From the NCBI RefSeq assembly GCF_902859645.1, contig NZ_CADIJR010000042.1, forward strand, positions 1-59,117: 59,117 bases of DNA. The letters run 5' to 3'. Position 1 is the first letter of the stretch. Each line of letters begins with the position of its first letter. Positions 1 through 59,117 of the stretch are shown one piece after another. The stretch comes from Achromobacter insuavis. GTDB taxonomy: Bacteria; Pseudomonadota; Gammaproteobacteria; Burkholderiales; Burkholderiaceae_B. A program made the position numbers and the translations under genes. The notes beneath the pieces were generated by a model, which saw only the letters and a program-made list of their open reading frames with translations, searched no databases and was not told the DNA's origin.

Positions 1-789
1 GGCGGCGCTGGCCTGGCGGCTGGCGGCGTCGATGATGCGGGCCGCGCCCACCAGGGCGTCGCGGCGGATGTCCATGGGCGTGGTGCCGGCGTGGTCGGGC
101 TGGCCTTCGACGGTGATCAGCACGCGGCGGATGCCGACGATGTTGGTGACCACGCCGATGGGCAGCTGGCGGCTTTCCAGCACGGGGCCTTGCTCGATGT
201 GCAGTTCGACGAAGGCGGCGGTGCCGTCGGGGCCACGCAAGGGCTGGCCCAGCGCGGTCGGATCGCCGCCGATGCGGGCGATGCCCTGCGCCAGCGTCTC
301 GCCGTCGGCGTTGCGGGCGGCCAGCATGTCGGCGCTGAGCTGGCCGCTCAGGGCGCGGCTGCCGACGCAGGAGATGCCGTAGTCGCTGGGTTCTTCGGAC
401 AGGAAGTCGATGACTTCGAACGGATGCTCCAGTTCGATGCCGTGTTCCCGCATCGTGTGGGCGACCTCGATGCCGGCCAGCACGCCGATGATGCCGTCGA
501 AGCGGCCGCCGCTCATGACGGTGTCGCAGTGCGAGCCGGTGGCGATGGGCTTGCGCTGCGGGTTGCGGCCGGCGCGGGTGCCGATCAGGTTGCCGCCGGC
601 GTCCAGGCGCGTGGCCAGGCCGGCGGCCTCGAATTCACCGCGCAGCCAGTCGCGCGCTTCGAGGAACAGCGGCGAAAAGGCGCGGCGGGTCCAGGGCTGG
701 TCGGGCAGGGTGTAGCGCGACAGGGTCTCGACACGCGACCACAGGCGTTCGGCGTTCAACAGGGGAAAAACGGGCAAGGCGGTGGGCAT
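1..789 (-). CDS. M20-family Zn-dependent amidohydrolase (N-carbamoyl-L-amino-acid hydrolase / allantoate amidohydrolase type), 3' end outside window
   Basis: Reading the minus strand from the ATG at 789 gives 263 open codons running off the left edge. The translation has the metallopeptidase M20 hydantoinase/carbamoylase signature: GSHCDTV near residue 85, GRFDGIIGV near 95, the SEEPSDYGISCVGSRALSG segment at about 131-149 and ELHIEQGPVLE near 195, followed by the lid-domain start with GQPDHAGTTPMD. In this family those His, Asp and Glu residues bind two metal ions and the enzyme removes a carbamoyl or ureido group from N-carbamoyl amino acids, ureidoglycine or allantoate. The substrate cannot be chosen from this half. 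Typical members are about 410 residues, so roughly 150 C-terminal residues are missing only because of the window edge. Confidence 0.88.
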   Translation of the reverse strand, partial: MPTALPVFPLLNAERLWSRVETLSRYTLPDQPWTRRAFSPLFLEARDWLRGEFEAAGLATRLDAGGNLIGTRAGRNPQRKPIATGSHCDTVMSGGRFDGIIGVLAGIEVAHTMREHGIELEHPFEVIDFLSEEPSDYGISCVGSRALSGQLSADMLAARNADGETLAQGIARIGGDPTALGQPLRGPDGTAAFVELHIEQGPVLESRQLPIGVVTNIVGIRRVLITVEGQPDHAGTTPMDIRRDALVGAARIIDAASRQASAA

Positions 790-815
790 GGAAGTTCCAG
801 GAAATGCATCGGCGA

Positions 816-2210
816 TTATGGCATGTGGGACACGCGCCGCCCGACCAGGCCCAGCGGCGCGCGCCGGGCCCAGCGTTGCATCATCAGCACCGCCACCACC
901 GCCAGGCCGATCGCCAGCCCGCTCCAGATGCCGACCCCGCGCCAGTCGGCCCGGAACGCCAGCCAGGCGCCGCACGGCAGGCCCACGCCCCAGTAGCCGA
1001 TGGCCGCGTAGATCATCGGCACGCGCGTGTCGTGCAGGCCGCGCAGCATGCCCGCGCCCAGCACCTGCGCGCCGTCGACGATCTGGAACACCGCCGCCAC
1101 CGCCAGGTAGCTGACCGCGAAGGCCAGCACCTTGGCATTGGCCGGATCGTGCACGTCCATGAACACCGACACCAGCGCGTACGGCACGGTCAGCATCAGG
1201 GCCGCGGCGATCACCATCGAGCCGATGCCCAGGCCGAAGGCGCTCCAGCCGGCGCGCGTCACGCCCGCGCCGTCGCCCGCGCCCTGGGCGTAGCCGACCC
1301 GCACCGTGGCCGCCTGCGCCACGCCGTAGGGAATCATGAAGGTCACGCTGGCGATCTGGATGGCGATGGCGTGCGCCGCCAGTTCGGCCTCGCCCAGCCA
1401 GCCGATCAGGAAGGCCGCGGCGTTGAAGATGGTGACCTCGAAGGCGGTGGCCACGCCGATCGGCAGGCCCAGTTTCCAGAACGCCTTCAGGCGCGGCCAG
1501 TCGGGTTGCAGCAGGTCGCCGAACAGGCGATAGCGGCGGAAGCGCCGGTCGCGCAGCACCACCACGACCATGCCCACGAACAGGCTCAGGCTGGCGACCG
1601 CGCTGGCCACGCCCGCGCCGATCAGGCCCAGCGCCGGAAAGCCGAGGTTGCCGAACACCAGCACCCAGTTGCCCAGCACGTTGAACAGGATCGCGCCGAC
1701 CGCCACGATGAAGGCCCAGCGCGCCTGCTGCAGCGCGGCCACGAACGAACGCAGCACCAGGAACCCCAGGAACGGCGGCATGGCCCAGAGCAGGGCGCGC
1801 AGGTACTGGCCGGCCGGCGCCGCCAGTTCGGGCGGCTGGCGCAGCAACAGCAGGATCTGCTCGCCATACCAGAGCGCCAGGCAGCCCGGCACCGACACCA
1901 GCGCCGCGGTCCACAGGCCCTGGCGCACGGTGCGGCGCACGTCGCGCACCGAATTGCGGCGCGCGCCTTCGGCCCGCGCCGCCATCGGCGCGGTGGCGCT
2001 GACCAGGCCCAGCGCGAAGAAGGCGATGGCCGAATACAGATTGGCGCCCAGCGCGCTCGCGGCCAGCGGCTGCGAACCCAGGTGGCCGATGAACATCACG
2101 TCCGTCACCGTCATCGCGATCTGGGCGAGATTGGTCAGCACCAGCGGCAGGCTCAGCAGCAGGGTGGCGACGATTTCACGTTTCCAGGCGGCGCGGCGAA
2201 GGGCGGGCAT
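816..2210 (-). CDS. MATE family multidrug efflux transporter (NorM-like)
   Basis: A 464-residue integral membrane protein with about 12 hydrophobic segments, the normal size for the MATE/NorM family. These inner-membrane transporters use Na+ or H+ gradients to export cationic drugs and metabolites. The N-terminal half contains the typical stretch [20 protein letters not shown], and the second half repeats the fold, with [20 protein letters not shown] at the domain junction. The start ATG at 2210 follows a short basic leader ([12 protein letters not shown]). It is on the same strand as the amidohydrolase and ends 26 bases before that gene's start, so co-transcription is possible. The exported compound is unknown. 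Confidence 0.9.
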
Positions 2211-2331
2211 GCGGCTTCTCTTGTGGACGAAGCCCGCATCTTAAACGTCGTTCGGGGTTAACCCGGATATTTCCCCTGGCCCGGGCGGGACATCGCGGCG
2301 GCGCGTGCGCGACGGGCGCGTGCGCCGCGCG

Positions 2332-3123
2332 TCATGTCGCGCGCCAGGCCGGCGGGCGCTTTTCCAGGAAGGCGCTCACGCCTTCCCGCGCTTCGTCCGA
2401 GCCGCGCACGGTAGCGATGCGCTCGACCGAATCGGCAATCAGCGCGGCATCCAGCGGCTGGCCGGCGAAATCGCGCACCAGCCGCTTGCTGGCCTGCACC
2501 GCCTGCGGGCCGTTGTCGCACAGCGCGCGGCACACGGCCTCGGCTTCGTCCTGCAATTGCGCCGCCGGCGCCACGCCGTGCAGCAGGCCCATGCGGTAGG
2601 CCGCCGCGGCGTCGAAGCGCTCGGCGGTCAGGCAATAGCGGTTGGCGGCGCGTTCGCCCAGGGCGCGGATCACGTAGGGGCTGATGGTGGCCGGCAGCAG
2701 GCCCAGCCGGGCTTCGGACAGGCAGAACTGCGCGTGGTCGGCGGCGATGGCGACGTCGCAGGCCGCCACCAGGCCCAAGCCGCCGGCGTAGGCGTCGCCG
2801 TTGACCGCGGCCACCACCGGCTTGGGGCAGGTCCAGATGACGCGCAACATCTCCGCCAGGCGGGCGGCGTCGGCGCGATTGTCGGCGTCCGTCAGCGTGC
2901 CCATCTTGCGCATCCAGTTCAGGTCGCCGCCGGCGCAGAACGCCTTGCCCGCCCCGGTCAGCAGCAGCACCCGCACCGCCGGATCGTCCGCCGCCGCGCG
3001 CACCGCGGCGGTCAGGGCCGCGATCAGCGTCTCGTCGAAGGCGTTGCGCAGGTCGGGGCGGTTCAGCGTCAGGTGGGCGATGGGGCCATCGCGGGTCTCC
3101 AGCAGCGGACTGTCCGGCGTCAT
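2332..3123 (-). CDS. Enoyl-CoA hydratase/isomerase family protein (LiuC/AtuE-like)
   Basis: A 263-residue crotonase-fold protein. The oxyanion-hole segments are visible: GKAFCAGGDLNWM near residues 60-70 and AVNGDAYAGGLGLVAACDVAIA near 107-128. The acid/base region FCLSEARLGLLPATISPYV follows near 133-151 and is close to that of methylglutaconyl-CoA and isohexenylglutaconyl-CoA hydratases of leucine and acyclic terpene breakdown. A GGAG sits 8 bases before the ATG at 3123, supporting this start. The gene is divergent from the SDR gene at 3261 and shares with it a 137-base intergenic region holding a 20-base palindrome. With the SDR, TetR and acyl-CoA synthetase it forms a small acyl-CoA degradation locus. 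The exact substrate is inferred only to class level. Confidence 0.85.
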   Translation of the reverse strand: MTPDSPLLETRDGPIAHLTLNRPDLRNAFDETLIAALTAAVRAAADDPAVRVLLLTGAGKAFCAGGDLNWMRKMGTLTDADNRADAARLAEMLRVIWTCPKPVVAAVNGDAYAGGLGLVAACDVAIAADHAQFCLSEARLGLLPATISPYVIRALGERAANRYCLTAERFDAAAAYRMGLLHGVAPAAQLQDEAEAVCRALCDNGPQAVQASKRLVRDFAGQPLDAALIADSVERIATVRGSDEAREGVSAFLEKRPPAWRAT

Positions 3124-3216
3124 GCGTGTCTCCAGATATTGATTTCAACTCAATTAATAACCCGGACTGATTGAGCGCAGATATAGGGTATTACGCCAAG
3201 TCAGGATATTTATCTG

Positions 3217-3236
3217 GAGGATATTGAGTTATCCTC
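3217..3236. promoter_or_regulatory. Candidate TetR operator palindrome between divergent acyl-CoA genes
   Basis: A perfect 7-base inverted repeat, GAGGATA and TATCCTC around a 6-base spacer, lies 24 bases before the start of the SDR gene. A second, shorter dyad (ATTGA, 7 bases, TCAAT) lies at 3138-3154 close to the enoyl-CoA hydratase start. The TetR-type regulator encoded at 4136-4861 is the obvious candidate ligand-controlled repressor, but binding is inferred from position and symmetry only. Confidence 0.45.
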
Positions 3237-3260
3237 AAAAAAATAACGATGGAGCGAGAC

Positions 3261-4172
3261 ATGAGCCATTTCCCCGACGCCGCCGGCGCCGCGGCGCGCT
3301 ACGCGTCGGTCTTCCGGCCTGGCCTGTTCGACGGCAAGACCGTCATGGTGACCGGCGGCGGCAGCGGCCTGGGCCGCTGCACCGCGCACGAACTGGCCTC
3401 GCTGGGCGCGCGCCTGGCGCTGGTCGGCCGCAAGCCGGAAAAGCTGGAGGCCGCGCGCGATGAACTGGCGCGCATCTACCCCGAGGCCGCCGACCGCATC
3501 ACGCTGCACGCCTGCGACATCCGCGGCGAAACCGGCGTGCGCGGCGCGGTGGCCGACGCGCTGGCCGCGCATGGCGCCATCGACGGCCTGTTCAATTGCG
3601 CCGGCGGCCAGTTCCCGGCGCCGCTGGACCAGATCAGCTTCAACGGCTGGAACGCGGTGGTGCAGAACAACCTGCATGGCACCTTCCTGATGGCGCGCGA
3701 GGTCTACACCCAGCACATGCGCCAGCACGGCGGGGCCATCGTCAACATGCTGGCCGACATCTGGGGCGGCATGCCCGGCATGGGGCATTCCGGCGCGGCC
3801 CGCGCCGGCGTCTGGAACCTGACCGAGACGGCGGCCTGCGAATGGGCCCATGCCGGCGTGCGCGTGAACGCGGTGGCGCCGGGCTGGATCGCCTCCAGCG
3901 GCATGGACAGCTACGACGAGGACTACCGCGCGGTGCTGCGCGGCCTGGCCGCCAAGGTGCCGTTGCAGCGCTTCGGCACCGAGGCCGAATTGGCGGCGGC
4001 GGTGGTGTTCCTGCTGTCGCCGGCGGCGGCCTTCATCAACGGCAGCGTCATCCGCGTCGATGGCGGCGTGCCCAACGCGCGCCATTCCTGGACCCTGCCG
4101 CCGGCCGCGCGCGGCGACACCTACGACGGCTTTCCTCAGTACGCGCCGCCGTCCTTGTTCTCGGCGGACTGA
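3261..4172 (+). CDS. SDR family oxidoreductase, peroxisomal trans-2-enoyl-CoA reductase / 2,4-dienoyl-CoA reductase type
   Basis: A 303-residue Rossmann-fold short-chain dehydrogenase. TGGGSGLG near residue 30 binds NAD(P), and the CAGGQFPAPLDQISFNGW block is present. The usual YxxxK catalytic motif is absent and is replaced by HSGAARAGVWNLTETAACEW. That pattern is typical of trans-2-enoyl-CoA and 2,4-dienoyl-CoA reductases, so the protein probably acts on unsaturated acyl-CoA rather than on alcohols. An in-frame ATG exists at 3249, but GGAG at 3251-3254 is well spaced for the ATG at 3261, so the shorter form is preferred. The 3' end overlaps the convergent TetR gene by 37 bases. It fits with the neighbouring enoyl-CoA hydratase and acyl-CoA synthetase. 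Confidence 0.87.
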   Translation: MSHFPDAAGAAARYASVFRPGLFDGKTVMVTGGGSGLGRCTAHELASLGARLALVGRKPEKLEAARDELARIYPEAADRITLHACDIRGETGVRGAVADALAAHGAIDGLFNCAGGQFPAPLDQISFNGWNAVVQNNLHGTFLMAREVYTQHMRQHGGAIVNMLADIWGGMPGMGHSGAARAGVWNLTETAACEWAHAGVRVNAVAPGWIASSGMDSYDEDYRAVLRGLAAKVPLQRFGTEAELAAAVVFLLSPAAAFINGSVIRVDGGVPNARHSWTLPPAARGDTYDGFPQYAPPSLFSAD

Positions 4173-4861
4173 AGCCGATGCAGGGCGTCTTGCACCTCGC
4201 CGCGGAACTGCGCCAGCGCCAGGGCATCGCGCCGCGGCGGCTGCAGCGCCTGCCACAGGAAGTCGACCAGGTGGTCGGCGGTGGCGGCCACGTCGACCCG
4301 CGCGCCGCCCAGGATGGCGTCCCACAGCACGTGCTCCATCGGGCCATAGACCGCCGAGCGCAGCAGGCGCAGCGGCATGTCCTGGCGGATATGGCCGTCG
4401 GCCTGGCCCTGCGCCAGGATGCGCATCAGCGGCGCGGTGTAGCGCCGTTGCAGGCCGGCGTAGATCTCGCCGAAATCGTCATTGCGGGCGCGGCCTTCGG
4501 ACAGGATGAACGCGCACAGCCCGGTGCCCTCGGCCAGCAGGTGGCGCAGGTGGGCATGCACCAGGTAATGCAGCCGGGCGCGCGTGCCCTGCACCAGCGG
4601 CAGGTTGTCCTCGACCTTGGCGATGATCTCGTCGTACCAGTCGCTGATGACGCGCACGCACAGCTCGCGCTTGCCGCCGAAATAAGTGAACACCGTGCCT
4701 TCGGACACGCCCAGCCGCTGCGCGATCTCGGTGGTGGTGGCGGCCTGGAAGCCGGCCTCGGAAAACACCTGCCGCGCGACCCGCAGGATGTCCCGTATCC
4801 GTTGCTCGGACTTGGCGCTGGCCGGCGGGCGGCGCATCGGGACGGCGGCGGTTTTCTGCAT
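4136..4861 (-). CDS. TetR/AcrR family transcriptional regulator
   Basis: A 241-residue regulator. The N-terminal DNA-binding domain covers about residues 20-65, with TTTEIAQRLGVSEGTVFTYFGGKRELCVRVI as the helix-turn-helix and following helix; this is diagnostic of TetR. The remainder is helical and should form the ligand and dimer domain. The reading frame is open upstream to 5020, but that extension is Arg/Cys-rich and not TetR-like, so the start MQKTAAVPMRR at 4861 was chosen. It lies between the SDR gene, with which it converges and overlaps, and the divergent acyl-CoA synthetase gene. It probably controls this cluster in response to an acyl-CoA, as FadR/PsrA-like TetR proteins do; this is inference. 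Confidence 0.85.
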   Translation of the reverse strand: MQKTAAVPMRRPPASAKSEQRIRDILRVARQVFSEAGFQAATTTEIAQRLGVSEGTVFTYFGGKRELCVRVISDWYDEIIAKVEDNLPLVQGTRARLHYLVHAHLRHLLAEGTGLCAFILSEGRARNDDFGEIYAGLQRRYTAPLMRILAQGQADGHIRQDMPLRLLRSAVYGPMEHVLWDAILGGARVDVAATADHLVDFLWQALQPPRRDALALAQFRGEVQDALHRLQSAENKDGGAY

Positions 4862-5018
4862 AGGTGGAGGCGGGGCGATGGGAAGTGGCCGGGGCTTACT
4901 ATCATAACGACCCGCGGCGCCGCGCCTTAAAGACACGCGAACACGAGACCCGCGACCACCAGAACCGCGAACACAAGAACAGCGAACAAAAGAACAGCGA
5001 CACGGAGACCTGAGCATC

Positions 5019-6641
5019 ATGCTGTCCAGAACCGAGACCTACGCGCAGTTGGCGTCTTCCTTCCAATGGCGCGTGCCGGCGGCCTACAACATCGGCGTGG
5101 ACGCCTGCGACAAGTGGGCCGACGGCAGCGGCCGCCTGGCGCTGATCCACGAGAAAAGCGACGGCAGCCAGACGCGCTACAGCTTCGACGATATCAAGGC
5201 GCGCGCCAATCAGCTGGCCAACGCGCTGCGGCGCCAGGGCGTGCGGCGCGGCGACCGGGTGGCGGTGTACCTGCCGCAGGCGCCCGAGACCGCCGTGACC
5301 CACATCGCCGTCTACAAGATGGGCGCGGTGGCGGTGCCGCTGTTCACCTTGTTCGGCGTCGACGCGATCCAGTACCGCCTGGCCGACAGCGGCGCCGCCG
5401 CGCTGGTCACCGACGCCGAGGGCTGCCGCCGCCTGCAGGAGATCCGCGCGACGCTGCCGGCCCTGCAGACGGTCTATTGCATCGACGGCCCGGGCGAGGG
5501 CGGGGCGCTGCCGCTGCACGCGTCGCTCGACGCCGAGTCCGAACTGTTCGAGCCCGAGCCCACCGCGGCCGACGACCCGGCCGTCATCATCTACACGTCC
5601 GGCACCACCGGCAAGCCCAAGGGCGCGCTGCACGCCCATCGCGTGCTGCTCGGCCACCTGCCGGGCGTGGAGATGTCGCACGAATTCTTTCCCGAGCACG
5701 CCACGCTGATGTGGACGCCGGCCGACTGGGCCTGGATCGGCGGCCTGCTGGACGTGCTGCTGCCGGCCTGGCACCACGGCGTGCCGGTGCTGGCGCGGCG
5801 CTTCGAGAAATTCGACGGCGCCTCGGCCTTCGACCTGATGGCGCGCCATGGCGTCACCCACACCTTCCTGCCGCCCACCGCGCTCAAGATGATGCGCGGC
5901 GTGGCCAGCCCGCCCGCGCCCGGCGCGCTGGCGCTGCGCTCGGTGGCCAGCGGCGGCGAATCGCTCGGCGCCGAGCTGATCGACTGGGGCCGCCGCGTGC
6001 TGGGCGTGACCATCAACGAGTTCTATGGCCAGACCGAATGCAACATGCTGGTGTCGTCGTGCTCGTCGCTGTTCGCGCCGCGCATCGGCAGCATCGGCCG
6101 CGCCGCGCCCGGACACCGGGTCGCCATCGTGGATGAGCAGGGCGCCGAAATGGCCGATGGCCAGGAAGGCAACATCGGCGTATTGCGGCCCGACCCGGTG
6201 ATGTTCCTGGGCTACTGGAACAACCCGCAGGCCACCGCCGAGAAATTCGCCGGCGACTACCTGCTGACCGGCGACATGGGCGTGCGCGACGCCGACGGCT
6301 TCATCCGCTTCGTCGGCCGCAACGACGACGTCATCACCAGCGCCGGCTACCGCATCGGCCCCGGGCCGATCGAGGACTGCCTGCTGGGCCACCCGGCCGT
6401 GCGCATGGCCGCCGTGGTGGGCGTGCCCGACGCCGAGCGCACCGAGGTGGTGATGGCCTACGTGGTGCTGCACGATGGCGTGACGGGCGACGAGGCGCTG
6501 GTCAAGGCCCTGCAGGCGCACGTGCGCACCCGCCTGGCGGCGCACGAATACCCGCGCCGCATCCGCTTTGTAACCAGTTTGCCCAGCACCGCCACCGGCA
6601 AGATCATCCGCCGCGCATTGCGTGACGGCAGCTATGCCTGA
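5019..6641 (+). CDS. AMP-dependent acyl-CoA synthetase/ligase
   Basis: A 540-residue adenylate-forming enzyme. The ATP-binding loop YTSGTTGKPKG falls near residues 191-201, the adenine-contacting FYGQTECN near 335, the hinge region YLLTGDMGVRD near 420 and the C-terminal catalytic lysine motif PSTATGKIIRRALRD at about 523-537. All key motifs are intact. It activates a carboxylic acid to the acyl-AMP and then the CoA thioester. Overall form resembles medium-chain acyl-CoA synthetases, but chain length cannot be read from the motifs. The gene is divergent from the TetR regulator and supplies the entry step for the neighbouring hydratase and enoyl-CoA reductase. Confidence 0.9.
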   Translation: MLSRTETYAQLASSFQWRVPAAYNIGVDACDKWADGSGRLALIHEKSDGSQTRYSFDDIKARANQLANALRRQGVRRGDRVAVYLPQAPETAVTHIAVYKMGAVAVPLFTLFGVDAIQYRLADSGAAALVTDAEGCRRLQEIRATLPALQTVYCIDGPGEGGALPLHASLDAESELFEPEPTAADDPAVIIYTSGTTGKPKGALHAHRVLLGHLPGVEMSHEFFPEHATLMWTPADWAWIGGLLDVLLPAWHHGVPVLARRFEKFDGASAFDLMARHGVTHTFLPPTALKMMRGVASPPAPGALALRSVASGGESLGAELIDWGRRVLGVTINEFYGQTECNMLVSSCSSLFAPRIGSIGRAAPGHRVAIVDEQGAEMADGQEGNIGVLRPDPVMFLGYWNNPQATAEKFAGDYLLTGDMGVRDADGFIRFVGRNDDVITSAGYRIGPGPIEDCLLGHPAVRMAAVVGVPDAERTEVVMAYVVLHDGVTGDEALVKALQAHVRTRLAAHEYPRRIRFVTSLPSTATGKIIRRALRDGSYA

Positions 6642-6704
6642 GCCGCGCCGGCCATTGAAAAAAGCGATGACAAACCCGGTGACAAACTCGTCCGTTTGGT
6701 CGGG

Positions 6705-6735
6705 TTGACGGCCGACCGGCCGCTGCAAGTATGAT
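6705..6735 (+). promoter_or_regulatory. Candidate sigma-70 promoter of pckG
   Basis: TTGACG at 6705-6710 and TATGAT at 6730-6735 resemble -35 and -10 elements. The 19-base spacer is on the long side. A transcript would begin near 6742, just ahead of the leader hairpin at 6749-6776. Two copies of TGACAAAC lie shortly upstream (6667-6674 and 6680-6687) and could be an activator site. Confidence 0.5.
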
Positions 6736-6748
6736 GGCGCAAACATGT

Positions 6749-6776
6749 ATACGGCCCCACTCAAAAGGGGCCGTAT
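6749..6776 (+). promoter_or_regulatory. Perfect 10-bp leader hairpin in the pckG 5' region
   Basis: ATACGGCCCC and GGGGCCGTAT are separated by an 8-base loop (ACTCAAAA). No U-tract follows, so this is not a factor-independent terminator. It sits between the predicted promoter and the pckG start codon (ATG at 6808, GGAG at 6795-6798), that is, at the 5' end of the presumed mRNA. It may stabilise the transcript or bind a regulator. Confidence 0.6.
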
Positions 6777-6807
6777 CGCCATTAGCCTTAGTATGGAGAT
6801 AACCCTA

Positions 6808-8664
<1,857 letters not shown>

Positions 8665-8681
8665 GGCCGCGCTCGATCACA

Positions 8682-8714
8682 AACCCGCGCACCGTGACGT
8701 GCGCGGGTTTTTTT
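8682..8714 (+). terminator. Rho-independent terminator of pckG
   Basis: An 11-bp perfect stem (AACCCGCGCAC with GTGCGCGGGTT) around a 6-base loop is followed by a run of seven T residues. It begins 18 bases after the pckG stop codon and just before the methyltransferase gene at 8731. Confidence 0.93.
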
Positions 8715-8730
8715 ACGGCACAATCGTTCT

Positions 8731-9360
8731 ATGAAACTCGACGCCGAAGACCTCGCCAAGATTACCGAACTGACCCTGGCCCACTACGAAGAAAGCGCCC
8801 GGTCCTTCGAGGAAGGCACGCGCGACCACGACGTCAGCCAGAACATCGCCGCGCTGCTGCGCCACATCGAGGGCGAGCCCCCCTGCGACATCCTCGACCT
8901 CGGCTGCGGCCCCGGCCGCGACCTCAAGACCTTCGCCGCCCTCGGCCACCGCCCCGTCGGCCTGGACGGCACCCCCAGCTTCGTCGCCATGGCCCGCGCC
9001 GCCAGCGGCTGCGACGTCTGGCACCAGGACTTCCTGCACCTGCAACTGCCCGCCGCCCGCTTCGACGGCATCTTCGCCAACGCCGTCCTGTTCCACGTCC
9101 CCACCCAGGAACTGCCCCGCGTCCTGCGCGACCTGCGCGCCACCCTCAAACCCCGCGGCGTCCTCTTCAGCTCCAACCCCCGCGGCGGCAACCAGGAAGG
9201 CTGGAACCGCGGCCGCTACGGCGCCTACCACGACCTGGACGGCTGGCGCACCCTGCTGCAAGCCGCAGGCTTCGAAGAACTCGAACACTACTACCGCCCC
9301 GACGGCCTGCCACGCGAACAACAACCCTGGCTCGCCAGTGTGTGGAGAAGGGCGGACTGA
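8731..9360 (+). CDS. Class I SAM-dependent methyltransferase
   Basis: A 209-residue protein with a class I methyltransferase fold. Motif I ILDLGCGPGRDLKTF is at about residues 53-67, the acidic loop GLDGTP near 76, DGIFANAVLFHVP near 113 for motif IV/post-II, and LKPRGVLFSSNPRGG near 139 for motif VI. The N-terminus LTLAHYEESARSFEEGTRDHDVSQN is typical of small UbiE/Tam-like enzymes. The substrate cannot be told. It starts only 17 bases after the pckG terminator, so it needs its own promoter or read-through. The codon pattern is strongly GC-biased, like its neighbours. Confidence 0.85.
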   Translation: MKLDAEDLAKITELTLAHYEESARSFEEGTRDHDVSQNIAALLRHIEGEPPCDILDLGCGPGRDLKTFAALGHRPVGLDGTPSFVAMARAASGCDVWHQDFLHLQLPAARFDGIFANAVLFHVPTQELPRVLRDLRATLKPRGVLFSSNPRGGNQEGWNRGRYGAYHDLDGWRTLLQAAGFEELEHYYRPDGLPREQQPWLASVWRRAD

Positions 9361-9424
9361 CCGCACGACGCGATACACGCATCACCCGCGCGCAGCGCAT
9401 CCTCCCGCCTTCACACACCCAGAC

Positions 9425-9458
9425 GCCCATCGCGGCCGCCTGCGCGGCCACGATGGGC
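9425..9458. repeat. Imperfect 15-bp inverted repeat after the methyltransferase gene
   Basis: Arms of 15 bases with a single mismatch surround a 4-base loop. The arms begin GCCCATCG and end CGATGGGC. No U-tract follows on the plus strand. It may act in transcript stability or termination of the methyltransferase message. Confidence 0.55.
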
Positions 9459-9521
9459 AGCCCTGAAAATTCCCTTCCCCGATCACAGGTCCAGCAGCGC
9501 GACAAGCCAAGACGCACGTAG

Positions 9522-9698
9522 CCCCTCGGGCGGGCGCAGTCGGTGGCGGGCAACCTCGATGCGCCCGAGGGAATCTGAAGGCAGTCGCCGCAGGCGACAA
9601 CGAAGATGACAACGGGGGGGGCCGCCTAGGCAAGTCCGGAGCGAACGCTCCGGACCGCAATCGTGGGCGCCCGCCACCGACTGCGCCCGCCCGAGGGG
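9522..9698. repeat. 177-base element with perfect 30-bp terminal inverted repeats and internal hairpins
   Basis: Positions 9522-9551 are the exact reverse complement of 9669-9698 over 30 bases. Between the arms lie a 6-bp hairpin (9584-9598) and a perfect 10-bp hairpin with an AA loop (9634-9655, GTCCGGAGCG paired with CGCTCCGGAC). A run of eight G residues is at 9614-9621. There is no open reading frame worth noting. The layout suits a non-autonomous miniature inverted-repeat element or a REP/BIME-type intergenic repeat. Confidence 0.75.
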
Positions 9699-9941
9699 CA
9701 GCCTACGAAGCAGAGCCAGCCTACAAAGCCCATCACCCCGATCACCCCCTTCCCCAGGCGAACAAAGCAAAGCAAAAACCGGATACCCACCGCAGCCACC
9801 GGCCACTCCCCCTGGATCCCCGTCAACCCACCCCGCAATACCCGCACTCCCCGGATACCCGCCGCCAAATCCGGCTACCGCCCCGCCCGCGCCCGCCCTC
9901 AACATCCGCCTCACGATCTCAGCAACCCAAGAGGCAAGCAA

Positions 9942-10730
9942 ATGAAGGGACTGGCCCACAAAACCGCCATCGTCACCGGCGGCGCCACGCTGATCGGCGC
10001 CGGCGTCGTCGCCGCGCTGCGCGCCAAGGGCGTGCGCGTCGCCATCTTCGACATCGACGCCGACGGCGCCGCCCGCGTCGCCGCCACCGACCCCGACGGC
10101 ATCCGCGCCTGGCCGCTCGACATTACCGACGACGCCCAGCTGGCCCGCGCCGTCACCGAGGTCGCCGCCCACTTCGGCCGCATCGACTACCTCGTCAACC
10201 TCGCCGCCACCTACCTCGACGACGGCGCCGCCTCCGGCCGCGCCGACTGGCTGCGCGCCCTGGACATCAACGTCGTCAGCGCCGTCATGGCCGCCCGCGC
10301 CGTGCATCCGCACCTGGTGGCCGCCGGCGGCGGCGCCATCGTCAACTTCACCAGCATCTCGTCGCGCGTCGCGCAGACCGGCCGCTGGCTCTATCCGGTC
10401 TCCAAGGCCGCCTTGCTGCAGGTCACCCGCAGCCTGGCGATGGACTACGCCGGCGACCGCATCCGCGTCAATTCGGTCTCGCCCGGCTGGACCTGGTCGC
10501 GCGTGATGGACGAACTGACCCATGGCGACCGCGCCAAGACCGACCGCGTCGCCGCCGACTTCCACCTGCTGGGCCGCGCCGGCGATCCGGCCGAGGTGGC
10601 CGAGGTGGTCGCTTTCCTGCTGTCGGACCACGCCAGCTTCGTTACCGGCGCCGACTACGCCGTCGACGGCGGCTATTCCGCCATGGGCCCCGAACAGGCC
10701 CGTCCCGCCATCCCGCGCCTGGCCGAATAA
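9942..10730 (+). CDS. SDR family NAD(P)-dependent oxidoreductase, first gene of styAB-like operon
   Basis: A 262-residue classical short-chain dehydrogenase. The cofactor loop is a variant, TGGATLIGAGV near residue 13; NLAAT is the NNAG-equivalent near 86; the catalytic serine lies in NFTSISSRVAQTG near 137; and YPVSKAA near 155 carries the catalytic Tyr and Lys. SVSPGWTWSRVMDE follows, and the C-terminal DYAVDGGYSAMGPEQ is standard. The ATG at 9942 is preceded by GAGGCAAGCAA, and a longer upstream frame is non-homologous. It lies 68 bases ahead of the oxygenase gene and is probably co-transcribed. It may oxidise or reduce the alcohol or diol formed from the oxygenated product, but this is inferred from context. 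Confidence 0.85.
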   Translation: MKGLAHKTAIVTGGATLIGAGVVAALRAKGVRVAIFDIDADGAARVAATDPDGIRAWPLDITDDAQLARAVTEVAAHFGRIDYLVNLAATYLDDGAASGRADWLRALDINVVSAVMAARAVHPHLVAAGGGAIVNFTSISSRVAQTGRWLYPVSKAALLQVTRSLAMDYAGDRIRVNSVSPGWTWSRVMDELTHGDRAKTDRVAADFHLLGRAGDPAEVAEVVAFLLSDHASFVTGADYAVDGGYSAMGPEQARPAIPRLAE

Positions 10731-10798
10731 GGCCGGCCTTACCGCTCATCGGGCCGCCAGGAACCCGGCGGACCCGCACACCAAACAGGAGATCCATC

Positions 10799-12040
10799 AT
10801 GCGTCGAATCGCGATCGTCGGAGGAGGGCAGGCCGGCCTGCCGTTGGCACTGGGCCTGCTGGACAAGGGCTACGAGGTGACCGTGGTCACCAACCGCGAG
10901 CCCGATGACATCCGCCGCGGCAAGGTCATGTCCAGCCAGTGCATGTTCGATGCCTCGCTGCAGATCGAGCGCGACCTGGGCCTGAACCAGTGGGAAGCCG
11001 ACTGTCCGCCGGTCGAAGGCATCGGCCTGGCCGTGCCGCATCCCGAGCGCCCCGGCCACAAGCTGATCGACTGGGCCGCGCGCCTGGACCGTCCGGCGCA
11101 GGCGGTGGACCAGCGCATCAAGATGCCGGCCTGGATGGAATTGTTCGCCGCCCGCGGCGGCCGCCTGCTGATCCAGGATGGCGGCGTGGCCGAACTGGAG
11201 CTGCTGGCCGCCTCGCACGACCTGGTGCTGCTGGCCGCCGGCAAGGGCGACGTGGTCAAGCTGTTCGAGCGCGACACCGCGCGCTCGCGCTTCGACAAGC
11301 CGCAGCGCGCGCTGGCCCTGACCTACGTGCACGGCATGCGCCCGGCGCCGGTGTTCTCGCGGGTCGCCTTCAACCTGATCCCCGGCGTCGGCGAGTACTT
11401 CGTGTTCCCCGCGCTCACCACCACCGGCCCCTGCGAAATCATGGTGTTCGAAGGCGTGCCGGGCGGCCCGATGGACTGCTGGCGCGATATCAAGACGCCG
11501 CAGGACCACCTGGCCAAGAGCCTGGACATCCTGCGCACCTTCCTGCCCTGGGAGGCCGAGCGCTGCGCGTCGGTCGAGCTGACCGATGCCAACGGCATCC
11601 TGGCCGGCAGCTTCGCGCCCACGGTGCGCAAGCCGGTCATGACGTTGCCGTCGGGCCGCCTGGTGTTCGGCCTGGGCGACGCCGTGGTCACCAACGACCC
11701 CATCACCGGCCAGGGCTCGAACAACGCCACCAAGGCCTGCGCCGTCTATCTGGAGGCGATCCTGGCGCGCGGCGACCAGGCTTTCACGGCCGAGTGGATG
11801 CAGCAGACCTTCGAGCGCTTCTGGGACTACGCCAGCGCCGTGGTCGACTGGACCAACTCGATGCTGCTGCCGCCGCCGCCGCATCTGCTGCACCTGCTGC
11901 AGGCCGCCGGCGACGCGCCCGCCCTGGCCAGCGCCGTCGCCAACGGCTTCAACCATCCGCCCAACTTCTTCCCGTGGTGGACCGACGCCACCGCCTGCGA
12001 GGCCTTCATCGCCGCCAAATCCACCCGGGCGGCGGCGTGA
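10799..12040 (+). CDS. Styrene monooxygenase-like FAD-dependent oxygenase subunit (StyA family)
   Basis: A 413-residue single-component flavoprotein oxygenase, equal in length to StyA. The FAD dinucleotide fold VGGGQAGLPLALGL is at about residues 7-20. The segments LDRPAQAVDQRI, FDKPQRALALTY and GDAVVTNDPITGQGSNNATKA match the order of StyA's conserved blocks, with GD near residue 295 contacting FAD. In the family, reduced FAD delivered by a partner reductase is converted to the C4a-hydroperoxide, which epoxidises styrene, indole or related alkenes. The substrate here is unknown because the substrate-pocket residues differ from the classical Pseudomonas enzyme as I recall it. A GGAG lies just upstream of the ATG, and the stop overlaps the next start by one base. 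Confidence 0.85.
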   Translation: MRRIAIVGGGQAGLPLALGLLDKGYEVTVVTNREPDDIRRGKVMSSQCMFDASLQIERDLGLNQWEADCPPVEGIGLAVPHPERPGHKLIDWAARLDRPAQAVDQRIKMPAWMELFAARGGRLLIQDGGVAELELLAASHDLVLLAAGKGDVVKLFERDTARSRFDKPQRALALTYVHGMRPAPVFSRVAFNLIPGVGEYFVFPALTTTGPCEIMVFEGVPGGPMDCWRDIKTPQDHLAKSLDILRTFLPWEAERCASVELTDANGILAGSFAPTVRKPVMTLPSGRLVFGLGDAVVTNDPITGQGSNNATKACAVYLEAILARGDQAFTAEWMQQTFERFWDYASAVVDWTNSMLLPPPPHLLHLLQAAGDAPALASAVANGFNHPPNFFPWWTDATACEAFIAAKSTRAAA

Positions 12041-12543
12041 TGGCGGCCCTGGACTGGGGCAGCACCGACCTGCACCCCAAGGTCCTGCGCGGCGTGCTGG
12101 GCAGCTACCCGACCGGCGTGGCCATCGTCGCCACGCGCTGTCCGGACGGCCGCAAGGTCGGGCTGACCATCAACTCCTTCGCCTCGCTGTCGCTCGATCC
12201 GCCGCTGGTGCTGTGGAGCCTGGTGAACCGCTCGCCCAACCTGGCGGCGTTCCGCGACTGCGACCACTTCACCATCAGCGTGCTGGCCTGCGGCCAGGAG
12301 GCGCTGGCGCGGCGTTTCGCCGATCCGGCGGTGCCGGACAAGTTCGAAGGCGCCGAGCTGCACGAGGTGCCCGAGGGCGTGCCTGCCATCGCCGGCGCCG
12401 TGGCCACGCTGGTCTGCGCCAACGACCAGCAGAGCCCGGCCGGCGACCACCTGCTGCTGTTCGGCCGGGTGCTGCGCGTGGCCAGCCTGGAGGCCACGCC
12501 GCTGGTGTTCCATGCGGGGCGCTTCACGGCGCTGACCCTATGA
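12040..12543 (+). CDS. Flavin reductase, StyB-like partner of the oxygenase
   Basis: A 167-residue flavin reductase-like domain protein. The segments VLRGVLGSYPTGVAIVATRC, GLTINSFASLSLDPPLVLWSL and FTISVLACGQEALARRFA are the standard conserved blocks of NAD(P)H:flavin oxidoreductases that feed two-component monooxygenases. It should reduce FAD with NADH for the oxygenase encoded upstream. Translation is coupled: its ATG shares the A of the upstream TGA (TGATG), and its own TGA is overlapped by the next gene's ATG. The length and pairing match StyB. Confidence 0.88.
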   Translation: MAALDWGSTDLHPKVLRGVLGSYPTGVAIVATRCPDGRKVGLTINSFASLSLDPPLVLWSLVNRSPNLAAFRDCDHFTISVLACGQEALARRFADPAVPDKFEGAELHEVPEGVPAIAGAVATLVCANDQQSPAGDHLLLFGRVLRVASLEATPLVFHAGRFTALTL

Positions 12544-14171
12544 TGCCCTCATCTTCCGCGTCCGGCGCCCAGATCATCGTGGTGGGCAGCGGCATGAATT
12601 CGCTGGTGTGCGCCGCGCTGCTGGCGCAGCGCGGCAAATCGGTGCTGGTGCTGGAGCGCAACGACCGCCTGGGCGGCTGCATCCGCACCGAGGAATTGTT
12701 TCCCGGCTACCGCCACGACGTGCTGTCGAGCTGGTATCCGCTGTTCGTCGGCGGCCCCGCCTACGCCGCCCTCAAGCCGGCCCTGCAGGCGGCCGGCCTG
12801 GAATTCGCCCAGTGCGACTACACCACCGGCCTGGCGCTGCCCGACGGCAGCGGCATCGCCCTCAAGCAGGACATCGCGGACAGCGCGCGGCGCCTGGACG
12901 CGTGGGCGCCGGGCGACGGCGCCGCGTTCGGCGCCATGGCGCAACGCCTGTTCGGCGAAGACGCCGCGCTGACCTTCGGCCTGCTGGGCCAGAACCCCTA
13001 TGGCGCCGGCATGCTCAAGCTGCTGTTCGGCGAGTGGCGCCGGCGCGGCCTGGACGGGCTGATGGCGTTCGCCGCCGATTCGCTGGAGAGTTTTCGCCGC
13101 TGGTCCGACCGTGAATTGCAATCCGACGCGGCGCGCGCGCTGATCGCGCCCTGGGTGCTGCACACCGGCCTGGGACCGGACGACGCCTGTTCGGCGCTGA
13201 TCGGCAAGCTGACCTTCGCCGCGGTGGTGGCCGGCGGCATGCCGGTGGTCAAGGGCGGCAGCCAGGGCGTGGTGGACGCCCTGGCCAAGGTCATCGAGCA
13301 CCACGGCGGCCGGCTGCAGACTGGCGCCGCCGTCGAACGCATCCTGACGCATGGCGAAGGCCGCCGCCGCCGCGCCGTCGGCGTCATGGCCGCCGGCCGC
13401 GAGTACCGCGCCAGCGAGGCCGTGGTCTGCAACGTCACGCCCGGCCAGCTGTACGGCACGCTGCTGCCCGACGCGCCCGAGCCGCTGCGGCGCCGCGCCG
13501 CCGGCTACCGCCATGGCCGCGGCGGCATGCAGATCCATTTCGCGCTCGACGCGCCGCCCGACTGGCGCACGCCCGAACTGCGCCACGTGCCGCTGGTGCA
13601 CCTGACCGAGAGCATGGAGCAGGTCTGCGCCTCGGTCACCGAAGCCAACAACGGCCTGTTGCCGGCGCGGCCGACGCTGGCCATCGGCCAGCCGGTCGCC
13701 GTCGATCCGTCGCGCGCGCCGGCCGGCGGCTGGATCCTGTGGGTGCAGATGCAGGAGCTGCCGGTGCGCGTCAAGGGCGATGCCGCCGGCCTGATCGACA
13801 CGCCCGCCGACGGCCGCTGGACCGAGGCCCTGCGCGAGGCCGTCGCCGACCGCGTGCAGGCGCGGCTGGAACCGGTCATGCCCGGCCTGGCGCAACGCAT
13901 CGTCGGCCGTCGCAGCTACTCGCCGGCCGACCTGGAGGCGCTGAACTGCAACCTGGTGGGCGGCGATCCGTACGCGGGCATCTGTTCGCCCGACCAGTTC
14001 TTCTGGCTGCGACCGTTCGCCGGCAGCCAGGGCGCGCGCGGCCACCGCACGCCGCTGCGCAACCTTTTCCACATCGGCGCCGCCACCCACCCGGGTCCCG
14101 GACTGGGCGGCGGTTCCGGCTATCTCGTCGCACAACAACTCGCGCCCCGCGGGGGCAGGAGCGGAACATGA
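12540..14171 (+). CDS. Phytoene desaturase-like NAD(P)/FAD-dependent oxidoreductase
   Basis: A 543-residue flavoprotein. The dinucleotide-binding motif VVGSGMNSLVCAALLAQRGKSVLVLE starts near residue 14, followed by the RNDRLGGCIRTEE loop. GGSQGVVDALAKVIEHHGG near 240 is typical of CrtI/phytoene-dehydrogenase-like enzymes, and the C-terminal LFHIGAATHPGPGLGGGSGYLVAQQL is the second FAD-binding block. Family members desaturate, isomerise or oxidise lipophilic substrates. No carotenoid genes are nearby, so a carotenoid role is unlikely. Its place directly behind the two-component oxygenase suggests it works on the same hydrophobic compound. Overlapping ATGATG starts (12540 or 12543) lie on the upstream stop. 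Confidence 0.82.
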   Translation: MMPSSSASGAQIIVVGSGMNSLVCAALLAQRGKSVLVLERNDRLGGCIRTEELFPGYRHDVLSSWYPLFVGGPAYAALKPALQAAGLEFAQCDYTTGLALPDGSGIALKQDIADSARRLDAWAPGDGAAFGAMAQRLFGEDAALTFGLLGQNPYGAGMLKLLFGEWRRRGLDGLMAFAADSLESFRRWSDRELQSDAARALIAPWVLHTGLGPDDACSALIGKLTFAAVVAGGMPVVKGGSQGVVDALAKVIEHHGGRLQTGAAVERILTHGEGRRRRAVGVMAAGREYRASEAVVCNVTPGQLYGTLLPDAPEPLRRRAAGYRHGRGGMQIHFALDAPPDWRTPELRHVPLVHLTESMEQVCASVTEANNGLLPARPTLAIGQPVAVDPSRAPAGGWILWVQMQELPVRVKGDAAGLIDTPADGRWTEALREAVADRVQARLEPVMPGLAQRIVGRRSYSPADLEALNCNLVGGDPYAGICSPDQFFWLRPFAGSQGARGHRTPLRNLFHIGAATHPGPGLGGGSGYLVAQQLAPRGGRSGT

Positions 14172-15061
14172 GCAGACACCTGACACGCCGGCTGGCTTGC
14201 GCCGCGGCATTGGCGCTGGCCGGCGGCGTGGCGCAAGCCACCGAAGGCGGCGGCCTGGGCATCTATCCGGACGGCCTGGAGAACTTCATGTCGGGCGCGC
14301 TGCCGCCGCCCGGGGTGCACATGCTGGTATACGGCGGCGGCGCGCGCTACGACAAGCTGCGCGGCAACGATGGCGAACGCCTGCCGGTGCCGGACTTCAA
14401 GGTCGACGTCAACGTGCTGGCCCCGCGCCTGATCTGGGTCACGCCGCAGCAGGTGCTGGGCGGCCAGCTGGCCTTCCATGCCATCACGCCGCTGCTGGAC
14501 GTCACCTTCAAGGCCGGCGGCCAGCGCTACCGCAGCACCGGCCTGGGCGACATGACGCTGGGCGTGGCGCTGGGCTATCACCTGTCCGAATCGCTGCACT
14601 ACGTGGTCGGCCTGGACATGTACGCGCCCACCGGCGAATACGACCGCAAGGACCCGTCCAGCCTCGGCAAGAACTACTGGACCGCCCAGCCCGTGTTCGC
14701 GCTCAGCCGCATCAGCCCGGACGGCTTCAACGCCGACCTGAAGCTGATGTACGACTTCAACTTCCGCAACTCCGCCACCGACACCCGCTCGGGCCAGGCC
14801 ATCCACGCCGACTACGCGGTGGGTTGGGGCGTGGGCAAGGGCTGGGTGCTGGGCGTGGGCGGGCATGCCTTCCAGCAGGTCACCGACGACAACGGCCCCA
14901 ACAGCGCCGCCGGCCGCGCCCGCGCCTTCGGCGTGGGGCCGTCGGTGCGCTACATGAACGACCGCGGCTGGCTGTTCACCGCCAAGTGGCAGCAGGAATT
15001 CCAGGTCAAGAACCGGCCGGAGGGCGCGCAGCTGTACGTCAAACTGGCGATTCCGTTCTAG
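14168..15061 (+). CDS. Outer-membrane beta-barrel protein of the phenol-degradation MetA/SphA-like type
   Basis: A 297-residue protein with an N-terminal signal peptide (RRLACAAALALAGGVAQA, cleavage near residue 24), then alternating amphipathic strands ending in a terminal phenylalanine (LYVKLAIPF), as in outer-membrane barrels. The stretches GLGIYPDGLENFMSGALPPPG near the mature start and GLGDMTLGVALGYHLSE fit the family found in aromatic or hydrophobic-compound catabolic operons, thought to aid uptake of the substrate. The start ATG overlaps the previous stop (ATGA). Its presence suggests the operon handles an external hydrophobic substrate. Confidence 0.8.
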   Translation: MSRHLTRRLACAAALALAGGVAQATEGGGLGIYPDGLENFMSGALPPPGVHMLVYGGGARYDKLRGNDGERLPVPDFKVDVNVLAPRLIWVTPQQVLGGQLAFHAITPLLDVTFKAGGQRYRSTGLGDMTLGVALGYHLSESLHYVVGLDMYAPTGEYDRKDPSSLGKNYWTAQPVFALSRISPDGFNADLKLMYDFNFRNSATDTRSGQAIHADYAVGWGVGKGWVLGVGGHAFQQVTDDNGPNSAAGRARAFGVGPSVRYMNDRGWLFTAKWQQEFQVKNRPEGAQLYVKLAIPF

Positions 15062-15108
15062 GGCCCGCGCCTGGCTCCTTCCAGGATAGACAGGCCCTGG
15101 GGCTGCGT

Positions 15109-15140
15109 GCGGCGGGCCGGCCCGGCAGCGGGCCCGCCGC
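15109..15140 (+). terminator. Weak candidate terminator after the styAB-like operon
   Basis: A 10-bp GC-only inverted repeat (GCGGCGGGCC with GGCCCGCCGC) around 12 bases lies 48 bases after the last operon stop. It lacks a U-tract, so termination would be inefficient or need Rho. Confidence 0.35.
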
Positions 15141-15231
15141 GGGGGAAGGGGGCGGCAGCAAGGCGGACGCCGCCCGCCCGTCGCCGCGAATGGGCTAGAC
15201 TCAAGGCTCTCTTCGTTTCAAGTAGCCATCC

Positions 15232-15606
15232 ATGATTGTCAAAGCCTTGCGTGTCGGTGTGGGTCAACTGATTGTCCTGGGCGATGCGCTGACGCGCCCG
15301 CGCCCGCAGCAACGCTCGGCCCAAGGCCAGGCCGCCGTCGACCGCGAGGCGGCCGCGCTGTCGCTCTACCAGTTCCATGCCTGCCCGTTCTGCGTCAAGA
15401 CGCGGCGCGCCATCCACCGCCTGAACGTGCCCGTTGCGCTGCGCGATGCCAAGGGGGATCCCCAGGCGCGCGCCGAATTGCAGGCTGGCGGCGGCAAGGT
15501 CAAGGTGCCGTGCCTGCGCATCGAGGAAGCGGGCGGCACGCGCTGGATGTACGAGTCCAGCGACATCATCGCCTACCTTGAACAACGCTACGCGAACGTG
15601 GCCTGA
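15232..15606 (+). CDS. Glutaredoxin / glutathione S-transferase N-terminal domain protein
   Basis: A 124-residue protein. After about 45 leader residues a thioredoxin-fold domain begins with LYQFHACPFCVKTRRAIHRLNV, carrying the CPFC redox motif. It continues with KVKVPCLRIEE, holding the conserved cis-Pro, and MYESSDIIAYLEQRY, the glutathione-binding SSDI region. This is a standalone GST N-terminal/glutaredoxin-like domain with no GST helical domain. The first 40 residues (MIVKALRVGVGQLIVLGDAL) are hydrophobic and typical of this small family. It probably reduces or glutathionylates protein thiols. It starts 12 bases before the next gene and likely forms a pair with it. Confidence 0.82.
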   Translation: MIVKALRVGVGQLIVLGDALTRPRPQQRSAQGQAAVDREAAALSLYQFHACPFCVKTRRAIHRLNVPVALRDAKGDPQARAELQAGGGKVKVPCLRIEEAGGTRWMYESSDIIAYLEQRYANVA

Positions 15607-15618
15607 CGCGGCGGCCTC

Positions 15619-16044
15619 ATGACACGCCCCGCCCGCCGCCTGGCTCTCCTGACCCTGTGCGCGGCCGTGGCGCTGGCGGGCTGCGACTCGTCGCTGCCGC
15701 CGTCGCCCGCCGGGTCCAGGCTCACGGCGGAGACCCTGGCCACCCAGGAAACGCCGCCCGAACTCCAGTTCAAGGGCGCCTTGGCGGGCAAACCCATCCA
15801 CCTGCTCATGCATGAATGCAAGGTCTACAAGGTGGACCCGGCGGAAGGCGGCAATGTCGCCTGGACGCTGGTGCTGGAAGGCGATTTCTATCTGCTGCCC
15901 ACCGCCTGCGTGCGCCAGGAACTGACGGCGGGCAAGGGCTTCGTGCAGGCCTTCATCGGCCGCCAGGCGTTCGGCGCCGGCGGCTGCTGCACCGGCACTC
16001 CGCAGTACCGGTCGACCGACGGGCTGACCTGGAAGCCGCGCTGA
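15619..16044 (+). CDS. Small lipoprotein of unknown function
   Basis: A 141-residue protein with a lipoprotein signal peptide: RPARRLALLTLCAAVALAGC, lipobox LAGC with the lipidated Cys at about residue 22. Position +2 of the mature protein is Asp, the inner-membrane retention signal in enterobacteria; whether that rule applies here is uncertain. The mature part has further cysteines near HECKVYK, LPTACVRQ and GGCCTG. No known domain was recognised. It is separated by 12 bases from the glutaredoxin-like gene upstream. Its 3' end is overlapped on the opposite strand by the frameshift-extended AraC reading frame. Confidence 0.75.
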   Translation: MTRPARRLALLTLCAAVALAGCDSSLPPSPAGSRLTAETLATQETPPELQFKGALAGKPIHLLMHECKVYKVDPAEGGNVAWTLVLEGDFYLLPTACVRQELTAGKGFVQAFIGRQAFGAGGCCTGTPQYRSTDGLTWKPR

Positions 16045-17269
16045 ACGCCACGTTGAATGCCGAACTGAATGCCGCAATGAACGCCATCAGCGTGAGCGGA
16101 CGATCGTTTGCGGTTGGCCATCCCCAGGGTTGTTTGAACGCAAGGCCTGGCCAGTCCTGACAAAGTTGCCGCTTCCGCCGTGCCGCCGCGCGTGCCGCGT
16201 CAGCCGTGCCGCCGCACGCTCTGGCTGGGGCTCTCGCCGTAGCGCGCGCCTTGTAGCCGGCGCTGAAACGCCCCAGGTGCGCGAAACCCCAGCGCAGCGC
16301 CACCCCCGCGACGTTCTGGCATTCACCCGCCACCAGCTCGGCGCGCGCCCGTTCCATGCGCAGGTCGCGCAGATAGTGCATGGGGCTGATCCCCAGGAAT
16401 TCCTTGAAACCGGCATACAGGCTGCGCACGCTGACCCCCGCGATGCGCGCCAGCTGCTCGGCGCTGACCGGCTCGTGCGCATGCGCCTGCAGATAATCCT
16501 GCACGCAGCGCACGTGGCGCGGCAGCACCGCGCCGCGGCGGCCCGCCGGCGCGGCGCTGTAGTTGTGGGGCAGGGTGGACAGCAGCGTCGCCGCCACCAG
16601 CTGTTCCATCTGGTGCACGATCAGCTTGTGCTGGGCCAGGTCGGCGTGCTGCGACGAACAATCCAGCAGATACGCCATCAGGCAGCGCCAGGCCGGACAC
16701 TCGCGCCAGCGGAACCCCAGCTGGAAGCGCAGCGGCCGATCCAGCGTACAGCCCAGGTGGCCCACCAGCGTGCGCTCCAGCAGCGAGCGGCCCACCCGCA
16801 ACATGAACTGGTCGTTGTCGTCGGCCCAATGCATCGCCAGGTCGTCATCCGGGCTGACCACCGACGCCACGTCCGGCGTCGAATCCACCCGCTGCGGCCC
16901 GCTCTCGATCAGCGCGGTGCCCGACAGCGGCATCTGCACCAGGAAGAAGTCCTCCAGCGGCCCCGGCCGAATCTCGACATTCGCCCCGTAGCGCAGCCGG
17001 TTCAGCGACACCTCGCCCAGCGGCTGGTGATGCATGCGCGCGTTCAGGCGCTGCGTCGACCCGACCACGCCCAGGTGGTGCGGCCGCATCACCCGGCCCA
17101 CCATCGCGCGCGCCTCGTCCAGGTCGCCCGAGGCGAACAGCTGTTGCGCCGGCGTCGCCAGAATGGTGTCGATGCGCCACCCCGCGGCGCCGGCCATTGC
17201 CCCGGCGGCCGGGCGCGGCTCGGCGGGTTGCCATGATGTCTCGGCATCGGACTGCGTCGTGTTCAGCAT
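15953..17269 (-). CDS. AraC family transcriptional regulator with frameshifted C-terminus
   Basis: An AraC-type activator. The N-terminal AraC-binding-like domain covers about residues 30-220 (RPGPLEDFFLVQMPLSGTALIESG). The DNA-binding domain lies near 240-345, with AEQLARIAGVSVRSLYAGFKEFLGISPMHYLRDLRMERAR as the first helix-turn-helix and VALRWGFAHLGRFSAGYKA as the second. After YKAR the frame reads an Arg/Ala-rich tail of about 95 residues, giving 438 in total where the family ends at about 335. In another frame the expected ending (YGESPSQSVRRHG, stop at 16200-16202) follows directly. Two extra bases in the GC repeat at 16242-16249 explain this. Both HTHs are intact, so function may survive. 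The upstream styAB-like operon is a possible target. Confidence 0.8.
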   Translation of the reverse strand: MLNTTQSDAETSWQPAEPRPAAGAMAGAAGWRIDTILATPAQQLFASGDLDEARAMVGRVMRPHHLGVVGSTQRLNARMHHQPLGEVSLNRLRYGANVEIRPGPLEDFFLVQMPLSGTALIESGPQRVDSTPDVASVVSPDDDLAMHWADDNDQFMLRVGRSLLERTLVGHLGCTLDRPLRFQLGFRWRECPAWRCLMAYLLDCSSQHADLAQHKLIVHQMEQLVAATLLSTLPHNYSAAPAGRRGAVLPRHVRCVQDYLQAHAHEPVSAEQLARIAGVSVRSLYAGFKEFLGISPMHYLRDLRMERARAELVAGECQNVAGVALRWGFAHLGRFSAGYKARATARAPARACGGTADAARAAARRKRQLCQDWPGLAFKQPWGWPTANDRPLTLMAFIAAFSSAFNVAFSAASRSARRSTGTAECRCSSRRRRTPGGR

Positions 17270-17517
17270 GGCCGGGATTCCTTGCTCAGGTCCTGATGTC
17301 CGGCGGGCAGCGGCCGCCGGTTCCCCTGGCGGCCACGTCCGTGGCGCGCCTTTATGATGGTCCTCATAGTAAAACGCCGCGCCCCGCGCGGGACTGCTGG
17401 AAAACCCGTCCCGGCGGGCATGGGACTATCCGTTTTTTGCGCTGGCTGTCCGTCGTGTGCGGGAAAGCGGCCCCGGGGCCGGCGGCTGTCGTCAGGGGGC
17501 CGGGCTGGCCCGTGCCC

Positions 17518-17820
17518 TCAGAGGATGGCCTGCAGCCCTTTGTCGGCGATCAGGTTGAGCAGCTTGAGCGCCGGCCCGGTGGGGCGGGTCTGGCCTTGTT
17601 CCCATTTGCGCACGGTCGAGGCGGTGGTGTGCAGGTGCAGCGCGAATACCGGCTGGCTGAAGTTCAGGGATTCGCGCAGGCGGCGGATGTCCGTCGCATC
17701 GAGGTCACGGACCGGCGGAGGGCAGAGGCTGTCGAATTCGCGCAGGGTGACCTTGCCGACCGCGCCCGCGTCGTGCAACGCGGCCAGATCGTCGCGGATG
17801 TCCTCAATGATCTTGCTCAC
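17518..17820 (-). CDS. HigA/NadS-like helix-turn-helix antitoxin
   Basis: A 100-residue protein with an N-terminal helical region and a Cro/CI-type helix-turn-helix at about residues 55-90 (RRLRESLNFSQPVFALHLHTTASTVRKWEQGQTRPTG). This size and fold match antitoxins of the HigA/NadS group, which neutralise the cognate RelE-like toxin and repress the shared promoter. The start codon overlaps the end of the toxin gene by 17 bases, giving the toxin-first order seen in higBA-type modules. Confidence 0.85.
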   Translation of the reverse strand: MSKIIEDIRDDLAALHDAGAVGKVTLREFDSLCPPPVRDLDATDIRRLRESLNFSQPVFALHLHTTASTVRKWEQGQTRPTGPALKLLNLIADKGLQAIL

Positions 17821-18187
17821 AATGGATCTCCAATAGGATGCCGGATCCGAGCGCTTTCGAGATGGCGTCGGGGGATAGTTCGAGGAATACCCGTCCTGCG
17901 AATTGCAGTGCCTTCTGTTCCTCCGGCGCTATGTTTTCCTGGTCGCTCTTGGAAAAGCCATGCAGAAACACATAGCGGTGGCCAAGGCGAGCGGAAAGCA
18001 ATGCGCGATATCCATGGCTTTTGCCCCCGCCTGGCCAGGCCACTCGTTGTTTGTAGAGCAGGCCTCCCAGGCTGGCGTCGATCAAGCCGTGTTCCATTGC
18101 CCTGACCGCCATGCAGAGTGCGGCGTCAGGCAGGCGTTCCTCTGCCTGCCATCGGGCAAAGCGTTTTCGCTTCAGGATGCGTTTCAT
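17804..18187 (-). CDS. RelE/HigB-like type II toxin
   Basis: A 127-residue protein. The start at 18187 (MKRILKRKRFARWQAEERL) was chosen because the upstream extension is not toxin-like. The segments LYKQRVAWPGGGKSHGYRALLSARLGHRYVFLHGFSKSDQENI match the RelE-like toxin family that includes HigB2-type ribosome-dependent mRNA interferases. The R-x-G-K/Y-R pattern and the basic residues before the FLHGFSKSD strand are the usual functional positions. It is followed, with a 17-base overlap, by the antitoxin gene. The C-terminal part has a second, degraded copy at 20887-20931. Confidence 0.85.
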   Translation of the reverse strand: MKRILKRKRFARWQAEERLPDAALCMAVRAMEHGLIDASLGGLLYKQRVAWPGGGKSHGYRALLSARLGHRYVFLHGFSKSDQENIAPEEQKALQFAGRVFLELSPDAISKALGSGILLEIHCEQDH

Positions 18188-18455
18188 CAGTGTTCCTAAA
18201 TGTACCCGCTTCGGGCATGATTTAAAGCACCCGAGTGGATATTTCCTCGAGGCTTTCGTCCTATTCTCGAAAATGCGGCCAAGGGGCCACGTTGGCCCCT
18301 GCGCGTGTCGCGTGAGGCGGCCAGTGCTGATGTGCAAACGTAGCGCAGATGGGCAAGCTTTGTGAGGGATACCGTGCTCAACATGTCCACGTTGATGGCG
18401 CACTGGAGGACCCGGGAACGGATAGGCGGCAATTGGCGCAACCGGGTGCAAGCTG

Positions 18456-18632
18456 ATGTGGGAGCGCGACATCTGCTATGTCGCCAACAATTCTCGCTGG
18501 CGCGTGATGGCCGAGACCTCGAACCTGATCGAGACCGAGTATCCGGACAAGGGCTATTACGGCCTGGCCTACAGCATCGCCCGCGCCAAGCTATACATGA
18601 AGACCGGCAAGCAGCTCACTGACGCGCGCTGA
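18456..18632 (+). pseudogene. Short coding remnant of unknown origin
   Basis: A 58-codon open stretch from ATG 18456 (MWERDICYVANNSRWRVMAE at the start) to TGA at 18630. Its amino-acid composition is balanced and protein-like (ETSNLIETEYPDKGYYGLAY), unlike random high-G+C frames. The frame continues upstream only to an in-frame TAG at 18423, and no ribosome-binding site precedes the ATG. I read it as the 3' end of a gene whose 5' part was lost, beside the toxin-antitoxin pair. A genuine small gene is the alternative. I do not recognise the family. Confidence 0.45.
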
Positions 18633-18669
18633 GGCGGCGCGGCGGCGTGGCCGGCAGGCAGGCCGCCCA

Positions 18670-19122
18670 TCAACGCTTGAGGCAGCTGGACACCGACTCG
18701 GTCAGTCGGGCCATTTCCTGGTCGACGCCGAGATCGGTGCAATAGGCGCCGGCGCCGCGCAACGAGAGCGCGAGCGTGGAGGCGCGCTTCGAGACCTCGG
18801 CTTTCAGGCGAAAGCCGCTGGTGTTGGGGCTGCTGTAGTGGGTGGTTTCGAGCACCCCGGTCTTGGCGTCGCGGATGGCATGGCCCTGGTCATATTCCCG
18901 CCCGGCCGCCGTGCTCGCGGCGGTTGCGCGGTCGATGCACGCGAACACGTCCTCGGTGGCGGCGTTCTGTGGAATCTGGAGCGTGGCGCTCTGGCTGGGG
19001 CCGAGCGCGTCGCAGAGCGTCGAAGACGTCGAGCAGCCGCCCAACAGGACAATGATCGCCGCCATCCCGGCCAGCCTGCCTTTCAGGCGGCCATGCGCCT
19101 GGATCCCGCCAATACCCGCCAT
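18670..19122 (-). CDS. Small cysteine-containing lipoprotein, function unknown
   Basis: A 150-residue protein. The N-terminus has a basic region (HGRLKGRLAG), a hydrophobic stretch (MAAIIVLLGGC) and a lipobox LGGC with the lipid-modified Cys near residue 30. GGGGGAGG lies 8 bases before the ATG at 19122, supporting this start. Three further cysteines (CDALG, ACIDR, YCTDLG, with a terminal SCLKR) could form disulfides in the periplasm. No domain was recognised. It is single-gene, with no same-strand partner within 190 bases. Confidence 0.72.
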   Translation of the reverse strand: MAGIGGIQAHGRLKGRLAGMAAIIVLLGGCSTSSTLCDALGPSQSATLQIPQNAATEDVFACIDRATAASTAAGREYDQGHAIRDAKTGVLETTHYSSPNTSGFRLKAEVSKRASTLALSLRGAGAYCTDLGVDQEMARLTESVSSCLKR

Positions 19123-19312
19123 CGCCGTGACCTCCCCCGATCGCTATGCAAACAGACACCCATGGGCTGGCGCACAGGCGGGTGTCGCGTTGCGCTCCCG
19201 GTCGGCATGCCTGCCATTCGAGCCTGCATTCTAGAGACTGCGCGACGTGGCGGTGTAACGAGTGATGGCGGTGTGTCTCTTTGTCCTTGGAAAAGCGTGC
19301 GGATCATCGGGC

Positions 19313-19774
19313 TCACCCGTTCACGACCCTCGCCGCCGTCACCGTCACTTCGACCAGCCAGCCGGGTTCGACAAGGCCCACCACCTGCGCCCGAGTCCGT
19401 GTGGGCAGATGGGGTTGCGCGCTTGAGCCGAAGTAGTCGGCATAGACGCTCGAAAACGCGCCGTAGTCCGGCGGGCCGGTCCTGGCGGGTTCCACGACGA
19501 AAAGCGCTTGCACGGCAATCACATCGCCCAGCGCATACCCTTTGCCTTCCAGGATGGCCTGAATCTGGTCGAACACGCTTCTCGTCTGCGTGCGCAGGTC
19601 GCCGAAATAGCCCACCGAGTGGGGTTCGGCGTCGAGATTCGACGGCAGTGCGCCGACGCCGCTCAACGTGATGGTCCGGGCGCTCGCGGGGACTTCAATC
19701 GCTTCCGCGAATTCCCGAGCCCACGATGCCTCGAGGCGCCTGGGGGTAGGGTGCCGCACAATGGCGTCGCTCAT
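19313..19774 (-). CDS. RidA/YjgF family protein
   Basis: A 153-residue member of the Rid superfamily, which hydrolyses reactive enamine/imine intermediates or acts in catabolism of amino-group compounds. Visible family features are TITLSGVGALP at the first strand, DLRTQTRSVFDQIQAILEGKGYALGDVIAVQALFV, and the final TRTRAQVVGLVEPGWLVEVTVTAARV, where the conserved Arg of active Rid proteins is expected. An upstream TTG keeps the frame open for four codons, but GGAG is 6 bases before the ATG at 19774, which was chosen. It is divergent from the lysR gene at 19993, so it is probably that regulator's target. Confidence 0.87.
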   Translation of the reverse strand: MSDAIVRHPTPRRLEASWAREFAEAIEVPASARTITLSGVGALPSNLDAEPHSVGYFGDLRTQTRSVFDQIQAILEGKGYALGDVIAVQALFVVEPARTGPPDYGAFSSVYADYFGSSAQPHLPTRTRAQVVGLVEPGWLVEVTVTAARVVNG

Positions 19775-19992
19775 TGGATTCTCCAAAGGTGAATTGACCG
19801 CCTGCCACGAGCGCCATCCACCTGGGATGCGCCCGCTGATAGCCCGCTCATCGGACCGCCGGAATGCTCAGGGGAGGTCAGCGCATGATGGTACGTAGAT
19901 GTCGATCATCTGAAAAATGAATTAATTCGATAAAATCGTTCGATCCTGTCGATGGATAGCGCTGCCTTGAACCGGGATTCAATGAGAGACAG

Positions 19993-20892
19993 ATGGAACT
20001 GCGCCACCTTCGCTATTTCTTGACCATCGTCGAACTCGACAATCTGTCGCGCGCGGCCGAGAAGCTGTGCGTTGCGCAATCCACGCTGTCGCACGCCCTG
20101 CGTCAACTTGAAGAAGAATTGGGCATCGCGTTGTTTGACCGGGTAGGGCGGACCATGCGCCTCACTCAGGCCGGTCGGGTGTTCCGCGACTATGCGGCGC
20201 GAACATGCAATGAAGCGACGCGGGCCAAGCGGGCGATGCAGGAGTTGAACGAGCTCGACGCGGGTACCTTCACCTTGGGCGCCATCCCGGTATTTCCCCT
20301 GGCATTTCTGCCGCGCACGGTCTCGGCCTTCAACCAGCGACACCCGAAAGTGCGGATCGTGGTCCAGGATCTGCTCGCGGCGCAGCTCGAGGAAAAACTG
20401 GCGCTGGGTATGCTCGATCTTGGCATCGCCTTTCATCCGGCCTCACGCGACGACGTCGAATCCGAACCTCTTTTTTCTGAGCGGCTGGTCCTGGCGGTGG
20501 GCCGCGAGCACCCGTTCGCACGGAAGCGTCGGGTTCAGTGGAGAACGCTCGATTCGATTCCGCTAGCCCTGTTCCCGCCGAAATTCTCGACGCGCATCCT
20601 GATCGAAGACGCGTTCAAGGCCGCCAATGTGCAATTGCAGGTAGCGGTGGAAATGGATAGCACGGAGTCGCTCCTGGCGGTCGCCGCGGAAGGGCAGCTT
20701 GCGACCATCGTCCCTGAAACGGCGGCGACGGGCTTCGAGCGCGTCAATCTCATCCCTATCACGCAGCCGGAATTGTCCCGGCAACTCGGCTTGCTGTGGC
20801 CGAAGGGAGCAGGGCGGACTCGCGCCGCGACGACTTTCGCCGGGATGCTCAAGGAAATGTCCATGGCCGTGAGAAAGGGCCAGAAAGCGTGA
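19993..20892 (+). CDS. LysR family transcriptional regulator (CynR-like)
   Basis: A 299-residue LysR protein. The N-terminal winged helix is MELRHLRYFLTIVELDNLSRAAEKLCVAQSTLSHALRQLEEELG, and an effector-binding domain follows from about residue 90 (TFTLGAIPVFPLAFLP). The gene is divergent from ridA, with 218 bases between the starts containing CGAT-rich dyads around 19925-19960 that could be its operator. The last 24 codons (TTFAGMLKEMSMAVRKGQKA) and the stop are repeated at 24804-24875. A decayed toxin fragment on the opposite strand begins at its stop codon, so the 3' end is a recombination junction. Confidence 0.88.
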   Translation: MELRHLRYFLTIVELDNLSRAAEKLCVAQSTLSHALRQLEEELGIALFDRVGRTMRLTQAGRVFRDYAARTCNEATRAKRAMQELNELDAGTFTLGAIPVFPLAFLPRTVSAFNQRHPKVRIVVQDLLAAQLEEKLALGMLDLGIAFHPASRDDVESEPLFSERLVLAVGREHPFARKRRVQWRTLDSIPLALFPPKFSTRILIEDAFKAANVQLQVAVEMDSTESLLAVAAEGQLATIVPETAATGFERVNLIPITQPELSRQLGLLWPKGAGRTRAATTFAGMLKEMSMAVRKGQKA

Positions 20893-20893
20893 G
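20822..20893 (+). repeat. Direct repeat copy A: 3' end of lysR
   Basis: These 72 bases match 24804-24875 with five mismatches, counted by eye. Copy A is inside the lysR coding region, covering its last 23 codons and the stop. Copies A and B bracket the two-gene helical-repeat module. Confidence 0.85.
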
Positions 20894-20931
20894 GGGATAG
20901 ACCGAGGAACACCTCTCCAGCGAATTGCAGT
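20887..20931 (-). pseudogene. Relic of a RelE/HigB-like toxin gene
   Basis: The 45 bases match positions 17865-17909 of the intact toxin gene with eight mismatches. On the minus strand they encode LQFAGEVFLGLSPHA, against LQFAGRVFLELSPDA in the toxin. Nothing else of the toxin gene is recognisable around it, so only its 3' part survives. No antitoxin gene is nearby. Confidence 0.7.
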
Positions 20932-21045
20932 ATCGGTGGCGGATGCAAGCAGACCGCTTGAGCGAATCGTTTTACTATCGCCGTTGACAATTCCCGGCCG
21001 CGCTGTGTGAATGGCGCCGCGCCCAATCCTACGCACGCTTACCGA

Positions 21046-24000
21046 ATGACCATGACGCCCTCACGGAAAGAACAGCGCCCGTCCGCGCGGCGCATTCTCG
21101 CGGATGTTGCTCCCCTCAGCCATGATCAACGCTACAAACGCATGGTGGCGCTCGGTCGTGAATCCCTCACGAGTGCGCCTCTGGCTGAAGACCTGCGGTC
21201 ATTGGCGCAATCGGAGGTCCACTACGAGCGGCTGTTGGCGTTGATGTCGGTCAGTGGCTCCCATGCGACGGATCTGATCGTCACGATGCTCGCCGATCCG
21301 TCGCCCATGCTGGCATTGCGTGCCGCCCGGCTGGCGGCGCGTGTCGTGCCCGACGAGCTGCTGGTCCGGTTGATGCCGGACATGACGAAGGCGTGCCGCC
21401 GGGATCTTTCCAGCCAGCTCTGGCGAGCCGGGCGCGGACAGGTGAACGATGCCGTCTACCCGACACTTGACGGTGCGGCGCGCCGCCATCTTCTGCCGTG
21501 GACGACCGATGCGTTCATCCGCGGCAATCTGGACGCGGAGCTGCTGGCCGCGCTCGAGGCGCCGCAGTGGGCGGCATTGGCGCAGCGCTTGCCGGGATTC
21601 GTGCGCGACCAGCTGGTGCAGGCGCTGGAGACGTCCGGCAATCCTTCCTACGTGTTGCGGCTTGCCGTCCGAGCTTCGCTCTATCGCATGTTGCGCAGCG
21701 ACCGGGCGGCTGGGTTGAGCCTGTTGCGCGTGGCGGTTACCCGACTCCCGGTGAGTGATCTTCCCCTGACGCGCTATGCCTCCTTCTTCCCGAAGGAAAT
21801 CGGCGCCATTGTCGAAGGCCTGGGAAGCAGGCAGCGCATTCCCTTCACGCCGCGAGCCTTGCGGCGCCTGGACGCGCCCGCGCTGTGCAGGCTGTTGTCG
21901 GTCGACGCGCTGCCCAATTTGCAGGCGGTCTTCCCGCAGCTGCGCGCAAGCCAGCGGGACGCGCTTTACCGCCATGGCGGCGAAGCCTGGCGCCGGGACA
22001 GCGGGGCCTTGCCGTTTGAGTTCGTGCGGGAGCTGTCCAGCGCCGCCCGGCAGGCCGAAGCGCGCCATGCGTTTTCGCTGCGGCTGCTGGCTGCCGAGCC
22101 GATGATCCGCTTGCCGTATCTATCCTGCCTGCCGTTTCAGGAAGCGCTGGCCCTGGCCCAGCCTTTCCTGTCGCAGCCTGATGGCGAATTGCGCGCGCAG
22201 GCCGTGGCGGCGGTGGTGGGGGCAGGGAGATACGAGGCATCCAGCTTGTCCGCCATCCTGGACTTCTGCCGGGCCCGTGAAAACGAGCAAGACCCGGTGC
22301 GGCTTGCCATGCTGACCGCCCTGGCGGCGCTGCCGCCTTCGCGTTGGGAAACCCGGCATCTGCCCGGGTTCTCCGCGCTGATCGATGCCGCGCTGCGTGC
22401 CAGGGACTGCTCGCACCAGACCATGCTGGCGGCCACGCAATGGTTGATGGCCATCATCGCCACCCATGCCGCTTTCGTCGTCGAGACGCTGCCTCGCCTG
22501 GTCGAGCGCATGGGCAGCATGGGAAATCTCCGCTACGGGTATTGGGAATCCCGTATGAGCGACAACGAATTGCTTGAGATCGCCCCGCATCTGATGGGGT
22601 TGCTCCAGACATGGATCCGGCGCGATCGCGGCCAGATTGCGCTGCAACTGGTCTTGGGCTTCGGATGTCGCGCCAAAGCCGTGGATCTGTTCGTCGACAT
22701 GCTGGCCGGCCTGACCCGGGACAAGCGTGGCCATGTGGCGCGTTCGGGGCTGGAGACGCTGGTGAGGCTCGGACTCAGCAAACGGGTCGCCGAGTTGGTC
22801 CCCCAATTGGTGGGAGACGATCCGAGCTGGATCCAGGTTTCGGCGGTTTCCTCGCATCTGCATGTGCGCAGGCAGGACCTGCTGACGCCGTTCCTGAGCG
22901 CCCGCGTCTACAAGGGGCGGTTTCCGAGCGGCAAGGCGGCGTTTCTTCCCGCCTATGACAGCGGCTTCTCCCGGTGGACGGCCGCCCAGCAACAATGCTA
23001 TGCCGGCGAACTGCTCGATATCCTCACGAGCCCGCAACGCAACGCCTGGGAACTCTACGGTTGCGTCCAGCGATACGCGGCCATGCCGTCCATCGATCTG
23101 GCGCCGCTCTTCGACTTCGCGCGGCTGGACGCGCCTGACCAGGGACTGCGTGACAAGACGCTGGAAGTGCTCGGGCGCGCCGATGCGGGACGCGGCGTGG
23201 CAGCGCTGATGCAGGCATTGGATGACGGCCGGGCCCGCATCGCCATCTATGCCTTGCGTCGATCCCTGATGAACCTGCCCCCCGCGCGGGTCTTGGACCT
23301 GCTCGACCGCGTGCCGCGCGGCAAGATCACCGTGGCCAAGGAGATCATTCGGCTCGCTGGCGATCTGAGGACGGACGGCGCCTTCGCATTCCTGACCCGG
23401 ATCGAAGCTGAACCCAGGCTGCATCCGGATGTGGTGATCGCCTTGATGCGGGCGTACTGGAACTTCCTTGATCGCCCTGAGGTCTGGCAGCGATTGCACG
23501 CCGCCGCCCGCAACGAGCAGCCTGCGCTCGCGCGCGCAACCATCCGTATTCCGCCGGTGGGTCTTGCCCCGGACGGCCAGCGCGCATTGAGCAGGCATCT
23601 TGCATTGCTGCTTGGACATCCCGACGCGCAAATCCGCAAGGAAACCCTGGAAAGACTGATCGCGATGCCGCCGGGGGAAGGCGAGCCGACGCTGTACCAA
23701 GCGCTGGCCGCGCGGCTCGATGACGTCGATGTCGCGCTGGTTGAACTGGCGGCGCGCGCGCTGCTGGGTATCTATGCGGGCAGCTTGCCGCGGGAGCTGG
23801 CAGGCGGTTTCGCCGGCTTGACGCGGGCGCAGTCATTGGCTGCCGTTGTCGATGCGTATCTGTGGCAGTTGCACCGTGGCCAGCTGGAACTGGCCGCGTC
23901 GGCGAACCTGCTGGTCGAGGCCCTGCTGGCCAGGCGCTGGCATCCGGGGCTGGCGCTGCGGCTCGCATTCTCGGTATTGAGTCCGGAGGCCGCGTTGACG

Positions 24001-24306
24001 ACCGCGCGGCAATTCGATTCTTCGGAATTGCTGCATCCCGGCGTCGTCGGGGATGTCCTGGATTCGCTTGCAGAGACGGCGGCTGGTGCGCGCCCGGATC
24101 AACTCATCCAGGTCGAAGCATTGCTGGGGGCCGAGGGCAATGCCCGCATGCGGCGGATCGGCCTGGGCTTGCTGCGCGAAATGTCGACCCGGATTGGCTG
24201 GACGGAAGACATGCGCCAGCGGCTGGGGGTCTATCGGAATGACAAGGATGGCTGGGTTTCCGACGCGGCCGACCTGATTACGTATCCGGATGAGGTTTCC
24301 GAATGA
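21046..24306 (+). CDS. Large alpha-helical-repeat (HEAT-like) protein of unknown function
   Basis: A 1,086-residue protein made almost wholly of leucine-, alanine- and arginine-rich amphipathic helices. Recurring helix pairs have the look of HEAT/armadillo repeats, for example LLALMSVSGSHATDLIVTML, GLETLVRLGLSKRVAELVPQL, LRDKTLEVLGRADAGRGVAAL and IRKETLERLIAMPPGEGEPTL. There is no signal peptide, membrane segment, nucleotide-binding loop or catalytic motif that I can see, so a cytoplasmic scaffold or binding role is likely. The start is uncertain: ATG 21046, ATG 21052 or GTG 21007, none with a clear Shine-Dalgarno. The stop overlaps the next ATG (ATGA), implying joint translation. The pair lies between two copies of the lysR 3' end. 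I do not recognise a named family. Confidence 0.75.
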   Translation: MTMTPSRKEQRPSARRILADVAPLSHDQRYKRMVALGRESLTSAPLAEDLRSLAQSEVHYERLLALMSVSGSHATDLIVTMLADPSPMLALRAARLAARVVPDELLVRLMPDMTKACRRDLSSQLWRAGRGQVNDAVYPTLDGAARRHLLPWTTDAFIRGNLDAELLAALEAPQWAALAQRLPGFVRDQLVQALETSGNPSYVLRLAVRASLYRMLRSDRAAGLSLLRVAVTRLPVSDLPLTRYASFFPKEIGAIVEGLGSRQRIPFTPRALRRLDAPALCRLLSVDALPNLQAVFPQLRASQRDALYRHGGEAWRRDSGALPFEFVRELSSAARQAEARHAFSLRLLAAEPMIRLPYLSCLPFQEALALAQPFLSQPDGELRAQAVAAVVGAGRYEASSLSAILDFCRARENEQDPVRLAMLTALAALPPSRWETRHLPGFSALIDAALRARDCSHQTMLAATQWLMAIIATHAAFVVETLPRLVERMGSMGNLRYGYWESRMSDNELLEIAPHLMGLLQTWIRRDRGQIALQLVLGFGCRAKAVDLFVDMLAGLTRDKRGHVARSGLETLVRLGLSKRVAELVPQLVGDDPSWIQVSAVSSHLHVRRQDLLTPFLSARVYKGRFPSGKAAFLPAYDSGFSRWTAAQQQCYAGELLDILTSPQRNAWELYGCVQRYAAMPSIDLAPLFDFARLDAPDQGLRDKTLEVLGRADAGRGVAALMQALDDGRARIAIYALRRSLMNLPPARVLDLLDRVPRGKITVAKEIIRLAGDLRTDGAFAFLTRIEAEPRLHPDVVIALMRAYWNFLDRPEVWQRLHAAARNEQPALARATIRIPPVGLAPDGQRALSRHLALLLGHPDAQIRKETLERLIAMPPGEGEPTLYQALAARLDDVDVALVELAARALLGIYAGSLPRELAGGFAGLTRAQSLAAVVDAYLWQLHRGQLELAASANLLVEALLARRWHPGLALRLAFSVLSPEAALTTARQFDSSELLHPGVVGDVLDSLAETAAGARPDQLIQVEALLGAEGNARMRRIGLGLLREMSTRIGWTEDMRQRLGVYRNDKDGWVSDAADLITYPDEVSE

Positions 24307-24812
24307 AGCGATTCCTCGTCGCCCATGATTACGGCATGGGATCCCTGTGGTGGTGGATAGAGGCGCCTTCGGAAGCGGCGATCGTCCAGACCTATGCCGA
24401 AGTTGTGGTTGTCGACCAGACCGAGGTGGATCCGGGGAGGTTTACGGACATTCCGTCGATTCGCATCGGCGATCCCGCTCCCGCGGGCCTTGACGACCTG
24501 CAAGCGCAGCGCCGCCTCCAGCGCGCCAATCCGAAATTCGGCGCGCTGGTCGGGCGAGGCAACGTCTACATCAAGCAGGAATTTCCTGAAGATCAGGAGA
24601 CCTATTTCGTCGAGTACGACGAAAAGGGGTATCGCACGCGCCAGGTCGTTGTGTCGGCCAGTGGCGACGCGGAAAGCACGGGTCCCGAGGATTGGTGTTT
24701 CAATCCGCCGGAAGACTTGTGGGACCCGGAACTTGCCGAGCGTGAAACCACGCGGGAGGCGTTCGAGTCTTGGTGGGCACGCGCTCGCGCGGCTGGGCGT
24801 CTTGCGCCGTGA
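24303..24812 (+). CDS. 169-residue WWW-motif protein coupled to the HEAT-like gene
   Basis: A small soluble acidic protein. The N-terminus MKRFLVAHDYGMGSLWWWIE is striking: three consecutive tryptophans after a DYGMG turn. A beta-strand-rich middle (VYIKQEFPEDQETYFVEYDE, RTRQVVVSASG) and a helical, Trp-containing C-terminus (REAFESWWARARAAGRLAP) follow. There is no signal sequence or transmembrane helix. Its start overlaps the stop of the HEAT-like gene, so the two products are likely made in proportion and may interact. I cannot assign a function. It ends inside direct repeat copy B, whose sequence supplies its stop codon. Confidence 0.75.
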   Translation: MKRFLVAHDYGMGSLWWWIEAPSEAAIVQTYAEVVVVDQTEVDPGRFTDIPSIRIGDPAPAGLDDLQAQRRLQRANPKFGALVGRGNVYIKQEFPEDQETYFVEYDEKGYRTRQVVVSASGDAESTGPEDWCFNPPEDLWDPELAERETTREAFESWWARARAAGRLAP

Positions 24813-24875
24813 CGACTTTCGCCGGAATGCTCAAGGAGATGTCCATGGCCGTGAGAAAGGACCAGAAGGCGTGAG
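24804..24875 (+). repeat. Direct repeat copy B: duplicated lysR 3' end
   Basis: Matches 20822-20893 with five mismatches in 72 bases. The reading frame of the lysR tail (TTFAGMLKEMSMAVRKDQKA then TGA) remains open here. The upstream body of a lysR gene is absent; the sequence before it is the end of the WWW-motif gene. Confidence 0.85.
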
Positions 24876-24914
24876 CATGGACGGATTTGCGTTAGTCGCC
24901 GACATGGCTGCCTT

Positions 24915-26480
24915 CTAGAACCGCCTCTCCAGCATCAGGCTGACCTCGGTCCGGTCCCGCGCATACATGGGCAGATTGCTGGTGATCTTGAGGTAACTGA
25001 GGTTCAGCTTCGGCTCCAACCCGGCGATCTTGAAGTCCGGCGTCCAGACCGAGGCGTCCACGCGCAGCTCATGATCGCGCCGCCGCTGGTTCAGGAACAG
25101 GGCATAGGGCGCCTCATACGCCTGTCTGCCATAGCGGGCGCTCAAGCGCGTGCCCAACATTTGCCCGAAGGTCTTGACCACGCCCAGCTGCGCCCAGGGA
25201 AAGCGATAGGTGTATTCGCCCGCCGCCACCGCCTCGCGCTGCAGCCCGACGCTGGCGTAAGCCAACAGCGCGGGCGAGAACACGCGGATCGCCGTCAGCG
25301 ACAGCACGTCCAGATGGCCGTCATAGGCGGCATAGGCCCGGTCGTCATAGCCGCGCTTGAGCCACAGCCAGGCCCCCATCAACTGCCACCCCGGCGTTGG
25401 CCGCCACCCGTACTCCAGGCTCAAGCCGCGGTTGTGGCTATAGCGCCGGCTGCCCATCCAGCTGCGGCCCGCCTGGGGCGTCGCGGCAAACCAGCGCGTG
25501 GCATCCTGCCACTTGTAGCCGCCGCGCAAGGTCAGGGAGCGGTCGCTGTAGTCGCGTTGCACGCGATACGCGGTGCCGTCGATATCCGCGCCCAGCGTGT
25601 AGTAGTGATGCCCGCCGAGATTGCGTTCGACATTGGCGCTGCCACTGTATTTCAACCCCCAATCCGCCTTGGGCAACGCGTCGCGGCCCTTCGCGAACGG
25701 CACCCACAAGGGACCTTGCCGTGTCGCGACCGGCAGGTACAGCATCGGGTCGCGGTTGGCCGAATTGACGTTGTTGCTGTAGACCGTGCCCGCGCCCAGA
25801 CGGAAATTCCAGCGGCGCTGCTGCGCCAATGCCTGACGGTAAAGCATGACGCTGCGCTGCGCCGCCGGCTCCAGCGACCCCAGCCGCAGGTCGGCCAGCT
25901 CGGCGTCGGACTGCGCGAATTGGCGATCCTCCATCAGCATGGTGGCCAGTTCCAGCCGCACGTAGCCCAGGTCGGGATGCTGCGCCACCAGCCGGCGGTA
26001 CAACGCGATGGCCTCGGCCAGCCGCCCGTCGTGGCGCAGCAGCGCGCCATGCACGTAGTCGCGCAGGATCGGATCGACGCCGGCCATCCAGGGGTAGAAG
26101 CGCATCACCCGGCGCAGGGTGCTCCAGTCCTCTTGCAGCATCGCCTGGTTGAGGATGCGTTCGGTCAGCCTGAGGTCGTGGGCCAGGTCCTGGTCGGTCA
26201 GTTCGACGGGCGGCTGGGCCGGTTGGGTGGGCGGGCGGTGCGTGATGGCGGGCGTGGGGCGAGGGGGAGGGGGGAGCGTCGGGGTGTCCGGCTCCAGGGG
26301 GCGGACGGGAGCCGGCAGGACGGCGGGTGACGGCGTGGCGGGTTGGGCCTGGAGCGTAAGCGAATAGCTCGTGACCAGCAGGCTGATGACGATTGCGGTG
26401 AACAGTGAATGACGGCGAGAGGGGTCGGACGAGAGAGGGTGCGGCACGGGCCTCCCGGATGCGGCGGCTTGAATAGGCAA
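24915..26480 (-). CDS. Surface lipoprotein assembly modifier (Slam) family outer-membrane translocon
   Basis: Up to 521 residues. After a signal-like N-terminus (LFTAIVISLLVTSYSLTLQAQP) and a proline-rich linker there is a TPR-type helical domain (about 95-245, with LRRVMRFYPWMAGVDPILRDY and GRLAEAIALYRRLVAQHPDLG). A 14-strand-like barrel (about 250-521) ends DRTEVSLMLERRF. This is the Slam architecture: TPR plus DUF560 barrel. Slam proteins move TbpB-like substrates across the outer membrane. The start is unusual: TTG at 26480 or GTG at 26447, since no ATG precedes the signal peptide. The substrate gene lies directly upstream (26616-27500), separated by a terminator-like hairpin. Confidence 0.88.
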   Translation of the reverse strand: MPIQAAASGRPVPHPLSSDPSRRHSLFTAIVISLLVTSYSLTLQAQPATPSPAVLPAPVRPLEPDTPTLPPPPRPTPAITHRPPTQPAQPPVELTDQDLAHDLRLTERILNQAMLQEDWSTLRRVMRFYPWMAGVDPILRDYVHGALLRHDGRLAEAIALYRRLVAQHPDLGYVRLELATMLMEDRQFAQSDAELADLRLGSLEPAAQRSVMLYRQALAQQRRWNFRLGAGTVYSNNVNSANRDPMLYLPVATRQGPLWVPFAKGRDALPKADWGLKYSGSANVERNLGGHHYYTLGADIDGTAYRVQRDYSDRSLTLRGGYKWQDATRWFAATPQAGRSWMGSRRYSHNRGLSLEYGWRPTPGWQLMGAWLWLKRGYDDRAYAAYDGHLDVLSLTAIRVFSPALLAYASVGLQREAVAAGEYTYRFPWAQLGVVKTFGQMLGTRLSARYGRQAYEAPYALFLNQRRRDHELRVDASVWTPDFKIAGLEPKLNLSYLKITSNLPMYARDRTEVSLMLERRF

Positions 26481-26482
26481 AA

Positions 26483-26508
26483 GGACTGCAGGGGAATCCC
26501 TGCAGTCC
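26483..26508 (-). terminator. Intercistronic hairpin before the Slam gene
   Basis: A perfect 11-bp stem (GGACTGCAGGG with CCCTGCAGTCC), 4-base loop, followed on the minus strand by CTTTTG. It sits 108 bases after the secreted-protein stop and touches the putative TTG start of the Slam gene. It could be a partial terminator that lowers translocon expression relative to its cargo, or could mask the start site. Confidence 0.65.
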
Positions 26509-26615
26509 GTGATGGGAGCGATCGCAATTCAGCAACGGCGGTATCAAATAGAAGTGCGACTGAAGTGATATCTATTCAATATTGAAACGTCGCCTGTTGG
26601 ATCTTTCCGTGATGG

Positions 26616-27500
26616 TTACTGTTTTGCGCCGATGACAGCGACGGAGCCGATGCGCTCCGGCAGCCCTTCGATGGAGCCGGCAATCTCGGCACCCTGCGGG
26701 CCGAAGAGAGTCAGGCTGTAGGTTGGGTTGCTCGTCGGACCTTTGATGGCGTTCCATGCCGCAGGATTACTGACGTCAGCATTGGTGATGGTGACATCGC
26801 CATCGAATACCAGGCCGTTGCTGGTAGTGGCCAGCGCGGTGGGGTCCAACTTGCCGTTGGTGATATCGAAGAAGATGTCCATGCCAGTCGATGACTGCGA
26901 TGCCGGAATCTTGAGTTCGTTCAATGAGAACGACCCTTGACCCGTAGCAGTACTCGGTCCGGTTACTGCCACCTGATAGTCGAACATGCCGCGCGGGAAG
27001 TTGCTGAAAGTCACGCCGGCATAGCTGTAGGTACCATTTACAAGCGTGCCAGGCATGGTCTGTTCTCCGACGACGCTCTTTACGAAGTGGCGCGCTTCAG
27101 TGCCTCGCGAGAGATTGACCACCGCTGCCGAGTAGTTCTGGCGATAGACGCGGTAGACAACGGGCGCCCGGGCCGACGCCGAGCCATCGTTGGAAGTCAG
27201 GCTCAAGTCATCGTTGTGGCCCTGGCCACCCTTGCCGTTCTTGCCATACAGCGTGAAAGGCTGCAAATCCTTCAGGTCGAACAGGTCGGCGACGCTGGTG
27301 CCGGCCTGGCCCGGTACCGTTACGGCGGTCGATGGGCCGTAGGTCTGGCCGTTGTAGTTGAACGATCCGAGATAGGACACTTCCGGATCCTGATTACTGG
27401 GTTCGTTGAGGTCCAGTTGATTCCAACCGGCAAAGGCGGTGCTGGCAAAACCCAACGCCAGCAACGCGCTGGAGAGGTGGCTGAGCGTGCGCATAGACAT
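26616..27500 (-). CDS. Secreted Slam-dependent protein, hemophilin (HphA)/TbpB-barrel-like
   Basis: A 294-residue exported protein. The signal peptide is RTLSHLSSALLALGFASTAFAG with signal peptidase I cleavage after AFA and no lipobox cysteine, so the mature protein is soluble. The N-terminal part is a beta-rich handle domain (WNQLDLNEPSNQDPEVSYLG). The last ~100 residues (DGDVTITNAD, YSLTLFGPQGAEIAGSIEG, VAVIGAKQ) have the pattern of the TbpB-type eight-strand barrel (FYGP...E.GG...FGAK) used by Slam substrates. AAGGA lies 8 bases before the ATG. Together with the downstream Slam and the upstream TonB receptor this matches the hemophilin arrangement, in which a secreted heme-binding protein feeds a receptor. 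Heme binding is inference. Confidence 0.8.
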   Translation of the reverse strand: MSMRTLSHLSSALLALGFASTAFAGWNQLDLNEPSNQDPEVSYLGSFNYNGQTYGPSTAVTVPGQAGTSVADLFDLKDLQPFTLYGKNGKGGQGHNDDLSLTSNDGSASARAPVVYRVYRQNYSAAVVNLSRGTEARHFVKSVVGEQTMPGTLVNGTYSYAGVTFSNFPRGMFDYQVAVTGPSTATGQGSFSLNELKIPASQSSTGMDIFFDITNGKLDPTALATTSNGLVFDGDVTITNADVSNPAAWNAIKGPTSNPTYSLTLFGPQGAEIAGSIEGLPERIGSVAVIGAKQ

Positions 27501-27528
27501 GATGACGTTCCTTGATAGAAAGGGTGAA

Positions 27529-27566
27529 CAAGCCTCGCGGGAAAAATTGATCGGTTCAGAGGCTTG
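27529..27566. repeat. 8-bp inverted repeat in the leader of the hemophilin-like gene
   Basis: CAAGCCTC at 27529-27536 pairs with GAGGCTTG at 27559-27566 across a 22-base A/T-richer loop. It ends 29 bases before the start codon of the secreted protein on the minus strand. It may be an operator or mRNA structure. Confidence 0.4.
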
Positions 27567-27754
27567 ATGCCAAGTCCGGCGAGATTGACCCGCCGGGTGT
27601 CCGTGTGCGATTGGTTTCGGACGGTGGCAATGAAGAAGACACGCTGCCCACCCCTAAAGGGCAAAGCGAAACGGCATAGCCGCACCGGTATCGCCGAAGA
27701 TCGGACGCACTCCTGGTCGAGAGTGGCTCCCTGCGGGGTTTGCCCGTTGAACCG

Positions 27755-30520
27755 TCACAGGCGATAACCCAGCGTCAAAAGCGCATTGCGCGGCGCGCCC
27801 GAAATGAAGGATCTTTCGTGTTGGTAGTAGACCTTGTCGAACAGGTTATTGATGTTCAACTGCATGCTGAAGCGCTTGTCAATCTGGTAGCGCGCCATCA
27901 GATCGACCACATAGTAGGGGTTCTGATGCATCAGATAGTCTTGGCTCCGGGCAGTGATGTTCACGGGAATCCACGTGGACTGTGTGCGGCTCTGCCAGCG
28001 AACGCCCGCGCCCACCGTGAGCCGCTTGATGCGGTAGGTCGTAAATAGCTTGAGGGATTTTTCGGGTGCGCGATAACTATTGGTGTAATCGTCGCGGGCT
28101 GCGAGCAGCACTTCACCTGCCTTCAGGGGAGGCGGGATCTGCTTTTGTTTTACATAGCCCGCCGACACGTTCCAGTTAGGCGTGATGGCGCCCGTAACAT
28201 TGAATTCCCAGCCATAGACTCTCCAGCCGTCGTTATCGGTGCCAGAAGCCGCAGGGTCATTGGTCTGGTGAGGAAAGTCCTTCTGTCGCATTCTGAAGTA
28301 CGACGCAGCCACATTGAGCCTATCGTCGAAGAACGCGCCTTTGACGCCTCCCTCCTCGGTGATCGAACGCACCGGGGGAAGATAATCGCCGGTCATAATG
28401 TTGGTTCCGCCATTTTCATCCGGATAGCGGATATAGGACGTGGCATAGCTGCCATAGGCATTGATCTGAGGCGTTAACTCGACGATCAAGCCTGCGTACG
28501 GCAGGAATTTCGGACGCATTGTGGGATTGCTTTTGTTGGGCAGGAAGGTCCAGCCTGGCCCGCAATTTCCTTCGAGGCAGTCGGTCTCGACATGGTCTGC
28601 TTCCGTATCCTTGGCCCAGCGGCCACCCATGATCAGATGCACGCGATCAATCGGGCGCAGGTGGCTGGAAAAATAATATCCAGTCTGCCGTGCTTTCGTC
28701 GTGTAGCGCTCGCGGGCGGTGTACATGTCCTGTCCCAAATCCTCCCAGGTCTCGGGAGGGCGGTTGGTCCAATCCGCGATAGGGGCGGCATTGGTAGGAA
28801 AAAGAGCACGACAGCCGCGACGGGGATTGCACCTATCAAATGAAAGGGTGGAAGAATCGGATGTGCCAGTGCTGGCGTATCCGCCATAGACCATGTGGTG
28901 CAGGTTGTAGGCATTGGCCCCGAAGACAAACTCTTGCCGTCTTCCCAGTAGCTCGATACTGCCTTTCAAATGCACGTCAATGGCATTGATGATGTTCTCT
29001 TGATTGTCGCGTTTCGCAACGTAGCTGGCGACTCCTGCCTGGGGTAGGTAAAAGCGGGTGCCCATTTCCCCATAGAGTTTGTCGTCCGTGTTGCTGGCAT
29101 AGTTGTAGCTTGCCTTGAGAGACCAGTCATCGTTGAAATCATGGTCCCAGGTCAGGAAGAGATTGGTGTAGTTGCGATGCGTATGCGACCAAGGCGTGGC
29201 GTTGTTGAAGCTGCGTGGGATGCCCGTGGTGGGAAACACGGTGACGCCTTTTGGCACATCGCGCAGGCCTTCCGGCAGATCTTTCGGTACCCGGCTGTTA
29301 AACACTTCCGAAAACCGCGCCAAGCCATGCGGCGAGGCGCCATCGAGTTTGAAATCGAATTGCGTTACTCCCGCGGTGATTCGATTGTTTTCGGTCACAT
29401 CCAGCTGGCCGATCAGCGATACCGCGCTTCGGTCACTCTTGACCCGTTCGACCCAGTGATTGCCTTTTTGTGCGGCGGCCGCGATTCGCACGCGCAACCT
29501 GTCATTGATCGGCGTGGAGAGGTCCAGCTCGGCGCGGCGATTGTTCCAGCTGCCGTATTTCAGGTTCGCCGACAGGTGACGATCCAGATAGGGATGTTTG
29601 CGCACGAAGTTCAGACTGGCCGAAGCGTCGCCTTCGCCGCCGGTCAGGCTGGTGGAGCCACGAATCACGTCGATACGTTCATATAGAAAGGAATCCTGCA
29701 TGCCGATGTCGCCATTCGACGAGCCGGACAGGATATAGCTGCTGGCCATGACTCCGTCCATCTGCACCGATCTGACAGGAAAGGTGCGCGAGTAGACCGG
29801 TTGGCTGCCAGCGCCTTCAACGCCAGCGGTCACCAACGTGATGCCTGGAGTCTGGTCAAGCACCTCGCTCAGCGTCAACAACCCCTGATCCTGAATCTGC
29901 TGCGCCGTGAACGTGGTGATGCTCTGCGGCGTTTCCTTCGGCGCCAGGTCTAGCTTGGTGGCGCTGGACGTGCTGCTGACGGTGTAGCCCCGGTTGGGCG
30001 CGTCGCCTTCGCGGTAGCCGCTGACGGTGACGGCGTTCAGCTGGGTCACATCGGTGGCGTCCGAGCCTGCCGCCTTCGGCAAGCCGCGCAGCATGTAGCG
30101 CCCCGGCGCACGCGCCACCGCTTCGAATCCGCTGCCTTGCAGGATGCGGCGGAAACCCGCCTCCACCTCAAAACTTCCCCGCAACCCGGCGGATTCCTTT
30201 CCCGCGAGCAGCGAGGCGTCGAACGACAGGCTGACGTCGACCGCCTGCGCGTACTGGTTCAGCACCGTGGTCAGCGGACCGGCCGGGATGTCGACCTGCA
30301 AGGTGCTGGCGGTGAGGCCTGCCGACGGCGTTTGCGCCTGGGTGGCGCGCAGCGGCGTGAAGGCGGCCAACAGGCATATGAGCGTGAGATTCAGCGTGAA
30401 CTGGCGCGCGCCCGGCGCGGCATGGTGCGAGGAACGGCCAGGCGCGCAGGCCGGCGAAGCGGAGGAGTGATCGTGCATGGACATATCGCGGCAGAGTGAT
30501 TGAACGGGAAGCGAGGCCAT
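27755..30520 (-). CDS. TonB-dependent receptor with STN signalling domain (FecA/FpvA type)
   Basis: Up to 921 residues. A long leader (signal region QFTLNLTLICLLAAFTPLRATQAQ) is followed by an STN domain (about 72-125, LQVDIPAGPLTTVLNQYAQAVDVSLSFDASLLAGKES), a TonB box-like TQLNAVTVSGY near 156, the plug (KETPQSITTFTAQQIQDQG and LSEVLDQTPGI) and a 22-strand barrel ending in LLTLGYRL. The STN domain passes a ligand signal to FecR in the inner membrane. The plug resembles siderophore receptors rather than classical heme receptors. Starts at 30520 or 30484 (MSMHDH) are both possible. It lies between fecR and the hemophilin-like gene on one strand. Confidence 0.9.
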   Translation of the reverse strand: MASLPVQSLCRDMSMHDHSSASPACAPGRSSHHAAPGARQFTLNLTLICLLAAFTPLRATQAQTPSAGLTASTLQVDIPAGPLTTVLNQYAQAVDVSLSFDASLLAGKESAGLRGSFEVEAGFRRILQGSGFEAVARAPGRYMLRGLPKAAGSDATDVTQLNAVTVSGYREGDAPNRGYTVSSTSSATKLDLAPKETPQSITTFTAQQIQDQGLLTLSEVLDQTPGITLVTAGVEGAGSQPVYSRTFPVRSVQMDGVMASSYILSGSSNGDIGMQDSFLYERIDVIRGSTSLTGGEGDASASLNFVRKHPYLDRHLSANLKYGSWNNRRAELDLSTPINDRLRVRIAAAAQKGNHWVERVKSDRSAVSLIGQLDVTENNRITAGVTQFDFKLDGASPHGLARFSEVFNSRVPKDLPEGLRDVPKGVTVFPTTGIPRSFNNATPWSHTHRNYTNLFLTWDHDFNDDWSLKASYNYASNTDDKLYGEMGTRFYLPQAGVASYVAKRDNQENIINAIDVHLKGSIELLGRRQEFVFGANAYNLHHMVYGGYASTGTSDSSTLSFDRCNPRRGCRALFPTNAAPIADWTNRPPETWEDLGQDMYTARERYTTKARQTGYYFSSHLRPIDRVHLIMGGRWAKDTEADHVETDCLEGNCGPGWTFLPNKSNPTMRPKFLPYAGLIVELTPQINAYGSYATSYIRYPDENGGTNIMTGDYLPPVRSITEEGGVKGAFFDDRLNVAASYFRMRQKDFPHQTNDPAASGTDNDGWRVYGWEFNVTGAITPNWNVSAGYVKQKQIPPPLKAGEVLLAARDDYTNSYRAPEKSLKLFTTYRIKRLTVGAGVRWQSRTQSTWIPVNITARSQDYLMHQNPYYVVDLMARYQIDKRFSMQLNINNLFDKVYYQHERSFISGAPRNALLTLGYRL

Positions 30521-30684
30521 GGCCGGAACCGGTTCGGTTCGCGTCCATGGCGAGCGCCATCGTCATTGAGGACACGCGACGTGCTACGAAAGTGCAAATG
30601 CGATTGAAAAAAATACTTATGTGATCTTTTTGCGCTTGACCCGTGGCGTCAGGCACGAGGCCGCCTCCTGCGCCACCGCCCCGG

Positions 30685-31680
30685 CTACGCTCCTGGGCGC
30701 GCCAGCACCGTCACCCAGTAGCGCGTATGCCGCCGCACCTGCACAGGGAAACTGTCCGAGATTGCTTCCAGCGCCTCGTCGGTGTCCCGCAATGAGAAGA
30801 CCCCGGAGACCTTCAGATCGGCCACCGCCGGATCGCACCGCAGGATGCCGGGCCGATAACGCGCCAGTTCGGCGACGACCTCGGCCAGTGGCCGATCCTC
30901 CACCACCAGGCGGCCGTGCAGCCAAGCCTGCGCATCCACGGACGCGGCGCCCACCGGCCCCGCGCCGTTGGCATCGAACGACACCGCCTGACCGGCGCGC
31001 AGCAGCACCGCAGGGATGCGGATCGACGGGTGATCCTGCGTCTGGCCGGGCAGGATGGTGGCCGACTGTTGCAACACCTGCACCCGCGTGTCGCGGGTAT
31101 CCAGCCGCACCGTGAAGCGGGCCTCCTGCGGCAGGATGTCGCCATGCGGCGTGCTGACGACGAAAGGGCGCGGCATGGCCCGCGAGGTCTGGTCCTGATG
31201 GACCTGCATCAGGATCTCGCCGGCACGCAGCACCACCCGACGCCGCGCATCGCTGAAATCCAGCGTCACGCGGGTGGCGGTGTTCAGATAGAGCTGCGAG
31301 CCGTCGTCCAGTTGGAATTGGCGCAGCTCGCCGGTCGCGGTCTGCCAGGTGCCCGGCTCCCCTGACCGCATGACGCCATAGGCGCCGGTGGCCAGCAGGC
31401 CCATCCCCATCAACGACAGCAGGCTGCGGCGCTGTGCGCGCCGGCGCGCGGACGGGGTGAGCACGGCCGTGGCGACATTGGCCGGCACGCGGCTGAAGGC
31501 GCACCGCATCTTCTGCAGCCGTTCCCAGGCCTGGCGATGCGTGGGGCTGGCGTCGAGCCAGGCCTGCCAGTCAACGCGATCGCGCGGCGTCGCGTCCTCT
31601 GCCATGAGGCAGGCAAACCAGCGGGCGGCTTCGTGTACGGCCGATTCCTCGGCGGACGACGGCGGGCGGGACTCGGCCAT
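30685..31680 (-). CDS. FecR family anti-sigma factor/sensor
   Basis: A 331-residue inner-membrane regulator. The cytoplasmic N-terminal anti-sigma region has the WQAWLDASPTHRQAWERLQ motif (about 40-58). One transmembrane segment follows near residues 88-104 (LLSLMGMGLLATGAYGVM), then the periplasmic FecR domain (TATGELRQFQLDDGSQLYLNTATRVTLDFS) and a C-terminal STN-interacting region (DRPLAEVVAELARYRPG). It receives the signal from the STN domain of the receptor encoded downstream and controls the FecI-type sigma factor encoded 17 bases upstream. Confidence 0.92.
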   Translation of the reverse strand: MAESRPPSSAEESAVHEAARWFACLMAEDATPRDRVDWQAWLDASPTHRQAWERLQKMRCAFSRVPANVATAVLTPSARRRAQRRSLLSLMGMGLLATGAYGVMRSGEPGTWQTATGELRQFQLDDGSQLYLNTATRVTLDFSDARRRVVLRAGEILMQVHQDQTSRAMPRPFVVSTPHGDILPQEARFTVRLDTRDTRVQVLQQSATILPGQTQDHPSIRIPAVLLRAGQAVSFDANGAGPVGAASVDAQAWLHGRLVVEDRPLAEVVAELARYRPGILRCDPAVADLKVSGVFSLRDTDEALEAISDSFPVQVRRHTRYWVTVLARPGA

Positions 31681-31696
31681 GCAAACTGCCCGGGGA

Positions 31697-32218
31697 TCAG
31701 AAGGCCGCCAGGCAGCAGTGCGCCATGGCGCGCGCGATGTAGTTCTTCACCGTGCGCAGCGAGACATTCAAGTTCAAGGCGATCTGCGTGTAGGGCAACC
31801 CCTGGAACTGCGACAGCACCAGTGCCTGCCGCACCTTCGGGTCGAGGCCGTCGAGCATGCGATCGAACTCGAACAACGCCTCGCGCACCAGCGCCTGGGT
31901 TTCGAGGGAAGGCACGTGCTGCGGCGGCAGGGTGGCCAGGACTTCGAGATAGGCGATTTCCAGCGCCTGCCGCCGGTAGAAATTGGCCACCAGCCGTCCG
32001 GCCACGGTAGCCAGATAGGCGCGCGGTTCGCGCAGGGGGGAGGTGTCGATATGGAGGGGAGTGGCGGCGCACAGCACGCGGACGAAAGTGTCCTGGGTCA
32101 GATCGTCGGCGTCTTCGGCGCGGCGGACTTTAGTGCGAAGCCAGTTGCGCAGCCAACCGTGATGCTCGCGGTATAGGCCACCGACCTGGTGGGCGGTGGG
32201 GGCGAGGCACTTTTTCAT
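31697..32218 (-). CDS. FecI-type ECF RNA polymerase sigma factor
   Basis: A 173-residue extracytoplasmic-function sigma factor. Region 2 contains LYREHHGWLRNWLRTKVRRAEDADDLTQDTFVRVL, and region 4 contains LSQFQGLPYTQIALNLNVSLRTVKNYIARAM, the promoter -35 binding helix-turn-helix. It should direct transcription of the receptor, secreted protein and Slam genes when released by FecR, probably under iron limitation. No clear Fur box was found upstream, but the upstream region carries a strong G-quadruplex-forming tract. Confidence 0.93.
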   Translation of the reverse strand: MKKCLAPTAHQVGGLYREHHGWLRNWLRTKVRRAEDADDLTQDTFVRVLCAATPLHIDTSPLREPRAYLATVAGRLVANFYRRQALEIAYLEVLATLPPQHVPSLETQALVREALFEFDRMLDGLDPKVRQALVLSQFQGLPYTQIALNLNVSLRTVKNYIARAMAHCCLAAF

Positions 32219-32276
32219 GGGGTGGGGACGGCGGGGGTGAAGTGCGAATGGGAATTGGTTTGTTTTTATAGTCGAT

Positions 32277-32305
32277 GGGGTGGGGGGATGGGCGGGGGGT
32301 GGGGG
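32277..32305 (+). promoter_or_regulatory. G-quadruplex-forming tract upstream of fecI-type gene
   Basis: Five G-runs (4, 6, 3, 6 and 5 G) separated by loops of one or two bases (T, AT, C, T) lie 59-87 bases upstream of the sigma factor start codon, on the strand opposite to its coding strand. Such short-loop runs are strongly predictive of G4 formation in single-stranded DNA. Confidence 0.65.
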
Positions 32306-32484
32306 AAATCGGGTTTGTCTGACGCCGGAGGCGGACTGGCGCGGTTACGAAAAGTCTATTGCTGGTCTTCGAAGATATTTCGAAACCAGCCACTGGCTTT
32401 GATGTCAGTTGTCTCGCACTTAAGTTCTCCAATTATCAGCCGATACAAGAATATAGATAAAGTTCTAATAGAGTAAGAGAGGCG

Positions 32485-33726
32485 ATGATGAGACCGGTGA
32501 GAATTTTGACTCAGTCTGGCACGGTGGCAAACGTGATCATTCAGCAGCTCCAGACATGTCAACGAGCCTGGATAGCCGTGGCTTGGGCTACGGAGAATGA
32601 AGTTTTTTATGAGTTGCTAAAACAAGAGAGAAAACTTGAGGTCGTAGTAATTGGCACGCACGGGTCTCTTACCGCGCCAAGCTGTATAGAGCGGTTGGCG
32701 ACATGCAATTGGGTCTCATTTCGTAGCGCGAAGGGTCCGCTCTTTCATCCGAAGCTTTACCTGTTCGAGCATGGTGACCGATACACGGCGATCGTGGGCA
32801 GTCATAACATGACGCGAGGAGCTTTTCAAAACAATATAGAGCTCAGTACCGCCTCTGAGTTCGAAAAAAACGATCCTACCGTCCTGGCTCTCCGCCAGTT
32901 TGTCGAACAGTCAGCGAAAGGGCCGTGCATCACCCCTACGGCCGCATTCATCAGTCACTATCGAGCGAGCCATCGCGCTGCGCAAAGTCAGCGGAAAACA
33001 ATCGACGAACTCTATCAAGCCGAACCAGACCGCATGGAAGAAAAGGTGCGAACTGATGCGCCTATTCATATGGAATGGGATGATTGGCTGGCCAAGGTGA
33101 ATGCCGCACCGAATAATGGCTGTTCTCGCCGGCTCGATATGTTGGATCAAGTGCAGACGTTGCTGAGGCAACCCGGCGGATTCTTGAAGTTGTCCATTGA
33201 AGATCGAAAGCGAATTGCCGGTACGACTACAGCACGGCCTAAACAAGCTGACGACATAGACTGGCATTTTTTTGGGGCCATGACTTCTGCGCATCGTTTC
33301 GGTCATTCGTACGCCCACTTAATAGAAAAGGAAAATCCCATCGAAGTGGCGTCTGCGCTAGACCTCATTCCGGCTGAATTTCCTCCGACACGGGAGAACT
33401 GGTTGGAATATTGGGCAGCGCTGGAACGCGCCGCAGGAGATGAGGGGGGGATTGGCATCGTTGGAGCGACACGGTTGGCCTGCTTGAAGAGACCGGACTA
33501 TTTCGTGCCTATTTCGAGCACTAATGTCACGAGGCTGTCGGAGCAGCTTGGCGTGCCAAAGGAAGCGCTGAAGGATGCCAGGGATTACTGGGATACGGTG
33601 GTCGAGACGATACTGCTTACCCCATGGTGGAATGAGGAACGTCCCGCGGGTTTGGAACAAGCGAGGCTTTGGCGCGCTAGATCAGCGATGTTGGACGCCA
33701 TTGTGTACGCAGGAAACTCCGTGTAG
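32485..33726 (+). CDS. Phospholipase D-like domain protein
   Basis: 413 residues (412 if the second of two adjacent ATGs is used; AGAGAGG is better spaced for that one). The N-terminal ~150 residues form one PLD half with a HxK-containing motif: HPKLYLFEHGDRYTAIVGSHNMTRGAF (about residues 88-115) holds the His, Lys, Asn/Ser and acidic positions of the superfamily. Proteins with one such motif usually dimerise and include nucleases (NgoFVII/Nuc-like) and phospholipases. The C-terminal ~260 residues are not recognised. The gene and its flanks are clearly richer in A+T than the surroundings, suggesting horizontal acquisition. A defence nuclease is possible, but no partner is obvious. Confidence 0.75.
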   Translation: MMRPVRILTQSGTVANVIIQQLQTCQRAWIAVAWATENEVFYELLKQERKLEVVVIGTHGSLTAPSCIERLATCNWVSFRSAKGPLFHPKLYLFEHGDRYTAIVGSHNMTRGAFQNNIELSTASEFEKNDPTVLALRQFVEQSAKGPCITPTAAFISHYRASHRAAQSQRKTIDELYQAEPDRMEEKVRTDAPIHMEWDDWLAKVNAAPNNGCSRRLDMLDQVQTLLRQPGGFLKLSIEDRKRIAGTTTARPKQADDIDWHFFGAMTSAHRFGHSYAHLIEKENPIEVASALDLIPAEFPPTRENWLEYWAALERAAGDEGGIGIVGATRLACLKRPDYFVPISSTNVTRLSEQLGVPKEALKDARDYWDTVVETILLTPWWNEERPAGLEQARLWRARSAMLDAIVYAGNSV

Positions 33727-33865
33727 TTTTCATATATTCCATGGCTGCTTTTTTTGTTCCGGTAGTTAACGCGAATGTGTTATCTATGCAGTTGGTCCGG
33801 TGGGGAAGCACAAAGCGCTGCAGATTGTGTTCTTGCTGATACAGTTGGCAACCCAAAGAACACTG

Positions 33866-34591
33866 TCAAAAATCTTCTACGGAAGTGCGGTCATCCGCTT
33901 TGATCAAAACTATCGCAAGGTTGTTGTCCACGAGCGAGCAGTTCTGAGCAGGCCGAGAGACCCGTCCACGGGGATCAGTTGGAATCCGATCTCCATAGAC
34001 CTTTTCTACGTAAAGCAGCCGCTTTGGCCTTCCGCGTATCGCGCGGAATTTTGGATCATTGGCAATTTCCTCGATCAGGCCTTCAAGGGCTTGGGCTGTG
34101 GCTTGCTGCCTGCTCGCTTGTATCAGATGGCGTCGTTCGCATGCCAAGATGATCGCGTCTGATAAATCATTGGCCCAATCGCTTGTAATCCAGCAAATCC
34201 TGTTCAATCCGCCTACGGCGTACGTAGCAAGAACCGAACAAGTGGTGCCTGCGTAGTGCGCACACCCAGCGAGTTGCTCGCTCAGTTGTTCTGCCACATC
34301 CGCGGGGGATGGCCAAACCGATTGAGGGTCATCCTCGAATGAGGCATCCCAGCCTTCACTAATCATTACAGAACGGATAAACGCGTCTGGATCGTACTGG
34401 CGGGCTTGCACAAACACCGTTGGCGGTTTCTCCCTTGCGAGTACAGTGAAAAACGCGGACTCATTCAGATCGAGATAGCAGGAGTCCAGAATCCGATGTA
34501 TGCCAGCATGCACCACGAGCGATCCGCCTTCTTGGCAGGAAGCTTCAAGGCGATCTAATACCGTGATGGGAGATTCTGATGCGGTCATCAT
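33866..34591 (-). CDS. Hypothetical protein, convergent to the PLD-like gene
   Basis: A 241-residue soluble protein with no signal peptide or membrane helix. Features include VLDRLEASCQEGGSLVVHAGIHRILDSCYLDLNES at the start and a central region with several Trp and Cys (CAHYAGTTCSVLATYAVGGLNRICWITSDWAND). The C-terminal RPKRLLYVEKVYGDRIPTDPRGRVSRPAQ is basic. I do not recognise a family. It shares the lower-G+C composition of the PLD-like gene and converges on it with 139 bases between, so both probably arrived together or the spot is an insertion hotspot. Confidence 0.65.
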   Translation of the reverse strand: MMTASESPITVLDRLEASCQEGGSLVVHAGIHRILDSCYLDLNESAFFTVLAREKPPTVFVQARQYDPDAFIRSVMISEGWDASFEDDPQSVWPSPADVAEQLSEQLAGCAHYAGTTCSVLATYAVGGLNRICWITSDWANDLSDAIILACERRHLIQASRQQATAQALEGLIEEIANDPKFRAIRGRPKRLLYVEKVYGDRIPTDPRGRVSRPAQNCSLVDNNLAIVLIKADDRTSVEDF

Positions 34592-34718
34592 GAATGGAAG
34601 CGGTTATAGATTATCGGAATATAGCCTCGGAGCCCTCTTTCCCACCACCGTGACCTGAACCGGTCGCTTCAGGCTTACGGGGCATGGACGTGACGGCAGG
34701 GCGCCACCCCATCGCCCC

Positions 34719-34755
34719 AAAAAAAAGCCGCGTTCCCCAACCCAGGAAACGCGGC
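34719..34755 (-). terminator. Rho-independent terminator after pirin gene
   Basis: On the minus strand a GCCGCGTT/AACGCGGC stem with an interrupted upper part and about 13-base loop is followed by eight T residues (seen as A at 34719-34726). It lies 43 bases after the pirin stop. Confidence 0.88.
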
Positions 34756-34797
34756 CTCATTCACCAGGACCGACAACCCCCCGCCGGTCCCGCCCCT

Positions 34798-35661
34798 TCA
34801 ATGCATCTGCCCATACTTCCCGGCATTGAAATCCTGGATCGCCTCGACGATCTCCGCCTGTGAATTCATCACAAACGGCCCATATCCCACCACGGGCTCG
34901 TCGATCGGCTCACCGCTCAACACCAGGAACACGGCGTCGTTGTTGGCTTCGACCGTGATCTCGTCACCGTCCTGCGCGAACAGCGTCAGCTGCGCGTCGC
35001 GCGCCACTGCTTCGCCGTTGACCAGCACCGTGCCGCGCAGCATCACGAGCATGCTGTTGCGGCCCGCCGGGATCGCGAAGGTCGCGGTCTTGCCGGCGGA
35101 CAGGCGCACGTCCCACACGTCGATCGGCGTGAAGGTGCGGGCTGGGCCGGTCTGGCCGCCGTAGCCGCCGGCGATGACGCGCAGCGAGCCGGCATCGTCG
35201 GGCAGCGACACCACCGGGATCTCCGCATTCAGCAGGCTCTGGTAGCCGGCGGGGGCCTTCTTGTCCTTGGCCGGCAGGTTGACCCACAGCTGCACCATCT
35301 CCAGCTCGCCGCCCTTGCGGGTGAACGCGGGGGAGTGGAACTCTTCATGCAGGATGCCCGAGGCGGCCGTCATCCACTGGACGTCGCCGGGCCCGATGAC
35401 GCCGCCGTTGCCGGTGGAGTCACGGTGCTCGACCTCGCCGCTGTAGACGATGGTCACGGTCTCGAAGCCGCGGTGCGGATGCTGGCCGACGCCGCGCGGT
35501 TGCGTGGCCGGCGCGAATTGCGCCGGGCCGGCGTAGTCCAGGAGCAGGAACGGGCTGACGTTCTTGCCCTTGTCGTTGTACGAGAACATCGAGCGCACCG
35601 GAAAGCCGTCGCCCACCCAGTGGGGACGCGGGCTGGCATGCACACCCAGAATCTTCTTCAT
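34798..35661 (-). CDS. Pirin family protein
   Basis: A 287-residue bicupin. The N-terminal cupin contains the metal-binding set in GVGQHPHRGFETVTIVYSGEVEHRDSTGNGG (about 58-88), with two His residues and a later His and Glu (HEEF). SGILHEEFHSPAFTRKGGELEMVQLWVNLP is also typical. Bacterial pirins bind Fe and some have quercetin dioxygenase activity or regulate pyruvate metabolism. Of two close ATGs, the one at 35661 (MKKILGVHASPRPHWVGDGF) has AGGA at 9 bases and is preferred over 35670. A 49-base dyad lies just upstream and a terminator just downstream, so it is a single-gene unit. Confidence 0.9.
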   Translation of the reverse strand: MKKILGVHASPRPHWVGDGFPVRSMFSYNDKGKNVSPFLLLDYAGPAQFAPATQPRGVGQHPHRGFETVTIVYSGEVEHRDSTGNGGVIGPGDVQWMTAASGILHEEFHSPAFTRKGGELEMVQLWVNLPAKDKKAPAGYQSLLNAEIPVVSLPDDAGSLRVIAGGYGGQTGPARTFTPIDVWDVRLSAGKTATFAIPAGRNSMLVMLRGTVLVNGEAVARDAQLTLFAQDGDEITVEANNDAVFLVLSGEPIDEPVVGYGPFVMNSQAEIVEAIQDFNAGKYGQMH

Positions 35662-35974
35662 GATCGTCATTCCTGTTGCGCGGCCCCTGCGGGGCCGTTG
35701 GTCATACCTATCAAGATAAGGGCGCGGGGCCGCTTTCGGTAGTCCCCGCGATTGATAAGCACTGTTCCATGAATAGGACACTACAGGGAGGTGAGATTCA
35801 AATTGGTTCCAGTTTGCGAGGCGGCGAGACAACCGGCATCAGTTCCGGCGCGTCGTTCCTTGGCTTGTTCGTCCTGATATCCGCGGCTGCCGCCCGAGCC
35901 TGCCGCGGCCGCCTGCAGGTGGGCCCCTGGCTCGCAGCAGAAGCGATGCGTCGACCCCGGGGTATTCTTGCGCC
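35662..35974. other. Intergenic region between divergent pirin and DNA glycosylase genes
   Basis: The 313 bases contain no convincing gene. The pirin-proximal half holds a 7-bp hairpin (35681-35697) and the nested dyad at 35709-35757. The remainder, near the glycosylase gene, is GC-rich with no recognisable promoter. Confidence 0.55.
35709..35757. promoter_or_regulatory. Nested dyad upstream of the pirin gene
   Basis: TATCAA at 35709-35714 and TTGATA at 35752-35757 enclose an inner 7-bp pair, CGCGGGG at 35723-35729 and CCCCGCG at 35744-35750. The outer A/T-rich half-sites look like a regulator binding site (LysR-type or similar). The regulator is not in this window. Confidence 0.45.
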
Positions 35975-36532
35975 ATGCCACGACAATCCGATATCGCTGA
36001 CCCCGGGCAGTCCTCCCACGTCCAGGGCTTTGCCCCGGTCGCCGCCGCCGACGCCCGCATCCTGGTGCTGGGCTCCATGCCCGGCGTCGCGTCGCTCAGG
36101 CAGGCGCGCTATTACGCCCATCCCCGCAACGCCTTCTGGCCGATCGCCGCCCAGGTCCTGGGCTTCGACGCCGCCGCCGACTACCCCGCGCGCCTGCAAG
36201 CCCTGCAACAGGCCGGCGTCGCCCTCTGGGATGTGCTACAGGCCTGCGAGCGCCCAGGCAGCCTGGACGCCGACATCCGCGCCGACACCTTGGTCCCCAA
36301 CGACTTCGCCGCCTTTCTCCAGGCCCATCCGCGCCTGATCCGCATCTGCTTCAACGGGGGCAAGGCCGCCGCGCTGTTTCGGCGCCATGTCCTGCCGGGG
36401 CTGCCGGGCCTGGCGCTGCAATACGTCGACCTGCCTTCCACCAGTCCGGCTCATGCCGCCGCGTCGTTCGAGAAGAAGCTGGCCGTCTGGCGCGAGGCTT
36501 TGACGCCGCCCGGTTGCGCGCGCGGCGATTGA
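35975..36532 (+). CDS. DNA-deoxyinosine (hypoxanthine) glycosylase, uracil-DNA glycosylase superfamily family 6-like
   Basis: A 185-residue protein. Motif 1 LVLGSMPGVASLRQARYYAHPRNAFWPI (about 28-55) has the GSMPG...YYAHPRNAFW form of the hypoxanthine-DNA glycosylase group, rather than the GQDPYH of classical UDG. Motif 2 is LPSTSPAHA near 155. The protein should excise deaminated adenine (hypoxanthine) in base-excision repair. The catalytic Asn of family 6 is expected in the HPRN segment. The start ATG at 35975 has no strong Shine-Dalgarno. The C-terminus ends close to the convergent ccmI-like gene. Confidence 0.82.
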   Translation: MPRQSDIADPGQSSHVQGFAPVAAADARILVLGSMPGVASLRQARYYAHPRNAFWPIAAQVLGFDAAADYPARLQALQQAGVALWDVLQACERPGSLDADIRADTLVPNDFAAFLQAHPRLIRICFNGGKAAALFRRHVLPGLPGLALQYVDLPSTSPAHAAASFEKKLAVWREALTPPGCARGD

Positions 36533-36578
36533 TGCGGGGGGCTGCCGGCCGGGCGGTGGCCGCGCGGGGGCTTCTTGT

Positions 36579-37487
36579 TCAGGGGGCGGCGGGTTCTACC
36601 GCGCGTGCGCCGTCCGGGGTTGCCGCCGTGCCAGGTGCCCGGTCGAGCTGTTGCCGGGCCTCGTCCAGTCCGGTCTGGATCTGGGCACGGACGGGGTCGT
36701 CGGGTTCGACCCGGGTCAGCAGGCGCTCCCAGTAACCGATGGCCGCCGGGTAGTCGTGGCGGAAGAATGCGCTGGTGCCGGCCAGGGCCAGGCCTTTCAC
36801 GTCATCGGGCGCGCGCGCCAGCACGCGGCCGATCAGCCGGTCGGGTTCGCCGGTGAAATCGCCGTTCGCGGCGGTGGCCAGGATGTCGGCCCAGTCGGCC
36901 AGCACCGTGGGGTCGTCCGGCGCGTTGGCGCCGATGCGCTGCCAGGTCGCCGCGCCGCCGGCAAAATCCTCCAGGGTCAGGTAGGTGTTGGCCAGCATGG
37001 TCCAGCCGGCGGGGGCGGCGGGGTTGGCTTCGAGGCGCTGGATCAGGCCGGCCAGCAGATCGGTCATCTGGCCGGGGGCGTCATGATCCGCGCTGGCGGT
37101 GACCATGGGATCGCCGCCGGCCGTGATGCCGGCGGGGTTGCCCAGCGCGCCGTACAGGGCGGCGGTAATCAAGGGCAGCAGCAGCGCGATGGCCGCGGCC
37201 CAGCGCCGCGCGGGCCGCGCATCGACGGCGGTGGCGGTGGCGCGGCCTTCCTGTAGCGCGCGCCGTTCCAGCTCGGCGCAGGCCAGGGCGTAGTCGGCCG
37301 CTGCGATGCGGCCGCCGGCGTGGTCGGCCCGCAGTTGCGCCCATTGTTCCCGCAGGACCCGCAATGATGCCTGCGCCTGGCGTGGCGCCTCGGGGGGGGA
37401 TGGGGCGCCCGATCCCAGCAGGGGCGGCAGGACAAAGAGCAGGGCGAGCAGGACCAGGGCGGCCGCCATGATGAGAAACAGCGTCAA
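36579..37487 (-). CDS. ccmI: Cytochrome c biogenesis protein CcmI (short form, operon 1)
   Basis: A 302-residue TPR protein. An N-terminal hydrophobic segment (FLIMAAALVLLALLFVLPPLL) and a second near residue 100 (AIALLLPLITAALYGAL) flank a cytoplasmic helical loop. The rest is TPR repeats (LLAGLIQRLEANPAAPAGWTMLANTYLTLEDF, GLALAGTSAFFRHDYPAAIGYWERLL). CcmI holds apocytochrome c for heme ligation. The start is TTG at 37487, preceded by GGGAGG at 7 bases and overlapping the ccmH stop (TTGA). It lacks the C-terminal domain that makes the operon-2 homologue 433 residues long. Confidence 0.85.
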   Translation of the reverse strand: MTLFLIMAAALVLLALLFVLPPLLGSGAPSPPEAPRQAQASLRVLREQWAQLRADHAGGRIAAADYALACAELERRALQEGRATATAVDARPARRWAAAIALLLPLITAALYGALGNPAGITAGGDPMVTASADHDAPGQMTDLLAGLIQRLEANPAAPAGWTMLANTYLTLEDFAGGAATWQRIGANAPDDPTVLADWADILATAANGDFTGEPDRLIGRVLARAPDDVKGLALAGTSAFFRHDYPAAIGYWERLLTRVEPDDPVRAQIQTGLDEARQQLDRAPGTAATPDGARAVEPAAP

Positions 37488-38059
37488 GGTTGGCCCTCCC
37501 GATGACGGCAATCGACCCGCGGCGCGGCCTCATCGGCCAGCAGGGCCCTGGCCTCGGCGGCGTCGGTCTGGCCCAAGGGGGGCTCGGCATGGCGCGCATG
37601 GCGTCGCAAGCGCCACAGCAGGCCGCCCAGCGCCGCGGCCAGCAACAGCCCGGGGCCGGTCCAGAGCAGGGCGGTGCTGGCCTTGAGCGGCGGATCGTAG
37701 AGCACGAAGTCGCCATAGCGGGACACCAGGAACTGGCGCACCTGCGCCTCGCTGCGGCCTGCCAGGAAAAGCTCGCGCACTTCCCGGCGTAGATCGCGCG
37801 CCAGCGGTGCGCGCGAATCGGCCAGGGATTCGTTCTGGCACACCAGGCAGCGCAGGTCCCGGGTGAAGGCCTGGACGCGAGCCTCCAGCGCCGGGTCCGG
37901 CGCGGCGGCGGGGGCTTCGTTGGCCGCCTGGGCGCCGAAGGCCAGGGTCAGCGCCAGCGCGGTCGCCCAGGCGCGGGCGCGGTGGCGTGCCGGACTGGAC
38001 CGGCGGGACGGTGCTGCGCGCAGGCCGGGGCGCAGTGAAAAGGCGCGATCAGCGTTCAT
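37484..38059 (-). CDS. ccmH: Cytochrome c maturation protein CcmH (operon 1)
   Basis: A 191-residue periplasmic membrane-anchored protein. A signal region (AWATALALTLAFGAQA) precedes the redox motif LRCLVCQN (about 72-79, LRCxxC), which reduces apocytochrome cysteines. One C-terminal transmembrane segment (ALLWTGPGLLLAAALGGLLW) follows. The gene overlaps ccmG by 11 bases upstream and ccmI by 4 bases downstream. It has a longer C-terminal tail than the minimal domain. Confidence 0.92.
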   Translation of the reverse strand: MNADRAFSLRPGLRAAPSRRSSPARHRARAWATALALTLAFGAQAANEAPAAAPDPALEARVQAFTRDLRCLVCQNESLADSRAPLARDLRREVRELFLAGRSEAQVRQFLVSRYGDFVLYDPPLKASTALLWTGPGLLLAAALGGLLWRLRRHARHAEPPLGQTDAAEARALLADEAAPRVDCRHREGQP

Positions 38060-38582
38060 CCCGCGCCTCCCGCGCCCGCGGCATCAGGATGGTGTCAAGC
38101 ACCTCCTGGGTGACGGGGCCGATATGCTTGTAGCGGATGATGCCGTTGGCGTCGATCAGGAAGGTCTCGGGCACGCCGTAGACGCCGTAGTCGATGCCGA
38201 CCCTGCCGTCAGGGTCGGCCACCGAGACGTCGTAGGGGGTGCCCAACCGGGCCAGCCAGGCGCGCGCGTCGGCGGCGTCGTCCTTGTAGTCGAGGCCGAT
38301 GATGGGGATGCGGCCGTCGCGCGCGGCGCGCAGCAGCACGGCATGTTCGGCGCGGCAGGCGACGCACCAGCTGGCCCAGACGTTGAACAGCCACACCTTG
38401 CCGCGCATGTCGTCCAGGCCGAAGTGGCGCTCCGGCGCATCCAGCCGCGCCAGGCGGAATGGCGGCGCGGGCTGCGCGATGAGGGGCGATGGCAGTTCAC
38501 GCGGATCGCGGCCCAGGCCCATGGCGAGAAAGCCGGCCAGCCCCAGGAACAGCAGGAAAGGGATGAGGAACCTGAGCTTCAT
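38049..38582 (-). CDS. ccmG: Thiol:disulfide interchange protein CcmG/DsbE (operon 1)
   Basis: A 177-residue thioredoxin-fold protein anchored by an N-terminal helix (FLIPFLLFLGLAGFLAM). The active site is WASWCVACRAEHAVLL; CVAC has Ala where the operon-2 copy has Pro (CAPC). GVYGVPETFLID is the conserved CcmG block with the cis-Pro. It keeps apocytochrome thiols reduced for heme attachment. The ATG overlaps the ccmF stop (ATGA). Confidence 0.93.
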   Translation of the reverse strand: MKLRFLIPFLLFLGLAGFLAMGLGRDPRELPSPLIAQPAPPFRLARLDAPERHFGLDDMRGKVWLFNVWASWCVACRAEHAVLLRAARDGRIPIIGLDYKDDAADARAWLARLGTPYDVSVADPDGRVGIDYGVYGVPETFLIDANGIIRYKHIGPVTQEVLDTILMPRAREARDER

Positions 38583-40573
38583 GGCGCGCCCGCCGTGCCC
38601 GCGTCCGGGACCGCCCGGGCGGCGCCGCCAACGTCCCGTTGCGCCAGTTTGCGGTAGCGCCGGTCGCTGGCCGCGCACAGGCCGCCCAGGATCATCAGGC
38701 CGCAGCCGGCCCAGATCCAGCTGATGAACGGCTTGTGGAAGAGATTGACGATCCAGCTGCCGTCGGGCAGCGGTTCGCCCAGGGCGGTGTACACGTCGCG
38801 CAGCGGGCCGACGTCGATGGCCGATTGCGTCATCGGCATGGCGTGCGCCACGTAGGTGCGCGTTTCGGGCCGCAGGGTCGCGACGTGGCGGCCGTTGCGC
38901 GCGACCTCGAGCGTGGCGCGCGCCGCGACCCAGTTGGGGCCTTGTTCCTGCCGCACGCCGTCGAAAGTAAAGGTGTATCCGGCCAATTGCGCGGTCTGCC
39001 CGGGCAGCATCTTCACGTCCAGGCTGGACTGGAAACTGTTGACCATGGTGACGCCGATGACGAACACGCCCAGGCCGAGATGGGCCAGCCACATGCCCCA
39101 CCAGGCCGCGGGAATGCCGCGCAGGCGCGTCGCCAGCGCGGCTCGGGCGCCGCTGGCGAGGCGGTCCCTGAGCAGTTGCGCGCTGCCCAGGACGAGCCAG
39201 GCCGCCAGGAACAGGCCCAGGCAGGTGCGCCAGGTGAAATGCCCGAGTCCGCCCGCCAGGCCCATCGCCATCAAGACGCTCGCCAGCAGTGTGGGCCCCA
39301 GGCGCCGCGCCAGCCGTTGCCCGGTATCTGCCTTCCAGCGCACGAAGGTGCCCAGCACGACCAGCGCCAGCACCGGCGTCATCAAGGGCACGAACGTCGA
39401 GTCGAAGTAGGGCGGACCGACCGAGATCTTGCCCAGGTCCAGCGCGTCCAGGAACAGCGGATACAGGGTGCCCAGCAGCACCGCGGCGCAGGCGACCGCC
39501 AGCAGCGCGTTGTTGGCCAGCAAGGCGGCGTCGCGTGATATCAGCTGGAAGCTGCCGCCGCCCTGCAGCCTTGGCGCGCGCCAGGCGAACAGGATCAGCG
39601 ACGCGCCGATCACCGCGACCAGCAGGCACAGGATGAACAGGCCGCGCGCCGGATCGGTGGCAAAGGCGTGCACCGAGGTGACCACGCCGGAACGGACCAG
39701 GAAGGTGCCCAGCAACGACAGCGAGAAGGCGCCGATGGCCAGCAGCACGGTCCAGCTGCGGAACGCCCCGCGCTTTTCGGTCACGGCGAGTGAATGGATC
39801 AGGGCGGTGCCCAGCAGCCACGGCATGAACGAGGCGTTTTCCACCGGGTCCCAGAACCACCAGCCGCCCCAGCCCAGTTCGTAGTAGGCCCAGCTCGATC
39901 CGACCGCGATCCCCGCCGTCAGCAGGACCCAGGCGGCCACGGTCCAGGGCCGCGACCAGCGCGCCCAGGCCGCGTCCAGGCGACCCGTGAGCAAGGCGGC
40001 GATGGCGAAGGCAAAGGCGACGCTGAAGCCGACGTAGCCCAGGTACAGCAGGGGCGGGTGGATGATCATGCCCGGGTCCTGCAGCATCGGGTTCAGGTCG
40101 TTGCCCTGGGCGGGCGCGGGCAGCAGTCGTTCGAAGGGGTTGGAGGTCAGCAGCGTGAAGGCGATGAAGCCGGCGCTGACGCAGCCCATGATGCCGAGCA
40201 CCCGCGCCATGAAGGCCTCGGGCAGGTGGCGGCTGAACCGCGTGACCGCCGCCGTCCATAGCGACAGCGAGACGATCCACAACAGCATGGACCCTTCGTG
40301 GTTGCCCCAGACGCCGGTGATGCGGTAGATCAGCGGGGTCTGGGTGTGCGAGTTGGCGGCGACCAGCCGCACCGAGAAATCATTGCCGATGAACAGCAGG
40401 TTCAGGCAGGCATAGGACAGCAGGATGAAGAGCAACTGCCCGCGCGCGGCGGCGCGGCCGACCGCCATCAGCGCGGCGCGGCCGCGCCAGGCGCCATACA
40501 GGGGCGGGATGGCCTGGACCAGCGCCAGGGCGAACGCGATCATCAGCGAGAAATGGCCCAGTTCCGCAATCAT
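38579..40573 (-). CDS. ccmF: Heme lyase subunit CcmF (operon 1)
   Basis: A 664-residue polytopic protein. It contains the WWD tryptophan-rich signature [20 protein letters not shown] (about residues 233-252), conserved periplasmic and membrane histidines (WGNHEGSMLLW, GMIIHPPLLYLGY, IHSLAVTEKRGAF) and a soluble C-terminal loop. It ligates heme from CcmE to apocytochrome c. The start overlaps the ccmE stop by 4 bases. It closely parallels the second copy at 56639-58642. Confidence 0.95.
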   Translation of the reverse strand: MIAELGHFSLMIAFALALVQAIPPLYGAWRGRAALMAVGRAAARGQLLFILLSYACLNLLFIGNDFSVRLVAANSHTQTPLIYRITGVWGNHEGSMLLWIVSLSLWTAAVTRFSRHLPEAFMARVLGIMGCVSAGFIAFTLLTSNPFERLLPAPAQGNDLNPMLQDPGMIIHPPLLYLGYVGFSVAFAFAIAALLTGRLDAAWARWSRPWTVAAWVLLTAGIAVGSSWAYYELGWGGWWFWDPVENASFMPWLLGTALIHSLAVTEKRGAFRSWTVLLAIGAFSLSLLGTFLVRSGVVTSVHAFATDPARGLFILCLLVAVIGASLILFAWRAPRLQGGGSFQLISRDAALLANNALLAVACAAVLLGTLYPLFLDALDLGKISVGPPYFDSTFVPLMTPVLALVVLGTFVRWKADTGQRLARRLGPTLLASVLMAMGLAGGLGHFTWRTCLGLFLAAWLVLGSAQLLRDRLASGARAALATRLRGIPAAWWGMWLAHLGLGVFVIGVTMVNSFQSSLDVKMLPGQTAQLAGYTFTFDGVRQEQGPNWVAARATLEVARNGRHVATLRPETRTYVAHAMPMTQSAIDVGPLRDVYTALGEPLPDGSWIVNLFHKPFISWIWAGCGLMILGGLCAASDRRYRKLAQRDVGGAARAVPDAGTAGAP

Positions 40574-41016
40574 CGCTGTAGCGTCTTTTCGGCGTCGTGG
40601 GCGCGGTCGAGGGCATGTTGCGCCTCGACCGGGGTGTAGTTTTCGTCGTGGCGGGCGAGCACGCTGGTGGCGACGAACACCCCGTCGCCGCCCAGCATGC
40701 CCTGGGCCACCACGCCCTTGCCTTCCTGGAACAGGTCGGGCAAGGACCCGCGGTAGGTCACGGACACGCTGCGGGCGGTGTCGGTGATGACGAAGCGGAC
40801 GGTCAGGCCATCGGCCTGGCGCCGCAGCGATCCGGCCTGCACCAGGCCGCCGATGCGCAGCAGCCGTTCGCGCGGGGCCTCGCCGCGGGCGATCTCGCTG
40901 GGGGTATGGAAGAACACCAGGTTCTGGCGCATCGCCGTCAGCATCAGGGCGACGGCCGACGCCAGCAGCGCCAGCGCCCCGAGCAGCAGGAACAGGCGTT
41001 TGCGGCGCGTGGGCAT
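40570..41016 (-). CDS. ccmE: Heme chaperone CcmE (operon 1)
   Basis: A 148-residue membrane-anchored OB-fold protein. N-terminal helix: LFLLLGALALLASAVALML. The heme-binding histidine is in LARHDENYTP (near residue 125), the covalent attachment site in the family. The start at 41016 was chosen over an upstream open frame because of the family N-terminus RRKRLFLLLG and the one-base overlap with the ccmD stop. Confidence 0.95.
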   Translation of the reverse strand: MPTRRKRLFLLLGALALLASAVALMLTAMRQNLVFFHTPSEIARGEAPRERLLRIGGLVQAGSLRRQADGLTVRFVITDTARSVSVTYRGSLPDLFQEGKGVVAQGMLGGDGVFVATSVLARHDENYTPVEAQHALDRAHDAEKTLQR

Positions 41017-41204
41017 CAAAGCGGTTCCCCGGGGGCGCGGCGGGCGCGATGGCGCGCGGCGATGCGGCGGATCGCGCGGCGGCGGCGCCGCGCCAGCGCC
41101 ACGCACTCGGCCAGCGCCAGCAGGGCCAGTGCGCCGTAGCTGCCCCAGACGAAGGCGCCGCTGCCGCCCATGTGCCAGAACGCGGCCCAGGATTCCCATT
41201 GCAT
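41016..41204 (-). CDS. ccmD: Heme exporter protein CcmD (operon 1)
   Basis: A 62-residue single-span protein (FWHMGGSGAFVWGSYGALAL and LLALAECVALARRRR) with a basic C-terminus. This is the size, topology and position of CcmD, which stabilises the CcmABC-CcmE complex. Start and stop overlap the neighbours by one base each (TGATG). Confidence 0.88.
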   Translation of the reverse strand: MQWESWAAFWHMGGSGAFVWGSYGALALLALAECVALARRRRRAIRRIAARHRARRAPGEPL

Positions 41205-42037
41205 CAGGCCGCTCCTTGCTTGAGGGCGCGCGCGTCCTTGCTGTCCGGGATGCCGCGCGGCTCGATCAGGTCCCGGACCCAGCCGGCGTGGCAGTCCCGC
41301 TCCAGGATCAAGGTGCGCGCGCGCATCAGCGCGATGGCCGCCGTGTAGGCCCAGGCGGCGAGCGTCATGAGCAGCATGGCGACCAGCATGGTGGTCGCCA
41401 TCGAGGGCGCCCGGGTCAGGCTGACCGAAGCGCCCTGGTGCAGCGTGTTCCACCACGTCACCGAGAAGTAGATGACGGGAACGTTGATGGCGCCGACCAG
41501 GGCGAGCAGGGCCCCGGCGCGGTCGCCGCGGCGCGGATCGGCATGCAGGGCGGTGAGCGCCAGGTAGCCCAGGTACAGGAAGAACAGCAGCAGTTGCGAG
41601 GTCAGGCGGGCATCCCAGACCCAGTAGGCGCCCCAGGCCGGCCGTCCCCACAACGCGCCGCTCCAGAGCGCCACGAAGCAGAACATCGCGCCGGTGGGCG
41701 CCAGGGCGCGGGCCATGATGAAGGACAGGCGGGTCTGCAGGATCAGGCCGAGCGCCGACCAGAAGGCCATCAACAGATAGACGAACATGGACATCCAGGC
41801 GGCGGCCACATGGATGAAGATGATGCGGTAGACCTCGCCCTGGGTCGCATCGGTGGGCGCGACGAAAAAGCCGGTCCAGCACGCCGCCAGGCCGAACAGG
41901 GCGGCCAGGGCCGCGCACCAGGGGATGAGCCTGCCCGCCAGCGGATAGAAGACCTGCGGCGCGGCGAATCGCAGCAGGCGCGCGGGTCGGCGCGGCGGGG
42001 CGGGAAGGTCGGGGGGCGGTCTGTGCATCTTCATCAT
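41204..42037 (-). CDS. ccmC: Heme transporter/handling protein CcmC (operon 1)
   Basis: A 277-residue six-helix membrane protein. The WWD motif is WGRPAWGAYWVWDARLTSQLLLFF, and flanking His residues occur in IFIHVAAAWMSMF and WWNTLHQGAS. CcmC presents heme for covalent attachment to CcmE. The ATG pair at 42037/42034 overlaps the ccmB stop. Confidence 0.95.
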   Translation of the reverse strand: MMKMHRPPPDLPAPPRRPARLLRFAAPQVFYPLAGRLIPWCAALAALFGLAACWTGFFVAPTDATQGEVYRIIFIHVAAAWMSMFVYLLMAFWSALGLILQTRLSFIMARALAPTGAMFCFVALWSGALWGRPAWGAYWVWDARLTSQLLLFFLYLGYLALTALHADPRRGDRAGALLALVGAINVPVIYFSVTWWNTLHQGASVSLTRAPSMATTMLVAMLLMTLAAWAYTAAIALMRARTLILERDCHAGWVRDLIEPRGIPDSKDARALKQGAA

Positions 42038-42774
42038 TCGACGGCGAACCGCAGTGCCAGCGCACAAGCGGGAGGAACCAGGGCCAGCGCCGCCAGCAGC
42101 GCGGCGCCGAGCAGCAGGAACGGCGTTGCGTGGACCTGGCCCGCCGCGCACGCCGTGACCGATCCGGCGCCGAAGATCAGCACCGGCGCGAACAGGGGCA
42201 GCAGCAGCAGGGCCTGCAGCACGCCGCCGCCGCGCAGTCCCAATGTCAGCGCGGCGCCGAGGGCGCCCAGCAGCGCCAGTACCGGCGTTCCCAGCGCGAA
42301 CGATATCGACAGGGTCCAGCGGGAACACTGACTCAGGTCAAACAGCAGGCCCATGGCCGGCGCCATCAGCACCAAAGGCAGACCGGTTCCGATCCAGTGC
42401 GCGAGGATCTTGGCCAGCACCCATAGCGCGGCGGGCTCGGGCGACAGCAGCCATTGTTCGAGCGCGCCGTCGGCGTGGTCCTGCGCGAACAGCCGGTGTT
42501 GCGACAACAAGGCCGACAGCAGGGCGGCGACCCACAGTATCCCGGGCGCCATCGCCCGCAGGCGCGCGGCGTCGGCGCCCACGGCCAGGGGAAACAGGCA
42601 GGCGACCAGCACGAAAAAAAGCAGGGAGACGACGAGGTCGGCCCGCGCCCGGCAGGCCAGCAGCAGGTCTCGCCGCAGAACGGCGAAGAAGGGGGTGGAC
42701 CACAGCGATGCGGCGGACCGGGACGCGGCGGTTGCGGGCGCGGCCTGGGAGGCGGGCTGGGCGGACGGCTTCAT
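42034..42774 (-). CDS. ccmB: Heme exporter permease CcmB (operon 1)
   Basis: A 246-residue protein with six hydrophobic helices. The region LWVAALLSALLSQHRLFAQDHADGALEQWLLSP is characteristic of CcmB. It forms the membrane part of the CcmAB ABC complex that releases holo-CcmE. The gene overlaps ccmA by 4 bases. Confidence 0.94.
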   Translation of the reverse strand: MKPSAQPASQAAPATAASRSAASLWSTPFFAVLRRDLLLACRARADLVVSLLFFVLVACLFPLAVGADAARLRAMAPGILWVAALLSALLSQHRLFAQDHADGALEQWLLSPEPAALWVLAKILAHWIGTGLPLVLMAPAMGLLFDLSQCSRWTLSISFALGTPVLALLGALGAALTLGLRGGGVLQALLLLPLFAPVLIFGAGSVTACAAGQVHATPFLLLGAALLAALALVPPACALALRFAVE

Positions 42775-43397
42775 GCCGTGCCCCCGGCCAGGTCGAGCAC
42801 GCGCGGCGCGCGCTCGAGCGGCACGTCCTGGTGGGTGGTCAGGACGACCCGTCCGCCGTCATCGCAATGACGCGTCAGGAGGCGCGCAAGGTGCGCCACG
42901 GTGGCGGCGTCGAGCGCGGTGAAGGGTTCATCCAGCAACCACAGTGCACGCGCCGGATGCAGCAGCAGCCGCGCCAGCACGGCGCGCCGCCGCTGGCCTT
43001 GCGACAGGACGCCCACGGGCAGGTCGAGCCCGGCTTCCAGGCCCATCCGGCAGAGCGCGTCCCGACAGGCCGCCGCCGTCGCGGGCAGGGCCTGGGCCTG
43101 GCAGAGCAGGCGCAGGTTTTCCAGCGGCGTCAGCAGGTCGTTGAGCGCATCGGCATGGCCGAGGTAGAGCAGATGCTGGCGGAAGCCGGCGCCCAGGCGC
43201 TGGATGTCCGTGCCGCGCCACCACACCGCGCCGCTATCCGCGCGGGCCAGGCCGCACAGGGTGCGCAGCAGGCTGGTCTTGCCATGGCCGTTGGGCGCGA
43301 CCACGCGCAGCATCTGCCCGGCCCGCAATTGGAACGACAGGGGCGGGAACAGCAGGCGGTCCCCTTTCGAACAGGTGAGATCGCGCGCTTCAAGCAT
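42771..43397 (-). CDS. ccmA: Heme exporter ATP-binding protein CcmA (operon 1)
   Basis: A 208-residue ABC ATPase. Walker A is a variant, APNGHGKTSLLRTL (near 35); the signature is LSQGQRRRAVLARLLL (near 127); Walker B is ALWLLDEPFTALD (near 147). It is the first gene of the leftward ccm operon. Its upstream 376-base region is shared with torE and holds the FNR-type box, which lies about 250 bases away. Confidence 0.94.
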   Translation of the reverse strand: MLEARDLTCSKGDRLLFPPLSFQLRAGQMLRVVAPNGHGKTSLLRTLCGLARADSGAVWWRGTDIQRLGAGFRQHLLYLGHADALNDLLTPLENLRLLCQAQALPATAAACRDALCRMGLEAGLDLPVGVLSQGQRRRAVLARLLLHPARALWLLDEPFTALDAATVAHLARLLTRHCDDGGRVVLTTHQDVPLERAPRVLDLAGGTA

Positions 43398-43773
43398 GGC
43401 CGGCGCCCATCCAGATATTCATGTAAACAACCCCCGCTTGGCCAAGGTGGCGCGACGCCGACAACGGAGTGGGATATTAAATAATCCGCGCCGCCGGTTT
43501 GCCCCGTTCAGGCCGTTTTTCGACTTTGTCGGACTGATTTACCTGTAGGCAAAAATGCCCGCGGTTCGCGCGAATTCAAATGCTGGCGGGTGGCCGATTC
43601 GGATCGGTCCGAGTTGTTCCGCTGAGGCCGTGTTGCGGGGTCGACGATTGACCGAGATCAACATGAATGTCGCACCGTCGCGTCAAATAAAAAAAGGCGA
43701 CGGTCTGGCCACAGGCCGCGCTGGTTGTAGCGGTCCCGCGTCGTGCAAGCGCACGGCGCGCGGCCGGTCGTAG
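43398..43773. other. Divergent regulatory region between ccmA and torE
   Basis: No coding region is evident in the 376 bases. It contains one FNR/Anr-type box (43648-43661) and an A-rich segment at about 43687-43695, suitable as the -10 area of a class II activated promoter for torE. The ccmA-proximal half shows no matching second box. Confidence 0.6.
43648..43661 (+). promoter_or_regulatory. FNR/Anr-type box upstream of torECAD
   Basis: TTGACCGAGATCAA differs from the consensus TTGAT-N4-ATCAA at one position. It lies 112 bases before the torE start. FNR/Anr proteins bind such sites when oxygen is absent. Confidence 0.72.
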
Positions 43774-43959
43774 ATGAAATTTGCAAAGTCGTATCCAGTG
43801 AAAAACAAATCAAAGCATCAAACCGGCATGGCCGCGGAGTGGGCGAAATTCCTGTCGCTGGCCTTCGTCGCATGTCCCGTCGTGGCCTTCCTGATGATCT
43901 GCGTGTTTGGATTCATCGTGTGGTTCGGACAGATTCTGTTTTGGGGCCCGCCGGCCTGA
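43774..43959 (+). CDS. torE: TorE/NapE-type small membrane protein
   Basis: A 61-residue protein with one transmembrane helix. The C-terminal part, EWAKFLSLAFVACPVVAFLMICVFGFIVWFGQILFWGPP, has the FGFIVWxxQxxxGPP ending of TorE/NapE proteins, which accompany periplasmic TMAO or nitrate reductase systems; their exact role is unclear. Its position directly before a TorC-type cytochrome gene supports TorE. The N-terminal 18 residues (KFAKSYPVKNKSKHQTG) are polar; a second ATG at 43828 is possible. Confidence 0.75.
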   Translation: MKFAKSYPVKNKSKHQTGMAAEWAKFLSLAFVACPVVAFLMICVFGFIVWFGQILFWGPPA

Positions 43960-43996
43960 AAACGAAATCCGAGAAACCAGCCGGTTGGGCCTACAC

Positions 43997-45217
43997 ATGA
44001 AAAATCGCTTCAAGGCAGTCAAGACTGCAATTCACTGGGTGCTCGCGTTGTTGCTGCGCCCCTCCACCAGAATCGGACTGGGCGTCCTGGTCATCGGTGG
44101 ATTCATCGGCGGCGTGACGTTCCTCGCGCTGTTCAATACCGGCATGAACGCCACCAATTCCGAGGCCTTCTGTATCTCGTGCCACTCGATGAGCGACACG
44201 GTGCTGCCCGAGCTGAAGCAGACGGTGCACTGGAAGAACCGCTCGGGGGTGCGCGCCCATTGTCCCGATTGCCACGTGCCGCACGACTTCACGTCCAAGG
44301 TGGCGCGCAAGATGCAGGCCTCGCGCGAGGTGCTGGGGCATCTGATGGGAACCATCGGCACGCCCGAGAAATTCAAGGAGCACCGCATCGTGCTCGCCAC
44401 GCGCGAGTGGGCCCGCTTCAAGGCCAACAACTCCAAGGAATGCCGCAACTGCCATGACTACGCCAGCATGGACTTCGACAAGATGCGCGTGACGTCGCAG
44501 ACCATCATGCATGGCGCGGCGGAACGCAACGCCAGCTGCGTCGACTGCCACAAGGGCATCGCGCACCACCTGCCCGAGGTCAAGTCGCAGGGCAATCCGG
44601 CGCTGGCGGCGCTCACATCCGAGGCCCGCGGCGCGGCCATCGAGACCGGCAAGCGCTATTACAGCGTCATGCCCCAGCCGCTCTACGCGGACCCGGAACT
44701 GACGCGGGAGATCGGCGCCATCGAGATCGCCACCGACGCCAAGGTGCTGCAGAAAAAGAACGACGCGGTGCAGGTCGAGCTGCAGCTCTGGCGGAAGAAC
44801 AAGGGGTATGCGCGCGTGTTGTACGGCCGCTTCGGCCTGAACATCACCAGCGCCGTGCTGGCCAAGGAGGTCTCGCGGGACGATGACCTGATCCACGTGC
44901 TCGAGACCCAGGTCGACAAGGTCACCGGCCTGGAGTGGCAGAAGATTTCCGCCACGGTCTGGCTGCGCGGCGGCGGGCTGGTCGACAACGTCGAGCCGAT
45001 CTGGGGCGTGGCCCGGCAGAGCTATTCGCAAAGCTGCAGCGTGTGCCATCGCCAGCCGAACGAGGCTTCGCACGACGCCAACCAATGGCCCGGGCTGTTT
45101 GGCGGCATGGTCGGATTCACCAACATGGACGACCCGACCGCGAAGCTGGTCCTGAAGTATCTGCAATTGCATTCCTCTGATTTCGTTGTAAAGGACGGTG
45201 TGGCCTCGGCCCACTGA
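43997..45217 (+). CDS. torC: Pentaheme c-type cytochrome TorC/TorY (NapC/NirT family)
   Basis: A 406-residue membrane-anchored cytochrome. An N-terminal helix ([20 protein letters not shown]) is followed by four NapC-type heme sites, CISCH (~58), CPDCH (~91), CRNCH (~151) and CVDCH (~181), and a separate C-terminal domain with a fifth site, CSVCH (~348). Five sites in this 4+1 layout identify TorC/TorY, which carries electrons from menaquinol to the periplasmic reductase. The hemes need the Ccm system encoded divergently. The upstream frame extension is not used; the ATG at 43997 precedes the anchor. Confidence 0.92.
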
Positions 45218-45224
45218 GATAGTC

Positions 45225-47735
45225 ATGAAGATTTCCCGTCGCCGGTTCATGGGCGGTATCGCCGCTTCGCTGGGTTCTTTCGCCATCCCGCCGCTGTTGC
45301 GCAATGGCAATGTGGTGCGCGCCGCGCAGGGGGGCTCGGGCGATGCCGGCCCCGGGCGCTGGCGATTTTCCGGCGCCCACTGGGGCGCCTTCCGGGCGCG
45401 CGTCGTGGCCGGCCGCGTGGTCGAAATCAAGCCGTTCGAGTTCGACAAGCACCCGACGCCGATCCTCGATGGCACGCTCGACGTGCTGTACAGCGCCTCG
45501 CGGGTGCGCTATCCCATGGTGCGGCTGGACTGGTACCGCAAGCGCGGCCAGTCCGGCGGCCTGCGCGGCGACAACCGCTTCATCCGGGTGGGGTGGGACG
45601 AGGCGCTGGACCTGGTCTATAGCGAGGTCGAGCGGGTCCAGAAGGACTACGGACCGTGGGCGCTGCACGTGGGCAACGTGGGCTGGCGTTCGGTGGGGCT
45701 GATGCACAGCTGCGGCAACCATATGCTGCGGGCCATGGGGATGCACAGCTACAGCGTGGGGACGGCGGGCGATTACTCGACCGGCGCCGGGCAGACCATA
45801 TTGCCTTACGTGCTGGGGTCGACCGAGGTGTATTCGCAGGGCACGTCCTGGGACATCATCCTCAAGGAAACCCAGGTACTGGTTTTCTGGGCGAGCGATC
45901 CGATCAAGAACCTGCAGGTGGGTTGGAACACCGAGACGCACGAGGCCTACGCGTACTTCGAGCAGTTGAAGCAGAAGGTGGCCAACAACGAGATCCAGGT
46001 GATCTGCGTCGATCCGGTGAAAAGCAAGACGCGCAATTACCTGGAGTGCGAGCAGCAGTACGTCAACCCGCTGACGGACGTGGCCTTCATGCTGGGTATC
46101 GCCCATACGCTGTGGAAGGAAGGTCTGCACGACAAGAAGTTCCTCGAGACCTATGCGGTGGGCTTCGACGAATTCACCGCCTACCTGGATGGCAAGACCG
46201 AGGACAAGATCGAAAGAACGCCGGAATGGGCCGAGTCCATCTGCGGCGTGCCGGCGGCGCGGATACGCGAACTGGCGCGCCTGATGGCGGCCCATCGCAC
46301 CCAGCTGATGTTCGGCTGGGCGATCCAGCGCCAGCAGCATGGCGAGCAACCCTACTGGATGGGCGCCATCCTGGCGGCGATGCTGGGCCAGATCGGCCTG
46401 CCCGGCGGCGGCATCAGCTTTTCGCATCACTACAGTTCGGTGGGCGTGTCGTCCTCCGGCGCGTCGATGCCTGGCGCCTTTCCCCTGAATCTGGATACCG
46501 GGCGCACGCCCCGCCACGAGAACAGCGACTACCAGGGATACAGCGCCGTCGTGCCGGTGTCCCGCGTCATCGACGCACTGCTGGAGCCGGGCAAGGAAAT
46601 CAACTTCAACGGGCACAAGGTGAAACTGCCGCCGTACAAGGTGGCCCTGTTCTCGGGGTGCAACCAGTGGCACCGGCAGCAGGACCGCAACCGGATGAAG
46701 GCGGCCTACCAGAAGCTCGAGACGGTGGTGGCCATCGACTACAACTGGACCGCCACCTGCCGTTTCGCCGATATCGTGCTGCCGGCCTGCACGCCGTACG
46801 AGCGCAATGACATCGACGCGTATGGCTCATATTCGAACCGCGGCGTGATCGCCATGCACAAGCTGGTCGATCCGCTGTATCACTCGCGCTCGGATTTCGA
46901 CATCTGGACGGACTTCTGCAAGCGCATGCAGCGCAACGTCGAATACACCCGCAACATGAGCGAGATGCAGTGGGTCGAATCGCTGTACGAAGACTGCCGC
47001 AAGGAAAACGCCGGCAAGGGGTATGCGATGCCGCCGTTCGCCGAATTCTGGGAGACAGGCTATGTGCTGTTCCCCGAAGGCCAGCCCTGGGTGCGGCACG
47101 CCGATTTCCGCGAGGACCCGGAGGTCAACGCGCTGGGCACGCCGTCCGGGTTCATCGAGATCTACAGCCGCAAGATCGCGGGGTTCGGTTACCGCGACTG
47201 CAAGGGGCATCCGGTCTGGATGGAAAAGGCCGAGCGTTCCCACAACGGGCCGCATTCGGACAAGTATCCGCTCTGGCTGCAATCGGCGCACCCGGATACC
47301 CGCCTGCATTCGCAGACCTGCGAATCGCCGACGCGACGCGCGACCTATACGATCCAGGGGCGCGAGCCGGTCTACCTCAGCCCCGAGGATGCCAAGCGGC
47401 GCGGCATCAGGCACGGAGACCTGGTGCGCGTCTTCAACGGCCGGGGCCAGTTGCTGGCGGGGGCGTCCATTTCCGCCAACTTCCCGCCGGGCGTCGTCCG
47501 CATCCAGGAAGGGGCCTGGTACGGGCCCACCGGCCCCGAGATCGGCGCGCTGGATACCTACGGGGATCCCAACACGCTGACGCTGGACATCGGCACCTCC
47601 GAGCTGGCGCAGGCGCCGAGCGCCAATACCTGCCTGGTGGAAATCGAGCTGTTCCAGGGAGCCGCGCCCGCGGTGACTGCGTTCGGCGGCCCCATCGAGG
47701 TGGACATCGGCGGCAAGGTCCTGGCGGGGCATTGA
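45225..47735 (+). CDS. torA: Trimethylamine-N-oxide reductase catalytic subunit TorA/TorZ
   Basis: An 836-residue molybdopterin enzyme. The Tat signal is [14 protein letters not shown] with a cleavage site near residue 33 (VRAAQG). The Mo-ligand serine lies in [21 protein letters not shown] (about residue 184), as in the DMSO/TMAO reductase group; there is no iron-sulfur cysteine motif. Later blocks ([31 protein letters not shown] and [14 protein letters not shown]) contact the bis-MGD cofactor. It reduces TMAO, or biotin sulfoxide-like N/S-oxides, in the periplasm with electrons from TorC. It starts 7 bases after torC and is followed by its chaperone TorD. Confidence 0.93.
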
Positions 47736-47799
47736 CGCAATCGCCGGGCCGCCATCCGCGCGCGTGCCCGGCCGGCACCCGGTTTTCCTGGAGCATCAA

Positions 47800-48462
47800 T
47801 TGGATAACGCTCGTATCGATCTGGATTGGGCCGCGATCTCCCATGCGCGGTCGCAAATCTATGGCTGGTTTTCGACGGTCTTCGCCAAGGAGCTGGGCCG
47901 TGAAGCCATGGCGCTTTACCTGGCGGGCGGCGTCGAGCCGCTGCTGTCCGTCTTTTCGAACCTGGGGCTGGCGCGGGAGGCCGAGGCGGTGGACGGCGTG
48001 CTGCGGGAGTGGGCGCAACACGGTGACGCCTTGCTGGAGAACGCCGCCGACTTTGCCGCGCTGTTCCTGCTGGAAGGGCGGCATTGCCCGATCCCCTATG
48101 CCTCGTACTACCTGGGCGACGGGGGGCTGCTCTATGGCAAGCCGGCGCAGTTGATGCGGTCGTTCCTGGCGTCCAGTCAGTTGCGCCTCGATGAACAGTT
48201 CAAGGAACCGGAAGACCACCTGTCCGTCATCCTGGCGTTGCTGTCGTGGTGGACCAAGGCGTGCGACCGCGCCGCGGACATCACGGCGCAGGCGCGCGAT
48301 CAGGCGGCATTCATCGAATCCGCCCTGACGTCCTGGCTGGCGGCCTGGCAGGCCCGGATGGACGCGGTCGATGGCCTGGCCTTCCGTTTCTACCCGGCCG
48401 TGGGCGCCTTGCTGGCCGCCTTCGTGCGCGTGGACCTGGAATGCCTGAACACCTTCCGCTGA
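47800..48462 (+). CDS. torD: TorD-family molybdoenzyme chaperone
   Basis: A 220-residue all-helical protein. PYASYYLGDGGLLYGKPAQ (about 99-117) is the E/PxDH-region equivalent conserved in TorD. The chaperone binds the TorA signal peptide and apoenzyme for cofactor loading. The start is TTG at 47800, 6 bases after GGAG; the frame is open to a GTG at 47764 that has no such site. It follows torA and its 3' end overlaps the next gene by 22 bases. Confidence 0.9.
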   Translation: MDNARIDLDWAAISHARSQIYGWFSTVFAKELGREAMALYLAGGVEPLLSVFSNLGLAREAEAVDGVLREWAQHGDALLENAADFAALFLLEGRHCPIPYASYYLGDGGLLYGKPAQLMRSFLASSQLRLDEQFKEPEDHLSVILALLSWWTKACDRAADITAQARDQAAFIESALTSWLAAWQARMDAVDGLAFRFYPAVGALLAAFVRVDLECLNTFR

Positions 48463-49070
48463 GCCTGACGCGGCGCATGCTGCGCGCGGCGCGGCCGTCG
48501 CGCCGCGTGGCCATCGTGCTCGTGGCCGGCGCGTTGACCTGCTATGGCGCGGTGCAGTTCTGGTCATCCCGCGACCCGGCCGTCGCCTTCCGTGAAAGCG
48601 GCGACGTCGCCCAGCTCATCGCCGCGGTCACTCGCCTGGAGCAACGCACCGCCCAGGCGCCGCAGGACTACGCCGCCCAGCGGCTGCTCGCGCACGGCTA
48701 TCGCGCCATGGGCCGCCATGCCGACGCCGTCCACGCCTTCGGCAAGGCGTGGCCCCTGGTGCAGGACGACCCCGACGAACTGGCCCTGTTCGCCGCCACC
48801 CTCGCCATTTACCGAGGCGGCTTTTCCGGCAAGCCCGATGAGCTCCTGCAGCGCGCCCTGGCGGCCGACCCGTCCCACGCCAACGCCCTGATGCTCAAGG
48901 GCGCCTCGGCCTACGAGCGAGGCGACTTCGGACTTGCCCGGCGCACCTGGGAGCGCGTCCTGACCCAGGGCGGCCTGGACGACGAGGACCTTGAATGGGT
49001 CCGCGCGCAGATCGCCCGCCTCCCGGACCCGATGGTCACGACCGCGCAGGCTAAGACAATTCCTAAATAA
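48441..49070 (+). CDS. NrfG/CcmI-like TPR protein
   Basis: A 209-residue protein with one N-terminal membrane anchor (VAIVLVAGALTCYGAVQFW) and TPR units: LIAAVTRLEQRTAQAPQDYAAQRLLAHGYRAMGRHADA, a middle repeat, then ANALMLKGASAYERGDFGLARRTWERVL. It resembles the C-terminal half of CcmI and the NrfG protein, which recognise apocytochrome C-termini for heme ligation. It overlaps torD by 22 bases, so it belongs to the tor operon. It may be a dedicated factor for the unusual fifth heme of TorC; this is speculation. Confidence 0.8.
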   Translation: MPEHLPLSLTRRMLRAARPSRRVAIVLVAGALTCYGAVQFWSSRDPAVAFRESGDVAQLIAAVTRLEQRTAQAPQDYAAQRLLAHGYRAMGRHADAVHAFGKAWPLVQDDPDELALFAATLAIYRGGFSGKPDELLQRALAADPSHANALMLKGASAYERGDFGLARRTWERVLTQGGLDDEDLEWVRAQIARLPDPMVTTAQAKTIPK

Positions 49071-49082
49071 ACCCGTCCCCCA

Positions 49083-49096
49083 TTGACCCGTATCAA
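49083..49096 (+). promoter_or_regulatory. FNR/Anr-type box upstream of ttrBCA
   Basis: TTGACCCGTATCAA has the same half-sites (TTGAC, ATCAA) as the box before torE. It lies 62 bases before the ttrB start. The segment CTATATAAC and GATAAGTT following it could hold the -10 element. Confidence 0.75.
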
Positions 49097-49157
49097 CTCT
49101 CTATATAACCAAAAGCGATAAGTTAATGACACAACAACACAATTCGCGGAGAAGTCT

Positions 49158-49925
49158 GTGTCTCACCCCCCACCCGAAGTCCCCCTCCCGGGCAAACGCG
49201 GTTTCCTGAAGAACCTGCTCGGCCTGAGCGCCGCCGCCACCATCATCCCCATCCGTGCCGAAGCCGGCACCGGCATCAACCAGCAACCCCCTCGTCGTCC
49301 CGGCATCCCCGGCAAGCGCTACGGCATGCTCGTCGACCTGCGCAAATGCATCGGCTGCCAGTCCTGTACGGTCAGCTGTTCGCTCGAGAACCTGCCGCCG
49401 GTCGGCCAGTTCCGCACCACCGTTCTGCAATACGAAGTCCAGCCCGACAGCGGCAGCCCCTGCGCCATGGTGATGCTGCCGCGCCTGTGCAACCACTGCG
49501 ACAACCCGCCCTGTGTGCCGGTCTGTCCGGTGCAGGCCACGTTCCAGCGCGAGGACGGCATCGTGCTGGTCGACAACCAGCGCTGCGTCGGCTGCGGCTA
49601 TTGCGTGCAGGCCTGTCCGTATGACGCCCGCTTCATCAATCACGACACCCAGACCGCCGACAAGTGCACCTTCTGCGAGCACCGGCTCGAAGCCGGCCTG
49701 CTGCCGGCCTGTGTCGAAAGCTGCGTGGGCGGCGCCCGCGTCATCGGCGACCTGAACGACCCCGACAGCGCCATCTCGCAACGGCTGGCCGAGCACCGTG
49801 CCGACATCAAGGTGCTCAAGCCCGAGATGAAGACCGATCCGCACGTCTATTACATCGGCCTGCCCGATGCCTTCGTGCACCAGATCGACGGCCAGGCCGG
49901 CGTGCGGCTGGCCGGTGGCCATTGA
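49158..49925 (+). CDS. ttrB: Tetrathionate reductase iron-sulfur subunit TtrB
   Basis: A 255-residue protein with four ferredoxin-type cysteine groups: CIGCQSCTVSC (~69), CNHCDNPPCVPVC (~113), CVGCGYCVQACP (~146) and CTFCEHRLEAGLLPACVESC (~173). They bind four [4Fe-4S] clusters linking TtrC to TtrA. The N-terminal signal is GKRGFLKNLLGLSAAATIIP, with Lys-Arg in place of twin Arg. The start is GTG at 49158 with GGAG at 49148-49151. The gene order ttrBCA matches Salmonella; no ttrRS regulators are in the window. Confidence 0.92.
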   Translation: MSHPPPEVPLPGKRGFLKNLLGLSAAATIIPIRAEAGTGINQQPPRRPGIPGKRYGMLVDLRKCIGCQSCTVSCSLENLPPVGQFRTTVLQYEVQPDSGSPCAMVMLPRLCNHCDNPPCVPVCPVQATFQREDGIVLVDNQRCVGCGYCVQACPYDARFINHDTQTADKCTFCEHRLEAGLLPACVESCVGGARVIGDLNDPDSAISQRLAEHRADIKVLKPEMKTDPHVYYIGLPDAFVHQIDGQAGVRLAGGH

Positions 49926-49938
49926 GAAGGGGAGCGCC

Positions 49939-50973
49939 ATGCAGATCACCGAATTGCTGACGCCGGTCTACGACGCCGCCTGGCTGCCGTGGGCCGTGCA
50001 GTACTTTTTCCTTATCGGGATTGCCGCGACCGCGGCGTTGACCGCCGCCGGCGCCGCCTTCGGCGAGGCCGGCTCGCCGGCGCGCCGCCTGCTGCCGGCC
50101 GCGGTCACCGTGTTGCTGGTGTGCGCCATCGCGGCGCCCGTGTCGCTGCTGGCCGACCTGCACCAGCCGGGCCGGTTCTGGCATTTCTATACCCGGCTGA
50201 CGCCGTGGTCGTGGATGTGGCTGGGGGCGTTGCTGCTGCCGGTCTTCACCGGACTGGCGGTGCTGTTCTGCGCCGCCTGGTGGTGGGGGCGCATGGTCTG
50301 GGTGCGGCTGCTGGGCATCGCGCTGGCGCTGTCGGCGGTGTCGATCCTGGTCTACACCGGCGCCGAGGTGATGGTGCTGCGGGCGCGGCCGCTGTGGCAC
50401 ACGCCGTTCCTGCCGCTGAATTTCGCGCTGACCGCGTGGCTGGGGGCGCTGGGGGCGATGTTCCTGGTGGCGCGCTGGCTGCCGGGCGGCCTGAAGGCGC
50501 TGCCGGTCGAGCTGCTGCGCCGCCTGAGCGTGACGGCGGTGGTGATGATGCTGATCGGCGCGGGCGCCTGGGTGCTGCTGGGCCTGCTCGGCCAGGACCC
50601 CTCGTTTGATGCCGCGTTGCGCCTGTTCGGCGAATTCCCGGTATGGCGCGCCAGCCTGGCCGGCGCCGTGGCCACCGGGTTCTGCATGATCGCGCTGCTG
50701 CAACGCGCGCCGCGCGCGCTGGCGGCGCCGCTGCCGTCGGCGGCGCTGGCGCTGACCATGCTGGCCGCCGCCTGGATCTTCCGCTGGGTGGTGTTCATGA
50801 GCGTGCAGGGCGTGCCCAAGTATGGCGCCGGCCTGTACCTGTACGACATGCCCTGGGGCAGCGACGGCCTGCTCGGCATGATCGGCGTGCTGGGCCTGTG
50901 CGCCGCGCTGGTCGCCGCCGTGACCTACGCGCTGGAACTGTTCCCGGCCCGCACCCGCGGCCTGGTCGCCTGA
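49939..50973 (+). CDS. ttrC: Tetrathionate reductase membrane subunit TtrC (NrfD/PsrC family)
   Basis: A 344-residue protein with about nine transmembrane helices. The N-terminus AWLPWAVQYFFLIGIAATAAL is typical of TtrC/NrfD quinol oxidases. LLADLHQPGRFWHFYTRLTPWSWMWLGA carries the conserved charged residues near the quinol site. It anchors TtrAB and passes electrons from menaquinol. The ATG at 49939 follows GGAG; it starts 13 bases after ttrB. Confidence 0.91.
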   Translation: MQITELLTPVYDAAWLPWAVQYFFLIGIAATAALTAAGAAFGEAGSPARRLLPAAVTVLLVCAIAAPVSLLADLHQPGRFWHFYTRLTPWSWMWLGALLLPVFTGLAVLFCAAWWWGRMVWVRLLGIALALSAVSILVYTGAEVMVLRARPLWHTPFLPLNFALTAWLGALGAMFLVARWLPGGLKALPVELLRRLSVTAVVMMLIGAGAWVLLGLLGQDPSFDAALRLFGEFPVWRASLAGAVATGFCMIALLQRAPRALAAPLPSAALALTMLAAAWIFRWVVFMSVQGVPKYGAGLYLYDMPWGSDGLLGMIGVLGLCAALVAAVTYALELFPARTRGLVA

Positions 50974-51004
50974 GGGCGCCGGCCCGACACGAATTCGCAT
51001 CGAG

Positions 51005-54000
51005 ATGACCATGGACAAGCGACACCAAGACGACAAGCCCGACGCCCACGCGGACGGACCCGATCAACCCGACAACGCCGCGCGCCGCAAGCTGATCGCG
51101 CGCGGCGGCGTGGTCGCCGGCGGCATGGCCGCGTTCGCGGCCGGCTACGGCGAGACCGTCGCCAAGGCCGTTAAAGGCCTGGCCCAGGGCACGGCCGGCG
51201 TGCCCACCGCGCACGCCGTGCGCGGCAATTCGCTGACGCCGGAATTCCGCATCGATCCGGTCAGCGGGCTGCTGTCGGCTCAGCCGGGCCAGACCGTCAG
51301 CCCCTCCAGCTGCCTGGGCTGCTGGACGCAGTGCGGCGTGCGCCTGCGCGTCGATACCGCGGCCAACCGCATCCTGCGGGTGGCCGGCAACCCGTACCAC
51401 CCGCTGGCCACCACGCGGCCGGCGGCGATGGAGACGCCGGTGCGCGAGACCTACGCGCAACTGGGCGGCGACAACGGCCTGGAAGGGCGCGCCACGTCCT
51501 GTGCGCGCGGCTCGGCCATGCTGGAGCAGATGCACAGTCCGTACCGCGTGCTGCAGCCGCTCAAGCGCGTCGGCGGCCGGGGCGAAGGCAAGTGGCAGAC
51601 GATTTCGTTCGAGCAGCTGGTGCAGGAGGTGTGCGAGGGCGGCGACCTGTTCGGCGAGGGCCACGTGGACGGCCTGCGCGCGATCTTCGACCGCGACACG
51701 CCGCTGGACCCGGCCAACCCGGAGTACGGCGCCAAGGTCAACCAGTTCCTGTTCACCGATGCGTCCAACGAAGGCCGCACGCCGCTGATCCAGCGCTTTG
51801 CCGGCCAGTCGTTCGGCACCGTCAACTTCAGCAACCACGGCTCGTACTGCGGCCAGAGCTTCCGCGTCGGCGCGGGCGCGGCGCTGGGCGATCTGAAGGG
51901 CATGCCGCACGGCAAGCCGGATTGGGACAACGCCCGCTTCGGCCTGTTCATCGGCGCGGCGCCGGCGCAGGCCGGCAACCCGTTCCAGCGCCAGGCGCGC
52001 CAGCTGGCCGAGGCCCGCACCCGGCCGGAGGAAACCGGCTTCACCTATGTAGTGGTGTCGCCGATGCTGCCGGCCTCGTCCAGTCTGTCGGCGGGCTCCG
52101 GCAATGAGTGGGTGCCCGTCAATCCCGCCAGCGACCTGGCGCTGGCGATGGGGCTGATCCGCTGGATCCTGGACAACGAGCGCTTCGATGCGCGGGCGCT
52201 GGCGCAGCCGGGTCCCGCGGCCATGAAGGCGGCGGGCGAGGCGGCGTGGACCAATGCCACGCACCTGGTGATCGCCGAACCTGGTCATCCGCGCCTGGGC
52301 AGCTTCCTGCGCGGCGCCGACCTGGGTTGGGCCAGGCCGGCCGATGCCGGCGAGAAATGGGAAGACGTGTACGTGGTGCGGCGAGAGGACGGCACGCTGG
52401 CGCCGCATACCGGCGCGCTGCCGGCCACGCTGTTCGTGGACGAGGCGGTGGCGGCGCCGGGCCTGGCGGGCGCGCCGGCCGCGCTGCGGGTATGCAGCGC
52501 GCTGGCGCTGCTGCGCGATGAAGCGCGGCGCAAGTCGCCGGCGGAATACGCCGCGCTGTGCGGCGTGCCGGCGGCCAAGATCGCCGAGCTGGCCGAACGT
52601 TTCACCAGCCACGGCAAGCGCGCCGTGGCGGATGCGCACGGCGGCACCATGAGCGGGGCGGGCTTCTACACCGCGTATGCCATCGCCATGCTCAACACGC
52701 TGGTGGGCAACCTCAACGTCGAGGGCGGCCTGGTGCTGGACGCCGGCCCGTTCCCGCCGTATGGCGCGGGGCCGCGCTACAACATCGCGGGCTTCGCCAA
52801 CCGCGCCACGCCCAAGGGCGTGGGCCTGTCGCGCAACCGTTTCCCGTACGAGAAATCGAGCGAGTTCAAGCGCAAGCAGGCCGCCGGCCAGCCGGTTTAT
52901 CCGGCCGCGGCGCCCTGGTATCCGGCCACCGGCGGGCTGAGTTCCGAGATGCTGGCGTCGGCGCTGGCGGGCTATCCGTACCGCGCCAAGGTCTGGTTCA
53001 ACCACATGAGCAACCCGGTCTACGGCATCGCCGGGCTGAAGAACGTGCTGCTGGACAAGCTGAAGGATCCGAAGCTCCTGCCGCTGTCGGTGTCGATCAA
53101 TCCGTTCATCAACGAGACCAACGCGCTGGCCGACTACATCGTGCCCGACACCGTCACCTATGAAAGCTGGGGCGTGTCGGCGCCGTGGGCCGACGTGGTG
53201 GCCAAGGCGTCGACGGTGCGCTGGCCGGCGGTCGAGCCGCGCGTGGCGCGCAGCGCCGACGGCGCGCCGGTGTGCCTGGAGTCGTTCCTGATCGCCTGCG
53301 CCAAGCGCATCGGCATGCCGGGCTTCGGCGCCAACGCCATCGCCGACCAGGATGGCAACCGCTATCCGCTGGACACGGCCGAGGACTTCTTCCTGCGCGG
53401 CATCGCCAACATCGCCTTCGGCGCGGGGCGGCCGGTGCCCGAGGCCAGCGATGACGACCTGGAACTGACCGGCGTGGCGCGCTATCGCGATACGCTGCAA
53501 GGCAAGCTCAAGCCCGAGGAATGGCGGCGCGTGGCCATGGTGATGAGCCGGGGCGGACGCTTCGACCGCATGCCGGATGCCTGGAACGATGCCGGCCAGA
53601 CGCGTCAGGCCTGGGCCAAGCCGCTGCAGGTCTGGAGCGAGGAACTGGCGGGCTTTCGCCACGCGATGACGGGCGAGCGCTATAGCGGCTGCCCGACCTG
53701 GTATCCGGCGCGGCTGGCCGACGGGCGCGATGTGCGCCAGCAGTATCCGCGGGCGGACTGGCCGTTCCTCTTGAGTTCGTTCAAGTCCAACCTGATGAGC
53801 TCGATGTCGATCGGGGTGGACCGGTTGCGCCAGGTGCATCCGCACAACCCGGTGTCGATCAACCGCCAGGACGGCGAACGGATGGGTTTGCGCAATGGCG
53901 ACCGGGTGCGCATCGTCACGCCGGGCGGGGCGGTGACCGGTTTGGCGTTGCTGCGCGACGGCATCCAGCCGGGCGCGGTCGGCATCGAGCATGGCTACGG

Positions 54001-54199
54001 CCATACCGAGCTGGGCGCGCGCGCCCATCTGGTGGATGGTCAGCCGATGCCGCACGATCCGGCGCTGGCGGCGGGCGTGAACCTGAACGACCTGGGGTTC
54101 GGCGATGCGACGCGCGGCGAACATGCCAACGTCTGGATCGACTGGGTCTCGGGCGCGGCGGTGCGGCAGGGGTTGCCGGCGCGCATCGAGCGGGCCTGA
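51005..54199 (+). CDS. ttrA: Tetrathionate reductase catalytic subunit TtrA
   Basis: A 1,064-residue molybdopterin enzyme. The Tat signal is ARRKLIARGGVVAGGMAAFAAG. The [4Fe-4S] site is SSCLGCWTQCGVRLRVD near 101 with a distant SCARG near 163. The probable Mo-ligand cysteine is in HGSYCGQSFRVGAG near 283. It reduces tetrathionate to thiosulfate at the outer face of the inner membrane. Length and the long insertion after the first iron-sulfur motif match TtrA. It ends 57 bases before a convergent ccmI gene, with a 12-bp hairpin between. Confidence 0.92.
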   Translation: MTMDKRHQDDKPDAHADGPDQPDNAARRKLIARGGVVAGGMAAFAAGYGETVAKAVKGLAQGTAGVPTAHAVRGNSLTPEFRIDPVSGLLSAQPGQTVSPSSCLGCWTQCGVRLRVDTAANRILRVAGNPYHPLATTRPAAMETPVRETYAQLGGDNGLEGRATSCARGSAMLEQMHSPYRVLQPLKRVGGRGEGKWQTISFEQLVQEVCEGGDLFGEGHVDGLRAIFDRDTPLDPANPEYGAKVNQFLFTDASNEGRTPLIQRFAGQSFGTVNFSNHGSYCGQSFRVGAGAALGDLKGMPHGKPDWDNARFGLFIGAAPAQAGNPFQRQARQLAEARTRPEETGFTYVVVSPMLPASSSLSAGSGNEWVPVNPASDLALAMGLIRWILDNERFDARALAQPGPAAMKAAGEAAWTNATHLVIAEPGHPRLGSFLRGADLGWARPADAGEKWEDVYVVRREDGTLAPHTGALPATLFVDEAVAAPGLAGAPAALRVCSALALLRDEARRKSPAEYAALCGVPAAKIAELAERFTSHGKRAVADAHGGTMSGAGFYTAYAIAMLNTLVGNLNVEGGLVLDAGPFPPYGAGPRYNIAGFANRATPKGVGLSRNRFPYEKSSEFKRKQAAGQPVYPAAAPWYPATGGLSSEMLASALAGYPYRAKVWFNHMSNPVYGIAGLKNVLLDKLKDPKLLPLSVSINPFINETNALADYIVPDTVTYESWGVSAPWADVVAKASTVRWPAVEPRVARSADGAPVCLESFLIACAKRIGMPGFGANAIADQDGNRYPLDTAEDFFLRGIANIAFGAGRPVPEASDDDLELTGVARYRDTLQGKLKPEEWRRVAMVMSRGGRFDRMPDAWNDAGQTRQAWAKPLQVWSEELAGFRHAMTGERYSGCPTWYPARLADGRDVRQQYPRADWPFLLSSFKSNLMSSMSIGVDRLRQVHPHNPVSINRQDGERMGLRNGDRVRIVTPGGAVTGLALLRDGIQPGAVGIEHGYGHTELGARAHLVDGQPMPHDPALAAGVNLNDLGFGDATRGEHANVWIDWVSGAAVRQGLPARIERA

Positions 54200-54206
54200 G
54201 GCTGCG

Positions 54207-54236
54207 TCGCGGCGCCGGGCAACGCCGGCGCCGCGA
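54207..54236. terminator. GC hairpin between convergent ttrA and ccmI
   Basis: A perfect 12-bp stem (TCGCGGCGCCGG with CCGGCGCCGCGA) and a 6-base loop. No T-run exists on either side, so it may be a bidirectional Rho-assisted terminator. Confidence 0.6.
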
Positions 54237-54256
54237 TGGGCGACGGCGCTGGGACG

Positions 54257-55558
54257 CTAGCGCAGCACGGTGTCGGCCACCAGTTCCAGCCCGCTGGCCG
54301 GCACGTCGGTTTCCACCGGCGTGCCGCCCACGTCGCCGGGCTGCGGCATCGCCGTGCCCGAGCGGCTGACGCGGATTTCGACGCGCACGCGGCCGGCGCT
54401 GGACAACAGCGCCTGCGGCGACATGGCGTTGCTGTCGTCGAGCGTGAAGGCGCGCGGCAGGTCGGCGGCGCGCAGCCGCAACACGGCCAGCGGCATGCGC
54501 GAACCCGAGGCGGGGCGCGCCAGGATGAAGACGGTGTCGGTCGGTTGCACCTGGGCCATCAGGGCGGGGGCGATCCGCGCCTGGCCGCTGAGGCGGCCCG
54601 GGGCGGCGGCCTGGCTCGCCGGTGGCGTGGCGGCGGACGCTTGCGAAGGCGAGGATTGGGCGGTCACCGGAGCCTGGGCCGGCGTCGCGGGCTGCGCGCC
54701 GCCAGCCGATGCGACCGCGCGGGCCTGGGCGATGTTGGATTCGATCTGGCGCGCGGCCTCGGAATCCGGCGGCAGCAAGCTTTGCAGGCGCTGCCAGTAT
54801 TCCAGCGCCTGGGCGGCGTCGCCGCGCCGCAGGGCCATCATGCCGGCCAGCGCCAGGGCCTTGGGCTGGTCGGGGTTGACCGCCAGCGCCTGCGCCACCG
54901 CCGCGATCGAGGCCGCGTCCGGCGCGCCCTGGTTGGCGGACAGCAGCGCGTCGGCCAGGTCGGCCAGCACCTGCGGCTGCGCCGGCGCCAGCCGCAGCAC
55001 TTCGCGGTAGGCGGCGGCCGCGTCGGTGTAGCGGCCCAGGGTTTCGTAGGAGCGCGCCAGCGTGTACCAGCCCTCGGCGTCATCCGGCGCGGCGCGCAGG
55101 CGCTGGGCCAGCGCGTTGATGGCCAGCGCCATGGCGTCGCCGTCGTCGCCGGCATGCGGTTCGGCGGCGCCGGCCGTGGCCACGGTGGCGGCGGCGCGCG
55201 GGTTGCCCAGGTGCTGATAGAGCAGGGCCGCCGCCAGCGGCACCGCCAGACTCAACAGGCAGGCGACGGCGATGCCGGCGCGCTGGCCCGCGGCCGACGG
55301 CGCCGCCGTGCCGCGCCGGGCCAGGTCCTGCAGCAGGTCGCGTTGCAGTTCCTCGTCGGCGCGCATGGCCGCGTCGGCGCTCAGGGCGCCATCGCGCTGG
55401 TCGCGCCGCAACTGCTCGCGCTGCGCCAGGTAGAAGGCGCGCAGGCCGGCATCGGCCGCGTTGTCCTCGGCCGGCGGCGGACGGCGCAGCAGCGGCGGCA
55501 CCAGGCACAGCAGGGTGGCCAGCAACAGTACCAGTACGGATAGCCAGAGCGCGGTCAT
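54257..55558 (-). CDS. ccmI: Cytochrome c biogenesis protein CcmI (long form, operon 2)
   Basis: A 433-residue protein. The N-terminal helix LWLSVLVLLLATLLCLVPPLL and a second near residue 90 (GIAVACLLSLAVPLAAALLY) flank the leucine-rich cytoplasmic loop (FYLAQREQLRRDQRDGALSADAAM). TPRs occupy about 130-270 (LAQRLRAAPDDAEGWYTLARSYETLGRYTDAAAAYREVL). A C-terminal beta domain (SGQARIAPALMAQVQPTDTVFILARPASG) completes the full-length CcmI/CycH architecture. It overlaps ccmH by 4 bases. Confidence 0.92.
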   Translation of the reverse strand: MTALWLSVLVLLLATLLCLVPPLLRRPPPAEDNAADAGLRAFYLAQREQLRRDQRDGALSADAAMRADEELQRDLLQDLARRGTAAPSAAGQRAGIAVACLLSLAVPLAAALLYQHLGNPRAAATVATAGAAEPHAGDDGDAMALAINALAQRLRAAPDDAEGWYTLARSYETLGRYTDAAAAYREVLRLAPAQPQVLADLADALLSANQGAPDAASIAAVAQALAVNPDQPKALALAGMMALRRGDAAQALEYWQRLQSLLPPDSEAARQIESNIAQARAVASAGGAQPATPAQAPVTAQSSPSQASAATPPASQAAAPGRLSGQARIAPALMAQVQPTDTVFILARPASGSRMPLAVLRLRAADLPRAFTLDDSNAMSPQALLSSAGRVRVEIRVSRSGTAMPQPGDVGGTPVETDVPASGLELVADTVLR

Positions 55559-56121
55559 GGGCCGCTATCCAGGTAGCGCGCCGCGCGGGCGCGTTCGTCG
55601 GTGGTCAGCGGCGGCCGGCTGCGGGGCCGCCGCGCCACGGTGCGCCACAGCACCGCGAAGCCCAGCGCCAGCAGCGCGAACGGGCCCAGCCACAGCAGCC
55701 AGGTGATGGGCTTGAAGGGCGGCTCATAGCGCACGAAATCGCCGTAGCGGTCTTCGAAGAAACGCATGATCTGCGCGTCGCTGCGGCCCTCGGCCAGCTG
55801 GCTCCGGATCAGGTTGCGCATGTCGTGCGCCAGCGGCGCGTTGGATTCGGCCAGCGACTGGTTCTGGCACACCAGGCAGCGCAGGCCATGGGCCAGGTGC
55901 TCGGCGCGCTGCTCCAGCGCTGGCGGCAGCGGGGGCGACGGCACCTGGGCCCGGGCCGGCGCCAGCGACCCCAGCGCCAGCAGCAATGCCAGCAGCGGCG
56001 CGGCCAGGCCATGGCCCGGGCGGCGCCGCGGCGGCTGGCCGCCGTGACCCTCCTGGATGCCCGGCGATTGCGCCGGGCGCCAGGCCGGGGCGGGCGCGGG
56101 ATGGCGGGACCGCGTCATCAT
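55555..56121 (-). CDS. ccmH: Cytochrome c maturation protein CcmH (operon 2)
   Basis: A 188-residue protein. After a basic leader and signal helix (LLALLLALGSLAPARAQ) comes LRCLVCQNQSLAESNAPLAHDMRNLI with the LRCxxC motif near 83, then a C-terminal membrane helix (WLLWLGPFALLALGFAVLW). It reduces disulfides of apocytochrome c with CcmG. The start at 56121 overlaps the ccmG stop (ATGA). Confidence 0.92.
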   Translation of the reverse strand: MMTRSRHPAPAPAWRPAQSPGIQEGHGGQPPRRRPGHGLAAPLLALLLALGSLAPARAQVPSPPLPPALEQRAEHLAHGLRCLVCQNQSLAESNAPLAHDMRNLIRSQLAEGRSDAQIMRFFEDRYGDFVRYEPPFKPITWLLWLGPFALLALGFAVLWRTVARRPRSRPPLTTDERARAARYLDSGP

Positions 56122-56639
56122 TGCAGCGCCTCGATCATCGGTTGCAGCCGGGTGCGCCAGATATCCGGCGTGATCAGGCCCAACTGGCGGTAGCGGATGC
56201 GGCCGGCGCTGTCGATGACGAAGGTCTCGGGCACGCCGTAGACGCCGTATTCGATGCCGACGCGGCCGTCGACGTCGCTGGCGGACGCAATGTACGGATC
56301 GCCATGACGGCCCAGCCAGGCCAGCGCGTCCTCCGGCTTGTCCTTGTAGTTCAGGCCGTACAGCGGCACGTTGTGCCGCCGCGCCACCTCGCGCAGCACC
56401 GGCAGTTCCTCGCGGCAGGGCGCGCACCACGAGGCCCACACGTTCAGCAGCCAGACCTTGCCGCGCATCGCCTGCACGTCCAGCCGCTCGCCGGGCGCGT
56501 GCAGCAGCGGCAGGCCGATGGCGGGGGCGGGCTTGTCGATCATGGCCGAGGGCACGGCTCGCGGATCGCGCGACAGCCCCATGGCCAGGAACACCGCCAT
56601 GGCGAGAAAGACCGCGAGCGGCACCAGGTATCGCAGCAT
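56118..56639 (-). CDS. ccmG: Thiol:disulfide interchange protein CcmG/DsbE (operon 2)
   Basis: A 173-residue membrane-tethered thioredoxin-like protein (anchor LVPLAVFLAMAVFLAMGL). The active site is WASWCAPCREELPVL near residue 72; GVYGVPETFVID carries the cis-Pro. It differs from the operon-1 copy at the active site (CAPC versus CVAC). The start shares one base with the ccmF stop (TGATG). Confidence 0.94.
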   Translation of the reverse strand: MLRYLVPLAVFLAMAVFLAMGLSRDPRAVPSAMIDKPAPAIGLPLLHAPGERLDVQAMRGKVWLLNVWASWCAPCREELPVLREVARRHNVPLYGLNYKDKPEDALAWLGRHGDPYIASASDVDGRVGIEYGVYGVPETFVIDSAGRIRYRQLGLITPDIWRTRLQPMIEALQ

Positions 56640-58642
56640 CAGTAGCCCTCGCGCGGCGTGGCCGGCACGGCGCCGGCGCGGGGGTGGGCGGCCCGCGCCG
56701 CTTGCTGGCGGTAGCGCCTGTCGCCCGCGGCCAGCAGGCCGCCCAGCGCCATCAGCAGGCAGCCGGACCAGATCCACGCCATGAACGGCTTGACCTGGAT
56801 GCGCACCGTCCAGGCGCTGCCGCCGGCCGGTTCGCCCAGGGCCACGAACAGGTCGCGGGTGAAGCCGCTGTCGATCGCGGCCTGGCTCAGCGGCATGTCC
56901 TGCACCGTGTAGAGGCGCTTCTCCGGATACAGCGTGGTGACGGGCCGGCCGTCGGCGCGGGTGACGCGGAATTCGGCGCGCTGCGCGCTGTAGTTGGGGC
57001 CGGTGGCCGGCGCCAGCGCGGCGAAGGTGAAGCGGTAGCCGCCGGCCTCCTGCACCGCGCCCAGGTCCAGCCGCAGTTCCTGCTTGACCTCGTAGCCGTT
57101 GGCCAGGGTGGCGCCGGCGATGAAGACGCCGATGCCGGCGTGCGCCAGCAGCATGCCGTACCAGGCGCGCGGCTGGCGCCCCAGGCGCCGCAGCCAGTGG
57201 CCGTCGCCGTCGGTCAGGCGCTGCCAGGCGTGGGCGGCGGCGCTGGCGATCGACCAGGCCGCCAGCCACAGGCCCAGGATCACCAGCGGCGAGCCCAGCC
57301 GCGCCGGACCCGGCATGGCCAGCGGCAGCAGCACCGCCGTGGCCACGCTGACGCCGAAGGCGACGCGCAGCCGGCGGCCCAGGTCGGGCGCCTGCGCCTG
57401 CTTCCAGCGCGCCACCGGGCCGACGCCCATCAGGAAGATGGCCGGCGTCATCAGCGGCACGAACACGGCCTCGAAGTAGGGCGGGCCGATGGAGATCTTG
57501 CCCCAGTCCAGCACGTCCAGCGCCACCGGGTACAGCGTGCCCAGCAGCACCGAGGCGGCGGCCACGGTCAGCACCACGTTGTTGGCCAGCAGCAGCGATT
57601 CGCGCGACAGCAGCGCGAAGCCGCCGCCCAGGCCGACCTTGGGCGCGCGCCAGGCGTACAGCGTGAGCGAGCCGCCCACCACCAGCGTCATGAAGCCCAG
57701 GATGTACAGGCCGCGTCCCGGATCGACCGCGAAGGCGTGGACCGAGGTCAGCACGCCCGAGCGCACCAGGAAAGTCCCCAGCAGGCTGAGCGAGAACGCG
57801 CACAGGGCCAGCAGCACGGTCCAGCTGCGGAACGCGCCGCGCCGTTCGGTGACGATGAGCGAATGGATCAGCGCGGTGCCCGCCAGCCACGGCATGAAGG
57901 AGGCGTTTTCGACCGGGTCCCAGAACCACCAGCCGCCCCAGCCCAGCACGTAGTAGGCCCAGGCGCTGCCGAGCAGGATGCCGAGGGTCAGGAAGGTCCA
58001 GGCCGCCAGCGTCCACGGCCGCACCCAGCGCGCCCACAGCGCGTCCAGTTCGCCCGACAGCAGCGCGGCGATGGCGAAGGCGAAGGCGACCGAGAAGCCG
58101 ACGTAGCCCATGTACAGCATGGGCGGATGCACGATCATGCCCGGGTCCTGCAGCAGCGGGTTGAGGTCGCGGCCGGCCATGGCCGGCGGCATCAGGCGCT
58201 CGAAGGGGTTGGACAGGAACAGCAGGAATAGCAGGAAGCCGGCGCTGATCCAGCCCATCACCGCCAGCACCCGGGCGACGAAGGCCAGCGGCAGGCGCCC
58301 GCTGCGCAGCGCCACCGCCAGGGTCCAGGCGCTGAGCAGATACAGCCACAGCAGCAGCGAGCCTTCGTGGCCGCCCCAGACGGCGGCGAAGCGGTAGGCG
58401 GCGGGCAGGTCGGCATGCGAATTGGCGGCCACGTACAGCACCGAATAGTCGTTTTTCAGGAATGACCAGGCCAGGCAGCCGATGGCCACCGTGGCCAGGC
58501 CGAACTGCGCCACGGCGGCGGGCCGCGCCACCGCCATGCCGGGCCGCCAGCCGGTGGCCGCGCCGACCAGCGGCAGCGTGCCCTGCGCCAGCGCCGCCAG
58601 CAGCGCCAGGATCAGGCTGAAGAGGCCGATCTCCGGGATCAT
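56639..58642 (-). CDS. ccmF: Heme lyase subunit CcmF (operon 2)
   Basis: A 667-residue polytopic protein. The WWD motif [20 protein letters not shown] and the His-containing blocks [25 protein letters not shown] and [14 protein letters not shown] are intact. The function is heme ligation to apocytochrome c, as for the operon-1 copy. Its 4-base overlap with ccmE indicates translational coupling. Confidence 0.95.
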
Positions 58643-59094
58643 CGCGCGTCCGCCCGCGCCGTGTTGGCGGTGGCGCCGGCGGCGGCGCGCTTGAGCGCGT
58701 CGGCGGCTTCGGGCGGCATGTAGTTCTCGTCGTGCTTGGCCAGCACTTCGGAGGCATGGAACACGCCGTCGGCGTCGAGCTTGCCGGCGGCCACCACGCC
58801 CTTGCCCTCGCGGAACAGGTCGGGCAGCAGGCCCTGGTAGGTCACGGGCACCGCGTGCGCGGTGTCGGTGACGATGAAGCGCAGCTTCAGCCCGTCGCGC
58901 TGCACCGAGCCTTCCTGCACCAGGCCGCCGACGCGAAAGCTGCCATGGGTCGGCGCCTCGCGCGCCGCCACCTGGGTCGGCGTGAAGAAGAACACCAGGT
59001 TCGATTGCAGCGCGTTGAGCACCAGCGCGACGGCCGCGGCCAGCAGGCCCAGGCCGCCCAGCAGCGCCAGGACGCGGCGCCGGCGCGGGCTCAT
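58639..59094 (-). CDS. ccmE: Heme chaperone CcmE (operon 2)
   Basis: A 151-residue protein with an N-terminal anchor ([19 protein letters not shown]) and the covalent heme-binding motif [10 protein letters not shown] near residue 127. The OB-fold strands ([38 protein letters not shown]) match the family. The start at 59094 overlaps the upstream stop codon. Confidence 0.95.
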
Positions 59095-59117
59095 CGGCCG
59101 TCCCCGGCGCGCAGCCG
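59091..59117 (-). CDS. ccmD: 3' end of ccmD (operon 2), cut by window edge
   Basis: The last 27 bases, read on the minus strand, give an open frame RLRAGDGR followed by TGA whose last bases overlap the ccmE ATG (ATGA). Position and coupling identify it as the end of ccmD by analogy with operon 1. The sequence itself is too short for recognition. Confidence 0.55.

Follow-up and report, generated by a model that had tools for sequence, protein, structure and literature searches.

Five adjoining minus-strand genes of Achromobacter insuavis encode a FecI-type sigma factor, a FecR-type transducer, a TonB-dependent receptor, a presumably secreted cargo protein and a Slam translocon, and they raise the question of what such a cargo would do for the receptor encoded beside it and whether it takes part in the signalling that may control both. 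In this study, we analyzed the cluster (24915..32218) within a 59,117-nucleotide stretch of its contig (the window) and compared it with related loci. We consider, with a probability of roughly 0.7, that the cluster, controlled by a signalling sigma factor of its own, pairs a capture protein of the T11SS with a siderophore-class receptor, representing nutrient capture with its own induction loop.

Composition and distribution of the cluster

Domain matches recovered all five components, including a cargo with an apparent signal peptide, that an earlier sequence-only reading had placed in the cluster (Table 1). The ECF sigma factor, FecR-domain anti-sigma factor and STN receptor of FecI/FecR/STN signalling are encoded by adjoining genes, the FecI gene product scoring 183 bits against NCBIfam FecI, which is under the equivalog cut-off of 260. 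The Slam product matched both PF04575 (SlipAM, DUF560) and, at its N-terminus, PF24575 (TPR_Slam) over cut-off. Its open frame starts at TTG 26480, and judged by eye the more likely start is GTG 26447, as this codon has GGGAGG three bases before it and is aligned with the ATG of the gene in the relative L007. The hairpin preceding Slam is conserved in relatives, including a paired change, and, being strong and placed behind the cargo gene, it probably holds Slam expression under that of the cargo. The cluster contains no heme oxygenase gene (PF01126), as the sequence-only reading had stated, the sole match in the genome being on another contig.

Table 1. Features of the A. insuavis cluster, with positions in the window.
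Feature	Position	Strand	Evidence
FecI-type ECF sigma factor	31697..32218	-	NCBIfam FecI 3.6e-54, Sigma70_r2 and r4
FecR-type anti-sigma factor / signal transducer	30685..31680	-	FecR 4.2e-16, DUF4880 2.2e-13, NF007296 7.4e-72
Putative FecI-dependent promoter motif, receptor side	30571..30597	-	TTGCACTTT-N12-CGTGTC; kept in relatives
TonB-dependent receptor with STN, nearest to siderophore class	27755..30520	-	STN, Plug, barrel
STN domain, receptor residues 96-145	30086..30235	-	PF07660 2.6e-7
Putative FecI-dependent promoter motif, cargo side	27638..27664	-	TTGCCCTTT-N12-CGTGTC
Non-lipidated cargo with fHbp-like C-terminal domain, presumably secreted	26616..27500	-	FHBP_C 4e-6
Terminator-like hairpin between cargo and Slam	26483..26508	-	z -4.87; kept in relatives
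Slam / T11SS outer-membrane translocon	24915..26447	-	SlipAM 3.4e-44, TPR_Slam 1.5e-24
Receptor plug/barrel and cargo block differing in L022 (approximate)	26500..29880	none	Identity profile, 4-fold sites, conflicting trees

The cargo was found in five of 43 genus genomes and in four others among 151 genomes searched in the family (a figure that includes the window's own), while a class-wide search returned one genome of 369, again the window's own. A scan of genome contigs with two peptide patterns only is no full census. FecI, FecR, the receptor and Slam accompany the cargo in all eight relatives, the nine loci compared having been picked by presence of the cargo. Gene order is that of the window in seven of the eight, and in L008 the FecIR genes sit behind Slam. 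The same family also has other Slam loci in which FecI accompanies a heme-class receptor.

The receptor is nearest to siderophore receptors

In addition to its STN domain, the receptor has Plug (5e-15) and barrel (2.6e-37) domains. The sequence-only reading had likened its plug to siderophore receptors, and this likeness extends to the barrel: the best NCBIfam match was FauA (302 bits, far under the FauA equivalog cut-off of 900), with FhuE at 261, TIGR01783 at 214 and TonB-hemin at 72 bits. Against the 223.5-bit cut-off of TIGR01783 (siderophore receptor), the window receptor scored 213.6 and those of L008, L009 and L021 scored 225.5, 201.9 and 198.6, respectively. The solved structures that matched were FpvA (best), FauA and FhuE. 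FauA was the best family for all four cluster receptors scanned (window, L008, L009 and L021), whereas TonB-hemin was the best for all five receptors scanned from other Slam loci. Heme-receptor sequence boxes were dropped as a class marker because they failed to discriminate, one occurring in L103 only of eight heme-class or other-class receptors and the other in the nine cluster receptors.

These results bear on the nature of the ligand. Tentatively, it may be a ferric siderophore, own or foreign, that the cargo passes to the FauA/FhuE-class receptor, which then signals. The division between FauA-like cluster receptors and TonB-hemin-like receptors elsewhere argues for this possibility, as does the resemblance of the cargo to factor H-binding protein (fHbp), for which in vitro binding of siderophores from other bacteria has been reported (PMC5472700, citing Veggi 2012). 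However, that resemblance is weak enough to reflect just the barrel fold of Slam cargos, and the account in PMC5472700 calls the iron link of fHbp "questionable", no physiological role of its siderophore binding having been demonstrated.

The cargo shows weak resemblance to fHbp rather than hemophilin

The N-terminus of the cargo is signal-peptide-like by eye, ending AFA/GW, and the protein has no cysteine and no lipobox of the kind that fHbp has. Cysteine is also absent from most of the other cargos (seven of nine in total), the single cysteine of L009 and L010 being the first codon of the translated stretch, two codons before ATG. FHBP_C scored 28.0 bits on the window cargo, at a cut-off of 28.1, and was over cut-off in six of seven relatives; NCBIfam factorH_bind, whose cut-off is 200 bits, gave 15. 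At E<=0.01, a cargo profile searched against PDB matched factor H-binding protein sequences and no others. The similarity is nonetheless weak, at E 2e-4 over the whole sequence and E 1 for the best single stretch, and consists of two colinear stretches. Structure prediction gave a pLDDT of 39 for the whole mature cargo and 56 for its C-terminal 145 residues. When the latter model was searched with Foldseek up to E 10, none of the 180 matches fell under E 0.4; ranks 2 and 3 were fHbp chains, which stood amid unrelated ones and are not counted as evidence.

The description of the cargo as hemophilin-like was not borne out. No HphA_N or HphA_C domain was found in the window cargo or those of seven relatives, whereas the L061 and L063 cargos match HphA domains and a profile of hemophilin-type cargos finds hemophilins in PDB by the same method. 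When the profile of the window's cargo family was compared with that of the hemophilin-type cargos, on very shallow alignments, nothing was found. We therefore consider it improbable that the cluster serves heme acquisition, with the cargo a hemophore for the receptor like HphA for HphR or HasA for HasR, as the receptor is also far from the heme class, scoring 72.1 bits against the TIGR01785 (heme/hemoglobin receptor) cut-off of 316.85. Points in favor of heme are that an identical gene order serves it in the hemO cluster of A. baumannii (PMC10483418), that in the same family some Slam loci combine FecI with a heme-class receptor, that a heme oxygenase exists elsewhere in the genome, and that all nine cargos have a histidine near position 138 and eight of them another near 95.

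A putative promoter motif shared by receptor and cargo

The motif TTGCMCTTT-N12-CGTGTC precedes both the receptor and the cargo gene and is matched exactly nowhere else in the 6.8 Mb of the genome. When the motif was relaxed slightly, it had two matches in each of the five cargo/cluster-bearing genus genomes and one match in one of the 38 without the cluster, compared to four matches in four of 43 for a backwards-motif control; as the motif was derived from the loci where it was first scored, the independent evidence in these counts is its rarity elsewhere only. The 12-base spacing is identical at both sites in L007. In L009 and L010 the motif is retained at the receptor only, and it is absent from L008, whose FecI is just 40% identical. 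The block-shuffle control for this comparison among relatives preserves the base content of 60-base blocks and not dinucleotides. A search of L008 for a different motif gave a best two-block match that shuffled sequence equalled.

The STN domain and the periplasmic half of FecR are both missing in L009 and L010, two members of one genus in which the joint loss may be one event. The signalling parts are not always coupled, as L061 and L066 have STN and FecI but yielded no FecR within the stretches analyzed. The common motif, this joint absence (two relatives, one genus) and the block divergence described below support co-regulation of receptor and cargo and, as far as sequence comparison can indicate, a place for the cargo inside the FecI/FecR/STN loop. 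Of the ligand-sensing autoregulatory loop put forward in the sequence-only reading, the co-regulation is supported, and sensing of the cargo is a proposal only.

Quite possibly, at somewhat below even odds, the loop senses free ligand via the receptor alone and the cargo is its output rather than a sensed signal, which is compatible with the rest of our preferred explanation. Receptors of the FecA and FpvA types are known to signal with no partner protein, and L009 and L010 lack STN yet retain the cargo. An indirect point against this reading is that the hemophore of the Has system is part of the signal (PMC11442138).

No Fur box near fecI in the window rose over background with a 19-base consensus; among 400 stretches drawn at random from the window, 29 attained the background maximum of 12. 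L009 and L010 alone had a score of 13/19 ahead of fecI, the window and other stretches scoring 9-12. This test has little power since the stretches upstream of eight other receptors in the genome had best values of just 10-14.

Receptor barrel and cargo diverge as one block

Compared with the sister genome L022, 4-fold sites differ by 43% in the receptor plug/barrel and 51% in the cargo, versus 3-7% in FecI, FecR, the STN part, the linker and Slam. The trees conflict as well (AU p 5.7e-6 and 7.3e-5, for groups named only after the identity profile had been viewed). Diversifying selection alone was rejected as the cause of this divergence because synonymous sites jump as well. That plug/barrel and cargo diverge as one block between a nearly unchanged FecI-FecR-STN part and Slam supports the view that they behave as a matched pair.

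An unlikely alternative is that the cargo and Slam form a surface or secreted factor of another role, for example in binding a host protein or a metal, and have no more than regulation in common with a siderophore receptor of the ordinary kind. It is true that fHbp itself binds a host protein, that Slam cargos are diverse (PMC12282271), that the receptor could act alone as FauA does, and that a similar pair in Lysobacter was interpreted by its authors as a transferrin receptor (PMC11233812). However, the cargo carries its own copy of the motif, receptor barrel and cargo diverge together and Slam does not, and receptor and Slam adjoin the cargo in nine of nine loci compared, these having been chosen by cargo.

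Relation to known systems

The FecA-FecR-FecI and FpvA-type siderophore systems have the same signalling module, and among solved structures it is FpvA that matches the receptor best; we know of no secreted partner protein or Slam in those systems. fHbp (GNA1870), which shares the FHBP_C domain and weak colinear similarity with the window cargo, belongs to the Slam cargo class and, to our knowledge, its gene has no receptor gene beside it. Unlike the window cargo, which has no lipobox, fHbp is described as a lipoprotein (PMC5472700).

The sequence-only reading held this combination to be undescribed, which fails for the gene layout since two clusters have been published in the same order. The hemO cluster of A. 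baumannii, as given in PMC10483418, comprises an ECF sigma factor, an anti-sigma factor, hphR, hphA, hsmA, a TonB-related gene and heme oxygenase, its first five genes being in the order of the window, a comparison by gene order and not sequence. It differs in its hemophilin cargo, heme oxygenase and TonB-related gene, whereas in the window the cargo is fHbp-like, the receptor belongs nearest to the siderophore class, and those two genes are absent between fecI and Slam. In Lysobacter sp. 3655, orf4990-orf4994 encode a sigma factor, FecR, a TonB-dependent transporter, a Slam-dependent lipoprotein and Slam, five gene types in the window's order that we likened by description and not sequence. 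That cluster is strongly induced: between OD 1 and OD 12, transcripts of cargo, receptor and sigma factor rose 13,005-, 215- and 11-fold, respectively, and deletion of any of these three genes increased siderophore yield (PMC11233812). Its cargo, in contrast, is described as a TbpB-like surface lipoprotein, part of a transferrin receptor in the authors' reading (PMC11233812). The HasA-HasR-HasS-HasI system likewise forms an induction loop of secreted capture protein, signalling receptor, anti-sigma and sigma factor, but HasA is exported by type I secretion and carries heme (PMC11442138). The layout is therefore already known, and it is the siderophore-type receptor together with an fHbp-like instead of a heme-carrier cargo that sets this cluster apart. 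A cargo-sensing loop is not named as such in the portions of PMC10483418 and PMC11233812 that we drew on.

Proposed mechanism and implications

In the capture loop that we favor, the cargo would be made with a signal peptide and, by analogy with its family, be exported in soluble form by way of the Slam pore. Outside the cell it would bind an iron-bearing ligand and hand this to the siderophore-class receptor, to which it may fit specifically, as the common block suggests. Potentially, the loaded receptor then offers its STN domain to FecR, and FecR releases or activates FecI, as in the FecA/FecR/FecI and Has systems. FecI could then transcribe the receptor and cargo genes from the two near-identical promoters marked by the motif.

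A more specific version, which we regard as rather doubtful, is that the cargo is an fHbp-like secreted "siderophilin" that binds ferric siderophores, feeds a matched FauA/FhuE-class receptor and induces its own and the receptor gene via STN/FecR/FecI. In this version, species would exchange the receptor-barrel and cargo genes together as a specificity block and keep the sensing module and exporter in place. If this were true, the reported siderophore binding of fHbp would gain a physiological setting. The pairing of a Slam cargo and a receptor of the siderophore class would bring in a further ligand class, and the common promoter motif, which has no mismatch-free copy elsewhere in the genome, makes cargo-dependent induction testable. 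In addition, the block divergence suggests which parts of the cluster carry specificity and which are generic, and represents a natural experiment on cargo-receptor matching.

Gene Content and Receptor Class

Pfam and NCBIfam scans identified the signalling components expected from the sequence-only reading, a receptor with an N-terminal signalling (STN) domain beside its own FecI and FecR, all of which are adjacent (see table). The proposed likeness of the receptor to siderophore receptors was also borne out, with 302 bits for the NCBIfam FauA model versus only 72 for TonB-hemin. The other top families were FhuE (261 bits) and TIGR01783 (214 bits, cut-off 223.5), and the first PDB matches of the receptor were FpvA, FauA and FhuE. 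The FauA model matched 63 places in the whole genome (6.82 Mb, 199 contigs), some receptors being in two pieces, and therefore points to a large receptor repertoire in the strain; one match (C48, 1330 bits) exceeds the cut-off. Adjoining the cluster at 32485–33726 is a PLD-like protein that ZacB and type IV restriction models match weakly. A 1099-residue protein (21007–24812) has faint HEAT similarity (E 0.38) and is overlapped by 4 bases by a 169-residue frame, and no family was found for either.

Coordinates of the cluster features in the window and of the shortened FecR frames in two relatives
Feature	Stretch	Position	Strand	Evidence or context
FecI	window	31697–32218	−	Pfam and NCBIfam, clear
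FecR	window	30685–31680	−	Pfam and NCBIfam, clear
TonB-dependent receptor	window	27755–30520	−	Pfam and NCBIfam, clear; STN, plug and barrel
Cargo	window	26616–27500	−	Pfam and NCBIfam, weak
Hairpin, 11-pair stem then TTTT	window	26508–26483		between cargo and Slam; z −4.87
Slam	window	24915 to about 26447	−	Pfam and NCBIfam, clear
Shortened FecR	L009	11794–12066		beside intact FecI and receptor without STN
Shortened FecR	L010	12212–12496		beside intact FecI and receptor without STN

Identity of the Cargo

The cargo has a signal peptide, as judged by eye, and no cysteine. It had been read as hemophilin-like, an identity we reject as a domain search revealed no HphA (hemophilin) domain in it or in the cargos of seven relatives, and a PDB search found factor H-binding protein (fHbp) instead. 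FHBP_C scored 28.0 bits on the window cargo against a cut-off of 28.1 and was above the cut-off in six of the seven relatives' cargos. A five-row cargo profile searched against the PDB retrieved 11 different sequences at E 1 or below. All seven with E up to 0.01 were fHbp, and the best value among them, 1.9e-4, comes from two weak colinear segments, the stronger of which has E 1 by itself. A control search with three hemophilin-type cargos gave six sequences within E 0.01, of which four carry the name hemophilin, another is a haemophore and the last is transferrin-binding-like; the profile method therefore separates the two classes. Profile–profile comparison detected no similarity between the two cargo families. 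These matches weakly suggest that the presumably soluble cargo is an fHbp-like protein.

Distribution and Other Slam Loci

The cargo was found in 5 of 43 genus genomes and 5 of 151 family genomes, own genome included in both counts, and among 369 class genomes only in its own. An Achromobacter ruhlandii locus has a cargo 99% identical to that of the window; further carriers are Paracandidimonas soli, Corticimicrobacter populi, Allopusillimonas ginsengisoli and an Alcaligenaceae bacterium. FecI, FecR, receptor and Slam accompany the cargo in all eight relatives examined. In one of these (L008), FecI and FecR are located behind Slam in the opposite orientation, and the identity of its FecI to that of the window drops to 40%.

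At the family level, 63 Slam places were listed in 268 genomes, nine of them of the window type, and 29 of the 54 others, mostly higher-scoring, were fetched as stretches of up to 17 kb, ten of which had a FecI and/or FecR match. TonB-hemin was the best family in all five receptors scanned from such stretches, being above its cut-off of 316.85 in L061 (317.5), L063 (322.9) and L065 (363.8), and below it in L072 (216) and L074 (242). L061 and L063 have HphA-type cargos by Pfam, and L066, 86% identical to L061, is grouped with the hemophilin-type cargo loci. All three have FecI, and no FecR was found within the stretches fetched; the L063 receptor is without STN. Five other loci (L064, L065, L067, L069 and L070) have FecR and an STN receptor ~3.5 kb upstream of the Slam gene, and L070 has between them an 843-residue PKD-domain protein that is lipoprotein-like by eye.

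At the class level, 45 Slam places were listed, one being the window's, and 13 of the 44 others were fetched, in two of which scanning found no Slam match. One of the 13 (L103, 1057–9160), from a distant member of the class, has FecI, FecR, an STN receptor, two tandem cargo-like frames (by eye) and Slam.

Joint Absence of Signalling Parts

Two species of one genus (L009 and L010) keep FecI, receptor, cargo and Slam, and in both the receptor is without STN and the FecR frame stops after 90 and 94 residues, respectively, which make up the cytoplasmic part. With tblastn, no remnant of STN appeared up to E 1, and the missing part of FecR gave only stray matches (E 0.2–0.86) outside the gap. In Escherichia coli, FecI can be activated constitutively by the first ~85 residues of FecR. 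If that behaviour holds here, the switch in these two species may be a constitutively active form, with their systems locked on. Two Slam loci of a different type (L061 and L066) speak against a strict coupling of these parts, as FecI accompanies an STN receptor there but the stretches fetched yielded no FecR.

Shared Motif and Hairpin

Alignment of the FecR–receptor and receptor–cargo gaps of six loci revealed two blocks, TTGCMCTTT and CGTGTC, with 12 bases between them, that are common to both gaps. In scans allowing spacings of 10–15, both sites scored 15 or 14 of 15 in the window, L007 and L020–L023, L009 (14) and L010 (13) had one site each, before the receptor, and L008 had none. Another 13/15 match lies at 20634 in the window; ten block-shuffled copies yielded four matches scoring at least 13, of which none reached 14. 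Throughout the genome, the motif is unique to the receptor and cargo sites at zero mismatches, with one further match at a single mismatch and none for the motif backwards. When slightly widened, it occurred twice in each of the five cargo-bearing genus genomes, and among the 38 others one genome had a single copy, the backwards control giving four hits in 4 of 43. Since the motif was derived from these loci, its presence there is not independent, whereas its rarity elsewhere is. We infer that this motif is used as a promoter.

The hairpin stem between cargo and Slam has a paired G-C to A-T change in L021 and L023 that folds equally well, and would let the cargo outnumber Slam.

Relation to Published Systems

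The combination had been thought undescribed, a view that published clusters overturn for the gene layout. In the parts of the papers covered, the hemO cluster has an ECF sigma factor and anti-sigma factor ahead of hphR (PMC10483418), as FecI and FecR precede the receptor here, and in a Lysobacter cluster siderophore yield rose on deletion of the sigma factor, receptor or cargo, though not of FecR (PMC11233812). A word search of the main texts of PMC8406197 and PMC12282271 found neither FecI nor FecR nor sigma. In PMC5449769, TonB-dependent receptors are present in 120 of 185 Slam clusters, with FecR unreported in the portion covered, and the part covered of PMC8560813 deals with HphA, its Slam and HphR and mentions neither FecI nor FecR. 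The Has loop is described in PMC11442138. Neither this layout as a cargo-sensing loop nor a Slam cargo paired with a siderophore-class receptor was found in the literature searched, and descriptions elsewhere may exist. Thus, the gene layout is already known, and new here are the fHbp-like assignment of the cargo, the siderophore-class receptor, the shared motif and the block that diverges as a unit. The computational results establish gene content, conservation, motif rarity, the joint absence of signalling parts and the divergence of the block with its conflicting trees, and secretion of the cargo, its sensing and a ligand for the system are inferences.

A Receptor–Cargo Block

Comparison of the window with L022, from a sister genome of the same genus, revealed high nucleotide identity in fecI (98%), fecR (97%), receptor codons 1–150 (97%) and Slam (98%). 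Identity was lower in the plug (85%), in the barrel and the mature cargo (72% each) and in the receptor–cargo gap (41%), and the divergent block has its edges near 29880 and 26500. Differences at 4-fold sites were 3% in fecI, 6% in fecR, 7% in the STN part, 3% in receptor codons 151–212 and 4% in Slam, versus 43% in receptor codons 213–921 and 51% in the cargo. The tree of the flanking parts groups the window, L020 and L022, and that of the block groups L022, L021 and L023, the opposite grouping being rejected in each case (AU p 5.7e-6 and 7.3e-5, respectively, for groups named after the identity profile was seen). The best account of this divergence and of the conflicting trees is recombination of the receptor plug and barrel together with the cargo, which in turn implies that receptor and cargo are probably a matched pair, with STN/FecIR and Slam as generic parts.
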